This document shows positions 1 through 50,156 of a stretch of DNA of 50,156 nt, in pieces. Under the pieces are notes generated by a model. That model did no database searches, was not told the origin of the DNA, and saw only the letters and a list, made by a program, of their open reading frames with translations. Numbering within the stretch: position 1 is the first letter of the stretch; each line of letters begins with the position of its first letter. Source of the stretch: Acidobacteriota bacterium (lineage in GTDB: Bacteria; Acidobacteriota; Blastocatellia; UBA7656); NCBI GenBank assembly GCA_038040445.1, contig JBBPIG010000013.1, forward strand, positions 128,093 through 178,248, written 5' to 3'. A program made the translations under genes and the position numbers.

Positions 1-105
1 GCCTCAACCTTTGCATCGAGAGCCTCAACCTTTGCATCGAGAGCCTCAACCTTTGTACCGAGAGCCTCAACCCTTTGATCAACAGCCTCAACCTTTTGAT
101 CGAGC
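1..105 (-). repeat. 21-bp tandem repeat coding for coiled-coil heptads
   Basis: About five 21-bp units, the three nearest the window edge almost identical, encode one heptad each. Near-identity at the DNA level suggests recent expansion by slippage or unequal recombination, so heptad number may vary between strains. The array continues past the left edge. Confidence 0.75.
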
Positions 106-221
106 GCTTTGACTAGCCCGTACATGCCTTGCATGTCTCGACGCACAGCGTGGAGCAAAGCATCCCCCGCAAGCAATCCATCGTCCTCAGTCAACCGCTT
201 TGTATCGTTTTCGTCGCTCAT
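1..221 (-). CDS. Partial coiled-coil protein, C-terminus beyond window
   Basis: Leftward gene whose 3' end lies outside the window. It starts at an ATG ending at 221, with a GGAGG ribosome site 5 nt upstream; an in-frame ATG 18 nt earlier is possible but would put the ribosome site inside the gene. The 73 visible residues begin MSDENDTKRL. From about residue 41 the chain is a heptad repeat of the type ALDxKVE, with L/V at a/d positions, repeated about five times, so a parallel coiled coil is expected. The heptads are encoded by nearly identical 21-bp DNA units. No known domain is visible. It resembles short bacterial coiled-coil proteins of unknown role; I cannot assign a function. Confidence is high that it is coding and low for any role. 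Confidence 0.7.
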   Translation of the reverse strand, partial: MSDENDTKRLTEDDGLLAGDALLHAVRRDMQGMYGLVKALDQKVEAVDQRVEALGTKVEALDAKVEALDAKVE

Positions 222-286
222 CGGAACCTCCGGATTCATGGTTTGTACACATTTACCCAGGAAGTTTAAAGACCCTTACTCTCTCT

Positions 287-327
287 GACACAAACGAGCA
301 GCAGAAGCAATAGCCCTCCGCTGCTCG
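287..327 (-). terminator. Candidate terminator after ftsH
   Basis: A perfect 8-bp stem (CGAGCAGC with GCTGCTCG, 295-302 and 320-327) lies just downstream of the ftsH stop codon. In the leftward transcript it is followed by TTTGTGTC, a short and impure U-run, so termination may be partial. Confidence 0.4.
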
Positions 328-335
328 TCGATTCT

Positions 336-2249
336 CTAGGCCTGTGCGCCGCCCGGTACCGGCGGGCTGATCGGATTCAGCATCGAGGGCTTCGCCTCGG
401 CCTTGGGCATATCCTCGCGAGCCGGTGTGGGCTCGTCATCATCGAGAGGCAAGCCGGCCACCAGTCGCCGAATCTGAATCGAGTCGAGCGACTCGCGCTC
501 CAAAAGCGCTTCCGCCAGCCGCACCAGCGCGTCCTTGTTCTCGACAATGATCTGATGCGCGCGGTTGTACTGATCAATTATCAAGCGATTCACTTCTTGA
601 TCGATCTTGATAGCGGTGTCTTCGCTGTAGTCTTGATGCTGAGCGATCTCGCGGCCCAAAAAGATCTGCTCTTCCTTCTTGCCGTAGGTGATCGGCCCGA
701 GGCTCGACATTCCAAACTCACACACCATCTTGCGCGCAAGCTCGGTGGCCTTCTCGATGTCGTTCGCCGCACCGGTGGTCATGTGATTCAGGAAAACCTC
801 TTCGGCGATTCGGCCGCCCATCATAATCGCGATCTGGCCTTCGAGGTAATCGCGGGTATGCGAGTAGCGGTCTGCCTCAGGCAATTGCATTGTGACGCCC
901 AGCGCCATGCCGCGCGGGATTATCGAGACTTTATGAATCGGGTCAGCGTTCGGGACCTTGATCCCCACCAGAGTGTGGCCGCCTTCGTGATAAGCGGTGT
1001 TGCGCTTCTCTTCGTTCGACATAACGATCGAGCGGCGCTCGGCCCCCATCAGCACTTTGTCCTTCGCCCATTCGAAGTCCTTCATCGACACGGCCTTCTT
1101 GTTGTAGCGCGCGGCGCTCAACGCAGCTTCGTTCACGAGGTTCGCCAGATCGGCCCCGGTAAAGCCCGGGGTGCTGCGAGCCACAACATTTATGTCAACG
1201 TCGTCGCCGAGCGGAATCTTTCGCGTGTGAACCGCGAGTATGCCTTCGCGGCCTTTAACATCGGGCCGCTGTACGATGACCCGGCGGTCGAAGCGTCCCG
1301 GACGCAGCAGCGCAGGGTCGAGCACGTCAGGCCGGTTGGTGGACGCTATCAGAATAACGCCGTCGTTTGATTCGAAGCCGTCCATCTCGACCAGCAACTG
1401 ATTCAAGGTCTGTTCGCGTTCATCGTGACCGCCCCCGAGCCCGGCGCCGCGATGACGCCCGACGGCGTCGATCTCGTCAATGAAGATGATGCACGGAGCG
1501 TTCTTCTTGCCTTGCTCAAACAGATCGCGAACCCGGCTGGCCCCGACGCCGACAAACATCTCAACAAAATCGGACCCGGAGATTGAAAAGAACGGGACGT
1601 TGGCTTCGCCGGCGATTGCGCGAGCAAGCAGCGTCTTGCCCGTGCCGGGCGGGCCCATCATAAGCACGCCCTTGGGAATTCGCCCGCCAAGCTTCTGGAA
1701 TTTCTGAGGCTCCTTCAGGAACTCGATGATCTCTTGCAACTCTTCTTTGGCTTCTTCGACCCCGGCGACGTCTTTAAAAGTGACGCGCTTCTGCTGATTG
1801 CTCAAGAGCTTCGCGCGAGACTTGCCGAAAGAAAGCGCCTTGTTGCCGCCCGACTGCATCTGGCGCATCATGAAAATCCACAAGCCGATGAACACGAGAA
1901 GCGGCGCATAGCTGATCAGCCCTAAAAGCCATTGACTCGACGAAGTGCTCTTAAACGAAACATCGACGCCGCTTTCCTTCAACTGCTTGGCTATGTCCGC
2001 CTGGACGAACGAGTTGGGAAGTTCGGTGGTAAAGGTTTCGCCGGTCACCAGCTCGCCTCTAATTCCGTGGCCGTCTTCGAGCTGAGCCTTCTTGACCTGA
2101 GTCGGCTTGTTCTGGACCTTTTCAAGAAGTGCAGAGTAGCTCAGCGGCATTTCCTTCGGGCTGTTCCTGCCCGAGAACACCGAGTAGAGAAGAAATGCGC
2201 CACCGATTATAAGAACCCAGAATACTATCTGCCGGACCGTTGAGTTCAC
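336..2249 (-). CDS. ftsH: ATP-dependent zinc metalloprotease FtsH
   Basis: Membrane-anchored AAA+ protease that extracts and degrades misassembled membrane proteins and selected regulators. It has 637 residues, the usual length. Two membrane segments are visible at about 7-25 and 107-127, flanking the short periplasmic domain. The ATPase shows Walker A GPPGTGKT (199-206), Walker B IIFIDEID (254-261) and the second region of homology with arginines around 316-323. The zinc site is HEGGH (421-425), where HEAGH is more usual but the HExxH core is intact, and the third ligand is probably Asp497. The start is GTG at 2249 with GGAGG 6 nt upstream. It is the last gene of the leftward tilS-hpt-ftsH group, an order conserved in many bacteria. 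Identification is near certain. Confidence 0.97.
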
Positions 2250-2332
2250 TTGAAACCTCCAATCAAAACGAGCGCCGCCGGCGCCTTGAATAAATTCTAA
2301 CTTACACCCCTATGATGCGCAATGAGCGCCCC

Positions 2333-2439
2333 CTGATTGCCGATTGTCGATTGCCGATTGCCGGCTGGGAATTCTGGAGTCACAGCGGTGAACCTGACCT
2401 CTTCGGCGATCCGCAATCGGAAATCGGCAATCAGCAATT
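2333..2439. repeat. Inverted array of 7-bp repeats between hpt and ftsH
   Basis: The left arm (2333-2364) is a run of CGATTGC-like heptamers and the right arm (2410-2439) is the same kind of run in reverse complement, separated by about 45 bp. The right arm ends a few bases from the hpt stop codon. A related array occurs at 47863-47947. A transcript crossing it could form a long imperfect hairpin between hpt and ftsH. Confidence 0.75.
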
Positions 2440-2442
2440 CCT

Positions 2443-2952
2443 TCATTCGTCCATCACTGCTAGATACGGAAGCTGGCGGTATTGGTTCTGAATTCCCAAT
2501 CCGTATCCGAAGATGAAGCCCTCGTCGGTTTGAAAGGCCGCGAAGTCCGGCTTGACCTGCACTCGCCGCTCCCCTGGTTTATCTACGAGCACGCAGGTGC
2601 GCAAGGATTTCACCCCGCGCGTTGCCAGGTGTTCGGTGATGTAGTCGAGCGTCACGCCGGTCGCTACCACTGCCTCGACCAAAAGTATGTCGCGTCCGCG
2701 CGGGTCGAATTCACTGGTGAACAGCACCTCGCTCTGACCGCCGTGGCGGTGACGAGTGACCTTCATAAAACAACAATTGATCGGGATGTCGAGCGCCCGA
2801 ACCAGGTCGGCCAGAAACACGAAAGCGTCGTCGAGTATGCCGACGATTGTCAGCTCACCAGCCGGAGCCACCGCGCGAATTTCATCGGCAAGCTGGCTTA
2901 TGCGGTCTCTTATTTCTTCTTTTGAGCGTAATACTCGGAGAGTCTTTTCCAT
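2443..2952 (-). CDS. hpt: Hypoxanthine phosphoribosyltransferase-like protein, altered PRPP motif
   Basis: Purine-salvage phosphoribosyltransferase fold of 169 residues, a usual Hpt length. The core hydrophobic strand and the C-terminal segment FGYGLGIQNQYRQLPYLAV match Hpt, and the position between tilS and ftsH is the classical one for hpt. However the PRPP-binding loop, normally EDIVDTG, reads EAVVATG (93-99): the second acidic residue and the aspartate taken to be the catalytic base are both alanine. The usual SSYG flexible-loop segment is also replaced by TRHRHGG (66-72). Seen directly: the substitutions. Inference: catalysis may be lost or changed, leaving a binding or regulatory role. 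The start is ATG with GAGGAG 6 nt upstream. It lies 34 nt after tilS, so it is probably co-transcribed. Confidence 0.8.
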   Translation of the reverse strand: MEKTLRVLRSKEEIRDRISQLADEIRAVAPAGELTIVGILDDAFVFLADLVRALDIPINCCFMKVTRHRHGGQSEVLFTSEFDPRGRDILLVEAVVATGVTLDYITEHLATRGVKSLRTCVLVDKPGERRVQVKPDFAAFQTDEGFIFGYGLGIQNQYRQLPYLAVMDE

Positions 2953-2986
2953 TGTAGCTCCTCGGGCGCGAATCCCCGCGGCGAAA

Positions 2987-4717
2987 TCAGATGGCTGAAG
3001 CGCGCATTATGGCAAGGCCGTTGCTCTCATCATGTGCGGCGTACTTCACGGCTGGGGGCAGCCCCGGTGACCAGACGTAGCAGCCGTCCGGGGTCGTCAC
3101 TAGTGGCCAGGTGGATCGACGGCTGGATGGGATTCTATGATCAATCATCAAGTTTTTCAACTTTATTGTTCGTCGCTGTCCGATGACGTGCGCGCGCTCG
3201 CCCGCGCGCCGCGACCTGATGATCAGACTCTCCGGCAACGCATCGTCGTCGAGCGCTACCATCATCCAGTCTCGTCCGTTCCGTTTCGCCTCACGCTGCG
3301 TTTCTTCAACCGTCGGCGCAAGCAGGTCACTGGACTGACCGCGGCGGAGTGTTAAGGCAAAGCCGCCCGCTTCAGCATCCGGACATGCCGGGCTGATCGC
3401 TATTTGATACGGCACGCCGGCGATGTCGGGCGCGTGCGGTTTAAGAACGAGTGCGTCGAACTCGCGCCATACTTCGAGAGTACCGGGCAGCGTAACATGT
3501 TTGCCGCTCGCGTTGGGTTCCAGTAAGGCCTCGACGGCTGTAAAATGCGCCGAAGTGATTTCGCCGGCGTCCCCGCCCTTCTCACCGGTTGCACCGGCCC
3601 GCGTGAGTCTGACTGCTTCGATAATCATCCGCTGCCTCATTCCGGCAGGCTGTTTCAGAAGCTCTGTGACCGAGTAAGCGGCTGTGGCCCTATCAACAGC
3701 TTGCGCGTTTGACGCAAGACTGGCCTTCTTGAGAAGCGCCGATGCGAGATGGTCTAACACGTCGTGATCGCCGGCGATGTTCTCTGACGCTCGGGCAATA
3801 GATTCGACGATTCGCGGATTGATCGCCCTGAGCGCTGGAAGCACCTCGTTACGTACCTGGTTGCGCGTGTATTTCAGATCCAGGTTAGTGCTATCGGTTC
3901 TGTACTCGAACCCTCGCTCCCTACAATACGCGGCGACTTCCTCGCGCGTGATGCAGAGCAGCGGACGGATAAGTAAAACCGAAGGCAGAAGGCGGAAGGC
4001 CGAAGGCAAAACAGAAGGCAGAAGGCGGAAGGCAGAAGGCAGAGATTCGTTGTCCGCCTTCTGCCTTCTGCCTTCTGCTTTCTGCGTTTCGCTTTCTGCC
4101 TTCTGCCTTCTGCCTTCTGCCTTCTCTTGGCGAAAAACGGGAAGCTCTGAAACCGGGCGCATAGCGGCGAGACCACGCAAGCCGGCCCCGCGGATGAGCC
4201 GCATTAAGAAGGTCTCGGCTTGATCGGTCATTGTGTGGCCAACCGCGATGCGATCACACCCTGCTTCGCGAGCGGCGGCAAGAAAGAAGTCGTATCGAAC
4301 CTCTCGCGCTATCTCCTCGATGCCTCGGCCGCAAGCCTCCGCAGCCGCGCGTACGTCGACCGAGTTAATCGTGATCGGAAGCCCGAGACTATGTGCAAGC
4401 GCCCGCACGAACTCTGCGTCTTCGGCTGACTCGCGGCCCCTCAGCCTGTGATCGAGATGGGCAACGTGAATGCGGGGGTTGGGGGTCGGGGGTCGGGGGT
4501 TGGAACTCTTATTCACCCGCGTTTCCACCGAGACTGCCTCTCGGTTCTTGCCACCCCCCGCCCCCCAACACCCAACCCCTGCCTTAAGCCGCACTAGCAG
4601 ATCGAGTAGGACAATCGAATCAGAACCACCCGACACTGCTACGAGTACTCCGGCCGCGCCGTCAAGCATCGAGTGTCGCTCCATGAAGCGTCGCACTGTG
4701 TTGAAGGTCGTGCTCAC
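2987..4717 (-). CDS. tilS: tRNA(Ile)-lysidine synthase with two repeat-derived insertions
   Basis: Modifies C34 of the CAU-anticodon tRNA-Ile to lysidine using ATP, changing its decoding from AUG to AUA; essential in most bacteria. The N-type PP-loop SGGSDS is at 29-34, followed by HLDHRLRGRES (87-97) and the conserved GLRGLAAM segment near 179. The C-terminal TilS domain follows. At 576 residues it is longer than usual because of two inserts: residues about 47-82, between the first strand-helix and HLDH, and about 197-248, just before the strand LIRPLL. Both inserts are translations of short inverted DNA arrays (4472-4580 and 3981-4126) and keep frame. The start is GTG at 4717 with no clear ribosome site; ATG at 4684 is an alternative but cuts close to the PP-loop. 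First gene of the tilS-hpt-ftsH set. Confidence 0.93.
   Translation of the reverse strand: MSTTFNTVRRFMERHSMLDGAAGVLVAVSGGSDSIVLLDLLVRLKAGVGCWGAGGGKNREAVSVETRVNKSSNPRPPTPNPRIHVAHLDHRLRGRESAEDAEFVRALAHSLGLPITINSVDVRAAAEACGRGIEEIAREVRYDFFLAAAREAGCDRIAVGHTMTDQAETFLMRLIRGAGLRGLAAMRPVSELPVFRQEKAEGRRQKAESETQKAEGRRQKADNESLPSAFRLLPSVLPSAFRLLPSVLLIRPLLCITREEVAAYCRERGFEYRTDSTNLDLKYTRNQVRNEVLPALRAINPRIVESIARASENIAGDHDVLDHLASALLKKASLASNAQAVDRATAAYSVTELLKQPAGMRQRMIIEAVRLTRAGATGEKGGDAGEITSAHFTAVEALLEPNASGKHVTLPGTLEVWREFDALVLKPHAPDIAGVPYQIAISPACPDAEAGGFALTLRRGQSSDLLAPTVEETQREAKRNGRDWMMVALDDDALPESLIIRSRRAGERAHVIGQRRTIKLKNLMIDHRIPSSRRSTWPLVTTPDGCYVWSPGLPPAVKYAAHDESNGLAIMRASAI
3981..4126. repeat. GAAGGCA inverted array inserted in frame in tilS
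   Basis: Left arm 3981-4044 is a run of 7-bp GAAGGCA/GAAGGCG units; right arm 4054-4126 is the reverse complement (TGCCTTC units), with a 9-bp centre. It encodes lysine/arginine/glutamate-rich and then leucine/proline/phenylalanine-rich peptide. The insert is a multiple of three in effect, since reading frame is kept through both arms. Confidence 0.85.
4472..4580. repeat. GGGGTTGGGGGTC inverted array inserted in frame in tilS
   Basis: A G-rich arm (4472-4503, units GGGGTTGG and GGGGTCGG) and a C-rich arm (4550-4580, units CCCCAACAC) are separated by about 46 bp. The array lies inside tilS at a loop after the PP-loop helix. The G-rich arm has the run pattern needed for G-quadruplex formation on the plus strand. 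Confidence 0.75.
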
Positions 4718-4756
4718 GTGCTCAAAACATTACACGATGCGGCGGGTAGTGCAAAC

Positions 4757-4802
4757 AGGCCCTAAAGCAAAAGGCCCAAGGTGTCTGTAAAGATTCCTGG
4801 GC
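4757..4802 (-). terminator. Candidate terminator between vanY-like gene and tilS
   Basis: In the leftward transcript GCCCAGG (4796-4802) can pair with CCTTGGGC (4774-4781), with one bulged base, followed by CTTTTGCTTTAG. This would separate the carboxypeptidase from tilS. The U-run is broken, so the call is moderate. Confidence 0.4.
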
Positions 4803-4858
4803 GCGGCCTGCTTCAGCCTTTGGCTTTTTACTTTTATCTTTTAGTTTTGTTGCGTGCG

Positions 4859-5812
4859 CTATCTTGTACCGGTGTACTCCCAGTGCCACGGCTCGTAGAA
4901 GTAAGGCTGGAAGCCGAAACGAGCGGCGTTCTTCACAAGCCACCGGTAAACGCGCGTCTGGGTTTGAAGCGCGCGGTTCTCGTCTTTAGTGTCTACCGGT
5001 TCGCCGCCAACATAGAGGTCAAGAGCGCGCCCGGTTGAGTGCGGACTGTTGAACGCAAGTCCTGCGCGTCCGCTGTTCGGAGATTGCCGCCTGAGTTCAT
5101 CTTGATACTCTTGCGAGCGGTACGCCGAAATGATCTTCAGGAACTTCTCACTCAAAGCAAGCTGACCGTCGCCGGCAACTTGTAGCCCGAGTGATGACTC
5201 CGCGGCCGCAGCCGCCACCAGACGCTTGTAGGCAGCAAACGTTTCGCGCTCGACCTTGCGAAGCTCCTCCGGCCTCGAGGAATCATAGCAGTCAGAAATC
5301 GGCAGCGTGACCAACTGATCAGCGGTCGGATAGCTCTTGTTCTTCAGCCTCTGTGACTGGAACGTCGAAATCATTTGCGACCACGTGCCGTTGTCCAATA
5401 CGCCGGTTGGCTCAAAGGCCTTCTGTTCTTGCCACAGCGAGAGCCGCATTGCGAACTCGCTCGCCGCGCCACCGGATTCAGCCCCGATCAAATTCGCAAC
5501 CAAAGGTGTGTAAAGGTACCAACCTCGTTGCTGCTTGCCGCCGAACGTCCAGTCTAGAGTGGCTTGAAGCTGAACATTTAGAAGCGCCGCGCCCTCGAAT
5601 GCTGCCGGAGCGGCTTCCCTGGAAGAGGCTTCAGGAGCCGGCTTCGATCGCGCCGACAGTCGCACAATTCCACCCTGGGCCGGCGCCGAAGCCGTTTTGC
5701 CGGCCGCCGAACTCCCAGTTCTGCTTTGAGCGATTGCATCGAAGCTGGCAACTACGATTCCGATCGCAAATACAGCAATCACGCCGGCAAGTATAACTCT
5801 ACGCGATCTCAT
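4859..5812 (-). CDS. Secreted D-Ala-D-Ala carboxypeptidase, VanY/M15B type
   Basis: Zinc peptidase expected to trim the terminal D-alanine of peptidoglycan stem peptides in the cell envelope. It has 317 residues. A signal or anchor segment covers about 7-25, followed by an Ala/Ser/Pro-rich linker. Residues about 124-152 (LWQEQKAF to WSQMISTFQ, with TGVLD) resemble a peptidoglycan-binding helical repeat. The M15 catalytic domain at the C-terminus has SAYRSQEYQ (229-237), the zinc ligands H258 and D265 in HSTGRALD, and EPWHWEY (307-313) giving the catalytic Glu307 and zinc ligand His310. All key residues are present. The ATG has GGGGAG 5 nt upstream. It is probably transcribed separately from the tilS group. 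Confidence 0.9.
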   Translation of the reverse strand: MRSRRVILAGVIAVFAIGIVVASFDAIAQSRTGSSAAGKTASAPAQGGIVRLSARSKPAPEASSREAAPAAFEGAALLNVQLQATLDWTFGGKQQRGWYLYTPLVANLIGAESGGAASEFAMRLSLWQEQKAFEPTGVLDNGTWSQMISTFQSQRLKNKSYPTADQLVTLPISDCYDSSRPEELRKVERETFAAYKRLVAAAAAESSLGLQVAGDGQLALSEKFLKIISAYRSQEYQDELRRQSPNSGRAGLAFNSPHSTGRALDLYVGGEPVDTKDENRALQTQTRVYRWLVKNAARFGFQPYFYEPWHWEYTGTR

Positions 5813-5958
5813 TGTTACTCCCCTGTGACTCCCCCTGCGACTCTCATGACGCCGTAGACAAATACTAACTGATCCCTTCCCCCTGACTCAATGATCTAGT
5901 ATCGATAGAACAGAAACGCAACGAGGTGGAGATTTCACCAGGCGCTCCACGAATGACG

Positions 5959-6666
5959 CTAGCCGATGCGAGTCGGCGTGTTGGCTCCGAACAAAGCCTC
6001 ACGAACGTAGAACGCAGAATGAGGCTGAGCCGATTCATCCGGAGACAACAACCCGAGCCGTTGCAGACTCGCCGCCTCGACGTTCTGAACGTGAGCCCGG
6101 ACGGCATCCAGCCCCGGTTGCTCGAATTCAATCTTGAACACGACGTTGCCGGCGCCTGCGTAGCCAACAAATCTCTCGGTTATGAAGTCCGGCGCAATCT
6201 CCCAATCTACCCCCGCGCTTGCCGGTTGTTCTCCAACTATCGCCTCGGCCCGAAGCCCCGCCGATTTGATTTCGTAACGTAGCAGCCCGGTTTCGCCCCG
6301 CGAGGTTCCTATGTCGATGTCCTCGTAGTGAACGGGCACGCTCATAAAGCTGGTCAGCGCTGTGATCATCCGCGAGTTGACCTTCATATCCAGGAAACAG
6401 ACTGCGGGGACTTCGCCCGCTCGCACATAGGCTCGATAGCTCACCTGTTCAAAGCTCAAGCCGGGCAGCGGGAGCACGCTCGAACGCAGTTCAGCCACGC
6501 GGAAACAGACCGCCGAAACGAAAGCGACCGCCTGGCCGGTTGAGTCGGTCTTTGTGTCGATTTCCAATCGCTCATCGACTCGCTTGCGCACGACCTCGGG
6601 CGACACGGCCCAGTTAATGAAAAGCATTTCGCGCATGACCAATTGAATTTGTTTGCCGGTTGTCAT
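5959..6666 (-). CDS. DUF2071 (YqjF-like) family protein
   Basis: Predicted 235-residue cytoplasmic protein of the DUF2071 family, whose fold is related to acetoacetate decarboxylase. Visible family features are the N-terminal MLFINWAVSPEVV segment, in which an early tryptophan follows an aromatic stretch, the central SYRAYVR strand and the repeated hydrophobic strands ending in a PHSAFYVRE segment. No lysine nucleophile of decarboxylases can be assigned from the sequence. The biochemical role of this family is unknown. I chose the ATG at 6666, because the upstream extension to 6720 has no family similarity and is low-complexity. It stands alone, divergent from the lipoprotein gene at 6864. 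Confidence 0.75.
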   Translation of the reverse strand: MTTGKQIQLVMREMLFINWAVSPEVVRKRVDERLEIDTKTDSTGQAVAFVSAVCFRVAELRSSVLPLPGLSFEQVSYRAYVRAGEVPAVCFLDMKVNSRMITALTSFMSVPVHYEDIDIGTSRGETGLLRYEIKSAGLRAEAIVGEQPASAGVDWEIAPDFITERFVGYAGAGNVVFKIEFEQPGLDAVRAHVQNVEAASLQRLGLLSPDESAQPHSAFYVREALFGANTPTRIG

Positions 6667-6863
6667 TGATCCAAGACTCCCTCGGGCGCCAGGTTGTACG
6701 CCGCTATTCAGTATGTACACCGGAACGACCGTTCACAAGCGTCGCGCTTTGTCAGTCGGTGGACTCGTGTTGTAGGCTAAACGTCGGTGTCCAACACAAG
6801 CAATCACCTACTGCTCGAGTCGCACGCAAACAGGAACCCCTCACTAAGAGTGGAGATAAAAGC

Positions 6864-7280
6864 ATGAAGTTAAGGTCTCACATCCGGATTCTGTTTTTTC
6901 TAGCTGGGAGCTGCGCATTCGCGATAGCCTGCACCAGCCCGGCCCCAACCAACAGCAATCAGGGCAACGGCAACGCTAACCGGGCGCAGTCGAACGCGCC
7001 GCAAACCAATTCCTCCGCAGACAAGCCGACTCAGCAACCGGATCAGACCACGACCGGAACGATCGAGATCAGTTCGGTCCCCACTGGAGCGAGAATCGTG
7101 CTCGTGCCCACCGACGCCGAGCCCAGACCCAAGGGGTCGACTCCTTCGACCATCACTGGTCTGGAGCCCGGCAAATACACGGTTGATCTTGAGAAGGCCG
7201 GCTACAAGTCTTTCCAAAAAGATGTTGAGGTAAAGGCAGGCCGCGCTGTGAAGATTAGCGCGACTCTTAAGAAACAGTGA
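6864..7280 (+). CDS. Lipoprotein with PEGA domain
   Basis: A 138-residue exported lipoprotein. The signal peptide ends in AIAC with lipobox cysteine 23. It is followed by an Asn/Gln/Thr-rich unstructured linker (about 24-63) and a PEGA domain (about 66-136) with the typical GTIEISSVPTGARI start, a GLEPGKYTV core and a VEVKAGRAVKI end. PEGA domains are beta-rich surface modules, often thought to bind other envelope components, so this is likely an outer-envelope adhesive or scaffolding protein; the partner is unknown. The start is ATG with GGAG 8 nt upstream; longer upstream reading has no support. Confidence 0.85.
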   Translation: MKLRSHIRILFFLAGSCAFAIACTSPAPTNSNQGNGNANRAQSNAPQTNSSADKPTQQPDQTTTGTIEISSVPTGARIVLVPTDAEPRPKGSTPSTITGLEPGKYTVDLEKAGYKSFQKDVEVKAGRAVKISATLKKQ

Positions 7281-7550
7281 TCGAGACGGCATCCGCCCCG
7301 GGCGGCTCGGCGAGCTTATTGTCGCTTGGTTCACAGGCCGGCCACTAAGCGAAGGTCGCCTCCCCGTAAGCAGCATGCCGGCGACTCGGCCTGCTCCTTG
7401 ACTGACAAAATAAACCGCTTCGAACCATTGACACTCCTGCCAGATCGTTGGTAGTCTAGGGCCACTCACAGATCGCTCGTCTTTCGTTCGAGGTCTGAAG
7501 CACACTCGAACGCGAGGAGTTACTCACTTCGGAAAATGGAGGTTATCACA

Positions 7551-8639
7551 ATGAAGAGGTTCGTTTTGTTTAGCCGCTTCGCAGTTCTGACGCTTGCCGT
7601 CTCTGCGCTGACCATCGCCCCGTCGCTGTTCGCGGACGGTGGAGCAAACCATCAGGTCGCCAATACTAATTTCGGTGTGTCGGGTGGCAACGTCAACGAC
7701 ATCACTGCACGGTTCTGCTGCAGCGGAACGCTAGGCGCGCTCGTCACCGCCGGCGGCGTTAACTACATTCTAAGCAACAACCACGTGCTGGCGCGCGGGG
7801 ATCAGGCGGCCTCCGGAGAGGACATATCGCAACCGGGCCGGATAGACAACAACTGTCAGTTGCCACCGATTGTCGCGGATTTCACAACCGCGCCTGTGCT
7901 CGGCTCAAACGTCGATGCGGCCATTGCCCAGCTACGTTCGGGCGCAATGAACACCTCAGGCTCAATAGAAGACATCGGCACGATTAGCAGCGTGGTTAAA
8001 ACTCCAACCGTCGGGCTGGCGGTGGCAAAGAGTGGCCGGACCACTGGCTTTACTACCGGCACCATTGGGTCCATCAACACCAGCGTGAACGTTCAATATC
8101 AAAAGAATTGTGGATCTGGTAAGAAGTTTGTGGTTTCTTACACCAACCAGGTCGTGATCAACAGCACGACCTTCAGCGCCGGCGGCGACTCGGGCTCGCT
8201 GATCGTGTCTAACAACAGCGCCACCTGCCGTCAGCCGGTCGCGTTACTGTTCGCAGGCAGCAGTTCGTCGACGATTGCCAATCCCATTGGACTGGTGCTT
8301 TCGAGGCTTACCACTGCGCTTGGAACTCCAGTAAGCTTCGTAGGCGGCGCCTGCACAGCTTCGATTCTGGAACCGGTGGTGTCGGATAACCCGCAGGAGG
8401 CCGAGCTTTCGAGTGAGTCCGTCGATCGTGCGATGGAGGTCATGCAAGCCCGGGAGTACGACTTGATGTCGCGTCCGGGAGTTATCGGCGTCGGCATCGG
8501 AGCATCGGACACCGGCTCGACCGAGGCGTCCATAGTCGTCTACATCGACGTGACCACCGGGATCTCGGCGAAAGTGCCAAAGCGAATCAACGGCGTGCGG
8601 GTTAGAAAGGTGTTCACCGAACCGTTCGTAGCCTATTAG
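7551..8639 (+). CDS. Secreted trypsin-like serine peptidase
   Basis: A 362-residue exported protein. The signal peptide covers about 1-28 (KRFVLF start, hydrophobic core, cleavage near LFADG). The chymotrypsin-fold triad is readable as His78 in LSNNHVLA, Asp122 in SNVDAAIAQL and Ser214 in GGDSGSLIV. Cysteines 56, 57, 101, 187 and others could form disulfides. After about residue 275 a second small domain follows, with VDRAMEVMQAREYDL and GVIGVGIG segments, resembling the C-terminal module found on other bacterial members of this S1-like group. The substrate is unknown. The start is ATG with GGAGG 8 nt upstream. The preceding 270 nt (7281-7550) contain no gene I can support. Confidence 0.87.
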   Translation: MKRFVLFSRFAVLTLAVSALTIAPSLFADGGANHQVANTNFGVSGGNVNDITARFCCSGTLGALVTAGGVNYILSNNHVLARGDQAASGEDISQPGRIDNNCQLPPIVADFTTAPVLGSNVDAAIAQLRSGAMNTSGSIEDIGTISSVVKTPTVGLAVAKSGRTTGFTTGTIGSINTSVNVQYQKNCGSGKKFVVSYTNQVVINSTTFSAGGDSGSLIVSNNSATCRQPVALLFAGSSSSTIANPIGLVLSRLTTALGTPVSFVGGACTASILEPVVSDNPQEAELSSESVDRAMEVMQAREYDLMSRPGVIGVGIGASDTGSTEASIVVYIDVTTGISAKVPKRINGVRVRKVFTEPFVAY

Positions 8640-8671
8640 ACCTTGCACGAAAAAACACCTGTGCTAACACA

Positions 8672-8705
8672 AAGGGCCGGCCTAAAGCCGGCCCTTGCCG
8701 TTTGC
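8672..8705 (+). terminator. Stem-loop after the serine peptidase
   Basis: A perfect 10-bp stem AAGGGCCGGC / GCCGGCCCTT (8672-8681 and 8687-8696) with loop CTAAA, followed by a weak T-run. It sits 33 nt after the peptidase stop and would also end leftward transcription poorly. Confidence 0.55.
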
Positions 8706-8722
8706 GATCTGATGCAGTACTA

Positions 8723-8833
8723 ATCGGTGCGAATCCGTCAAAACCCGTTTCATCGGTGGTCTGTGAGTTACTAATGCCATTGCCAGCGCCCCATAGACCA
8801 CGGATGACGCTGATTTGGCCGATTCGCGCGGAT
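8723..8833. repeat. 44-bp-arm inverted repeat, copy A (degenerate)
   Basis: The left arm 8723-8765 and right arm 8791-8833 share the CATAGACCACGGATGACG / CGTCATCCGTGGTCTATG type sequence also found at 19425-19537 and 50105-50156. This copy has a diverged left arm. It fills the gap between the convergent peptidase and metH genes. Confidence 0.75.
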
Positions 8834-8852
8834 ATCCCTCCCTCACTAGCAG

Positions 8853-11800
8853 TCAATCGGCAGTGGCTTCGGCGAGTTCTTGAGCGCCTACCGAAAAATA
8901 AGTCGCATCCGGGTGGTGAAATACCAAAGCCGAGACGCTCGCTTCCGGTTCCATCATGAAGCCTTCGGTCAATTGAACGCCAATCTCTTCAGGATGCAAC
9001 AAGCTGAACAACCCCGCTTGCGATTCCAGGTCGGGACACGCAGGGTAGCCGAATGAATATCGCTTGCCGCGGTAGCGCGCTTGAAACAACGCCTGGCGTG
9101 ACAGATCGGGCGAGTCCGGAAACCCCCACGCTCGGCGGAGACGAGCGTGCAACCATTCGGCGGCCGCTTCGGCGGTTTCGAGCGCTAACGCTTGAAGCGC
9201 GTATGATCGCAAGTACTCGCCCGCTTGCTTCGCTTCTTCGGCGATCTCGCGGATGCCTTCGCCGGCAGTCGTGACGAACAGCGCGATGTGATCGCGGCGC
9301 CGGGTCGAGCCGTCAAAGCCCGCGGGTAAGACGAGATCGCTCAGCGCGAGGCCGTCTTCCTTGCGTTGCCGAGGAAAGCGGAAGGTTGCGACGGGATTCT
9401 CAACCGCGGAGGACGCCGAGGAAGGGTCCGGCAGCCTAAAGGCTGAACTCTGAACCTCGGGCAGCCTAAAGGCTGAACTCTGAACCTCGGGCAGCCTGAA
9501 GGCTGAACTCTGAACGTCGCCGAACAGGTTAATAGAGTTGCCTGCGGGTTCCGCCTCGAAGAATTGCCAGACGACTCGCGGTCGCATCGCACCCGCGCGG
9601 CATTCTTCTTTTACTCGGTCGATCGTCTCTTCAAGCTCCCGAGCGAGACGATCACCGGATGCGAGCAGTTCGGTGAACTTGCCACGCAAACCCATATGCC
9701 GCCCGTAGAGCATCTGCGGGTTGATGTAGCTCCATACGTCGTCGAGGTCTTCCACTTCGATCACGTGACGATCCAGATCAGGCACAGGAAGAATCGGAAC
9801 GTCGAGCGAAATCTTCGAGCTGCGTTGTTCGGTCTCGTCCACGACTACAACCGCCACCGGAGCCTTGGCACCGAGGTCTCGTTCGAGCAGCTCGCCCTCG
9901 AGCCGCGCGCGCGACTCGGGGTTCATCAAGCGATTCAAAATGTCCAGCCCGTTCATCGCGTCGTTCGCATACACCACAGTGCCGCCGTAGGCCGGCGCGA
10001 TTTTCCCGCGGGTGAAGCGATCCGATAGCGCTGCCCCGCCGACTAGCAAAGGCTGATCGATTCCCGCGTCTTTCAAATCTTCAGCCGTCAGCACCATCTG
10101 CTGCGCGGACTTCACCAACAAACCCGAAAGACCGATCGCGTCCGGCTTGTGTTCGCGCACGGCTTGAATCAAGACTTCGGGCGGAACTTTAATTCCGAGG
10201 TTCACCACCTGATAGCCGTTGTTGGACAGGATGATATCGACCAGGTTTTTGCCGATGTCGTGAACGTCGCCTTTCACCGTAGCCAGAATGATCCGGCCGC
10301 GAGAGCTGTCGGCGCTCTTCTCCATGAACTGTTCGAGATAAGAGACCGCCGCCTTCATCGCTTCGGCGCTTTGAAGCACTTCGGCGACGATCAGCTCGTT
10401 GTTGTTGAACAGGCGGCCAACCTCGGACATTCCGGCCATCAGCGGCCCGTTGATGATGTCCATCGGCGCGGCTTCTTTGAGCTTTGACTCCAGGTCGGCG
10501 AGCAAGCCTTCTTTCGTTCCTTCGATGATGTAGTTGCCGATCCTCTCGTCGAGCGGCAGATCGCTCGCTTTTTTCTTCTGCCTCGAGGTCGCGCCGCGGA
10601 AGTGCGCGGCAAACGCGGCGATCGGATCATCGCCGCGATTCCACAACAGGTCTTCGGAGAGACGCCGCTCCGCCTCGGGGATCGAGGCGTACCGTTCGAG
10701 CTTCTCTGAATTGACTATCGCCAGGTCGAGCCCGGCCTTGGTGCAGTGATACAGAAAAACCGAATTCAGCACTTCCCTTCCCGCCTCGGGCAAACCAAAC
10801 GACACGTTGCTGATGCCAAGGATCGTCTTGACGTAAGGGATCTCTTGCTTGATCAGCCGCACGCCTTCGATAGTCTCGACCGCGCTGCCGGCGTAGTTCT
10901 GATCGCCCGTCGCGCAGGGAAAGACCAGCGGGTCGATGATGATATCTTCAGTGCGGATGCCGTAGTCTTCGTTGAGCAGCTTAACTGAGCGCCGCGCGAC
11001 TTCGAGCTTCCGCTCGCGCGTGATGGCCTGGGCTTGTTCTTTATCTTCGTCGATGCACCCGACGACAAGCGCCGCGCCGTACTTGCGGGCGAGCGGCGTG
11101 ACTAGTTCGAACTTATCAAGGCCGTCTTCGAGGTTGATCGAGTTGATAATCGACTTGCCCTGACAGTAAGTGAGCGCGCGCTCGATCGCGACCGGATCGG
11201 TGGTGTCGATCATGGTCGGCGCTTTGACCACGCGGATCATCTTTTCGTAAAAGCGGTCCACGTCGTAAAGCTCTTCGCGGTCGGCGTTCTGAAGGTTCAC
11301 ATCGCAAATCTGCGCGCCGCCTTTGACTTGCTGCCGCGCGATCTCCGCTGCTTCTTCATATTTCTCGTCGGTGATCAGGCGCTTGAATTTTCGCGAGCCG
11401 ACTTCGTTTGTTCGCTCGCCGACGATCAACGGGCGCTGGTCGTCGCTGGCTTCGACAAAGTCGATTCCCGAGAACAAAGCTCGTTGATGTTTCGAGGGAA
11501 CGCGCGCGCGCGCGCCCTCGACCATCTGCGCGAGCGCGCGGATGTGCGCCGGAGTCGTGCCGCAGCAGCCTCCAACCAGATTGATCCATCCGTGATCGAC
11601 AAAGCGCTTCAATGTCGAGGCCATGCTCTCTGGAGTTTCGAGATAGATGCCGTCTTCGTTGGGCAATCCCGCGTTGGGTATGCACGAGACGCGCGTCTCA
11701 GCCAGCTCGGCGAGGCTGCGTATGCGATCGGTCATGAACTCGGGCCCGGTCGCGCAGTTCAACCCGACTGACAATAGATCCGCGTGCATCACTGAAGTCG

Positions 11801-12449
11801 CGAACGCCTCGACCGTTTGACCGGCGAGCATGGTTCCCATCGCTTCGATCGTTCCGGAGACCATCAGAGGAACCTTGAATCCGATCTCATCGAACAATCG
11901 CCAGATGCCTACGAGCGCGGCTTTCACGTTGCGAGTGTCTTGCTGGGTTTCGACTATGAGAATGTCGGCGCCGCCGGCGACCAGTCCCGCCGCTTGATCG
12001 TGAAAGTTCTCAATGAGTTGATCGAAAGTCACCCCGCCAGTGACGGATATGGCTTTAGTTGTCGGCCCCATCGAACCGGCTACAAATCGCGGCTTGTTCG
12101 TGGTCGAGAGTTCAGCCGCTGCTTGCTTTGCCAGTCGCGCCGCGGTCTCGTTCAGCTTGTGAACTTGATCCTGCAGCCCGTATTCGGCAAGGACGATCGG
12201 GGTGCCGCCGAAGGTGTTGGTCTCAATGATGTCGGCGCCGGCTTCAAGGTAGCCGCGATGAATATCGAGCACGACGTCGGGACGGGTGAGCACAAGATTC
12301 TCGTTGCAGCCTTCGAGTTGAGCGCCGCCGAAATCCTCGGCAGTGAGATAGCGCGCTTGAATAGCGGTGCCCATCGCACCATCGAGTACGAGGATGCGTT
12401 CGGCGAGCAATACTTCGAGTAACTTTGTGCGTTCCTGTCGCTCAGTCAT
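8853..12449 (-). CDS. metH: Cobalamin-dependent methionine synthase
   Basis: Transfers the methyl group of 5-methyltetrahydrofolate to homocysteine through methylcobalamin. It has 1198 residues from the ATG at 12449; a TTG two codons earlier is also possible. Domain order is normal: the homocysteine domain (about 15-325, starts VLDGAMGT, zinc cysteines in LNCATGPE and GGCCGTTP), the pterin-binding domain (about 340-610), the cobalamin cap and Rossmann domains (about 640-880, DVHDIGK with cobalt ligand His730), and the AdoMet reactivation domain (about 905-1198, ending in the GYPACPDLES and LTESFxMxPxASVS-type region). The reactivation domain carries an in-frame insertion of three 10-residue repeats near residues 978-1007. 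It ends a leftward run of genes, 32 nt after a small membrane protein gene. Confidence 0.97.
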   Translation of the reverse strand: MTERQERTKLLEVLLAERILVLDGAMGTAIQARYLTAEDFGGAQLEGCNENLVLTRPDVVLDIHRGYLEAGADIIETNTFGGTPIVLAEYGLQDQVHKLNETAARLAKQAAAELSTTNKPRFVAGSMGPTTKAISVTGGVTFDQLIENFHDQAAGLVAGGADILIVETQQDTRNVKAALVGIWRLFDEIGFKVPLMVSGTIEAMGTMLAGQTVEAFATSVMHADLLSVGLNCATGPEFMTDRIRSLAELAETRVSCIPNAGLPNEDGIYLETPESMASTLKRFVDHGWINLVGGCCGTTPAHIRALAQMVEGARARVPSKHQRALFSGIDFVEASDDQRPLIVGERTNEVGSRKFKRLITDEKYEEAAEIARQQVKGGAQICDVNLQNADREELYDVDRFYEKMIRVVKAPTMIDTTDPVAIERALTYCQGKSIINSINLEDGLDKFELVTPLARKYGAALVVGCIDEDKEQAQAITRERKLEVARRSVKLLNEDYGIRTEDIIIDPLVFPCATGDQNYAGSAVETIEGVRLIKQEIPYVKTILGISNVSFGLPEAGREVLNSVFLYHCTKAGLDLAIVNSEKLERYASIPEAERRLSEDLLWNRGDDPIAAFAAHFRGATSRQKKKASDLPLDERIGNYIIEGTKEGLLADLESKLKEAAPMDIINGPLMAGMSEVGRLFNNNELIVAEVLQSAEAMKAAVSYLEQFMEKSADSSRGRIILATVKGDVHDIGKNLVDIILSNNGYQVVNLGIKVPPEVLIQAVREHKPDAIGLSGLLVKSAQQMVLTAEDLKDAGIDQPLLVGGAALSDRFTRGKIAPAYGGTVVYANDAMNGLDILNRLMNPESRARLEGELLERDLGAKAPVAVVVVDETEQRSSKISLDVPILPVPDLDRHVIEVEDLDDVWSYINPQMLYGRHMGLRGKFTELLASGDRLARELEETIDRVKEECRAGAMRPRVVWQFFEAEPAGNSINLFGDVQSSAFRLPEVQSSAFRLPEVQSSAFRLPDPSSASSAVENPVATFRFPRQRKEDGLALSDLVLPAGFDGSTRRRDHIALFVTTAGEGIREIAEEAKQAGEYLRSYALQALALETAEAAAEWLHARLRRAWGFPDSPDLSRQALFQARYRGKRYSFGYPACPDLESQAGLFSLLHPEEIGVQLTEGFMMEPEASVSALVFHHPDATYFSVGAQELAEATAD
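9431..9517. repeat. Three 30-bp direct repeats inside metH
   Basis: Units of 30 bp (9431-9460, 9461-9490, 9491-9517) each contain the palindrome CAGCCTAAAGGCTG and encode ten residues with the core VQSSAFRLPE. They are nearly identical at DNA level and keep the metH frame. Confidence 0.88.
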
Positions 12450-12481
12450 CTTCAAAGGCCTGCTGTCTAGTTACCACTGCT

Positions 12482-12847
12482 TCAGCTATCGCTCATTGCG
12501 ATCTTGAAAAACACTAAGGACGACAACGCGCCGCTAAGCATTAAAGCTACGTAGAGGCTTGCGTTGCTCTCGGAAACCACGCTTGATATCAGGGCAACAA
12601 CCACACCACCAATGCCGCCAGCCACGACAAAATATACCCAACCGAGGTTCCCTGCTCTTTTAAGAATGAACATCAACGGCACAAAGAAAAGGGTCGCTAT
12701 CAGATAGGGGAAGACTCCATAGAGCAAGAGAATCGACGGAAATTCTCGCAGCCGAAATGAACCACCTAACGCGTCGAGAGCGATAAAGGCAAAAGGCACT
12801 GCCAACGGCGCTATCAGATAGCCGAGTAATATTCTTACTGGATTCAT
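12482..12847 (-). CDS. Small membrane protein, unknown function
   Basis: A 121-residue protein with four predicted membrane segments (about 5-25, 38-60, 68-90, 97-116) and few charged residues. No family is recognised. It begins 13 nt downstream of the YbjN-like gene at 12861, so the two are probably co-transcribed; metH follows after 32 nt. No strong ribosome site is visible before the ATG. The base composition is slightly more A+T-rich than its neighbours. Confidence 0.65.
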   Translation of the reverse strand: MNPVRILLGYLIAPLAVPFAFIALDALGGSFRLREFPSILLLYGVFPYLIATLFFVPLMFILKRAGNLGWVYFVVAGGIGGVVVALISSVVSESNASLYVALMLSGALSSLVFFKIAMSDS

Positions 12848-12860
12848 GAGTCTTAGCGAT

Positions 12861-13457
12861 TCAATCTCCCGGTGGCTTCTCTTCCCCTGCCTTTTTCACA
12901 TCCGGAGGCCTCTCGTCCCGGTCGCTGACAGGCCCCAGCAGCTTCTTGATTTCGGGTTTGCGCTCGCGGGCCACTGCAGCCATGGTGAAGTACGCGTACT
13001 CGAAAGCGGCCTGGTTCATCGCTTGAGCGCTGCTCACCAGATACTTGTAGCCGATGTCATCCTCGCCATCGACAAAAAAGCTACCAATCGTTATCGCATC
13101 GTTAGCCGCCAGCAGATACTTGTAGACTTCTTCTTTGTTTGCGCTGCCCTTCAGGTTGCCAAAGTTGTAGATGTAGAAGCCGAGCAGATTCCTCCGCCGG
13201 TCATTCACCAACACGATCGTGACCTTTCCGCCTTTCACCTCGGGGTAGTTAGACACGACCATATCCGGAGTGCTCTTGCTCACATCCACGGTGGACCCGG
13301 TGCGTTGTAAGTACTGCTTCATGCGATCGGTGAACGTGAGCTTGGGCCGCGGCACTTTCGGCGGAGGCGTCTGGGCTGGATCAACCTGCTGCGCAAGCAA
13401 CTGTCCCGCAATCAATGCGAGCACGATTGGTACGGCTGCGATTCGAAACTTGCTCAT
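12861..13457 (-). CDS. Secreted YbjN-like protein (paralogue 1)
   Basis: A 198-residue protein with a clear signal peptide (about 1-22, ends LLAQ). The mature part contains a segment of the type LLAANDAITIGSFF followed by DGEDDIGYKYLV, the pattern of the YbjN / secretion-chaperone-like fold. The next gene upstream (13551-14054) has the matching LLEANHRAFATFF and DAQGDIGARF segments, so the two look like tandem duplicates that have diverged strongly. YbjN proteins are usually cytoplasmic and poorly understood; export is unusual. The function is unknown. The ATG is preceded by AGGTGCT. The C-terminal 25 residues are Lys/Glu/Pro-rich and probably disordered. Confidence 0.75.
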   Translation of the reverse strand: MSKFRIAAVPIVLALIAGQLLAQQVDPAQTPPPKVPRPKLTFTDRMKQYLQRTGSTVDVSKSTPDMVVSNYPEVKGGKVTIVLVNDRRRNLLGFYIYNFGNLKGSANKEEVYKYLLAANDAITIGSFFVDGEDDIGYKYLVSSAQAMNQAAFEYAYFTMAAVARERKPEIKKLLGPVSDRDERPPDVKKAGEEKPPGD

Positions 13458-13476
13458 AGCACCTACCTTAGCCTTG

Positions 13477-13498
13477 GAGCGCAGGCGTCCCGCCTGCT
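13477..13498. repeat. GCAGGCGTCCCGCCTGC palindromic repeat, copy 1
   Basis: A short palindrome between the two YbjN-like genes (GCAGGCG TCC CGCCTGC). Close copies are at 46755-46778, inside the E1 gene, and at 50028-50052. A degenerate partner with GGGACGC follows at about 13530. Confidence 0.75.
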
Positions 13499-13550
13499 CT
13501 CTACCCGTTGACTTCTAACGAACCCCGCGGGACGCTTGAACGCCCACGCT

Positions 13551-14054
13551 TCATTCTTTGCGCATGAACTCATCGAGTATCGGCGTGTATTCGTCGGCGG
13601 TTCGCAGCAACTCGGTTACGCCCGCTCTGAACGATTCATAACCGAGCCCGTTCTCAGTCGTGAACGTGAAGCGCGCTCCGATGTCTCCCTGAGCGTCGAC
13701 GAAGAACGTCGCGAATGCTCGATGATTGGCTTCCAGCAACCGCTGAAGCAACTTCTCTCTATCAGTCGCCCGCGCGAGGCTGAAGTACCGTCCGCGGAGT
13801 TTCGGATAGACCGTAAGGACCAGAGAATGGTCCGGACGAGTCTCAACATAAAGGTCGAGCCGCTCAGCGTGCCGGTTGTCGCTGCGTGGCACCACCAACG
13901 CCTCGGGATTCTTCGGATGAGCCACGTAGCGCAGGCCCATCTTGTCGAAGTACCCGCGCAACGTCTGCTTGGTGATCCCCTGCTGCTGCGCCCCGCTTGC
14001 TCCCCCAGCGAGCACAACGGCTGCCAGAACCGAAATGGCGATTCGCCTTTTCAT
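13551..14054 (-). CDS. Secreted YbjN-like protein (paralogue 2)
   Basis: A 167-residue exported protein: the signal peptide covers about 1-21 (RRIAISVLAAVVLAGG, ends SGAQ). It has an N-terminal region with YFDKMGLRYV and a YbjN-like core (LLEANHRAFATFFVDA, GDIGARF). It is a probable tandem paralogue of the downstream gene 12861-13457. I selected the ATG at 14054 over a TTG at 14060, because AGGGG lies upstream at a usable distance. No catalytic residues are evident, and the role may be as a periplasmic binding or chaperone-like protein. It is the first gene of a leftward run ending at metH. Confidence 0.75.
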   Translation of the reverse strand: MKRRIAISVLAAVVLAGGASGAQQQGITKQTLRGYFDKMGLRYVAHPKNPEALVVPRSDNRHAERLDLYVETRPDHSLVLTVYPKLRGRYFSLARATDREKLLQRLLEANHRAFATFFVDAQGDIGARFTFTTENGLGYESFRAGVTELLRTADEYTPILDEFMRKE

Positions 14055-14168
14055 TAACAAAACGACCCCTAGCTAACGTCGCGCGATCCTTCTAACCCAC
14101 CGTGATCACTTTCTGCTCAAGCTCTCCAACCTATCATCGCCGCCAAAGCCAATTCAAGCGTCGGCTCG

Positions 14169-14282
14169 TTCAGGGTCCCGCGTTCAATGCTCAGGGTTGC
14201 GAAACCCGGAACTTCGAACCACAACCCGGAACTACGAACCCTGAACCCGGAACCACAAACTCTGAACCCGGAACCCTGAACC
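14169..14282. repeat. GAACCCGGAAC inverted array downstream of the MTHFR gene
   Basis: The left arm (14169-14200, GTTCAGGGT units) and a longer right arm (14203-14282, AACCCGGAAC and CGAACCCTGAAC units) are in opposite orientation. The array ends about 10 nt from the stop codon of the homocysteine methyltransferase/MTHFR gene. The same architecture occurs with other sequences at 2333-2439, 35211-35380 and 47863-47947. Confidence 0.75.
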
Positions 14283-14291
14283 GATTCCCAT

Positions 14292-16121
14292 TCACAACAC
14301 ACTAAACACATCCAACGCGTACTGAACCCGGCCGAACGGCGCGGACACCTGCACGCCTTGAACGATGTCGCGCACTTCGAGCAACGTCTCGCGCGCGATC
14401 GCCAGTCCCTCTTCGCGAGCCGCATCCTTTTCCGTGATTCGCTCCATGCGTCTGAGCACTGACTCGGGCACTACGACGCCGGGTACTTCATTAGCCAGAA
14501 ACTCAGCGTTGCGATAAGACACAAGCGGCCAGATGCCCGCGATCACCGGAATGCGGCAATGCTCGATTCGCTTCAAAAAGTTCTTGAGCTGCCCCACGTC
14601 GAACGTCGGCTGCGTTATCGCGAACTCGGCGCCAGCTTCCACCTTCCACTCGAAGCGCCGCAGTTCGTAGTCCATATCGACCGCGCACGGGTTCACCCCC
14701 ACGCCGATGAAGAAAGACGTCGGTCCGCCTATCGGGTTGCCGCCGATGTCGAGCCCGTGGTTGAGCCGGTTCACCATGTTCACAAGCCCTATCGAGTCGA
14801 TGTCAAACACAGCGGTCGCTTCCGGATAAGGCCCCATCTTCGGCGGGTCGCCGGTGATGATCAAAAGATTCCTCAGACCCAGACCCGCGGCGCCCAACAG
14901 GTCGCTTGTCATTCCAAGAAGATTGCGGTCGCGGCAGCAGTAGTGAACGACCGTCTCGATTCCAACCCCCTGCTCGATCAGCGTCGAGACTGCAAGCACG
15001 CCCATCCGCGACTGCGCGCGTGGGCCGTCGGGAACATTGACCGCATCGACGCCCCACGTTTTCAACAAGCGCACGCCTTCGAGCATCTTCGACGGATCGC
15101 ATCCTTTGGGAGGCACGATCTCGACAGAAGTAACGAACTCGCCTTCGCAGATCTTCCTGGCGAGACCTGAGCGCTCGGCCTTCGGAACGACTTTGACGTC
15201 GGGCGGCTTGTCTTCAGGCACGAACACGCGCACGGTCGACCGGCCGGGCGAAAGCGCGGCCACCGCGTTTGCGATTTGCTTGATGTGCTCAGGCGTGGTG
15301 CCGCAGCATCCGCCGACGAACTTCGCGCCGGCTTGAATCAGCCGCTTGGCGTACTTGGCCATGTACTCGGGCGAAGCCATGTAGAACATTCGCCCGTCGA
15401 CCTGTCGAGGCAGCCCGCCGTTGGGTTGAGATGCGAGTTTTCGCTTGGTGACCACGCGCATCTTCTCGATGGCTTCAAGCATCGTGTGCGGCCCGACCGA
15501 ACAGTTCAACCCGATGACATCGGCGCCCCATTCGTCGAGCTGCTTGGTGAAAGTCTCAGGCGCGGTGCCGTAGCTGGTGTTGCCGTCGGTCTGGATAGTC
15601 ATCTGTGCAACGACGGGCAGACCGCTTATTGAGCGGATAGCCAGAAGTGCCTGTTGAATCTCGACGGTGTCGGAGAAGGTCTCGAGCACAAACAGATCGA
15701 CGCCGCCTTCGAGCAGCGCTTCGGCGTGCTGACGGAAGATGTCCTGAGCCTCCTGTGCCGAAGTCGGTCCGTAAGGCTCGATGCGAATGCCGAGCGGCCC
15801 AATCGCACCGCCGACGAAAGCGCGGCTGCCCGCCGCCTCGCGAGCGATGCGCGCGCCGGCGTGGTTTATCTCGTAGGCCTTATCCTCGAGACCGTAGCCG
15901 GCAAGCTTGAGGCGGTTCGCGCCGTAGGTGTTCGTTTCGATAACATCGGCGCCCGCTTTCACGTAATCGCGTTGAATGCCCAGCACGAGATCGCGGCTCG
16001 CAAGATTCAGCTCATCGTAGCAGCGATTGATGTACACGCCGCGCTGGTAGAGCATCGTGCCCATCGCGCCGTCGAAGACGTAAACCCGGTCATCAGTGAC
16101 CGCATCGCGAAAATCTTTCAT
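14292..16121 (-). CDS. Bifunctional homocysteine S-methyltransferase / methylenetetrahydrofolate reductase
   Basis: A two-domain enzyme of the YitJ type, 609 residues. The N-terminal part (about 1-285) is a homocysteine-binding barrel with VFDGAMGT, LNCSVGPH and GGCCGTTP, giving the three zinc cysteines. The C-terminal part (about 315-609) is the FAD-dependent methylenetetrahydrofolate reductase, recognised by EFVTSVEIVPPKG, the GVDAVNVPDG segment and FAITQPTFDVGQL. It supplies 5-methyltetrahydrofolate for MetH and may act on homocysteine itself. The ATG at 16121 is chosen, since the 16 residues upstream come from an inverted repeat. No strong ribosome site is seen. It lies beside metH on the same strand, which fits a shared methionine role. 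Confidence 0.92.
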   Translation of the reverse strand: MKDFRDAVTDDRVYVFDGAMGTMLYQRGVYINRCYDELNLASRDLVLGIQRDYVKAGADVIETNTYGANRLKLAGYGLEDKAYEINHAGARIAREAAGSRAFVGGAIGPLGIRIEPYGPTSAQEAQDIFRQHAEALLEGGVDLFVLETFSDTVEIQQALLAIRSISGLPVVAQMTIQTDGNTSYGTAPETFTKQLDEWGADVIGLNCSVGPHTMLEAIEKMRVVTKRKLASQPNGGLPRQVDGRMFYMASPEYMAKYAKRLIQAGAKFVGGCCGTTPEHIKQIANAVAALSPGRSTVRVFVPEDKPPDVKVVPKAERSGLARKICEGEFVTSVEIVPPKGCDPSKMLEGVRLLKTWGVDAVNVPDGPRAQSRMGVLAVSTLIEQGVGIETVVHYCCRDRNLLGMTSDLLGAAGLGLRNLLIITGDPPKMGPYPEATAVFDIDSIGLVNMVNRLNHGLDIGGNPIGGPTSFFIGVGVNPCAVDMDYELRRFEWKVEAGAEFAITQPTFDVGQLKNFLKRIEHCRIPVIAGIWPLVSYRNAEFLANEVPGVVVPESVLRRMERITEKDAAREEGLAIARETLLEVRDIVQGVQVSAPFGRVQYALDVFSVL

Positions 16122-16131
16122 AGCAAACCCG

Positions 16132-16236
16132 GTAGCGCACGCTGCCAGCTTGCGATCGCTCGCCGCCAAACTCTTACTTGCCGCCGAGAGCGACCCTCGG
16201 CTCGCGCGGTGATCGCAAGGTGGCTGCTTGCGCTAC
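16132..16236. repeat. Inverted repeat with 26-bp arms (GTAGCGCAxGC type)
   Basis: Arms at about 16132-16158 and 16211-16236 start and end with GTAGCGCA / TGCGCTAC and share the block CTTGCGATC, with a few mismatches. The element lies directly upstream of the MTHFR fusion gene and overlaps its possible leader. It looks like a small non-autonomous or REP-like element. Confidence 0.6.
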
Positions 16237-16244
16237 GTTATTCC

Positions 16245-16350
16245 AAAAAAGCAAAAACCCCGCGCTAAACTTGCGCGGGGCTGAATCCGACTGTTTAGCA
16301 GTTTTTTACGTGGAGCAATTTGCTTAAATCGCCACGATCAAATTGTCAAC
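16245..16350 (-). ncRNA. Candidate small RNA or attenuated leader upstream of the MTHFR fusion gene
   Basis: On the minus strand a promoter-like pair (16356-16389) is followed by about 105 nt with three stems: CGTGG/CCACG enclosing AGCAA/TTGCT, ACTG/CAGT, and a strong terminator stem CCCCGCGC/GCGCGGGG (16258-16265 and 16273-16280) followed by TTTTTGCTTTTTT. This is either a free-standing small RNA or a leader that ends before the gene unless antitermination occurs. It does not show SAM, cobalamin or THF riboswitch consensus boxes that I know. Confidence 0.35.
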
Positions 16351-16355
16351 GAGGG

Positions 16356-16389
16356 CTAGAATACACCTAGGTGCCCGAGAGAGTCAATC
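16356..16389 (-). promoter_or_regulatory. Sigma-70-like promoter, minus strand
   Basis: TTGACT, an 18-nt spacer, then TATTCT, reading leftward. A second TTGACA lies about 35 bp further downstream. It is suitably placed to drive the candidate small RNA or leader at 16245-16350. Confidence 0.4.
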
Positions 16390-16486
16390 GTTGTCAATGC
16401 CCGGCGCTAGCCACTCAGATAGTCCTAAACCGAGATATCTTGACTGTGCGCTCTCATTTTGTGAGCATACAGCCGAGGGAAACGGT

Positions 16487-16786
16487 TTGCGCATAGTCAG
16501 CCGAAGGGCTTTGAGAGAATTCTGGGAGAAGTACCCCGACGCTGAGATTCCGTTACAGTCCTGGTACCACAGAACAAAGCAAGCCCGGTGGGAAAGTCTG
16601 GCAGACGCCAGGCGTGATTTCCCTCATGCGGACCTGGTTGGCGTATGCACAGTCTTCAACATCAAAGGAAATCACTATCGGTTAGTTACCAAGGTTCACT
16701 TCAGGAATAAGAAGGTATTCATAAGGAACGTACTAACCCACGGCGAGTACAACAAGGATAGGTGGAAAAATGACTGCGGTTGCTAA
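16487..16786 (+). CDS. higB: HigB-type mRNA interferase toxin
   Basis: Toxin of a type II toxin-antitoxin pair; family members cleave mRNA on the ribosome. Using the TTG at 16487 gives 99 residues, starting LRIVSRRALREFWEKYPDAE and ending THGEYNKDRWKNDCGC. This matches HigB in length and in the pattern of an early RxxLxxFWxxxPDAE motif, a central FNIKGNHYRL motif and a final THxEYD/NK motif. The upstream reading frame to 16343 has no HigB similarity. A GAGGGA ribosome site lies 6 nt upstream of the TTG. The gene overlaps higA by 17 nt, toxin first, the usual order for higBA. Confidence 0.87.
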   Translation: MRIVSRRALREFWEKYPDAEIPLQSWYHRTKQARWESLADARRDFPHADLVGVCTVFNIKGNHYRLVTKVHFRNKKVFIRNVLTHGEYNKDRWKNDCGC

Positions 16787-17186
16787 CCCCAAAATCGACC
16801 CGCGAAAATACGGCAGGCTGCTTGCGAAGACTCTCCCGCAAGCGATCAGGACCGAGAAAGAGAATGAGCGGATGCTGGCTGAAGTTGACAGGCTCATGTC
16901 GAAGGCCGAAGAGAAGCTCACGCCCGAAGAGCATGCCCTGCTCGAACTTCTGTTTGCGCTGATCGAAAGGTTCGAGGAAGAACACTATCCAATTCCTGAA
17001 GCGCCGCCGCACTCAATCATTCAAACGTTGATGGAAGAAAGAGGGCTGCGCCAGCGTGATCTTGTGCCGGTGTTAGGTTCGAGAGGGGTAACATCCGAAG
17101 TCGTAAGGGGAAAGCGCAGACCAAGTAAGGCTCAGGCGAAGGCCCTCGCGAAGTTTTTCTCTGTATCGTCCGAGTTGTTCATTTGA
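16770..17186 (+). CDS. higA: HigA-type antitoxin with XRE helix-turn-helix
   Basis: A 138-residue antitoxin and autorepressor. The N-terminal two-thirds is a charged helical region (about 1-85) that probably wraps the toxin. The C-terminal XRE-like helix-turn-helix covers about 88-135 (LMEERGLRQRDLVPVLGSRG, then SEVVRGKRRPSKAQAKALAKFF). The sequence has the HigA signature, with LRQRDL followed by a VLG turn. The start overlaps the toxin end by 17 nt, with GGTGG just upstream, so translation is coupled. The complex would be expected to bind an operator before higB; no palindrome was confirmed. Confidence 0.88.
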   Translation: MTAVANPKIDPRKYGRLLAKTLPQAIRTEKENERMLAEVDRLMSKAEEKLTPEEHALLELLFALIERFEEEHYPIPEAPPHSIIQTLMEERGLRQRDLVPVLGSRGVTSEVVRGKRRPSKAQAKALAKFFSVSSELFI

Positions 17187-17259
17187 GTCAATCTGCCTGG
17201 CGCCAACAACTCACCGATGTTGTAGCGGTCCTACCCGCATGCTAGATTCACCTTGACCA

Positions 17260-17529
17260 ATGAGTACGGAGACCAAAGATGATCAGGAATCGCCGAACCG
17301 GTCTTTGACCGACGTTAAGGACGAGAGCGCGGCCATCCCTCCGGATTGGCTCGCGGAGTTCGAGGCGGCGGCTCAACGTTCGCTCGAAACCAGAATGCGC
17401 TACAGTTTTATTCACACCTACAAACCCGTGATGGATGACGCAACGTACCGCTCCTTCGAGACCATGGAAGACTATCGTCGTTGGTGCGAAGAGAACCTTC
17501 CGTCGTGGTTAGGCTATGGCCGCGTTTGA
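17260..17529 (+). CDS. Small protein paired with a nucleotidyltransferase-like gene
   Basis: An 89-residue, acidic protein with an Arg/Tyr/Trp-rich C-terminal half (TRMRYSFIHTYKPVMDD, then YRSFETMEDYRRWCEENLP, ending WLGYGRV). It is not a family I can name. Its stop lies 14 nt inside the next gene, so the two genes are translationally coupled, the layout of two-gene toxin-antitoxin or accessory modules. No clear ribosome site is seen before the ATG. The neighbouring higBA module supports an accessory, mobile origin. Function unknown. Confidence 0.7.
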   Translation: MSTETKDDQESPNRSLTDVKDESAAIPPDWLAEFEAAAQRSLETRMRYSFIHTYKPVMDDATYRSFETMEDYRRWCEENLPSWLGYGRV

Positions 17530-17989
17530 ATATCGACAGGCACAAGAAATACGAGACGCGTTTCTCCGTAACGGCGTGCGATACCTCTTCATCGGAGAGT
17601 CCGGCGCTATCCTGCTGGGATTTTCAGACACCACGCAGGTTGCAAATGTTTTCCCGGAGCGCTCGCCTGAGAATGGTCGCGCGATGGTAACGGCCCTCCG
17701 TGAGTTGGGGTTTGAATTGACCGGAGAGCAGGCAGCGGAGATCGAGCGCGGGAAGGACTTTGTTCAGTTGAAGAACGGACCGTTCGATCTGGACTTGATC
17801 TTCGCTCCCGACGGCATCGAACGATTTGACGACGCCTGGCGGCGGCACATCGATGTCGAGGGCTTCCCAGTGTGCCATCTCGACGACATCATCGCCAGCA
17901 AGACGGCTGCAAACCGCCAACGCGATCGAGAGTCGCTGCCCCGGCTGCGAGCTTTTCGGGAGTACTGGTTGAAAAACAGGAAGCCGTAG
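17516..17989 (+). CDS. Nucleotidyltransferase-fold protein lacking the first catalytic aspartates
   Basis: A 157-residue protein related to minimal nucleotidyltransferases (MNT-like). The GESGAILLG helix-strand start (27-35) and the third strand FDLDLIFAPDG (90-100) are typical. In the family, the segment after the glycine turn carries the metal ligands as D-x-D; here it reads TTQVANVFPERS (39-50), with Val, Ala and Asn where DVD is expected. The third acidic strand (Asp91, Asp93) is kept. Seen directly: the substitution. Inference: an inactive or regulatory member. It overlaps the 89-residue gene by 14 nt. A second nucleotidyltransferase gene (40543-41172) in the window has an intact DID and is a useful contrast. 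Confidence 0.78.
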   Translation: MAAFEYRQAQEIRDAFLRNGVRYLFIGESGAILLGFSDTTQVANVFPERSPENGRAMVTALRELGFELTGEQAAEIERGKDFVQLKNGPFDLDLIFAPDGIERFDDAWRRHIDVEGFPVCHLDDIIASKTAANRQRDRESLPRLRAFREYWLKNRKP

Positions 17990-18018
17990 CGCCGCACACG
18001 AACCGCAATCACGCCGGG

Positions 18019-19401
18019 TCAAGCAAAGACTTCTGCGTCAACCTCAGCAAAGAACTCATCGTGCAACCGGCGAACGACTCGATCCACTTCGCTTTCATCA
18101 ATCACGAAGGTCAGATTTATCTCAGACGCGCCCTGGCTGATCATGTTCACGTTGGTGCTCTCGATTGCCTGGAATAGCCGCGCCGCGACCCCCGGCGTGA
18201 ACTTTAAGTTGTCGCCGACGACGCACACGATCGCTTTATCTCGTTCCACAACTACCTCGCCTATTCCGCTCAAGTCGCGCTTGATCGCCTCGAGCCGATC
18301 GGTGTTGTCCAGAGTCATCGACACGGAAACCTCGGAAGTCGTCACTACGTCGACCGAAGTCTGATGGCGGTCGAACACTTCAAAGATCGTTCGCAGAAAT
18401 CCGTAAGCCAGCAGCATACGCGTCGAGGTGACGTTTACGATCGTCACGCCGCGCTTGAACGCAATCGACTTGATAAGACTGCGCGACGGGGGAGGCGTCG
18501 CGACTATCAGCGTGCCTTCGCAGGTGGGGTTGTGATTGTTGTAGATATGAACAGGTATTCCTCGTTCGACTGCCGGCAGAACGGTGCTCGGATGCAAGAC
18601 CTTCGCGCCGAAGTATGAAAGCTCCGAGGCCTCAGCGAACGAGATGACCCGAATCCGTCTCGCATTGGGAACGACTCGCGGGTCCGCCGTCATTAAGCCA
18701 TCCACGTCAGTCCATATCTCGATCGCTTCCGCCCCCAGCGCCGCGCCAATCAGCGCGGCCGAGTAGTCCGATCCGCCGCGCCCGATCGTACTGGTAACCC
18801 CGTCCGCGGTTGAGCCGATGAAGCCTTGAGCAACGGGCACGCGGCCAGACTTGATTATCGGCTCGAGAACATCGCGAGTCCGGCGAGCTGTCTCTTGCAT
18901 ATCCGGCGCCGCCCTCGTGAAGCGATCATCCGTGATGATGAAGCCCCGCGAATCGGCAAGCTCGGCCGGTATTCCACGCGAGCGAAACGCTTCCGCCACG
19001 ATCACCGACGATAGCCGCTCGCCAAACGAGACGATCGCGTCCTGGCTGCGCGGGGTGAGCTCGCCAAGGGTACCGACCGAACGAGCGAGGTTCTCAAGCT
19101 CCGCGAACTGACTTTGAACTTCGCGCTCGACCGACTCGAGCGAGGGTTCATTCGATCGGGCGAGCAGCTCTCGCGCTGTCGTCAGGTGCCGCTCGCGAAG
19201 CTCGTTGATGCCCACCAACGATTCATCGAGCCGGCGCTCTTTTGCGGCTCGAGCTATGCGAAGGAGCGCCTCAGTCACGCCTGCCATCGCCGACACGACG
19301 ACAACAGGCGCGCGATTCACACGCCCCGAAACGATCTCAGCCGCGCGAATAATAGCGGCCGCGTCCTGAACGGACGTGCCGCCGAATTTCATGACGATCA
19401 T
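18019..19401 (-). CDS. lysC: Aspartate kinase
   Basis: Phosphorylates aspartate, the first step to lysine, threonine, methionine and diaminopimelate. It has 460 residues, the length of the monofunctional class. The N-terminal KFGGTSV (5-11) starts the kinase fold, and SFGERLSS and GRGGSDYSA in the middle form the active site. Two ACT domains occupy the last 150 residues, so feedback inhibition by lysine or threonine is expected. The start is an ATG at 19401; an internal ATG three codons later is equally possible. No ribosome site is obvious. It is convergent with the nucleotidyltransferase gene and 29 nt away. The 44-bp-arm inverted repeat copy B lies directly upstream. Confidence 0.95.
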   Translation of the reverse strand: MIVMKFGGTSVQDAAAIIRAAEIVSGRVNRAPVVVVSAMAGVTEALLRIARAAKERRLDESLVGINELRERHLTTARELLARSNEPSLESVEREVQSQFAELENLARSVGTLGELTPRSQDAIVSFGERLSSVIVAEAFRSRGIPAELADSRGFIITDDRFTRAAPDMQETARRTRDVLEPIIKSGRVPVAQGFIGSTADGVTSTIGRGGSDYSAALIGAALGAEAIEIWTDVDGLMTADPRVVPNARRIRVISFAEASELSYFGAKVLHPSTVLPAVERGIPVHIYNNHNPTCEGTLIVATPPPSRSLIKSIAFKRGVTIVNVTSTRMLLAYGFLRTIFEVFDRHQTSVDVVTTSEVSVSMTLDNTDRLEAIKRDLSGIGEVVVERDKAIVCVVGDNLKFTPGVAARLFQAIESTNVNMISQGASEINLTFVIDESEVDRVVRRLHDEFFAEVDAEVFA

Positions 19402-19424
19402 GGGAATTTGGGTTCTCGTTTAAG

Positions 19425-19537
19425 ATCCGTGCAAATCCGTCGAATCAGCGTCATCCGTGGTCTATGCGTTCGGAAGAATCGCTTTGCTAGCCGCGCATAG
19501 ACCACGGATGACGCTGATCCGACGGATTCGCGCGGAT
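19425..19537. repeat. 44-bp-arm inverted repeat, copy B (best preserved)
   Basis: The left arm (19425-19468) and right arm (19494-19537) are near-perfect reverse complements, reading ATCCG, then CGTCATCCGTGGTCTATGCG. The centre is 25 bp and begins TTCGGAAG. Copy C at the window's right edge shares the left arm and this centre, with one difference. No coding capacity; it looks like a small non-autonomous element. Confidence 0.9.
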
Positions 19538-19544
19538 ACCACAT

Positions 19545-19751
19545 CTTCACTGGCGAAATGTCCGTTACACGCCACTCGTTTCTATTCCCCAGTCCGTCCA
19601 GCCGATTGCAGACAGCTCACGTTTATACCACGCGGACCCGGTAGTCAGTCATGTTTGTTTTGATTGAACACCGAGCGGAGCGGCGACCACACAGGTTCAT
19701 CACCTTCTCGTGACTGACTCAAAGCTCGGTTGTGAACTCAAACGAAAAAAT
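19545..19751. other. Intergenic region with nested inverted repeats
   Basis: AGTCAGTCA (about 19644-19652) is matched by TGACTGACT (about 19714-19722), and inside it TGAAC/GTTCA and CCGAGC/GCTCGG pairs occur. It could form a multi-stem structure in the leftward leader of lysC, but no known riboswitch box is recognised. The rest of the region shows nothing I can name. Confidence 0.3.
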
Positions 19752-19773
19752 GCCCGCGTCAATGAACGCGGGC
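19744..19773 (-). terminator. Intrinsic terminator of the amtB unit
   Basis: Stem GCCCGCGT/ACGCGGGC (19752-19759 and 19766-19773) with a 6-nt loop, followed in the leftward direction by ATTTTTTCG. It is a strong terminator for leftward transcription from amtB and the small gene. Confidence 0.8.
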
Positions 19774-19910
19774 GGCCCATGCTCGAAAGGACATGCTCAA
19801 CAGGAAGAAGTGCTTAGATTGCCGCGATCGAATCGAGCGCGAGGCTACGCCCTCTCGACCGCTGGCTTATGAAGCCTCCTCGTTTTGCCAGCTACGCAAT
19901 TTCGGCACGA

Positions 19911-20138
19911 TCATTCACAGCCGACGCTCAAGGAATTCAACTCATGGCGTCTCGCTACCGGACGCGCGAGGCGATTTTCAATGGCCACCTCCAAGCCGAA
20001 GTCTCGCAAGTCCCTGGCCAGCACCTGTACCGACTCGGCAATATAGGCCCTGAACCTATCTTCCGTGCCGTGATGTCTCCTCCTCTGAAGCAAGAAGGAC
20101 ATCAATTCTCCGTACATTTTTTCATCATCAATCGTCAT
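19911..20138 (-). CDS. Small protein encoded after amtB
   Basis: A 75-residue, mainly helical and charged protein beginning MTIDDEKMYGELMSF. Support for it being real is an AAGGAG ribosome site 7 nt before the ATG, its position 27 nt downstream of amtB on the same strand, and an intrinsic terminator 138 nt after its stop. It is not a PII (GlnB/GlnK) protein: the length and sequence do not fit. No family is recognised. It might be a small regulator or accessory protein of ammonium transport, but that is only inferred from position. Confidence 0.5.
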   Translation of the reverse strand: MTIDDEKMYGELMSFLLQRRRHHGTEDRFRAYIAESVQVLARDLRDFGLEVAIENRLARPVARRHELNSLSVGCE

Positions 20139-20165
20139 GAGTTGCTCCTTATTCCAGCTCGGGCT

Positions 20166-21674
20166 TCAGTCACCCGCCTCGCTCAGCACTGGCGCCACAG
20201 ATGCCACAGATGAATGACCCATTGCGTCACTCGGACCTTCGAGACCGGCCGAAAGCTCCAGTGCGAAGTCAGCCGCGGCTTCGTGAGCGTACGCCAGTTC
20301 ACCGTGCTGTGTAAGATCCAGCCCTATCGCCTCTTCTTCTTCGGAGACCCGCAGGCCGATGGTCAAATCCACAAGCTTTAGTATGGCGGTTGTGCCCGCC
20401 GCCGCGATCAGCCATGCGAAACCAACTGCTATCAACTGGTTGATTACTTGATGGGGGTTCCCGTCTACAGCGCCGACCGGAAGCGCGTTGCCGCTCGCGT
20501 CTTTGAAGATCGGGTTGATTGCAGCCGTGGCAAATACGCCGGTCAGCAACGCGCCTATCGTGCCGGCGGCTCCGTGCACTCCGAACACATCCAACGAATC
20601 ATCGTATCCGAATCTCCTCTTCACCACCGCGGTCATCACGTAACAAACAGCACCGGCGATCAGGCCAAGCAGCAGCGCCGAAGCCGGGCTAACGAACCCG
20701 GACGCCGGCGTGACGGCTACAAGCCCGGCGACTGCCCCCGTAATCGCGCCGAGCACCGAAGGCTTGTTGGTCCGCGCCCATTCGGCGGCCATCCATCCGA
20801 GCGCGCCGCTCGCCGCAGCGAAGTGCGTCGCGACAAAAGCGGTCGTCGCAAGGCCCCCCGCTGAAACCGCGCTGCCGGCGTTAAAGCCAAACCAGCCGAC
20901 CCAAAGCAAGCACGCTCCTATGAAACTGAGGATCAGATTGTGCGGCGGAGATTGGAGAGATGGGTAGCCAATCCTCTTACCAATGTAGATCGCGCAAACC
21001 AGCGCAGAGACTCCCGAGCTAATATGAACTACGGTTCCGCCGGCGAAGTCCAAAGCAGGAAATCTTCCGCCTAAGGTCGCATTCAGCAGCCCGCCCTTGC
21101 CCCATACCATATGCGCAAGTGGGGCGTAGACGAAGAGCGACCATAGCACTGTGAACGCCAGCATCGCGCTGAACTTCATGCGCTCGGCGAATGCGCCGGT
21201 TATCAGCGCAGGCGTGATGATCGCAAACATCAACTGAAACATCATGTAGGTCTGGTGCGGGATCGTCGGGGCATAGTCAGCGTTGGGCGCGATTCCCACG
21301 CCTCTGAGCAAAACGTGCCCAAGACCGCCAATGACAGCGTCGCCTTCGCCAAACGCCAGACTGTATCCGCAAACGAACCACAACACCGTCACCACGGCCA
21401 TCAACACGAAGCTCTGCATCATCGTGGCGAGCACGTTTTTGCGGTTCACAAGCCCACCGTAGAACAGAGCCAAGCCGGGCCCGGTCATCAGAAGAACCAG
21501 GGCGCAACACACCAGCATCCATGCGTTGTCGGCCGATCCCTGGGCCGCGGACACGGCGTCTTGAAGCTTCTTGATCTGATCGTCCCCGCTCTTGTTCTGA
21601 GCATAGGCTGCTACCGGGAAGCCGATCGCCAGCACTGCAAAAACCAGAACACTAAATCTCCTCGTGAGCCTCAT
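20166..21674 (-). CDS. amtB: Ammonium transporter
   Basis: Inner-membrane channel for ammonium, 502 residues. An N-terminal signal peptide (about 1-26, ends AYAQ) is followed by a short periplasmic segment and eleven membrane spans. Diagnostic pieces are LFYGGLVNRKN, the pore histidine in FAGGTVVHISSG, FGFNAGSA and the second pore histidine in DVFGVHGAAG. The C-terminal tail (VSEEEEAIGLDLTQHGE) is the normal PII-contacting region and is followed by a 40-residue extension. The ATG has GGAGG 5 nt upstream. A sigma-54 promoter lies 53 nt upstream and a pair of candidate activator sites about 120 nt further, so nitrogen-limited expression is likely. Confidence 0.95.
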   Translation of the reverse strand: MRLTRRFSVLVFAVLAIGFPVAAYAQNKSGDDQIKKLQDAVSAAQGSADNAWMLVCCALVLLMTGPGLALFYGGLVNRKNVLATMMQSFVLMAVVTVLWFVCGYSLAFGEGDAVIGGLGHVLLRGVGIAPNADYAPTIPHQTYMMFQLMFAIITPALITGAFAERMKFSAMLAFTVLWSLFVYAPLAHMVWGKGGLLNATLGGRFPALDFAGGTVVHISSGVSALVCAIYIGKRIGYPSLQSPPHNLILSFIGACLLWVGWFGFNAGSAVSAGGLATTAFVATHFAAASGALGWMAAEWARTNKPSVLGAITGAVAGLVAVTPASGFVSPASALLLGLIAGAVCYVMTAVVKRRFGYDDSLDVFGVHGAAGTIGALLTGVFATAAINPIFKDASGNALPVGAVDGNPHQVINQLIAVGFAWLIAAAGTTAILKLVDLTIGLRVSEEEEAIGLDLTQHGELAYAHEAAADFALELSAGLEGPSDAMGHSSVASVAPVLSEAGD

Positions 21675-21726
21675 TAGCACCTCCGACAAGAGTCGAACCC
21701 CGCAGGCCAATGGCCCAATAGTCGTC

Positions 21727-21742
21727 GGCAACCTGTATGCCA
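21727..21742 (-). promoter_or_regulatory. Sigma-54 promoter of amtB
   Basis: Read leftward, TGGCATACAGGTTGCC has GG and GC exactly 12 bp apart, the -24/-12 pattern of sigma-54. The predicted transcription start is about 40 nt before the amtB ATG. Confidence 0.8.
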
Positions 21743-21828
21743 CGTGCAAGCGAGGTTAATGCGCTCGGATCGCAACGTTTTCTTGGGGTTTCTCAGCGGA
21801 GGAGGAGAGGTGTAAGTTAGGCTAACCT

Positions 21829-21870
21829 ACAGAATTGTCGGCATCGCAATCTCCACCGACAAAATTGTGG
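21829..21870. promoter_or_regulatory. Paired ACAnnATTGT sites upstream of amtB
   Basis: ACAGAATTGTCG (21829-21840) and ACAAAATTGTGG (21859-21870) are two copies of one 10-bp half-palindrome, with starts 30 bp apart, about 100-130 bp upstream of the amtB -12 element. The distance and pairing fit an upstream activating sequence for the neighbouring NifA-like activator (inference). Confidence 0.65.
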
Positions 21871-21882
21871 GTCGCTGCGCGG

Positions 21883-23424
21883 CTAGCGGAAGCGCTGACA
21901 GTCAATTGTGTACTTCTTAACCTTGTAACCGAGTATTCGCTCGGTGGTATCGAGAAGCTTCGCCGCCCGGGCACGGTTGCCGCGAGCGGTCTTCAACGCG
22001 TCCTGGATCAGGTCTTTCTCGTAAGCCTCGATGGCGGATGTCAGCGACAGCCGGGTCACCGTGTCGCTCGCCGAGGCGGTCTGAAGCGTGGGTGGCAGAT
22101 GATGTCCGTGAATTACGTTTCCGTCGCATACCAGCAGCGTGCGCTCTATGCAGTTCTCGAGCTCGCGCACGTTGCCCGGCCAGTGATAAGAAGTCAGCAT
22201 ATCGATGGCCGGCGTTGAAATCCGCTTGATGCGCTTGTGATGCTGGCGCGCGTACTTGTCAACGAAATGCTCGGCCAGTTCGAGAATGTCAGGCCTCCTC
22301 TCACGGAGAGGCGGGAGATAGATCGTGAATACGTTGAGCCGGTAGTACAGGTCTTCGCGAAACACGCCTTCGCGTATCGCCCGCTCGAGATCTTTGTTCG
22401 TTGCCGCGATGAGGCGCACATTCGACTTGATTGTTTCGGTACCGCCGAGGCGTTCGTATTCGCGCTCTTGAAGCACGCGAAGCAGCTTGATCTGAGTAGC
22501 CTGGCTCAGCTCGCCAATCTCATCCAGAAAGAGCGTTCCGCCTTCGGCCATTTCGAAGCGGCCCTTCTTGCGGCTGCTGGCTCCGGTGAACGCGCCCTTC
22601 TCGTAGCCGAACAACTCCGACTCGATCAAACTCTCCGGTAGGGCCGCACAAGCTACCTTTATGAAAGGCTTGCTCGCACGCGGCGAATTGTAGTGAATCG
22701 CATGCGCGATCATTTCTTTTCCGGTGCCGGAGTCACCGCGAATCAAGACCGTCGTGTTCGTGGGAGCAACCTGCGAGATCTGCTCGTAGACCTGCCGCAT
22801 CGGGCCGCTGTTGCCGATGATATTCGAGAAGTCGTAACGCTGCTTAAGCTCCTGACGAAGGTGTATGTTCTCGTCGAGCAAGCGCTGCTTCTCGAGCTCA
22901 ACCATCTGATGGACCTTGAGCCCCTGAGCGATTATCGAAGCGACTACTCGCAGGAACTTGACCGCCCGATCATAGTCGCGATCCTTCTTGTACCGCAGCA
23001 CACCCGCCAACGCCCCGACCGATTTGCGGTTCAGGGTTATCGGCACGCAGATGAAGGTGATCTCTTGCCGGCTCAGCTTCTTTGTTTGGGCTGCGCGCCC
23101 CAGGAACAGCGGCTCGTTACTGGCCTGCGGGACGACAACTGGTTTGCCGCTTTCGACGACCCGTCCGGTAATTCCCTCGCCTAACTGATAGCGCGCCCGG
23201 CGGCCTTCCGGGGTAAGACCGCACGCCGCTTCAATGTAGATTTCACGCGAGTCAGGGCGAAGCAGCGTCACGGCGCTGCTGACAAAACCGTGGTCATTCT
23301 CGAGAATCTCCAGAACACGATGAAGGGCGGCCCTCTGATCGAGCGTCCCCGACAACGCCTGGCTGATTTCGACAAGCGTCGTCAGTTTTCTTATCTCACC
23401 AGTCTGATCAGGTCTCGTAGCCAT
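21883..23424 (-). CDS. Sigma-54-dependent activator, NifA/NtrC-type with GAF domain
   Basis: Enhancer-binding protein of 513 residues. The N-terminal GAF domain (about 25-170) is the sensory part, as in NifA. The AAA+ core has Walker A GDSGTGKE (230-237), the sigma-54 contact loop GAFTGA (277-282) and Walker B GTLFLDEI (296-303). The C-terminal Fis-type helix-turn-helix covers about 470-510 (ARGNRARAAKLLDTTERILG). The sequence has no receiver domain, so activity is set by the GAF or a partner and not by phosphorylation. It lies between two nitrogen genes with sigma-54 promoters, amtB and gltB, each with paired ACAnnATTGT sites, so nitrogen control is likely. No nif genes are visible. The start is ATG with a promoter overlapping one site. 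Confidence 0.9.
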   Translation of the reverse strand: MATRPDQTGEIRKLTTLVEISQALSGTLDQRAALHRVLEILENDHGFVSSAVTLLRPDSREIYIEAACGLTPEGRRARYQLGEGITGRVVESGKPVVVPQASNEPLFLGRAAQTKKLSRQEITFICVPITLNRKSVGALAGVLRYKKDRDYDRAVKFLRVVASIIAQGLKVHQMVELEKQRLLDENIHLRQELKQRYDFSNIIGNSGPMRQVYEQISQVAPTNTTVLIRGDSGTGKEMIAHAIHYNSPRASKPFIKVACAALPESLIESELFGYEKGAFTGASSRKKGRFEMAEGGTLFLDEIGELSQATQIKLLRVLQEREYERLGGTETIKSNVRLIAATNKDLERAIREGVFREDLYYRLNVFTIYLPPLRERRPDILELAEHFVDKYARQHHKRIKRISTPAIDMLTSYHWPGNVRELENCIERTLLVCDGNVIHGHHLPPTLQTASASDTVTRLSLTSAIEAYEKDLIQDALKTARGNRARAAKLLDTTERILGYKVKKYTIDCQRFR

Positions 23425-23442
23425 CGCTCGACATCGAATCCT

Positions 23443-23484
23443 ACAGTATTGTCATCTCCTCCCAAGGTCCCGACATTATTGTCG
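23443..23484. promoter_or_regulatory. Paired ACAnnATTGT sites between the activator gene and gltB
   Basis: ACAGTATTGTCA (23443-23454) and ACATTATTGTCG (23473-23484) again start exactly 30 bp apart. They are 19 bp upstream of the activator start codon and about 210-240 bp upstream of the gltB sigma-54 promoter. The second copy overlaps the -10 element of the activator's own sigma-70 promoter. Confidence 0.65.
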
Positions 23485-23504
23485 CTGGGTGACGGGTCAG
23501 TCAA
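23475..23504 (-). promoter_or_regulatory. Sigma-70-like promoter of the activator gene
   Basis: TTGACT (23499-23504), an 18-nt spacer and AATAAT (23475-23480), read leftward. The -10 lies inside an ACAnnATTGT site, which would allow autorepression. Confidence 0.5.
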
Positions 23505-23678
23505 TGCATAGATCGAAGCGCGCAGTGAGCTAGTCGCTCAATCAATGGCCCTCACACGCGCTTCTGCGGCAACAGGCAAATAGTTTTAGAGAGCAAGGTT
23601 CATTCCTATGCTCTGATCGCTGATCTTCTCACTCTGCATAACCGAATAACGAACTCTGATCCGCGAATCGGCCAACTA

Positions 23679-23694
23679 TGGTACTGGCATTGCT
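23679..23694 (+). promoter_or_regulatory. Sigma-54 promoter of gltB
   Basis: TGGTACTGGCATTGCT has GG and GC 12 bp apart, matching the -24/-12 consensus closely. A start at about 23705 would give a leader of about 110 nt before the gltB ATG at 23815. Confidence 0.8.
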
Positions 23695-23814
23695 CTAGGC
23701 AAGAGCCCCGTAGCGTCGCATGCGTTATTGCTCCACACTCTTTCTCGAACCGAGGCGGCTGGCCGTGCTCTGCCCGATGGACGCCCCGATGACGCATGGC
23801 CGCGCAGGAGACGA

Positions 23815-26800
23815 ATGCGAAACCGAGTCCGCGACGAATTGCTGTACAACCCGCTCGACGAGCACGATGCGTGCGGGGTGGGATTCGTCGCCGATGTTTC
23901 CGGACGTGCAACCCACGACATCATACAGAGCGCGCTTGAGGCTCTTTGCAATCTGACCCATCGGGGAGCTGTCGATGCTGACGGTCGAACCGGAGACGGA
24001 GCGGGCCTGCTCACTCAGTTGCCGCTGAGGTTCTTCCGGCGAGAAGCCGAGCGATTGGGAAAAAGGCCGGAGGACGACCTCGCCATTGGCGTGTTCTTTC
24101 TTCCCCGTGATGAAACCCCGGCCGCGCGCTGCCGCCAGATCACAACCCGGCTCAGCAAGAACCACGGGCTCGTTCCGCTCGGTTGGAGACAGGTGCCCGT
24201 CGATGAAAGCGTATTGGGAGCCAAGGCGCTCGCAACAGCCCCGAGAATCGAGCAGTTGATCGTCGCCCGCGGCCGCGTATCAAAGAGCCAATTCGAGAAC
24301 ACACTGTATCGCGCAAGGCGTGAGGTTGAGCAGCAGACGTCGGAGATCGAAGACTTCTACATACCCTCCTTTTCGACTCGCACGATCGTTTACAAGGGGC
24401 TGCTCACCGGCAGTCAGCTTGGACCGTTTTATCCGGATCTCAGCGAGCCAGACTTCGAAGCGGCACTGGCCGTGTTTCATCAGCGCTACTCCACCAACAC
24501 GTTTCCCAACTGGGCGCTCGCTCAGCCTTTTCGCCTGTTGGCGCATAACGGTGAGATCAATACCATCTCTGGAAACCGGAGCTGGATGCGGGCTCGCCAG
24601 CTTGCAACCAGGCGCACGCGATCGCCCGAAGACTCTACTGAGTTCCGATCAGTCATCTGGAGCAAAGGATCGGATTCTGCAAGCCTCGACAACACGCTCG
24701 AACTCTCGGTTAGGTCGGGCCGCGACGTGACGCAGGCTGTGATGATGCTGATCCCGGAAGCTTACGAGAAGTCGGATGAGATGTCCCCAGAGCTGCGAGG
24801 CTTCTACGATTACGCGGCGAGTCTTACAGAACCGTGGGACGGGCCCGCAGCCGTCGCGTTCACTGACGGGCGAATCGTTGGGGCGGCTCTCGATCGCAAC
24901 GGACTGCGCCCCGCGAGGTACGCGGTCACAACCGACGGCCGTGTGGTAGTGGCTTCGGAGGCGGGCGTCATAAAGCTAGCGCCCGACTTGATCGTTCAAA
25001 AAGGGCGCCTTGGTCCCGGACAAATGATCGCGGTTGATACCGAGCTGGGCATTCTGCTCGCAAACGATGAGATTAAGCGCAGGGTAGCAACGCGGAGCAC
25101 TTACGCAGCCTGGGCACGGCGTTCTTCGGTCCAGTGCCCGGATCTCAGCGATGTTCACGCTGCGTCAAACGGCGACGAACGCGCGTTGATCAGGCGAATG
25201 AAGAGCTTTGGTTATACGGTCGAGGATGTCGAGAGAATATTGGGGCCGATGCTGGCCGAGGGCAAAGAACCGGTCGGCTCAATGGGTGACGACACGCCGC
25301 TCGCATTCCTATCGTCAAAACCACGATTGTTGTACTCGTACTTCAAGCAGCGATTCGCGCAGGTCACCAACCCGGCTATAGATCCAATCCGTGAGCGCCT
25401 GGTGATGTCCCTGACCGCTCTTCTCGGATCGCGCCCCGACCTCGCCGCCGAGCCGCCCGCTCACGCGAAGTTGATCAATCTGTCCAGTCCAATTCTCTCT
25501 GACGCTATGCTGGAATGGTTGACCAGGCGGAGCGAAGCGAGCCTTCGATGTTCGAGCTTGCCTGCGGTTTTTGACATCGCGAAGGGCGGCGACGGTTTGA
25601 AGCGCGCAATCGGCGAGCTATGCCGGCGCGCAACCGAAGCCGTTGAAGCAGGCTGCTCGATCCTTATCATCAGCGATCTGGAGACAGGCGAATCTGAAGC
25701 GCCCATACCGATGCTGCTCGCCGTAGGTGCGCTTCACAATCACTTGATCCGTGAAGGTCAGCGAATGCGCGCGAGCCTTATCGCCCACACCGGCGAAGCG
25801 CGAGACGATCACCACATCGCCTGCCTTATCGGTTTCGGCGCGAATGCCGTGTGTCCGTCACTCGGCTTTGATGTGATCGCGCACGAAGGACCGAGGCGAG
25901 GACTAACCGTGTCCGATGCGGTGAGGAACTACAGGAGGGCCCTCGAAGACGGACTGCTCAAGATAATGGCCAAGATGGGTATTTCGACGCTGGCCGGTTA
26001 CTGTGGAAGCCAGACCTTCGAGATCGTCGGTCTGGACAAGCATCTCGTCGAAGAGTATTTCAGCGGCGCGCCCTTGCGTTTGAACGGCATTGGCCTTGAT
26101 GACATCGCCGGTGACGCAATGCGTTTTCACGAGGCAGCTACCGCGCAGATCGAGCCGGCACTCGAAGACGCCGGCTTCTTCCGCTACAGATATGGCGGTG
26201 AATATCACAGCTTCAATCCAGCGGTGTTTCGAGCCCTGCACCGCGCTGCCAAGGGCAGTGACCCGAACGAATATGCGCGATACGCCGGCGAGGTGCTCGG
26301 GCGCCCGCCCGCAACCCTGCGCGATCTGATCGAGTTCCGGCCCGGCTCTCCGATAGCGCTCGATGAGGTCGAATCCGCTGAACGGGTGCTGGCACGTTTC
26401 TCGACTTCTGGAATGTCGCTCGGTGCGCTCTCGAAAAAGGCTCACGAGACGTTGGCCATCGCGATGAATCGGCTTGGCGCTAAGAGTAACAGCGGCGAAG
26501 GCGGCGAAGACAGCCGCCGATTCAAGCGCAGACCGGGCGGCGATCTCGCAAACAGCAGGATCAAGCAAGTCGCATCGGCCCGGTTCGGCGTCACTCCTGA
26601 GTATCTTGTTTCAGCCGACGAGCTCGAGATCAAAATCGCCCAGGGCTCGAAGCCCGGTGAAGGCGGCCAACTGCCAGGCCACAAGGTCAGCGCGGAGATC
26701 GCCGCCATTCGGCATTCAGTGCCCGGCGTGACATTGATCTCGCCGCCCCCGCATCACGACATCTACTCGATCGAGGACCTGGCGCAACTGATCTTTGACT

Positions 26801-28317
26801 TGAAGCAGATCAATCCCGAGGCTCGAATAGCAGTCAAGCTGGTGTCCGAAGCCGGAATCGGCACGATCGCGGCAGGCGTGGCAAAAGCCGGCGCGGACGT
26901 GATTCATATAGCCGGTCACGATGGCGGCACCGGCGCTTCGCCGCTGGGGTCGATAAAGAACGCCGGGACGCCGTGGGAGCTGGGGCTTGCTGAAACTCAG
27001 CAAGCTCTGGTGATGAACGGCCTGCGGGTGCGCGTGCGGCTTCGAGTCGATGGCGGACTGAAGACCGGCCGCGACGTGATCATCGCCGCGATGCTCGGGG
27101 CCGATGAGTTTGGGTTTGCCACGACCGCCGTGGTGGCGCTCGGTTGTGTGATGGCCAGGCAATGCCACCTGAACACTTGCCCGATCGGTATTGCGACTCA
27201 AGATCCGGCGCTGCGACGCAAGTTCACCGGAACTCCCGAGATGGTTGTGAGCTTCTTTCGAGCCCTGGCCGAAGACATACGTCAATTGCTCGCCGGGATC
27301 GGAGTCCAGTCGCTCGATCAGATTGTCGGCCGTAGCAATCTGTTATTTCAGAAGACCGATCTGAAACTGCCACGGAGCGCGCGGATCGATCTGGGTCCGC
27401 TCCTTCGACGCGCCGATGAAACCGCTTTCGCGCCTGCGCGCTTCACCGATGCACTCGCTCACAAGTGTGTTGGCTCGCTTTCGAACGCTATCGAGGAAGC
27501 ATGTTCAGAGGCGATACGCGACGGCTCAGCAATCGCAGCGGCGTTTGAAATCAAAAACACGGATCGAGCGATCGGCGCGAGGATCGCAGGGACTATCGCT
27601 CGCCGTTACGGCGACGCGGGACTCACTGACGGAACTATCAACCTGAGCTTCGCGGGCTCGGCTGGCCAGAGCTTTGGCGCGTTCAACATCGCCGGGTTGA
27701 GGCTGACTCTGATCGGCGAGGCTAACGACTATGTCGGCAAGGGGATGTCGGGAGGAGAGATCGTTATCCGCCCGCCGGATGATTGCTACTTCGACTGGTC
27801 GCGGAATGTGATCATCGGCAACACCGTGATGTACGGCGCGACGGGCGGGAAGCTGTTTGCCGCCGGCCGGGCAGGCGAGCGATTCTGCGTCCGAAACAGC
27901 GGAGGAGTCGCCGTGGTCGAAGGCGCCGGCGACCACGGGTGTGAATACATGACCGCCGGCGCGGTGGTCGTTCTTGGAGAGGTGGGTCGAAACTTTGCAG
28001 CGGGCATGACCGGGGGCGTCGCATATGTGTTCGACGATCAGAACAATTTTCAAAAACGCTGCAACCAGGAACTTGTAGAACTCAGTGCGCTGGGTGAACA
28101 CGAGTCGCCAATGGTTCGCTCGCTCGTTGAACAGCATTACGAGACGACTGGCAGCCCGCGAGCGCGCTATCTGTTATCAGCCTGGGAACGTTCACGTCAT
28201 CTCTTTTGGAAAGTTGTTACACAGGCAGAAGCGGCGCGTCACCGGGAGGCGGAACTTCCACTCGTTAGCGTTCCGGCAGCTCTCGAAAGGTCCACTTCTT
28301 TAGCCGTCGCCGATTGA
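23815..28317 (+). CDS. gltB: Glutamate synthase large subunit
   Basis: Converts glutamine and 2-oxoglutarate to two glutamates, with electrons from ferredoxin or an NADPH-linked partner. It has 1500 residues from the ATG at 23815, which follows AGGAG by 4 nt; a TTG at 23728 would give an extra 29 residues without family similarity. The N-terminal glutaminase has DEHDACGVGF with Cys24 as the likely nucleophile after propeptide removal. The central domain and FMN-binding synthase domain follow. The 3Fe-4S cysteines are in GCVMARQCHLNTCPIG (1111, 1117, 1122). The C-terminal beta-helix domain (GltB3) closes it, with GNTVMYGATGG. No gltD follows, so either a distant gltD or ferredoxin serves it. 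Expression is likely sigma-54 controlled. Confidence 0.95.
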   Translation: MRNRVRDELLYNPLDEHDACGVGFVADVSGRATHDIIQSALEALCNLTHRGAVDADGRTGDGAGLLTQLPLRFFRREAERLGKRPEDDLAIGVFFLPRDETPAARCRQITTRLSKNHGLVPLGWRQVPVDESVLGAKALATAPRIEQLIVARGRVSKSQFENTLYRARREVEQQTSEIEDFYIPSFSTRTIVYKGLLTGSQLGPFYPDLSEPDFEAALAVFHQRYSTNTFPNWALAQPFRLLAHNGEINTISGNRSWMRARQLATRRTRSPEDSTEFRSVIWSKGSDSASLDNTLELSVRSGRDVTQAVMMLIPEAYEKSDEMSPELRGFYDYAASLTEPWDGPAAVAFTDGRIVGAALDRNGLRPARYAVTTDGRVVVASEAGVIKLAPDLIVQKGRLGPGQMIAVDTELGILLANDEIKRRVATRSTYAAWARRSSVQCPDLSDVHAASNGDERALIRRMKSFGYTVEDVERILGPMLAEGKEPVGSMGDDTPLAFLSSKPRLLYSYFKQRFAQVTNPAIDPIRERLVMSLTALLGSRPDLAAEPPAHAKLINLSSPILSDAMLEWLTRRSEASLRCSSLPAVFDIAKGGDGLKRAIGELCRRATEAVEAGCSILIISDLETGESEAPIPMLLAVGALHNHLIREGQRMRASLIAHTGEARDDHHIACLIGFGANAVCPSLGFDVIAHEGPRRGLTVSDAVRNYRRALEDGLLKIMAKMGISTLAGYCGSQTFEIVGLDKHLVEEYFSGAPLRLNGIGLDDIAGDAMRFHEAATAQIEPALEDAGFFRYRYGGEYHSFNPAVFRALHRAAKGSDPNEYARYAGEVLGRPPATLRDLIEFRPGSPIALDEVESAERVLARFSTSGMSLGALSKKAHETLAIAMNRLGAKSNSGEGGEDSRRFKRRPGGDLANSRIKQVASARFGVTPEYLVSADELEIKIAQGSKPGEGGQLPGHKVSAEIAAIRHSVPGVTLISPPPHHDIYSIEDLAQLIFDLKQINPEARIAVKLVSEAGIGTIAAGVAKAGADVIHIAGHDGGTGASPLGSIKNAGTPWELGLAETQQALVMNGLRVRVRLRVDGGLKTGRDVIIAAMLGADEFGFATTAVVALGCVMARQCHLNTCPIGIATQDPALRRKFTGTPEMVVSFFRALAEDIRQLLAGIGVQSLDQIVGRSNLLFQKTDLKLPRSARIDLGPLLRRADETAFAPARFTDALAHKCVGSLSNAIEEACSEAIRDGSAIAAAFEIKNTDRAIGARIAGTIARRYGDAGLTDGTINLSFAGSAGQSFGAFNIAGLRLTLIGEANDYVGKGMSGGEIVIRPPDDCYFDWSRNVIIGNTVMYGATGGKLFAAGRAGERFCVRNSGGVAVVEGAGDHGCEYMTAGAVVVLGEVGRNFAAGMTGGVAYVFDDQNNFQKRCNQELVELSALGEHESPMVRSLVEQHYETTGSPRARYLLSAWERSRHLFWKVVTQAEAARHREAELPLVSVPAALERSTSLAVAD

Positions 28318-28413
28318 CGGAATACCAGGTGGGAAATCGTAACACTGGCATGGCAGGACTAGCGGAACAATCAACTCTTCGTCGGTTGCTCGCGCGGCTA
28401 GCACAAAAAGTTC

Positions 28414-28443
28414 TTGACGTTTGAAGGACACTCGGAGTAAGGT
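28414..28443 (+). promoter_or_regulatory. Candidate promoter of the sulfur-operon leader
   Basis: TTGACG (28414-28419), an 18-nt spacer and TAAGGT. The -35 is good, the -10 weak. It would start transcription just before the structured leader. Confidence 0.35.
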
Positions 28444-28449
28444 AGTTCG

Positions 28450-28655
28450 CGCTGGACTACTAAAGGCTTATGAAAAGCTCGATACGCAATTTCTATTGCA
28501 TCTGTTGTAGCGCGCCAGGGGCGCGCACGCGTAGAGCCTTTAGTGGAGGTCATCCTGATCGAACTTGAGACATAAGCTCAAAGAAGAGCTTTAAACTCAA
28601 ATAGGTTTCCAAAGACCCACTATCGGCTCTGCCGGTGGTGGGTTTTTCTTTTGTC
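28450..28655 (+). ncRNA. Structured leader with terminator before the cobA-cysH-cysC-sir operon
   Basis: The leader can form a closing stem of 12 pairs (CTACTAAAGGCT, 28457-28468, with AGCCTTTAGTGG, 28535-28546) enclosing two hairpins: GCAAT/ATTGC (28486-28499) and GCGCGCC/GGCGCGC (28510-28526). Next is a nested hairpin TTGAG-AAGCTC/GAGCTT-CTCAA (28565-28600), and finally an intrinsic terminator: ACCCAC/GTGGGT with CGGC/GCCG inside, then TTTTTCTTTT (28615-28650). The three-way junction followed by a terminator immediately before the first gene is the layout of a riboswitch or other cis-regulator, but I recognise no known class. A repeat-derived origin of the closing stem is possible. Confidence 0.45.
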
Positions 28656-28671
28656 CGAAGCTGAGTAAGCC

Positions 28672-29514
28672 ATGAACGAAGCGGCGAAACCAACTGGAAG
28701 GGTTTATCTGATCGGCGCGGGTCCGGGCGATCCAAAACTGCTGACGATCAAAGCCGCGGAAGCGATCGCCGCGAGCGATGTGGTCGTCTACGACTACCTG
28801 GTCAACCCGGAAGTGCTCGCCCATTCGCGTCGAGGCGCCGAGTTGTTCTACGCGGGCAAACGCGCGGGCGAGCCGTCGATCTCCCAAACTCACATCAATC
28901 GCCTTCTCATCGAACGCGCGCGCCGGGGCCTGATCGTCGCGAGGCTCAAAGGCGGTGATCCTTTCATATTCGGAAGAGGCGGCGAAGAAGCCGAAGCGCT
29001 CGTCGAAGCCGGCATCCAGTGGGAGGTGATTCCCGGCGTTTCATCGGGCATCGCAGCCGCAGCTTATGCCGGCATACCGCTCACCCATCGAGACTACGCC
29101 TCGAGCGTTGCATTTATTACGGGTCACGATGCACACGGCGGAAAACGAGCCGTCGATTGGTCCGTTGCCTCGCAGGCCGCTGACACGCTTGTGATCTTCA
29201 TGTGCGCTGAAACCATATCGAGAATCGCGCGCGAACTCATCGCAAACGGGCGCGCTCCTTCAACGCCGGTCGCCATCATTCGATCGGCAACTTACCAGCA
29301 TCAGGAAGTGTACTTGGGCGCGCTTGAAGATCTGACCACGATTGACGAGGACGGCGAGGACGGCGAGGACGGCTTCGCGATCAGACCCCCGGCAATAGCA
29401 ATCATCGGAGAAGTCGCCGCGCTCGCGACGAAACTGTCGTGGTTTGGCAGCAGCGAGCTCAGATACTCGCTGCGCGCTTTACAGGGGCTCGCCGCTGCGG
29501 CATTCAACGATTGA
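28672..29514 (+). CDS. cobA: Uroporphyrinogen-III C-methyltransferase
   Basis: Transfers two methyl groups from SAM to uroporphyrinogen III, making precorrin-2 on the route to siroheme, the cofactor of the sulfite reductase encoded in this operon. It has 280 residues. The SAM-binding VYLIGAGPGDPKLLT start (about 11-25) and VARLKGGDPFIFGRGGEEAE (about 84-104) are the two diagnostic motifs, and GIPLTHRDYASSVAFITGHD follows. An EDGEDGEDG run near 228 is a short internal repeat on an exposed loop. It may act alone in methylation, with oxidation and ferrochelation done elsewhere, since no CysG dehydrogenase domain is present. First gene of the operon; no strong ribosome site. Confidence 0.93.
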   Translation: MNEAAKPTGRVYLIGAGPGDPKLLTIKAAEAIAASDVVVYDYLVNPEVLAHSRRGAELFYAGKRAGEPSISQTHINRLLIERARRGLIVARLKGGDPFIFGRGGEEAEALVEAGIQWEVIPGVSSGIAAAAYAGIPLTHRDYASSVAFITGHDAHGGKRAVDWSVASQAADTLVIFMCAETISRIARELIANGRAPSTPVAIIRSATYQHQEVYLGALEDLTTIDEDGEDGEDGFAIRPPAIAIIGEVAALATKLSWFGSSELRYSLRALQGLAAAAFND

Positions 29515-29526
29515 CTGGAGAAGACT

Positions 29527-30312
29527 ATGACGCAATTTGTGACTGACATAGTTAAGCCGGCGCTGCCGCGCGACTTTGATCGTGTAGAAGCGGCGGCTTA
29601 TCTGCTCGAAAACGCCTCGCCCGAGGAAACCCTTCGATGGGCATTCGACGAGTTTCAAGAAAAGGTGACGCTAGCGACCGGCTTTGGCGTGGAGGGCGTC
29701 GCGTTGATCGACATGGCTATAAGAATCAACCCGCGCGCCGACATATTTTTTCTCGATACGTCGTTCCTCTTCCAGGAGACGTACGAGCTTCGGCGCCGGC
29801 TCGAGGATCGCTACAAAATTCAAATACGAGCCTGGCAAACCGATATCACACCGGAAGGCCAGGAACTGAGATTCGGCGCGGCGCTCTGGTCGAGAGACCC
29901 GGACCTGTGTTGCCGGCTTAGAAAACTCGAGCCGCTGAGAGACGCGTTGCGAGGACGAACCGCCTGGATAACGGCGATCCGGCGAGACCAGACCATCGAG
30001 CGCTCGAACGCCCGCGCGGTTGAGTGGGACGATCAATGGCAACTCATCAAGGTCAACCCGCTGGTGCTTTGGAGCAAGCAGCAGGTGAGGGACTACGTCG
30101 CGAAACACGACGTCCCGTACAATCCGCTGCACGACAAAGGCTATCCAAGCATCGGCTGCACACACTGCACGCAACCGGTTCTCCTGGGCGAACACGAGCG
30201 CGCAGGCCGGTGGCCGGGCCGCGAGAAACGCGAATGCGGGATGCATGGCCCGGTTACACCGACCACTCTTATTGTTCAAAGCAATATGCTGCCTCCGAAC
30301 GACGCGGCGTGA
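29527..30312 (+). CDS. cysH: Adenylyl-sulfate (APS) reductase, iron-sulfur type
   Basis: Reduces adenylyl sulfate to sulfite with thioredoxin or an equivalent donor. It has 261 residues. The FAD-independent PAPS/APS reductase fold starts at VTLATGFGVEGVALI (47-61). A 4Fe-4S cluster is indicated by the pairs Cys128-Cys129 (DLCCRLRK) and Cys211-xx-Cys214 (GCTHCTQPV), which define the APS-using assimilatory form and not the PAPS form lacking them. The catalytic cysteine is Cys237 in KRECGMH. The ATG is preceded by GGAG 8 nt upstream. It lies 12 nt after cobA and is followed by cysC. Confidence 0.92.
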   Translation: MTQFVTDIVKPALPRDFDRVEAAAYLLENASPEETLRWAFDEFQEKVTLATGFGVEGVALIDMAIRINPRADIFFLDTSFLFQETYELRRRLEDRYKIQIRAWQTDITPEGQELRFGAALWSRDPDLCCRLRKLEPLRDALRGRTAWITAIRRDQTIERSNARAVEWDDQWQLIKVNPLVLWSKQQVRDYVAKHDVPYNPLHDKGYPSIGCTHCTQPVLLGEHERAGRWPGREKRECGMHGPVTPTTLIVQSNMLPPNDAA

Positions 30313-30368
30313 TCCAGGGATATTCTTAGCAAAGCGAGAAAACCATCGTGCAAGAGAGAAACGACACT

Positions 30369-30908
30369 ATGAACGGAAAGCCACCAAGCAACGGGTTGGT
30401 CATATGGCTCACGGGGTTGTCGAGCGCGGGCAAGACTACGCTTGCACGAGCGCTCTCTGAGCAGCTCAAGGCTGCGGAGTTTCGAGTTGAGACGCTCGAC
30501 GGCGACGAAGTGCGTGAGAACCTGAGCCGCGGGCTGGGCTTTTCAGAAGAGGACCGCAACACGAATATCCGCCGCATCGGTTTCGTCGCGCGACTGCTGG
30601 CGCGCAATGGGGTAGTGGTACTCGGCGCCGCTATCTCCCCGTACCGGCAGTCGCGCGACGATGTTCGCCGCTGGATCGAAACTGATGACGTCCGTTTCAT
30701 CGAGGTGTTCGTTCGCTGTCCGCTCGAGACTCTGGTCGAGCGCGATGTGAAGGGTCTCTACGCAAGAGCGCTTGCCGGCGAGATCAAATACTTCACCGGG
30801 ATCAGCGATCCCTACGAGGAGCCGCTCGCGCCCGACATTACCGTTGATAGCTCCGTAGAGTCGATCGAAGAGAAATCCTCTCGCGCGTTCTCGGCCTTCG
30901 AACGGTAG
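30369..30908 (+). CDS. cysC: Adenylyl-sulfate kinase
   Basis: Phosphorylates APS to PAPS with ATP. It has 179 residues from the ATG at 30369; a GTG at 30348 gives seven more. The P-loop is GLSSAGKT (16-23). Then come [20 protein letters not shown] and DRNTNIRR, as in APS kinases, and VKGLYARAL with the [19 protein letters not shown] tail. All catalytic parts are present. It sits between an APS reductase and a sulfite reductase, which is unusual because both enzymes compete for APS; PAPS is perhaps needed for sulfation. No adenylyl-transferase gene (sat or cysDN) is in the window. Confidence 0.93.
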
Positions 30909-30962
30909 ACAATGCCGTAATGCAGCCTCAACTGTGTGCGGTGTCGTGATGAGGAAAGATTT

Positions 30963-32597
30963 ATGAACCAGATTGAAGAGATCAAGAAACACAAAGACGG
31001 GCTCGACGTCCTAGCCGACATCTACCGCTACGCGAAACTAGGTTTCGAGTCGATCTCGCCGGACGATGAGGCATTGTTTCGATGGTACGGCATATACACG
31101 CAGCGGCCTGCGTCGGACGGGTTCTTCATGGTGCGCATACGCATACCCGGCGGGGATCTAACTCCAGATCAGTTGCGCACGATAGCCGATCTTTCCAGCG
31201 AGCACGGGCGAGGGCTGGCGGACATCACTGTGCGGCAGAACATTCAGCTTCACTGGGTGAGAGTCGAGAACCTGCCCGATGTTCTTGACCGCCTCCAGAC
31301 AGTTGGATTGTCAACCACGGAGGCGTGCGGCGACTGCGTACGCAACATCATCAACTGTCCCGTGTCGGGAGTCGATCACGACGAGTTGTACGACACGACT
31401 CCTCTTATCAAGCAAACGAACGATTTCTTCGTCGGGAATCGCGACTTCTCGAATCTGCCGCGCAAGTTCAAGATCGCGATCACCGGATGCGCAGTGCGTT
31501 GCGTCTATCCCGAGATCAACGATGTCGGCATGTTTGCCGTTCACGACCCGGAGCGCGGCGGTGTAGCATTTCGCACCCGCGTTGGCGGCGGGCTTTCGAC
31601 AACACCACGGTTCTCGAAAGACCTCGGCGTTCTGATCGAGCCGGAAGAAGCCGCCGAGCTTTGCGGGGCAATAGCCTCGGTCTTCAGGGAGGAAGGCAAT
31701 CGCGAGAATCGCAAGCGCGCTCGTTTGAAGTTCCTGGTCGAGCAGTGGGAGATCCCACGCTTCCGCGATGAGGTAGAAGCGCGGCTCGGGCGCAAGCTGC
31801 GTCGCGCGCCAGCCCCCGAAGCCGCGCCCATAACTGAGCGCGATCGGTCGCATCTGGGCATTCACGGCCAGCATCAGCAAGGTCTCTACTACGTTGGTCT
31901 TTCCATTCTTGGAGGTCGAACATCGGGAGATGACTTGAGACGGCTGGCGGATTTGGCGGAAAACCATGGCAGCGGCCGCATACGAACCACCAACACGCAG
32001 AACGCTATCTTGCTCGACATTCCCGAACGTAAGCTTGAAGCGCTGACGCGGGACCTCGACGGGTTTGGGTTCGAGTATCAGCCTTCGTGGTCGCGCAAGG
32101 CAATCATAGCCTGCACTGGGATTCAGTTCTGCAAGCTAGCGCTGGCGGAAACGAAGAATCGAGCCGTCGAGTTGAACGATTATCTCGAAAGCGCGGTTGA
32201 TCTTGAGGATGCGCCTCGCATAAGCGTGACCGGCTGCCCGAACGCTTGCGGGCAACATCACATATGCGATGTTGGCTTGGAGGGTTCGCTGACGACGATT
32301 GACGGGGTGAAGAAAGAGACGTTTCAAGTCTTTCTGGGCGGCGGCGTAGGTGCGCACGAGACATTCGGCCGAAGGATCGGCGTGCGCCTTCCGTCCGAAG
32401 AGCTTGCCGAATCCATGGCGCGATTGTTCACCCGCTACAAAGAAATTCGAATCGACGGTGAGACGTTCCAGGAGTTCTGCCTTCGCCACAGCAATGAAGA
32501 GCTTACACAATATCTCCTCGCGTCGCCGCATTCCGCGCGAGTAGAAGCTAAGACAGATCCGCTGCAGCTCTTCAACTGGGGCAGCGCTTCCGATTGA
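30963..32597 (+). CDS. sir: Siroheme sulfite (or nitrite) reductase
   Basis: Six-electron reduction of sulfite to sulfide, or of nitrite to ammonium, at a siroheme linked to a 4Fe-4S cluster. It has 544 residues; both halves have the duplicated NiR/SiR fold. The cluster cysteines 384, 390, 425 and 429 follow the expected C-x5-C and C-x3-C spacing (CTGIQFC and CPNACGQH). The N-terminal half has the substrate-site motif around CVRNIINCPVSG. Sequence alone does not separate sulfite from nitrite reductase; position in the cysH-cysC operon favours sulfite. The ATG at 30963 follows GAGGAAAG. Last gene of the operon, ahead of a strong terminator. The name sir is given by context. Confidence 0.85.
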   Translation: MNQIEEIKKHKDGLDVLADIYRYAKLGFESISPDDEALFRWYGIYTQRPASDGFFMVRIRIPGGDLTPDQLRTIADLSSEHGRGLADITVRQNIQLHWVRVENLPDVLDRLQTVGLSTTEACGDCVRNIINCPVSGVDHDELYDTTPLIKQTNDFFVGNRDFSNLPRKFKIAITGCAVRCVYPEINDVGMFAVHDPERGGVAFRTRVGGGLSTTPRFSKDLGVLIEPEEAAELCGAIASVFREEGNRENRKRARLKFLVEQWEIPRFRDEVEARLGRKLRRAPAPEAAPITERDRSHLGIHGQHQQGLYYVGLSILGGRTSGDDLRRLADLAENHGSGRIRTTNTQNAILLDIPERKLEALTRDLDGFGFEYQPSWSRKAIIACTGIQFCKLALAETKNRAVELNDYLESAVDLEDAPRISVTGCPNACGQHHICDVGLEGSLTTIDGVKKETFQVFLGGGVGAHETFGRRIGVRLPSEELAESMARLFTRYKEIRIDGETFQEFCLRHSNEELTQYLLASPHSARVEAKTDPLQLFNWGSASD

Positions 32598-32636
32598 AGA
32601 GAAACCCAGTCACGGTCCCTCTCCTTCGTGCCTGGT

Positions 32637-32672
32637 AAGGGCGCGGGTTGCGCAATCCGCGCCCTTTTTTTT
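32637..32672 (+). terminator. Intrinsic terminator of the sulfur operon
   Basis: Stem AAGGGCGCGG/CCGCGCCCTT (32637-32646 and 32657-32666) with a 10-nt loop, then eight T residues. Transcription from the opposite strand would lack a matching U-run of that quality. Confidence 0.88.
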
Positions 32673-32674
32673 CG

Positions 32675-33172
32675 CTAACCCGGAAGCGGCGCGGATATGT
32701 GCTCGTGAACGATCAACCATTTGCCGCCGCGCTTTTCCCAGATCGCCGTGTGCCGGCAGTCGAGATCCATCGCGCCTCCAGCCTTGGGCTTCGCTGAAAG
32801 ATGAAAGGTCACGGTCGTCCAGACGACGTTTCCACGCTGATTTACCTTGAGATCGTCGTTAGGAGTCAGCTTGCCGCTGGACATCACCTCGGTGAACGCC
32901 TTGATCACGCCTGCTCTGTATTCCGACCAGGCGTTGTATTTGAGTGGAGCCACGTCGTAGAAGACAAGGTCGGCGTCCTTCGCGTAGTACTTCGCCGCTT
33001 TGTCGGGGTCAAGCGTGCTCCACGCCGTGTAATACTGATTTATGAGCGCCTTGAATTCGGCTTCCAGAGCCTTACCAGCGTCCGCCTTCCTCGCCTGAGC
33101 CGACACGCCAACAGCCATAAGCAGGGCCGCAAAGGTAGTCAACATCAGCTTGAACAGCTTCGTTCTCTTCAT
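32675..33172 (-). CDS. Exported SnoaL-like / DUF4440 protein
   Basis: A 165-residue protein with a signal peptide (about 1-25, LFKLMLTTFAALLMAVGVSAQA). The mature part is a nuclear-transport-factor-2-like cone: helical ALINQYYTAWSTLDPDKAAKYYAKDADLVFYD, then strands ending in RHTAIWEKRGGKWLIVHEHIS. This matches the DUF4440 type of the SnoaL-like superfamily, whose members have varied or unknown roles. No catalytic residue is confidently assignable. The ATG at 33172 has GGAGG 8 nt upstream, so I prefer it over a longer start. It is convergent with the sulfur operon; the terminator sits between them. Confidence 0.82.
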   Translation of the reverse strand: MKRTKLFKLMLTTFAALLMAVGVSAQARKADAGKALEAEFKALINQYYTAWSTLDPDKAAKYYAKDADLVFYDVAPLKYNAWSEYRAGVIKAFTEVMSSGKLTPNDDLKVNQRGNVVWTTVTFHLSAKPKAGGAMDLDCRHTAIWEKRGGKWLIVHEHISAPLPG

Positions 33173-33384
33173 CAGTTGTTCCTCCGTGTTTGTAAGATTC
33201 GAGTTTACGAGATGAATCACGCCGCCGGATTTGAGATGTGCCGGGAACTTCAAGCTTTCCTATCGAACCATATTGAAGCTACCGTCGATCGTATATCGTG
33301 GTTTCTTGACTACGCTATACCCGCTTTGTTAGATTCGGCTCTTAAGGAGACTCACCTGTACACTACAATGCTCGATCGGCTTTT

Positions 33385-33750
33385 ATGAATAGGAAAGACC
33401 TGTATTTTCTCGCTATCGCTGTTGGCATTATCGCCCTGTTCACCGTCCTCTGGATTATCAGCCGTAAGCCACCCGCGATGACCCCGCGAGCCGAACACGC
33501 CGGGCTAACTCGCACTACTCCGCGCGAGACTTGTTGGAGTTGTCACACCCCCGATTCCAAGGTCTGGCAGCATCATCCAAACAAGGGCAAACCGACTGAT
33601 CGGGACAAGACTACGCCTTGCTCGGCTTGTCACAAACTGCCTGAACCGCAGGTCGCGCGCGCTTCGTTTCATACGTCGAATAAGAGGGAGGTGGAATTAA
33701 ATGGCAAAGCCAGCAGCCAAGGTAAGACCCGAGTATCACAACTACATTGA
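33385..33750 (+). CDS. Membrane-anchored protein with two CXXCH haem motifs
   Basis: A 121-residue protein with one membrane segment (about 7-27) and two c-type haem motifs, CWSCH (50-54) and CSACH (79-83), so a small dihaem cytochrome or haem-bearing electron carrier is likely. Histidines 63 and 64 and others could be axial ligands. It resembles short multihaem cytochromes of the NapC/NrfH kind only in layout. The reading frame runs on for 50 nt into the aldehyde dehydrogenase gene; residues after about 100 are not conserved-looking. No ribosome site is clear. Function unknown. Confidence 0.65.
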
Positions 33751-35206
33751 CGGAGAATGGGTGGCTCCGGCGTCCGGCAGCTACATCGAGAATCGCAACC
33801 CGGCTGACACCCGCGAACTCGTTGGCCGCTTTCCGGCTTCGACCTCCGTAGACGTCGAACGCGCGGTCAGCGTCGCAGCCGAAGCCTTTCAGAAGTGGCG
33901 TAAGGTCCCCGCCCCGCGCCGCGCCGAAATACTGTTCAAAGCAGGCGAAATACTCATCCAGCACAAAGAAGACTTCGCGCGCGATATGACGCGAGAGATG
34001 GGCAAGGTCCTGAAAGAGACGCGAGGCGACGTGCAGGAAGCCATCGATATGACCTACTTCATCGCGGGCGAAGGGCGGCGGCTTCACGGCTACACGACGA
34101 AGGCCGAGCTCCCGAACAAATACGCGATGTGCTCGCGGGAACCGATAGGGGTCTGCGGACTCATCACTCCCTGGAACTTCCCGATGGCGATCCCGTCGTG
34201 GAAGATTCTTCCCGCCCTCGTGTGCGGCAACGCTGTAGTCATCAAACCGGCCGAAGCCACGCCTCTCTCGACCTATAACTTCGTATCGGCGCTGTCTGAA
34301 GCCGGCATACCTCCGGGCGTGGTCAACATTGTGGCCGGGCGGGGAGTCGATGTAGGCAAAGCGTTGCTCGAACATCCCACCCCTCGGCTGGTTTCATTCA
34401 CCGGGTCAACGGAAGTCGGCCGAATCGTCGGCCAGGCCTGCGCGGCTACCGACAAGATATGCTCGCTCGAAATGGGCGGCAAGAACGTGATCATGATAAT
34501 GGAAGACGCCGATCTCGACCTCGCGCTTGAAGGCGTGCTGTGGGGCGCGTTTGGAACTACTGGTCAGCGTTGCACGGCGACGTCGCGGGTTGTCGTTCAC
34601 CGAAAGGTCGCCAGGAAATTCACGAACATGCTTGCTGACAGGGCAGAACGCTTGCGGCTTGGGCCGGGACTCAACGAAAAGACCGACGTCGGCCCGGTGA
34701 TCAATCAAGACGCGCTTGAAAAGATTCTCGAATACATCGAGATCGGACGGCGGGAAGACAAAGCGAAGCTGCTTTGCGGGGGCCGGCGGGCCGAGAAGGG
34801 CGATCTGAAATACGGGTTCTTTATCGAGCCCACGGTTTTTTCGGACGTACAACCGCAGATGCGAATCGCGCAGGAAGAGATTTTCGGTCCGGTCCTCTCG
34901 GTGATCGAGTGCCGCGATGTGGATCATGCGATCGAGATAGCTAACGGCGTCAAGTTTGGCCTATCGGCATCGATCTACACGCGCGACACCAACCGCGCTT
35001 TCCACGCGATGGAAGACGTGCAGACGGGAATCTTCTACGTGAACGCTTCGACGATCGGCGCTGAGGTACATCTGCCGTTCGGGGGCACCAAGTCAACAGG
35101 CAACGGACATCGCGAAGGCGGCACCCAGGTGCTGGACATCTTCTCTGAGTGGAAAGCCGTGTACATCGATTACTCAGGCAAGCTTCAACGCGCGCAGATA
35201 GACTAG
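33701..35206 (+). CDS. Aldehyde dehydrogenase
   Basis: NAD(P)+-dependent oxidation of an aldehyde to an acid, 501 residues. The family motifs are all present: PWNFPM (157-162), the nucleotide segment FTGSTEVG (233-240), catalytic base Glu257 in SLEMGGKN and nucleophile Cys291 in [11 protein letters not shown], then [10 protein letters not shown]. The overall sequence is closest in feel to semialdehyde dehydrogenases of amino-acid or polyamine breakdown, but the substrate cannot be assigned. The ATG has GGAGG 9 nt upstream. It overlaps the CXXCH gene by 50 nt in another frame. The alanine dehydrogenase gene follows after a repeat array. Confidence 0.92.
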
Positions 35207-35210
35207 AAGA

Positions 35211-35380
35211 CGTCCGTAGTCAGTAGTCCGTAGTCAGTAGCAGAGTTGTTGAGCGCGCGCGACTCTTCCATCGAAAAACTACGGACCACGGACCACGGAC
35301 CACGGACTACGGACCACGGACTACGGACCACGGACCACGGACTACGGACCACGGACTACGGACCACGGACTACGGACCAC
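35211..35380. repeat. GTAGTCC/GGACCAC inverted array between two dehydrogenase genes
   Basis: The left arm 35211-35240 (GTCCGTAGTCAGTAG units) and the right arm 35279-35380 (ACTACGGACC, CACGGACC units, about 14 in a row) are in opposite orientation around a 38-bp centre. It covers nearly the whole gap between the aldehyde dehydrogenase stop and the ald ribosome site. It is not a CRISPR array: the units are contiguous, without spacers. Confidence 0.85.
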
Positions 35381-35394
35381 CAAGCAGGAGCATT

Positions 35395-36507
35395 ATGATT
35401 GTTGGGCTACCAAAGGAAGTGAAAGACAACGAGTACCGCGTGGGGCTCGTGCCCGCGGGAGTGAAGGCGCTGACCAGCGCCGGACACAGCGTGCTGGTCG
35501 AGATCAAGGCCGGTGACGGGTTGGGTATCACGGATCAAGAATATGTGAATGCCGGCGCCGAGATCGTGGACTCGGCCGAGGAGGTCTGGTCCCGCGCCGA
35601 CATGGTTATCAAGGTCAAAGAACCCATCGCGTCCGAGTATGGATTCCTGCGCGAAGGACTCATACTCTTCACTTATCTGCATCTGGCTCCCGCTCGCGAG
35701 CTGACTCGGGCGCTGTTGGAGCGCGGCGTCACCGGCGTCGCTTACGAGACGATCACCAACGATCAAGGTCACCTGCCGCTGCTCACCCCAATGAGCGAGG
35801 TCGCCGGTAGAATGTCGATACAGGTTGGCGCAACTTATTTGGAAAAGATCAACGGCGGACGGGGAGTCTTGCTGGGGGGCGTGCCCGGAGTCGCGCCTGG
35901 CCGCGTGACGATAATCGGCGGCGGAGTCGTAGGAATCAACGCCGCGAAGATTGCCGTTGGTTTTGGAGCTTCGGTGATCATCATTGATAGAGACCTGGAA
36001 CGCTTGCGGTTTTTGGACGATATCTTCGGCAGCCGCATTCGCACGCTCGCTTCGAACCCTTACACGATCGCGGAATCAGTCGCGGATTCAGATCTGGTCG
36101 TAGGCGCCGTGCTGGTGCCCGGGGCGGCTGCGCCGAAGCTGGTGACGCGCGAGATGCTGCGCGATATGCCTCGCGGCTCGGTAATCGTCGACGTCGCGGT
36201 TGATCAAGGCGGCTGCATCGAGACAACCAAGCCGACTACGCACAGCCAGCCGACTTATTACGTGGAGAACGTTCTTCATTATGGGGTGACGAACATGCCG
36301 GGCGCCGTGCCGCGCACTTCTACATTTGCCCTGACGAATGCGACGTTGCCTTTAGCGTTGAAGCTCGCCAGGTATGGAGTGGTCGAAGCAATCAAGAGAG
36401 ACGCGCACTTGAAGAATGGGGTGAACACCTACAAAGGAAAAGTCACCTATAAAGCCGTGGCCCTGGATCAGGGGCTTGAGTACACACCGATTGATAAATT
36501 GTTGTAA
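35395..36507 (+). CDS. ald: Alanine dehydrogenase
   Basis: Reversible NAD-linked conversion of alanine to pyruvate and ammonium. It has 370 residues, the normal length. The N-terminal [18 protein letters not shown] is the family signature. The pyruvate-binding VKVKEPI segment is followed by TYLHLA, and the NAD domain is [19 protein letters not shown] (about 168-186). [38 protein letters not shown] is the conserved catalytic region, quoted here only by its start and end residues 281-312. The ATG follows GCAGGAG. A hexameric enzyme is expected. Confidence 0.95.
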
Positions 36508-36608
36508 TGCGCACCGGCTGAGATCTCGATGATCAAGCGCGTCCGGATCATTCTCCGGCGCAGGCGATTAGTGTCGCAAGAACGACCTTGTTGATTATCG
36601 CAGCCTGT

Positions 36609-36983
36609 TCAACTGCGACCCTTCATGAACTTCTGCCCCGCTGAGTAGTTAAAGAACGCGGCCAGCAGGAAGACCACCGCCGATCCCGCGGTCACCACCA
36701 GCAGCGGCGACCGGTTGGTCTGAAAAGCATCGACGCTCAAGTAGACAAAGATCAACGCCAGTAGCACGCAGACGATTGCGTTTCTCCGGTAAGCATAGCT
36801 TGTTCTCTGAGCGGATGTCCTGTTGCGCCTGATGAGTTCGTTAAGAGCCCTGACTTCCTCTTCGCAAGCACCCGCGCAAGCCATCCCGTTGCCCACATCG
36901 ACCGCGCAGGCGTGGCAAAGAGCCTTATTACAACTCTTGCAGATCGCAACCGCATCGGCGCCTTCGTGGTTGAAACACTTCAT
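36609..36983 (-). CDS. Zinc-ribbon / B-box-like membrane protein
   Basis: A 124-residue protein. The N-terminal 40 residues contain CFNHEG and CKSCNKALCHAC, plus CAGAC (Cys3, His6, Cys15, Cys18, Cys23, Cys26, Cys36, Cys40), which looks like a zinc-binding B-box-type module. A charged linker and two membrane segments (about 65-85 and 90-112) follow. The ATG at 36983 is selected: an extension upstream to 37073 is derived from the AGACTTTAGTCTG inverted repeat. Such short zinc-finger membrane proteins are common in this kind of genome; the role is unknown. Convergent with ald. Confidence 0.68.
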   Translation of the reverse strand: MKCFNHEGADAVAICKSCNKALCHACAVDVGNGMACAGACEEEVRALNELIRRNRTSAQRTSYAYRRNAIVCVLLALIFVYLSVDAFQTNRSPLLVVTAGSAVVFLLAAFFNYSAGQKFMKGRS

Positions 36984-36984
36984 A

Positions 36985-37075
36985 GGCGTGGCACAGACTT
37001 TAGTCTGTGTTCTTCTGCAGCAGACTAACGATTTCCGCCTCGAGAACAGAGCGCAGACTAAAGTCCACGCCACGC
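36985..37075. repeat. Inverted repeat GGCGTGGCACAGACTTTAGTCTG
   Basis: Arms 36985-37007 and 37054-37075 are reverse complements with few mismatches, with CAGACTTTAGTCTG-like palindromes inside. It lies between the zinc-ribbon gene start and the stop of the His-rich membrane protein gene. Confidence 0.7.
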
Positions 37076-37077
37076 TG

Positions 37078-38208
37078 CTACGCGTTTGCTCGGGCTCCTG
37101 CCATTCGCAACGTCTCGTTCAGCTCGGCATCGCGGCGGACTCGCCAAATCTTGCTGTCGAGATAGTAGTGCGTAAACGCTCCGCCCCAGATGAATGCCAT
37201 CCAGAAGGTGTCCGGCTTCACGATCGTGTAATGAGGGATGTGGTACAGCGCGCCAAACACCAGTGCAAAGGCGATGTAGCTCCACACGTTCTTGCTTATG
37301 ATCGATGCGGCGCCGTAATTCTTCGAGCCGGCCCGGCCGTACTTGTTCTGATTGTGAAACCAGATGATCCGGTGGTACTGGATGTTGTGATAGATCGTCA
37401 GGGTCGCAACCGCAGCCAGCGCCGCCGCGGAAGGCGGTTGCACCGGTTCAAGCAGCCTGAGCACTATCCAGTGCATAGGCACCGCCGCCGCCAGTAGAAA
37501 AAGCTTCGGAAGGTTTACCGGCTGCTTCGAATAGAGGCGCTGAGCTTGCCGTCCAACGAACAATATCAATGACACCACGAACGCCGAAAAGATCAGCGTC
37601 TCGAACCACCAGACCGATTCCGACTGCGTTGAAAGCCCCATCTCGTCCAGTCGCTCCTTTGCCGCATAGCTGTGAGTCAAGAACCGAACGAAGGGATAGG
37701 TCATGCCCAGCAAAATGAAAGCGCGGTCGATGAGATTGTCGATCTCGGCGAGGTCGCCGTTCTTCTTCTTGTATAAAATCATGAAACCATAGTGCTGCTT
37801 TACCAGATGGTAGTAAGCCCACATTGATGCGAGGAAGAAAAACACCGGCCCCCACGCTTCGGTGCCGAAAACCCTGGCTTGTCCGGCGAGCACCATCGCC
37901 GGCCCTACCAGAAACAGCAAAAGAGTTCCGTAATAAAGCTTCGCCCGTTTTCGGCGTTCCTCGCTGTCGGCATACGTTCTTGAGATAGTCCCGAAGACGT
38001 GCGGTCCGTCAAAACCCAGAGCCCAGATCCAGGTCATGATCATAACCGACAGGCCGAACTTCACCAGGATGAGATTGGCTGCAAGAAACGCGTAGCTTGT
38101 GATGACGCTACCAATGAACCATATGAGATCATCCTTCTTGTTGATGATCCAGCCCAGGCTGATCAGGTTCCGTCTGCCTTCGTCAACAGCAACAGCCGCC
38201 GAAGCCAT
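37078..38208 (-). CDS. Polytopic membrane protein with conserved histidine motifs
   Basis: A 376-residue protein with about eight membrane segments. Histidines are arranged in short motifs: GPHVF near 65, HLVKQHYG near 140, HNIQYHRIIWFHN near 280, and HYYLDSKIW near 355. The spacing recalls di-iron or metal sites of membrane oxidases and desaturases, but the exact HX3-4H signatures of desaturases are not met. I do not recognise a named family. The ATG at 38208 has AAGGAG and GAGG upstream, so the longer start at 38316 is rejected. Function unknown; a metal-dependent membrane enzyme is possible. Confidence 0.65.
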   Translation of the reverse strand: MASAAVAVDEGRRNLISLGWIINKKDDLIWFIGSVITSYAFLAANLILVKFGLSVMIMTWIWALGFDGPHVFGTISRTYADSEERRKRAKLYYGTLLLFLVGPAMVLAGQARVFGTEAWGPVFFFLASMWAYYHLVKQHYGFMILYKKKNGDLAEIDNLIDRAFILLGMTYPFVRFLTHSYAAKERLDEMGLSTQSESVWWFETLIFSAFVVSLILFVGRQAQRLYSKQPVNLPKLFLLAAAVPMHWIVLRLLEPVQPPSAAALAAVATLTIYHNIQYHRIIWFHNQNKYGRAGSKNYGAASIISKNVWSYIAFALVFGALYHIPHYTIVKPDTFWMAFIWGGAFTHYYLDSKIWRVRRDAELNETLRMAGARANA

Positions 38209-38473
38209 ATCTTCCTCTCCTTTGCTTTCCGCATTGCGAAGTCCCAGCAACGCGAGCGCGCAGTATGGTTTCAACCAGGGTGGGTGATCCGCGTCATCCC
38301 GCTCAATAACTCGCATCCGAATGAGAATCCGAGTTGTTTCAACCCCAAAGCCGCGCCTAGTTTACCAAAGCCGCGTGCTATCGCCAAAGCCCATTCCTTC
38401 GCGCTATGCTACACCGGCAGTCGAAGCGAATAAGCGGCAATGTCGAACTCAAATCGAGGAACCTGGAGGTACC

Positions 38474-38828
38474 GTGTCAAAGGGCATCGACGAATTCAAT
38501 CAGTCTCGCGAGGAAATGAATGAGCGAATCCTGAGCAGCGATCATCTGGGCATCAAGCGATTCTTTGCGCTCGATCATCAAGCCTGCGAGGAAGGCGCGC
38601 TCGACTCAAAGACCAAGGAGCTACTCGGGCTTGTCGCGTCGTTGGCGCTCAGGCGCGACGACTGCATTACCTATCACGTGCTTCAATACGTCGAGCAGGG
38701 GGTCAAACGGGAAGAATTTCTGGACACATTCTAATGTTGCGCTGGTGGTCGGCGGCTCGATTACGATTCCCCACTTGCGCCGCGCATTTGAAAGAATGGA
38801 TGAGGCGCTTGAAGAAGCGCAGTCCTAA
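38474..38828 (+). pseudogene. Carboxymuconolactone decarboxylase-like gene, frameshifted
   Basis: A gene of the AhpD/CMD fold, with GTG start at 38474 preceded by GGAGG. It reads KGIDEFNQSREEMNERIL, SSDHLGIKRFFALDHQACEEG, then DDCITYHVLQYVEQGVKREEF and stops after LDTF at about 38731. The family continues with NVALVVGGSITIPHLRRAF, which is present at once in the +1 frame (NVALVVGG starts near 38734). Removing one T at about 38732 restores the gene, so there is a single-base insertion in the sequence. Either a sequencing error, a real mutation or, less likely, a programmed +1 shift at UUC UAA. The catalytic cysteine and histidine (DCITYH) are in the first part. Confidence 0.72.
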
Positions 38829-38854
38829 AACGAGCCGCGAGCAAACATCAGCCT

Positions 38855-39865
38855 CTACAGCAACTCGCGGCGGAGTTGCGGGAACACCCTGGACACCTTG
38901 CCAAGCAAGTAGTCACCATACGTCCCGCTGAAGTCGTGAACGCTCGCGTGGTCCCAACGTTCGTCGCTGTCATCATCGACCGGCACGTTAATCGCGATCG
39001 GCTTCACCTCAGCATTGAAGTTCGGATCAAAGAAAAACGGGAAAGACAGCCGGTCGTGCCGGGACGGGCTCCGGACGCGATGAGGCGTTGACCGGTAGAC
39101 CCCTCCAGTCATTCGGTCGAGCATGTCCCCGATATTGCAAACGAACGAGCCCGGGACCGGCTTCGCATCAACCCAACCTGACCTCGACTTAACCTGCAAG
39201 CCCCCGGTTTGGTCCTGCTTGAGAATCGTCAGCAGCCCATAGTCGGTGTGCGCGCCAACTCCCCAGCTCTGCTCTTCGGAGATCGGCGCCGGGTCAGGCG
39301 GGTAGTTGAAGATGCGGAATAGAATCAGCGGATCGCTCGTGTAGCGCTTGGCGAAATAACCCTCGTCCAACCCGAGGCTCAGCGCAATGACCTCCATGAG
39401 CGTGTGTCCGAGCCCGGTCATCGCGGCCATATACTCGAGAACTGTTTCGCGCAGGAGCGGAATGCTCTTTGGAAAGAGATTGGGCCCGTGCATCGGCATG
39501 CCTGACTTCACTAGAGGATTATTCTCATCCATCTCGGCGCCGAAGTACAGACCTTCCTTCAGGTCAGGCTTACCCGAAGTGAGCTCGCCGCCGACGGGGA
39601 AATATCCCCGCCATGCTTTGCCCCCTTTCTCCATGCAGATGTCGAGTTTCTCGGCGGGACTCCGAGCGAAAAACGTCCGGCTCAAATTCTCCAACCGCTG
39701 CTGAAGGCGTTCATCAACGTTGTGCCCAATGATGTAGAAGAAACCAGACTCGCGGCAAGCCCAGCCAATCTGATCGGCAACCCTGGTGCGCCCAGCGGCG
39801 CCGCTCATCGACGCGCCAATATCGCCAATATCTATGATGGGAAGTCTAGAGAAGTCGCCAGCCAT
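38855..39865 (-). CDS. 2-oxoglutarate/Fe(II)-dependent dioxygenase, isopenicillin-N-synthase type
   Basis: A 336-residue member of the 2OG-Fe(II) oxygenase superfamily. The N-terminal DIOX_N segment has PIIDIG and GFFYIIGHNV (41-50). The iron triad is His206 and Asp208 (GAHTDYG) and His262 (STPHRV), and the 2-oxoglutarate carboxylate site is RLS (272-274). The sequence has the layout of plant-type and bacterial hydroxylases; the substrate cannot be predicted. The ATG is at 39865 with no strong ribosome site. It is convergent with the frameshifted carboxymuconolactone decarboxylase gene. Confidence 0.9.
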   Translation of the reverse strand: MAGDFSRLPIIDIGDIGASMSGAAGRTRVADQIGWACRESGFFYIIGHNVDERLQQRLENLSRTFFARSPAEKLDICMEKGGKAWRGYFPVGGELTSGKPDLKEGLYFGAEMDENNPLVKSGMPMHGPNLFPKSIPLLRETVLEYMAAMTGLGHTLMEVIALSLGLDEGYFAKRYTSDPLILFRIFNYPPDPAPISEEQSWGVGAHTDYGLLTILKQDQTGGLQVKSRSGWVDAKPVPGSFVCNIGDMLDRMTGGVYRSTPHRVRSPSRHDRLSFPFFFDPNFNAEVKPIAINVPVDDDSDERWDHASVHDFSGTYGDYLLGKVSRVFPQLRRELL

Positions 39866-39966
39866 CGCTGTTCAAACGTACAGGCCGCAGTCCGCCTTTG
39901 TCACGCCCGCGACGCCAGGAGCGCGCACCGATTCCTTGCGCATAAAAGCCGCGTGAAGCGGGTTGA

Positions 39967-40476
39967 CTAGAAGCTACCCTCGTCAGCCGAGGGACCGTAG
40001 ATCGATGGCACCGGAATATCGTTGAGCCGCAAGTAGACGCCAAGCTGCGCGCGGTGATGGATGTTGTGATTCATGACGAAGCTTCGCAGCGCGGCAATTC
40101 GGGGCAGCGCGAAGATCGTCTTCCCGCCTGCAAAGAGCGTCCAGGTCTTGAGCAATTCCTCGTCGCTCGCTTCAGAAAGGGCGGCCCGCGCAGCGGCGAC
40201 ATTGCTGTCGAACTTTGCGAGAAGATCCTCCACCGACTTAGCCGGCTCATTCCTTAGCGGGGGTTCGCCTACCGGCGCTATATCGATTGATTCCCTGTTA
40301 ATCGTCAGGGCCGCCCAGCTCGGTAGCGTGGCAAGGTGCGTCGCCAGACCTACCATCGAGAACGACTTCTGGTGAGGCTTCCAATCGAACTTGTCTTCGG
40401 GAACGCGTTCGAGGGTCTTTCGAGTGTTCGCCATCTCGTGATCGAACTCCGGAAGCAGTGCTTGATTTAATGGCAT
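39967..40476 (-). CDS. DinB family protein
   Basis: A 169-residue four-helix-bundle protein of the DinB/YfiT superfamily, which includes metal-dependent thiol transferases. It starts MPLNQALLPEFDHEMANTRK and has WKPHQKSFSMVGLATHLATL (His47 in THLA) and a final FVMNHNIHHRAQLGVYLR segment, giving the usual three histidines that hold the metal. The ATG at 40476 has GAGG 8 nt upstream; the longer start at 40509 is less supported. Substrate unknown; possibly a thiol-dependent detoxification enzyme. Confidence 0.87.
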   Translation of the reverse strand: MPLNQALLPEFDHEMANTRKTLERVPEDKFDWKPHQKSFSMVGLATHLATLPSWAALTINRESIDIAPVGEPPLRNEPAKSVEDLLAKFDSNVAAARAALSEASDEELLKTWTLFAGGKTIFALPRIAALRSFVMNHNIHHRAQLGVYLRLNDIPVPSIYGPSADEGSF

Positions 40477-40542
40477 TAGGTTTCCTCTAAAGTAGAGATT
40501 CGACTTCACCGATCTATTGGTGGTCTTAGAGATAATCCCGCC

Positions 40543-41172
40543 TCAGAATTCATCGTCATCATCCGGCGGTTGAATATCCTGAGCGGCCAACTGCTGCCAG
40601 GCTGTCAGTATCTCTGGCTCTACTCCGGCGGCGCGGAGTGCGTCAGCGACAGGCCCGCTCGACTGTTTGAGTTCCGGGAACTGCAAAAGCAACATCGCGA
40701 TGTCTCGCCTGTCTGTAAATGACTTCGGCTGAGCCCGGCGGCGATAAAAAGAGACGACTTTGCTGGCGATCAATTCAGCCGGCGCCATCACCAGCACTCC
40801 GGCCACTCGCTGTGCCGGTGGTAGAGACTCAACGGGCCTGACATCGATGAGATGGCGATTGCCAGATTTTTGAATCTGAAATAGGCGATAGCCGCGGCCT
40901 TCACCAATCTCTCTCACGCGTACCGCAATGTGAAATCGTTGACTCAGATGCTCGCGCAACTCGCCGGCCAATTCTTTTGCGCGCGTCGAAAGAAGGTCGA
41001 TGTCCTGCGTCATCCGCGGTTCAGACACGTATGCGTTGACTGCCTGAGCGCCGAACACAACGCCATCATCACGCCCACGAAGAAACTCCAGCACCGCATT
41101 TTGGATATTAGCGAGCGGCAGGGGTTCATTCATCGCAAACTCCCTGAACGTCAAAGTGCCCGCATCGAACAT
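40543..41172 (-). CDS. Nucleotidyltransferase (AbiEii-like)
   Basis: A 209-residue nucleotidyltransferase fold. The GAQAVNAY turn (41-48) is followed by TQDIDLL (55-61), giving intact metal-binding Asp57 and Asp59, and the third acidic strand is probably HLIDVRPVE. The layout resembles AbiEii-type and related nucleotidyltransferases of toxin-antitoxin or abortive-infection modules. No partner antitoxin gene is adjacent. The ATG at 41172 has GGAGG 8 nt upstream, so the longer start at 41328 is rejected. It ends in an acidic tail (PPDDDDEF). Confidence 0.75.
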   Translation of the reverse strand: MFDAGTLTFREFAMNEPLPLANIQNAVLEFLRGRDDGVVFGAQAVNAYVSEPRMTQDIDLLSTRAKELAGELREHLSQRFHIAVRVREIGEGRGYRLFQIQKSGNRHLIDVRPVESLPPAQRVAGVLVMAPAELIASKVVSFYRRRAQPKSFTDRRDIAMLLLQFPELKQSSGPVADALRAAGVEPEILTAWQQLAAQDIQPPDDDDEF

Positions 41173-41416
41173 CGTCGGTTCCTCCAACCTAAGCGAACCA
41201 TTTTGGGAGTCGCAATAAGAAAACTCGCGACTGCGCAGGAGCATTCTATCACAGGGAAACCGGGCACTTCGGGAAACTTGAAAAGGCCGTTCGTTTGACA
41301 GCTCGCCCACCAAGCTGCTAGGGTTCATGTGAACTGAGTCCAGCTCGCTCTCTTCTCAGCCTTTCTGGAATCACCCAGACTATCTGAACTAACAGCTCAT
41401 CGAAAAGGACACGAAC

Positions 41417-41668
41417 ATGTCAGCTAAGCTTTTTGTTGGAAATCTCTCTCCGGACACTACGGGTGATGAACTTAAAACCCTCTTCAGCACAGTGGGCGAG
41501 GTGGAGTCTTGTCAGTTGATAACAGACCGCGACTCGGGACGTTCGAAGGGATTTGCTTTCATCGAGATGAATTCCCAGGACAACGCTAACACAGCCAAAG
41601 AAAAACTGAACGGCCAGGACCTTCACGGGAAGCCGCTCAAAGTGAACGACGCCAAGCCCAGAAACTAG
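41417..41668 (+). CDS. Small RRM RNA-binding protein
   Basis: An 83-residue protein consisting of one RNA recognition motif. RNP2 is KLFVGNL (4-10) and RNP1 is KGFAFIEM (44-51), with the conserved aromatic positions of RNA-binding. Proteins of this kind are cold- or stress-induced RNA chaperones in cyanobacteria and several other phyla. The ATG is preceded by AAAAGGACAC. It is a single gene, with 257 nt of non-coding sequence before the CarD gene (41669-41925), in which I see nothing else. Confidence 0.93.
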   Translation: MSAKLFVGNLSPDTTGDELKTLFSTVGEVESCQLITDRDSGRSKGFAFIEMNSQDNANTAKEKLNGQDLHGKPLKVNDAKPRN

Positions 41669-41925
41669 GTCCGGAACTAGGCATTGCTACGGCGATCCAA
41701 CGAAGGTCTTGTTTTGAAGTCACAGCCAATCGGATACGAACGCAAGCATCTGATTTGGTCGCCTCTGCCCCCTTTTGAAAACTCTCGCTATGAGTCACAA
41801 AGGGTAGTCGCCGTAATCGCCGTCCGTCGAGGCCTCTGTTGCTGGACAATCAAGGGAATCTCTCGGGAAAAGTGATCGCCGCCTCTGGCTTAACCCGAGT
41901 TTGACATGCGAGGAGGACATCCCCA

Positions 41926-42432
41926 GTGCTGGTTATTGGAAACAAGGTCATCTATCCGTGTCACGGCCCATGTCTTGTCAGCTCGATCATCAACAAGGTC
42001 GTTGGTGAGAGCCCGATGACATTTTATCAACTCGTCGTTCTTGATGATTCTCGAGGAACGTTGCTCGTTCCAGTAGACAAGGCCCAGGCTGTGGGCATCC
42101 GGCCGCTGTTGAACAGGCCCGAGATTTCACAGCTTCTGGATCAGCTAAAGAAACCTTCCACGGCATCCACGGATCGCAGGCAGCGCGTCCGGGACAACTC
42201 TAAACTGCTCTTATCAGGATCAGCATTTGATCTGGCCGAGATTGTCGAGTCACTGACCGAGATGATTGAAACGAAGCCGTTATCATTTGGCGAGCGCGGT
42301 ACGCTCGAGCGGGCGAAACGGCTACTGGTGTGCGAGGTATCGGAAGTGATGGGAGAGACAAAGCAAGAGGCCGAGCTACGGATTGACCAGGCTCTCGTCG
42401 CGCGAACAAGAACTAAAGCTTACGCTGCTTAA
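41926..42432 (+). CDS. CarD-like transcriptional regulator
   Basis: A 168-residue protein. The N-terminal RNA-polymerase interaction domain (about 1-60) starts VIGNKVIYPCHGPC, with the usual hydrophobic strand order, and has FYQLVVLDDSRGTLLVPVDKAQAVGIR. The C-terminal helical domain (about 70-165) contains SLTEMIETKPLSFGERGTLERAKRLL, as in CarD/CdnL proteins. It binds the polymerase beta subunit and stabilises open complexes at rRNA and other promoters. The start is GTG with GAGGAGG 9 nt upstream. The stop overlaps the end of an xisH fragment on the other strand. Confidence 0.9.
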   Translation: MLVIGNKVIYPCHGPCLVSSIINKVVGESPMTFYQLVVLDDSRGTLLVPVDKAQAVGIRPLLNRPEISQLLDQLKKPSTASTDRRQRVRDNSKLLLSGSAFDLAEIVESLTEMIETKPLSFGERGTLERAKRLLVCEVSEVMGETKQEAELRIDQALVARTRTKAYAA

Positions 42433-42628
42433 CGGCGAGACCGCCGTATTTCCTGGGCGAAGAATTCTCTATACGCCTTTTCACTCACAGCGACATAGAG
42501 CTTTAGGTCGGGCTCAGTTGCCTCAAGCAAGTAAAGATAGATGTCGTATTGGCCAAGGGCTTCTTTCAATTCCTGCAGCTTGGAAGCGCCACTAAAGGTC
42601 TTTTCAAACTGAGAGACATCGAGCCAAC
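42429..42628 (-). pseudogene. xisH-like fragment
   Basis: Reading leftward from the stop codon of the Hsp90-like gene, about 66 codons encode a segment with LKEALGQYDIYLYLLEATEPDLK and LYVAVSEKAYREFF. This is the core of the XisH family (fdxN element excision controlling factor), where EALGQY, the EPDRKLYLAV motif and YxxFF are the signature. Neither the N-terminal part nor the C-terminal part of XisH is present: it is cut by the Hsp90 gene on one side and by a stop codon at the carD end on the other. No start codon of its own was found. A remnant of a deleted xisH-xisI pair is the simplest reading. Confidence 0.7.
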
Positions 42629-45613
42629 TCAGCGGGCCTTAGTGTTTGGAGCGGCAATCTCGAACATCGAAGATTTCAGCTCGATATCTGGTGGAATGAG
42701 TTCCGAAGGCATATCCGGAATCTTTCGCCACTCAGCGACAAAGGATTTGAGTTCATCAATCCTTCCTATCGGGCCTCCGAATGGCAGCATCTTAAACAGG
42801 TTGTTACGCTGTGTCTCAGTGACGATTCCCCGTTGAGCACCGTGCATCATCGCTTCAAACCACTTGGTAAATGGATTCAAATGATTCAGCAGAACTAGGT
42901 ACAATCGCCACGCTGAGCTATGCTGACCGCCCACGTTTGTCCGAAAAATGGCAAAGCCCACTGCGTCGGTATCCTGCAAAGCCACCAAGTTGTAAGGATA
43001 GTCTGGAATGCCAATAGGTAGCTGGCGACCTAAGCCCCGAGACCAGTCTAGAGCGAAAACCTCTTCGCTAAGCCAGAGCATGCCATCAATATGACGGTTA
43101 TGAAAGAGAGGTGCACAAAATTTCCGCGCAACAAAATCGAAATCGGCACTTGTGATGACATTGCCAGTACTGGCCGAAGCTGACGCTTCCAACGACATGT
43201 TCTCTACCTCATTACGCACGCTCAATTCCCACAGTTGATTGCGATGGAAGTACGATCTGAACGTGGGCAGTGCTTTGAACTGCTCGAATGATAACAAGAC
43301 GCGCCGACCTTCAACATAGACCGGGATCAACTCATTTACAGAGCTCCATAGCGAACCGGGCGAATCGATGTCTGATTTATGAAGGAAGTAAACGGCGTCT
43401 GCTAGTCGATTCTTGTATTTCCAGCCCTCATTTGATTTTGCTAGATTGGAAGTCTTGAGGTGCTCTGTAAGCAACTCCTCACGGCGAGACACGATCTCAG
43501 CTAGCTGACTTGTGTCGTGTTGCTGTTGCAGAGATTTCCGTGAAAGAGTCGGTCCGATTCTTCCTCTATAGTCAACTCGCGCGCTCATTTGGGCTGGGCC
43601 GCCCGCATCGCCTGTCACGGCGATTCCGTGCATGCACACAGAATTGTTGGGTACTCGTATGGGTTCCGACAGCGGATGCTTGGACGATCCCCAAGATGCT
43701 CTCTGCGCCTCAGCCCAAGACTCTCCCTTTTCATCTGTATACGTCAAAACGTAGATTTCGCCTTCTATACCCGTTCGATTTATTGGGAAGGCCCTTATAG
43801 CGAAGCTTGCTCCCTCTTTGGTGACATCAGGCACCTCGCGCACGAAATCATCAGCTCCCTCCGCTCTAAGAGTCGTAACTTTGCCCAAGGCGTCTATGGC
43901 TATCGGAAACTCAACACGTCTACACCACATTGAAGCCAAGCTGGTGAGTTGGTTGAGCGCCATAGGCATCCGAAGCTGTACTTCTATTCGAGTTCCGTTA
44001 GTCGTGCGCGCGCCCTTTTCGATCAGCAAATAGTTCTTCGGACCTTTCAGAGTGAGGCGTAGGGGACCGTCGTTGCTTCGCGATGTCGGCTTATAGGTTT
44101 CGACAATAACGTGGTCACTAACTGCGAAGACTGAAAGAAAACCCAGTCCAAAGCGGCTGGTCGGAACAAAACGAAATTTGCGTCTGAACTCATCAGTCGT
44201 ATAGAAAGAACGCCCGACTTGCAGAAAATACCGCTCTATCACCTCAAGGTCCATTCCTATCCCACAGTCTTCGACGCTGAGAGAATAGACTTTCTCCAAC
44301 TTCTCAGATGAGGGATTGACGACATCTTTCAGACTCAATGTAACACTTACGGGATAGTTGATTCTGATGCCCTCTTCAACTTGGGTGGGGTATTCGGGTC
44401 GTTCAACTCCAATCTTGTCCAAATCAAGGTACATCTGGCTACGGTTAGCATCTAAGCCATTTTGGATTAACTCACGCACAAAGGCTTCGGGTAAGTCGTA
44501 AAGATCATAAATCAATCGCTGAAAGATCGCTTTTTGATCTAGCTCGAAAGTCCATCTACGAAAAATGTAGTTCGCATCGTTTGCCGAGACGATCTTGATT
44601 GTCGATTCGCTATCGTCTCCAAGCTTCGCCCTCGGGGGTTTCCAACTGCTGTGTCTAGGCGCGTGAGCCATTAGAGTCGCCGCCTTTTCGATCTCGTTGA
44701 CTATCCAAGAGCACCAGTCCTGTAACAATCTATGCTCTTCCTGATTTTGGCATTTCGCCCGTATCTCGATTTGATCTGGAGTGACCGCAAATTGACTGAT
44801 CCTCTGATACTGAGTCCAGTGGGCATAGCTGTCGGCCGGAACTGGAGACGCAGGATTTAGGAGCAGCGGGCACGCCCTATCGCTTGACATATCGAGCAGG
44901 TCACCAAGTCTGAGAAGGATTGCCATGAATCGGACGTTGACCTTCTCGCCCCGGATGTCCCTTAGCTCAGGGTATTCCTCGCGGTCTTCAAGCTCGTCGG
45001 TGCTAAGTCCATGACCAACGCAAACGCGCTCAATGGTTTCTTGTAGCATCGGGTGGTCAAAGGCGAAACGACCCAATAGCGACGGGAATTGCTGGATCAC
45101 CTTTGATGCGCGAATATGATGTTCTCTGCGAATAAACTCTGCGACAAGAAAGCGTGTTTGGAGGTCCGCGAGAAAATTGCGAGCAGTGTCATCGGGGATG
45201 TCTCGACTATAGCGAATTGATTGGACGAGGGTCCACTGTTCCCGTCTCCATTCTTCGCTTGAGATCCAACTCCTCCACCTATCAGAGTTCAATATCTCCA
45301 GTTTTTCCTGGTCCGAAGTTACCATCCCGGAGTCATGGAGATACGCTGATGCAACCAAAATGTACGCTTCAACTCCTGAGAGGCTTACCTCTGGCTCCAA
45401 CAACTCATCGTCTCTAAATAACAATCTCGAAATCTGTAGCACTATCTCATCGCTGTGCTGAATCGTGTGCCTTGTATAGTTAGGAAAAGTCTGCGGAATG
45501 TAATTGAGCCAGTTCTCCAGAACCTCACGGAGTTCACAGACCTTACCGTAGTAGGCTACATCCTTCTTCTTGAGATAGGATGTCAGTGGGGCGAGTGGCG
45601 GCTCCTTAATCAT
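42629..45613 (-). CDS. HD-domain and Hsp90-like ATPase fusion protein
   Basis: A 994-residue protein with two recognisable parts. The first (about 25-330) is an HD-type metal hydrolase fold: His53, the HD pair His93-Asp94 in SAYLHDSGM, His165/166 and His201, and the LRLGDLLDMSSDRA closing segment (Asp238). The second (about 370-640) is a GHKL ATPase related to Hsp90: ELIQNGLDANRS (381-392, with Glu381, Asn385, Asp388), DCGIGM (449-454) and SRFGLGFLSVFAVS (486-499), all three Bergerat-fold boxes. The last 350 residues match nothing I know. HD plus Hsp90-type fusions are suspected members of bacterial conflict systems; that is inference. The gene is visibly more A+T-rich than its neighbours, and it abuts the xisH fragment, both suggesting transfer. 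Confidence 0.85.
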   Translation of the reverse strand: MIKEPPLAPLTSYLKKKDVAYYGKVCELREVLENWLNYIPQTFPNYTRHTIQHSDEIVLQISRLLFRDDELLEPEVSLSGVEAYILVASAYLHDSGMVTSDQEKLEILNSDRWRSWISSEEWRREQWTLVQSIRYSRDIPDDTARNFLADLQTRFLVAEFIRREHHIRASKVIQQFPSLLGRFAFDHPMLQETIERVCVGHGLSTDELEDREEYPELRDIRGEKVNVRFMAILLRLGDLLDMSSDRACPLLLNPASPVPADSYAHWTQYQRISQFAVTPDQIEIRAKCQNQEEHRLLQDWCSWIVNEIEKAATLMAHAPRHSSWKPPRAKLGDDSESTIKIVSANDANYIFRRWTFELDQKAIFQRLIYDLYDLPEAFVRELIQNGLDANRSQMYLDLDKIGVERPEYPTQVEEGIRINYPVSVTLSLKDVVNPSSEKLEKVYSLSVEDCGIGMDLEVIERYFLQVGRSFYTTDEFRRKFRFVPTSRFGLGFLSVFAVSDHVIVETYKPTSRSNDGPLRLTLKGPKNYLLIEKGARTTNGTRIEVQLRMPMALNQLTSLASMWCRRVEFPIAIDALGKVTTLRAEGADDFVREVPDVTKEGASFAIRAFPINRTGIEGEIYVLTYTDEKGESWAEAQRASWGSSKHPLSEPIRVPNNSVCMHGIAVTGDAGGPAQMSARVDYRGRIGPTLSRKSLQQQHDTSQLAEIVSRREELLTEHLKTSNLAKSNEGWKYKNRLADAVYFLHKSDIDSPGSLWSSVNELIPVYVEGRRVLLSFEQFKALPTFRSYFHRNQLWELSVRNEVENMSLEASASASTGNVITSADFDFVARKFCAPLFHNRHIDGMLWLSEEVFALDWSRGLGRQLPIGIPDYPYNLVALQDTDAVGFAIFRTNVGGQHSSAWRLYLVLLNHLNPFTKWFEAMMHGAQRGIVTETQRNNLFKMLPFGGPIGRIDELKSFVAEWRKIPDMPSELIPPDIELKSSMFEIAAPNTKAR

Positions 45614-45710
45614 GAACCTCCGAAGCGTAACTCATTCAAGTACAACTGGCGTCCAGGCACTAAGCCCGCCTTAGATTTCTTCTGAAGGCACAAAGAGAAC
45701 AAACGCGACT

Positions 45711-47852
<2,142 letters not shown>

Positions 47853-47862
47853 GGACCCTCCA

Positions 47863-47947
47863 AATTGCCGATTGCCAATTGCCAATTGCCAAATGCGGAT
47901 TCCGGGAGTCTTCTTGAATCCGAAATCGGCAATCGGAAATCGGAAAT
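47863..47947. repeat. ATTGCCA/GAAATCGG inverted array between acn and E1
   Basis: The left arm 47863-47898 (ATTGCCGATTGCCA type units) and right arm 47915-47947 (CGAAATCGGCAATCGG type units) fill the whole gap from the E1 ribosome site to the aconitase stop codon. It is the same sequence family as 2333-2439. Confidence 0.8.
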
Positions 47948-49959
47948 TACTTCACTGTTGCTGCCGAAGCGGGGCGATACTCAACAATGTGACCCGCTAT
48001 GGCGGAGGCGGCCACCGTGTAAGGCGAAGCCAAATACATCTGCCCCGGTCCGCTGCGGCCGGGAAAGTTTCGATTCTGCGCGCTGATCACCACCTGCTGC
48101 TTTAAGGTGGTCACGCCCGGACCCGCGTTGATGCAAGCCCCACAGCTCGGCTCGATCATGTTGGCTCCGGCCTCGCGCAGCACATCAATGTAGCCGCGCT
48201 CCTCGCAATGCTGTCGTACTTCAACCGACCCGAACTGAATGAAGCACTGAACGTCAGGATGAACTCGCTGCCCGCGGGCAAGCGCTTCGCGGAACACCCG
48301 CACGTACATGTCCAGATCTTCCTTCTTACCGGCAGTGCACGAGCCTCCATAAGCGATGTCAATCTTAACCGGCTCCGCGAGCTCGTCGACGAAAATTCCG
48401 TTGCCGGGATCGCCGGGCGTCGCGATCATCGGACGAAGCTCGTTTGCGTTGATGTCGATAGTCAGCGAGTACTCGGCGTCGGGATCGCTTGTCATTCCTT
48501 CGCACATACGTTCGGCTTCGGCGCGAGGGATGCCGCGCTCGACGAGGAACTCGACGGTCTTCTGATCGGCGCCGACGATGCCCGTGAAGGCTCCGACCTC
48601 GGCGGCCATGTTGGTCATCGTAGCTCGTTCGTCGATGTTGAGATCGGCAACCGCTTCGCCGGTGTATTCAACTATCTGGCCGATCGCGTCGCCGTTTCGC
48701 ACAAAGTCGGTGCGAAGAATCGCAAGCATGAAGTCCTTCGCGGTGATGTTGTCAGGCTTGCGTCCCGATACGCGAACGCGTACCTGCTCGGGCACGCGCA
48801 CGCGAACATCTTTGGTGATCCACGAGTTGAAAATGTCAGTGGTACCGACTCCGAACGCGATCGCGCCGACCGCTCCCGAGTGTGGCGTATGCGAGTCCGA
48901 ACCGATAATGATCTGGCCCGGCAGCGCGTAGCTTTGCAGTATCACGCTGTGACAAATGCCCTCGGAGCCCTGCCGATCGAGTTGCGCGCCGTGCAAGCGA
49001 ATGCCTTGCTTCTCTGCAAAAGCCTCCTGTTTGCGGACAAGCTCGTGCGCCAGATCGAGCAAGCCCGCCGCCTTGCGCTCGGGCGGCATGACGTCGTCGA
49101 GGAAGGTCAGGTGGTCCTGGAAAAGGTAAACCGATGACGGATCGTTGATCGGTTCGTCGCCGACCAGGCTTTCATAGAAGATCGCGGCCATCGGAGTGAC
49201 GTACTCGTGGCTGAATCGGATGTCTGTCCCTACGAATCCGGCATCGCCGGGTTTGACCGCTTCGACGCCGACCTTGCCCTTCGAAAGATCGACGACGAAG
49301 TGACGCGCAAAAATCTTCTCGGCCAACGTCATCGGCCGGCGCTCGGTAGTGATCGGCGGAATCGAGGTCTTGCCTTGAAGCCTGGCGACGTTGAAGGGGA
49401 ACAGGCCGCCGTACTCGATGATCTGCCGGGTGATTTCATCTTCGCCCGCAGTGAATTCTTCGAGCGGGATCTCGTCGCCGGCGGCGACTCGCCGGATCAA
49501 ATCGAAGTTGGTCGAGGTCAGCAAGCCGAGGTTCTGGCAGTTCTGCTGGTAGATTCGCTCGTGGTTTTCGGCGATTACCAACCGGATGCCGGCGGCGATC
49601 TCCGCATAAGGCGAGGCTTCGCGGCTCGATCCTTTTCCGCGCCGCTTGCCGGAGACGGATGCTATGAAGCCGCCGTTCTTGACGTCGTTACGCTTTACCG
49701 GGAACTGGTCGCCGCACTTCAGTCCAAGATAGATGAACTCGCCCAGGGTTTCGTCGAAGTAGTAACAGATGTAAGCCGGGGTCATCTCGTCAGTCGAGAT
49801 GTCACTGCGCAGGGCCGGGATGTTTTCCGGGTCCAGGTCGGCTCCTTCGAGTTGCGATCTTACGAGTGCGGGATCTTCGGCTAGAAAAAGGATGCGGCCT
49901 TTGAGTTGAACTTTTGATGGGCGCTTTTCGACATTGCGATTGAGAAGGCTTTCGATCAT
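47947..49959 (-). CDS. Aconitase with swivel domain at the N-terminus
   Basis: Dehydration-hydration of citrate to isocitrate, 670 residues. The order is unusual: the swivel domain (about 16-165, with [20 protein letters not shown] and [12 protein letters not shown]) comes first, and the large iron-sulfur part follows, with [13 protein letters not shown] and the ligand segments GGSCTAG and [11 protein letters not shown] giving three cluster cysteines. This is the AcnB-like domain order but without the N-terminal HEAT domain of AcnB. A 3-isopropylmalate or homoaconitate-type activity is possible, as the length fits neither AcnA nor AcnB. The ATG is at 49959 with no strong ribosome site. The E1 gene follows immediately after a repeat array. 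Confidence 0.85.
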
Positions 49960-50027
49960 TCAGGATTTCCCTTTAAGCAAGATTGTAAATGTCATCTTAA
50001 CCCGTGAGTGAGCCAACCGCCAATCCT

Positions 50028-50052
50028 GGGAGCGCAGGCGTCCCCGCCTGCC
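50028..50052. repeat. GCAGGCGTCCCCGCCTGC palindromic repeat, copy 3
   Basis: A third copy of the palindrome seen at 13477 and 46755, upstream of the aconitase gene, with one extra C in the centre. Confidence 0.75.
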
Positions 50053-50104
50053 TTCAACTAGTGACTTGTACCGGGCATTTCGCGAGGAATCAAATCGACA
50101 AGGA

Positions 50105-50156
50105 ATCCGTGCAAATCCGTCGAATCAGTGTCATCCGTGGTCTATGCGTTCGGAAG
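50105..50156. repeat. 44-bp-arm inverted repeat, copy C (cut by window edge)
   Basis: The left arm (50105-50148) and the first eight bases of the centre (TTCGGAAG) match copy B at 19425-19476 with one difference. The right arm lies beyond the window edge. Confidence 0.85.

Follow-up and report, generated by a model that had tools for sequence, protein, structure and literature searches.

The locus lies within a 50,156-nucleotide stretch of contig JBBPIG010000013.1 from an Acidobacteriota bacterium, the whole of which is referred to here as the window. An open reading frame on the minus strand, with its ATG at 45613 and its stop codon at 42629-42631, encodes a protein of 994 residues (P0001). 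The features of the gene and its surroundings, in window positions, are:

42629..45613, minus strand: HD-Hsp90 fusion gene encoding P0001 (994-residue open reading frame with domain matches)
44687..45487, minus strand: HD-CE domain, residues 43-309 (PF24391, E 6.9e-49)
43874..44581, minus strand: Hsp90-type N-terminal ATPase domain, residues ~345-580 (HATPase_c_3, hhalign and family profile)
43376..43873, minus strand: Hsp90 middle-domain-like part, residues ~581-746, with R692 (VIA-align)
42632..43375, minus strand: variable C-terminal region, residues 747-994 (low pLDDT, varying length)
45617..45621, minus strand: GGAGG, a possible ribosome-binding site 3 nt 5' of the ATG (sequence)
42432..42629, minus strand: xisH remnant without start and end (PF08814)
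42413..45729, no strand: stretch without similarity to the same-genus genome G507 (3317 bases versus 360 bases there)

Sequence matches and structural models indicate that P0001 is almost certainly a single chain with an intact HD active site, an ATP-binding domain of the Hsp90 type, a part that resembles the Hsp90 middle domain and, at its end, a variable tail. A sequence-only reading of the window had described a fusion of an HD hydrolase and an Hsp90-like ATPase with intact HD metal ligands and GHKL boxes, and this description holds. The reading frame is real, PF24391 (HD-CE) matches residues 43-309 with 167.3 bits (curated cut-off 27) and HATPase_c_3 matches residues 376-513 with 26.9 bits (cut-off 25). 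All of the HD residues (H49, H53, H93, D94, H165, H201 and D238) are present, as are those of the Bergerat-type ATPase motifs (E381, N385, D388, D449, G451, G453, G489, G491 and G540).

A model of the HD part alone (residues 1-335) has a pLDDT of 90.5, and its nearest folds are GppA (Z 13.0) and cyclic-nucleotide phosphodiesterases (Z about 12), where Z differences of less than 1 are ties. A Foldseek search with this model gave a best E of 0.038 and no match at 0.001. The dNTP-binding HD protein 4lrl is a weak match to the HD part (E 0.28) in a list led by GppA and phosphodiesterases, and phosphodiesterases were also on top in a profile search, over residues 34-97 only. Phosphohydrolases rank first in the fold comparison of the domain, with which nucleases are also compatible; fold does not determine the substrate of the HD domain, and any one particular candidate is unlikely to be the right one. 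Among the PADLOC models, positions 699-906 of 1036 of RT_UG24 (DRT group), a reverse transcriptase model associated with defence, match the HD part (E 7.9e-12), and P0001 alone gives a weak match to REase_II (E 0.012).

The ATPase part aligns to HtpG with an hhalign value of 99.8%, and a PDB search with the family profile ranks HtpG first (E 1.2e-32). In the AlphaFold model, residues 357-746 superpose on the N-terminal and middle domains of Hsp90 (VIA-align, Z 24.6 over 308 residues). The sequence-only reading had left some 350 C-terminal residues matching nothing, which remains so for residues ~747-994, with no assigned fold; residues ~581-746 resemble the Hsp90 middle domain, although model confidence in this part is low (40-78 by block of ten). 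Residues 747-994, where a counterpart of the C-terminal dimerisation domain of Hsp90 would be expected, are poorly modelled within the whole-protein model, and the region that follows the middle domain varies in length among relatives and is missing in some. The candidate catalytic arginine of the middle domain, R692, is arginine in 75 of 80 relatives when gapped rows are counted and in 75 of 76 when they are not; in 14 further copies, described below, the position holds arginine in nine and lysine, histidine or glutamine in five. The canonical Hsp90 family PF00183 has no match at E 0.001 in P0001 or elsewhere in the window's genome, the HtpG model reaches 54 bits on P0001, far short of its cut-off of 371, and the Pfam SACS domain gives a weak match (E 0.03).

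The gene is, as judged from its DNA and that of related genomes, horizontally acquired, as the sequence-only reading had suggested from its composition and an adjacent xisH fragment. Its GC content is 0.50 and its GC3 of 0.535 is the lowest among the 23 window reading frames of at least 200 residues (median 0.70). The xisH remnant, directly downstream of the stop codon, matches PF08814 with E 4.7e-14 over profile positions 60-112 of 134. In the same-genus genome G507 the gene is not present at the equivalent place, where 360 dissimilar bases stand instead of the 3317 bases of 42413..45729, and relative to that genome the gene is an insertion. No P0001-like protein was found in the six other genomes of the same family; in G509 and G510, which belong to that family, the HD-CE matches are shorter or partial (frames of 365 and 712 residues) and nothing P0001-like was matched. 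An AbiEii-like gene lies at 40543-41328, more than 1 kb from the fusion gene and with two genes between.

Relatives were recovered from genome contigs and viral contigs with an eight-row alignment (A3) as query; P0001 alone as query retrieved no relative from either. There are at least 327 in the species-level genome collection, from many bacterial phyla and including two archaeal records. Their distribution across phyla is patchy and the tree mixes phyla, requiring 33 changes where the least possible is 13 and the shuffled mean is 47.6. All seven HD residues and six ATPase residues (381, 385, 449, 451, 489 and 491) are jointly kept in 67 of 80 relatives from different phyla, a count that requires both sets together and that becomes 68 of 81 rows once P0001 is included. 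The other 13 comprise contig-edge or split copies, one copy with a single change (L146) and copies with HD ligands missing (L145, L150, L158 and L167). The seven HD residues and E381, N385, D388 and D449 are present in all 14 further copies, which are 12 of the 14 viral-contig relatives and two plasmid copies; L201 and L205 have alanine at the position of G451.

Fourteen relatives are located on viral (phage-like) contigs and six plasmid records also carry relatives, while many others are chromosomal and outside phage contigs. Three of the 14 viral-contig genes (L201, L205 and L206) sit in P2-like prophages, in the interval from gpA to gpQ. This slot is occupied by tin and old in P2 itself and is, according to the available part of PMC9122126, an anti-phage hotspot known for defence cargo. 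L201 and L205 are ~25% related to P0001 and the relation of L206 is less clear. A search of a phage collection gave a single matching record for P0001 and the same single record for the L205 copy, and no E. coli genome was found with DNA similar to the L205 copy.

Some relatives adjoin Z1, RloB, SIR2, SLATT-like, NACHT and AbiEii genes, conflict-linked domains are found in eight of ten neighbours chosen by eye, and at locus L074 a caspase-iHD-CE-Hsp90-like protein adjoins TIR and TIR/NACHT/TPR proteins. Several relatives are located among ordinary genes, and inspection by eye shows no clear defence genes next to the copies in G059, G257, G408 and G489. Confinement of homologues to housekeeping contexts, which the sequence-only reading had named as a finding that would refute its proposal, is not what is seen: relatives occur on viral contigs, in three of 14 cases within the P2-like cargo slot, and some lie beside conflict genes. 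For 28 loci, chosen from the 80 mainly for long contigs, two reading frames of at least 120 residues per side (110 proteins, called by a simple longest-first script and no gene finder) were compared with 111 proteins from other regions of the same contigs. At E 1e-8, 167 PADLOC models were matched near relatives versus 81 in the control, and at E 1e-60 the numbers were 23 and 7 (12 and 4 system names); the excess is only suggestive, because models and not proteins are counted and one protein may match several. Control regions also contain Hachiman, RT and AbiEi matches. This neighbourhood test is weak, and the gene in the window is chromosomal, surrounded by metabolic genes, outside any defence island and not in a gpA-gpQ slot.

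Clustering of 925 neighbouring reading frames from the 80 loci gave as its widest cluster an ABC-ATPase-like set at seven loci, at least 1.9 kb away. Small proteins encoded next to the gene recur in two or three loci only (one SLATT-like/DUF4231, one pair without Pfam match), and no methylase, helicase, specificity partner or nucleotidyltransferase is conserved beside the family. With no partner gene conserved across these loci, a fixed two-gene system was rejected. No PADLOC model spans the whole fusion; in 42 family members only RT_UG24 matches at E 1e-5, through the HD part and in 16 of the 42. A search of the literature, with most subscription journals outside its scope, did not bring up any account of HD-Hsp90 genes in defence, and no such protein was found in the available parts of PMC8195603, PMC11090510, PMC7159879, PMC9122126 and PMC9519451.

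The insertion, the patchy and phylum-mixed family, the relatives on viral contigs and the conflict-gene neighbours uphold the earlier proposal of a compact single-gene conflict or defence effector, as a candidate, and a conflict or antiviral role for the family appears likely. Since relatives occur in many phyla and in archaea, and some occupy the P2-like anti-phage slot, the protein probably represents an antiviral system of one gene that has yet to be characterised. With moderate confidence, we favour the explanation that the gene was acquired horizontally and acts on its own in conflict between the host and a virus or mobile element, its product using an Hsp90-like clamp to gate an HD phosphohydrolase or nuclease; that the HD domain is the effector and the Hsp90-like half the switch is an evenly balanced proposition. 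The Hsp90-like half would be triggered by a signal that the variable tail or the middle domain senses, for example a protein of the phage or a host factor altered by it, and ATP binding and clamp closure would reposition the N-terminal HD domain. The latter would then hydrolyse a nucleotide or phosphodiester substrate (a second messenger, nucleotide or nucleic acid) and halt the growth of the phage, from which the infected cell would probably suffer as well. Of the GHKL sensor proposed earlier, the ATPase is present and can be refined to an Hsp90-type with a middle-domain-like part; its sensing role, and which part may carry it, is what we infer.

The Hsp90-like C-terminal half of P0001 would also suit a housekeeping chaperone: P0001 might be a paralogue of Hsp90 that has gained an HD domain, works in ordinary proteostasis and perhaps replaces HtpG. 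The lack of a PF00183 match means that the window's genome has no canonical Hsp90 for that job. However, only 19 of the 162 genomes in the class have canonical Hsp90, and the same-genus G507 lacks both it and the fusion gene, so both seem dispensable. The patchy, phylum-mixed and phage-borne family and the failure of P0001 to match PF00183 or reach the HtpG cut-off likewise make this role very improbable.

Counter-defence accounts for phage carriage equally well as defence, and the HD domain might remove a signalling nucleotide under control of the Hsp90-like half, as a regulator of the host response or, in phage copies, against defence. The GppA and phosphodiesterase folds, and the profile matches over residues 34-97, are consistent with such a phosphodiesterase, but the Foldseek scores are weak and middling Z values among helical domains are possibly coincidence. 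Numerous copies lie in chromosomes, outside phage contigs, and defence genes are the known cargo between gpA and gpQ (available part of PMC9122126), so that we regard this role as rather unlikely. In an ATP-gated nuclease, the HD domain would cut phage DNA or RNA and the Hsp90-like clamp would load or license it, as with the GHKL ATPases of restriction systems. The retained ligands (H, HD, H, H, D) are of the kind that a two-metal site would use, which counts for this reading. GHKL ATPases with fused or stand-alone nuclease domains have a precedent in restriction-modification (available part of PMC2292703). Yet none of the partners expected of such systems (methylase, helicase or specificity subunit) is conserved beside the family, and phosphohydrolases come first in the fold comparison, with which nucleases are still compatible; we consider this reading unlikely.

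Returning to the gated HD enzyme of a conflict gene, it would give bacterial immunity a receptor or switch of the Hsp90 type, as a clamp fused to a hydrolase, phage-borne and in an anti-phage slot, and would offer a clean single-gene test of what the Hsp90 ATPase cycle can control. Hsp90 is a general chaperone. Here its machinery could be a prokaryotic immune switch, and we tentatively propose that the family is a widespread group of single-gene anti-phage systems so far absent from the lists: an ATP-driven clamp, whose C-terminal region is exchangeable, would recognise infection and set the fused HD enzyme to work. The family is common, with at least 327 relatives, and the fusion has no model in PADLOC.

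P0001 shares with HtpG and Hsp90 the N-terminal ATPase and, in a low-confidence part of the model, may share the middle domain; it differs in its added N-terminal HD enzyme, its lack of PF00183 and its score far under the HtpG cut-off, and the C-terminal region of its family is variable or missing. Sacsin, an Hsp90-like ATPase protein ending in HEPN (available part of PMC3710099), similarly joins such an ATPase to a conflict-linked domain, whereas P0001 has HD in place of HEPN, at the N-terminus, and matches SACS weakly. In Clover, CloA is an HD dNTPase with a helical C-terminal bundle and its partner CloB makes a nucleotide (available part of PMC12265719). Clover and other HD dNTPase defence would resemble the present protein in the use of an HD enzyme as a regulated anti-phage effector; unlike CloA, P0001 carries an Hsp90-like half and has no conserved partner gene. 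RT_UG24 has a C-terminal part that resembles the HD part of P0001, but it models a reverse transcriptase protein and does not match the Hsp90 half. The tin and old genes of P2 have the gpA-adjoining cargo slot in common with three viral-contig relatives, but the proteins are unrelated. MORC and paraMORC proteins, found in conflict systems with restriction-modification partners (available part of PMC2292703), likewise combine a GHKL ATPase with a middle (S5) domain, whereas the HD-Hsp90 protein is of Hsp90 type and encoded by a single gene.

The sequence-only reading had placed a 994-residue fusion of an HD domain and an Hsp90-type ATPase at 42629-45613, and the ORF encoding it (P0001) is present there on the minus strand, with GGAGG 3 bases ahead of its ATG. 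The gene and its surroundings are as follows:

40543-41328, minus strand: AbiEii-like nucleotidyltransferase gene (PF08843, E 4.2e-7; GC3 computed on 40546-41328)
41926-42432: CarD-like gene, converging with the P0001 gene
beginning at the P0001 stop codon: xisH remnant, 66 aa (PF08814, E 4.7e-14, profile positions 60-112 of 134)
42629-45613, minus strand: P0001 gene, 994 aa
45711-47885, minus strand: fused pyruvate-dehydrogenase-type E1 gene; P0001, likewise on the minus strand, starts 97 bp downstream

The PF08814 match bears out the xisH fragment first seen by eye beside the gene. Acquisition, originally suspected from composition and the xisH fragment, is supported here. The P0001 gene has the lowest GC3 (0.535) among 23 window ORFs, and in the same-genus genome G507, where the flanking genes are collinear with those of the window and 79-81% identical, the flanks enclose 360 bases as against 3317 in the window, without BLAST similarity between the two. 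Among seven genomes of the family a P0001-like protein occurs only in the window's own, G509 and G510 having shorter or partial matches to HD-CE. The AbiEii-like gene, with the second-lowest GC3 (0.594), is missing from the equivalent site in G507 (178 bases versus 806 in the window) and is likely a second acquired conflict-type gene. Inspection by eye showed that the G507 site corresponding to P0001 (L088, G507:C152, about 2997-3358) holds instead an antitoxin-like remnant, presumably of the DUF433 type. The intergenic site of the P0001 gene may collect accessory genes.

The HD-CE domain (PF24391) covers residues 43-309 of P0001 (Pfam, E 6.9e-49), and the HD residues are H49/H53, H93-D94, H165, H201 and D238. 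A model of the HD part only (pLDDT 90.5) finds its closest structural matches in GppA (Z 13.0, 180 residues) and cyclic-nucleotide phosphodiesterases (Z ∼12, ∼228 residues), although middling Z values among helical domains may be coincidental; Foldseek E-values were weak (best 0.038, none at 0.001). Phosphodiesterases also top the HD profile search (E 6.9e-4), covering residues 34-97 only. These comparisons tend to favour a phosphohydrolase or phosphodiesterase, and a nuclease would be compatible.

The second half of P0001 matches HATPase_c_3 at residues 376-513 (Pfam, E 5.5e-6). A family profile of 23 members from residue 345 onward matched HtpG (PDB 2iop, E 1.2e-32, chain residues 19-395), and every chain in the best 60 of 159 PDB matches is Hsp90-family by name, while hhalign against 11 HtpG proteins gave 99.8% for the N-terminal domain only. 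In the AlphaFold model of P0001 (42 sequences, mean pLDDT 73.8), pLDDT exceeds 85 over the HD and ATPase domains in the majority of ten-residue blocks, is 40-78 across residues 581-746 and is mostly lower further on. Residues 357-746 of this model superpose on HSP90B 21-444 (VIA-align Z 24.6, rmsd 4.1, 308 residues), which indicates that the C-terminal third opens with a part resembling the Hsp90 middle domain. The earlier view that about 350 C-terminal residues match nothing is therefore withdrawn for their first part, with the caution that the model has low pLDDT there. R692, in an 'LSRxxL' context resembling the conserved 'LPLNVSRE' of HtpG, may be the counterpart of the Hsp90 catalytic arginine; arginine occupies this position in 75 of the 80 relatives but in just 9 of another 14 copies, the rest having K (2), H (1) or Q (2). 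PMC2292703 describes a basic residue supplied by the S5-fold domain in topoisomerases, MutL and Hsp90. Leaving aside rows cut by contig ends, the length past the middle domain is 17-45 aa in eight relatives (L092, L099, L103, L113, L118, L124, L129 and L133) and 521 aa in L132; L089, the nearest among the relatives listed (47% identity), also stops early, at 760 aa. Across the family, the HD-Hsp90 core is conserved and the tail varies.

P0001 matches occur in 38 of 396 genomes of the phylum, but only in G000, G059 and G257 does the match take in some of the HD as well as some of the ATPase; in most others it is confined to the ATPase part, in frames of 600-700 aa, and the loci of this kind that were inspected are HtpG-like. 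HD-CE was found at E 0.001 or better in 38 of 162 class genomes (32 above the cut-off), the majority as partial matches in ∼500-aa frames. Frames of at least 850 aa with a nearly complete HD-CE match are limited to G000, G408, G444 and G489, and G489 alone carries three complete HD-CE/Hsp90-type genes in different locations (L070, L071, L072). Scanning with the eight-row alignment A3 gave at least 590 candidate stretches and at least 327 relatives, two of them archaeal records (L094, L108), and 80 were kept for comparison. The co-occurrence of intact HD ligands and ATPase motifs in one chain, noted originally for P0001, extends to 67 of these 80, which retain all seven HD and six tested ATPase residues. 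A Thermodesulfobacteriota group (L145, L158, L167) keeps the Hsp90-like half with HD ligands lost or replaced. On a quick tree of 78 rows, the 14 phylum labels require 33 changes, as against a minimum of 13 and a mean of 47.6 after shuffling. P0001 clusters there, at 100*, with L089 (Pseudomonadota), L090 (Myxococcota) and L091 (Actinomycetota). MAG labels and paralogues are a greater caveat for individual transfers than for the mixing of phyla as a whole. Canonical Hsp90 (PF00183) was detected in just 19 of 162 class genomes and in neither the window's genome nor G507, which counts against a plain chaperone role.

Mobile elements also carry relatives. Matches to P0001 occur in six plasmid records: the Pantoea copy lies near genes for an AAA_15/OLD-TOPRIM protein and a UvrD-type helicase, a pair that we take to be Gabija-like; the Hymenobacter copy adjoins recombinase and integrase genes, and AbiEii is encoded farther along; and the Aliarcobacter copy is split into two frames, ∼5 kb from a Shedu gene. 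Three of 14 viral-contig relatives (L201, L205, L206) occupy the gpA-gpQ interval of P2-like prophages, as judged for L201 and L205 from replication-nicking, portal and terminase neighbours (PHROGs) and for L206 from similarity to L205 proteins. Simple ORF calling places one other ORF between A and Q in L205 (98 aa, minus strand) and two in L201 (91 and 251 aa). L201 and L205 share 59% identity, and each is ∼25% identical to P0001. A check of 14 more copies, comprising 12 of the 14 viral-contig relatives and two from plasmids, showed the seven HD residues, E381, N385, D388 and D449 retained in every one; L201 and L205 have A at the G451 position. In P2, tin and old adjoin A, and PMC9122126 terms the gpA-gpQ region a hotspot of anti-phage systems.

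Clustering of neighbour ORFs of family loci revealed no conserved partner gene. PADLOC models numbered 23 near family genes at 28 loci versus 7 in same-contig control regions (E 1e-60, counting models rather than proteins); since several models can match a single protein, the excess is no more than suggestive. Eight of 10 neighbours chosen by eye contain Z1, DUF1156, SLFN_AlbA_2, NACHT, DUF4231/SLATT, RloB, SIR2_2 with TPR, or AbiEii, types that we regard as conflict-linked; those picked in L121 and L138 gave none. Against a defence setting, the copies in the window, G059, G257, G408 and G489 sit among ordinary-looking genes. At L074 (8525-12196, plus strand), a 1,224-aa protein combines caspase and iHD-CE domains with an Hsp90-like ATPase region (BLAST to P0001), and lies beside two other proteins, one with TIR and one with TIR/NACHT/TPR domains. 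L100 (5574-12817) holds two divergently encoded family members side by side, beside a DUF4231/SLATT-like protein.

The analysis shows the order of the domains, the retention of both active sites, the Hsp90-like nature of one half, a tail that varies among relatives, a patchy spread and, for some relatives, a phage cargo position. We propose that the Hsp90-like clamp would gate the HD enzyme, that the variable tail or middle domain could do the sensing, and that the HD product might act against the replicating phage or the cell it infects. Searches of a literature library that lacks most subscription titles revealed no account of an HD-Hsp90 defence gene, and none of the PADLOC models covers the fusion; the PADLOC reverse transcriptase model RT_UG24 matches 16 of 42 family members, in P0001 through the HD part. 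HD-CE is already named in Pfam, so the domain itself is known, and we read the P0001 family as a probable conflict system of one gene, in which the Hsp90-type part would be the switch.
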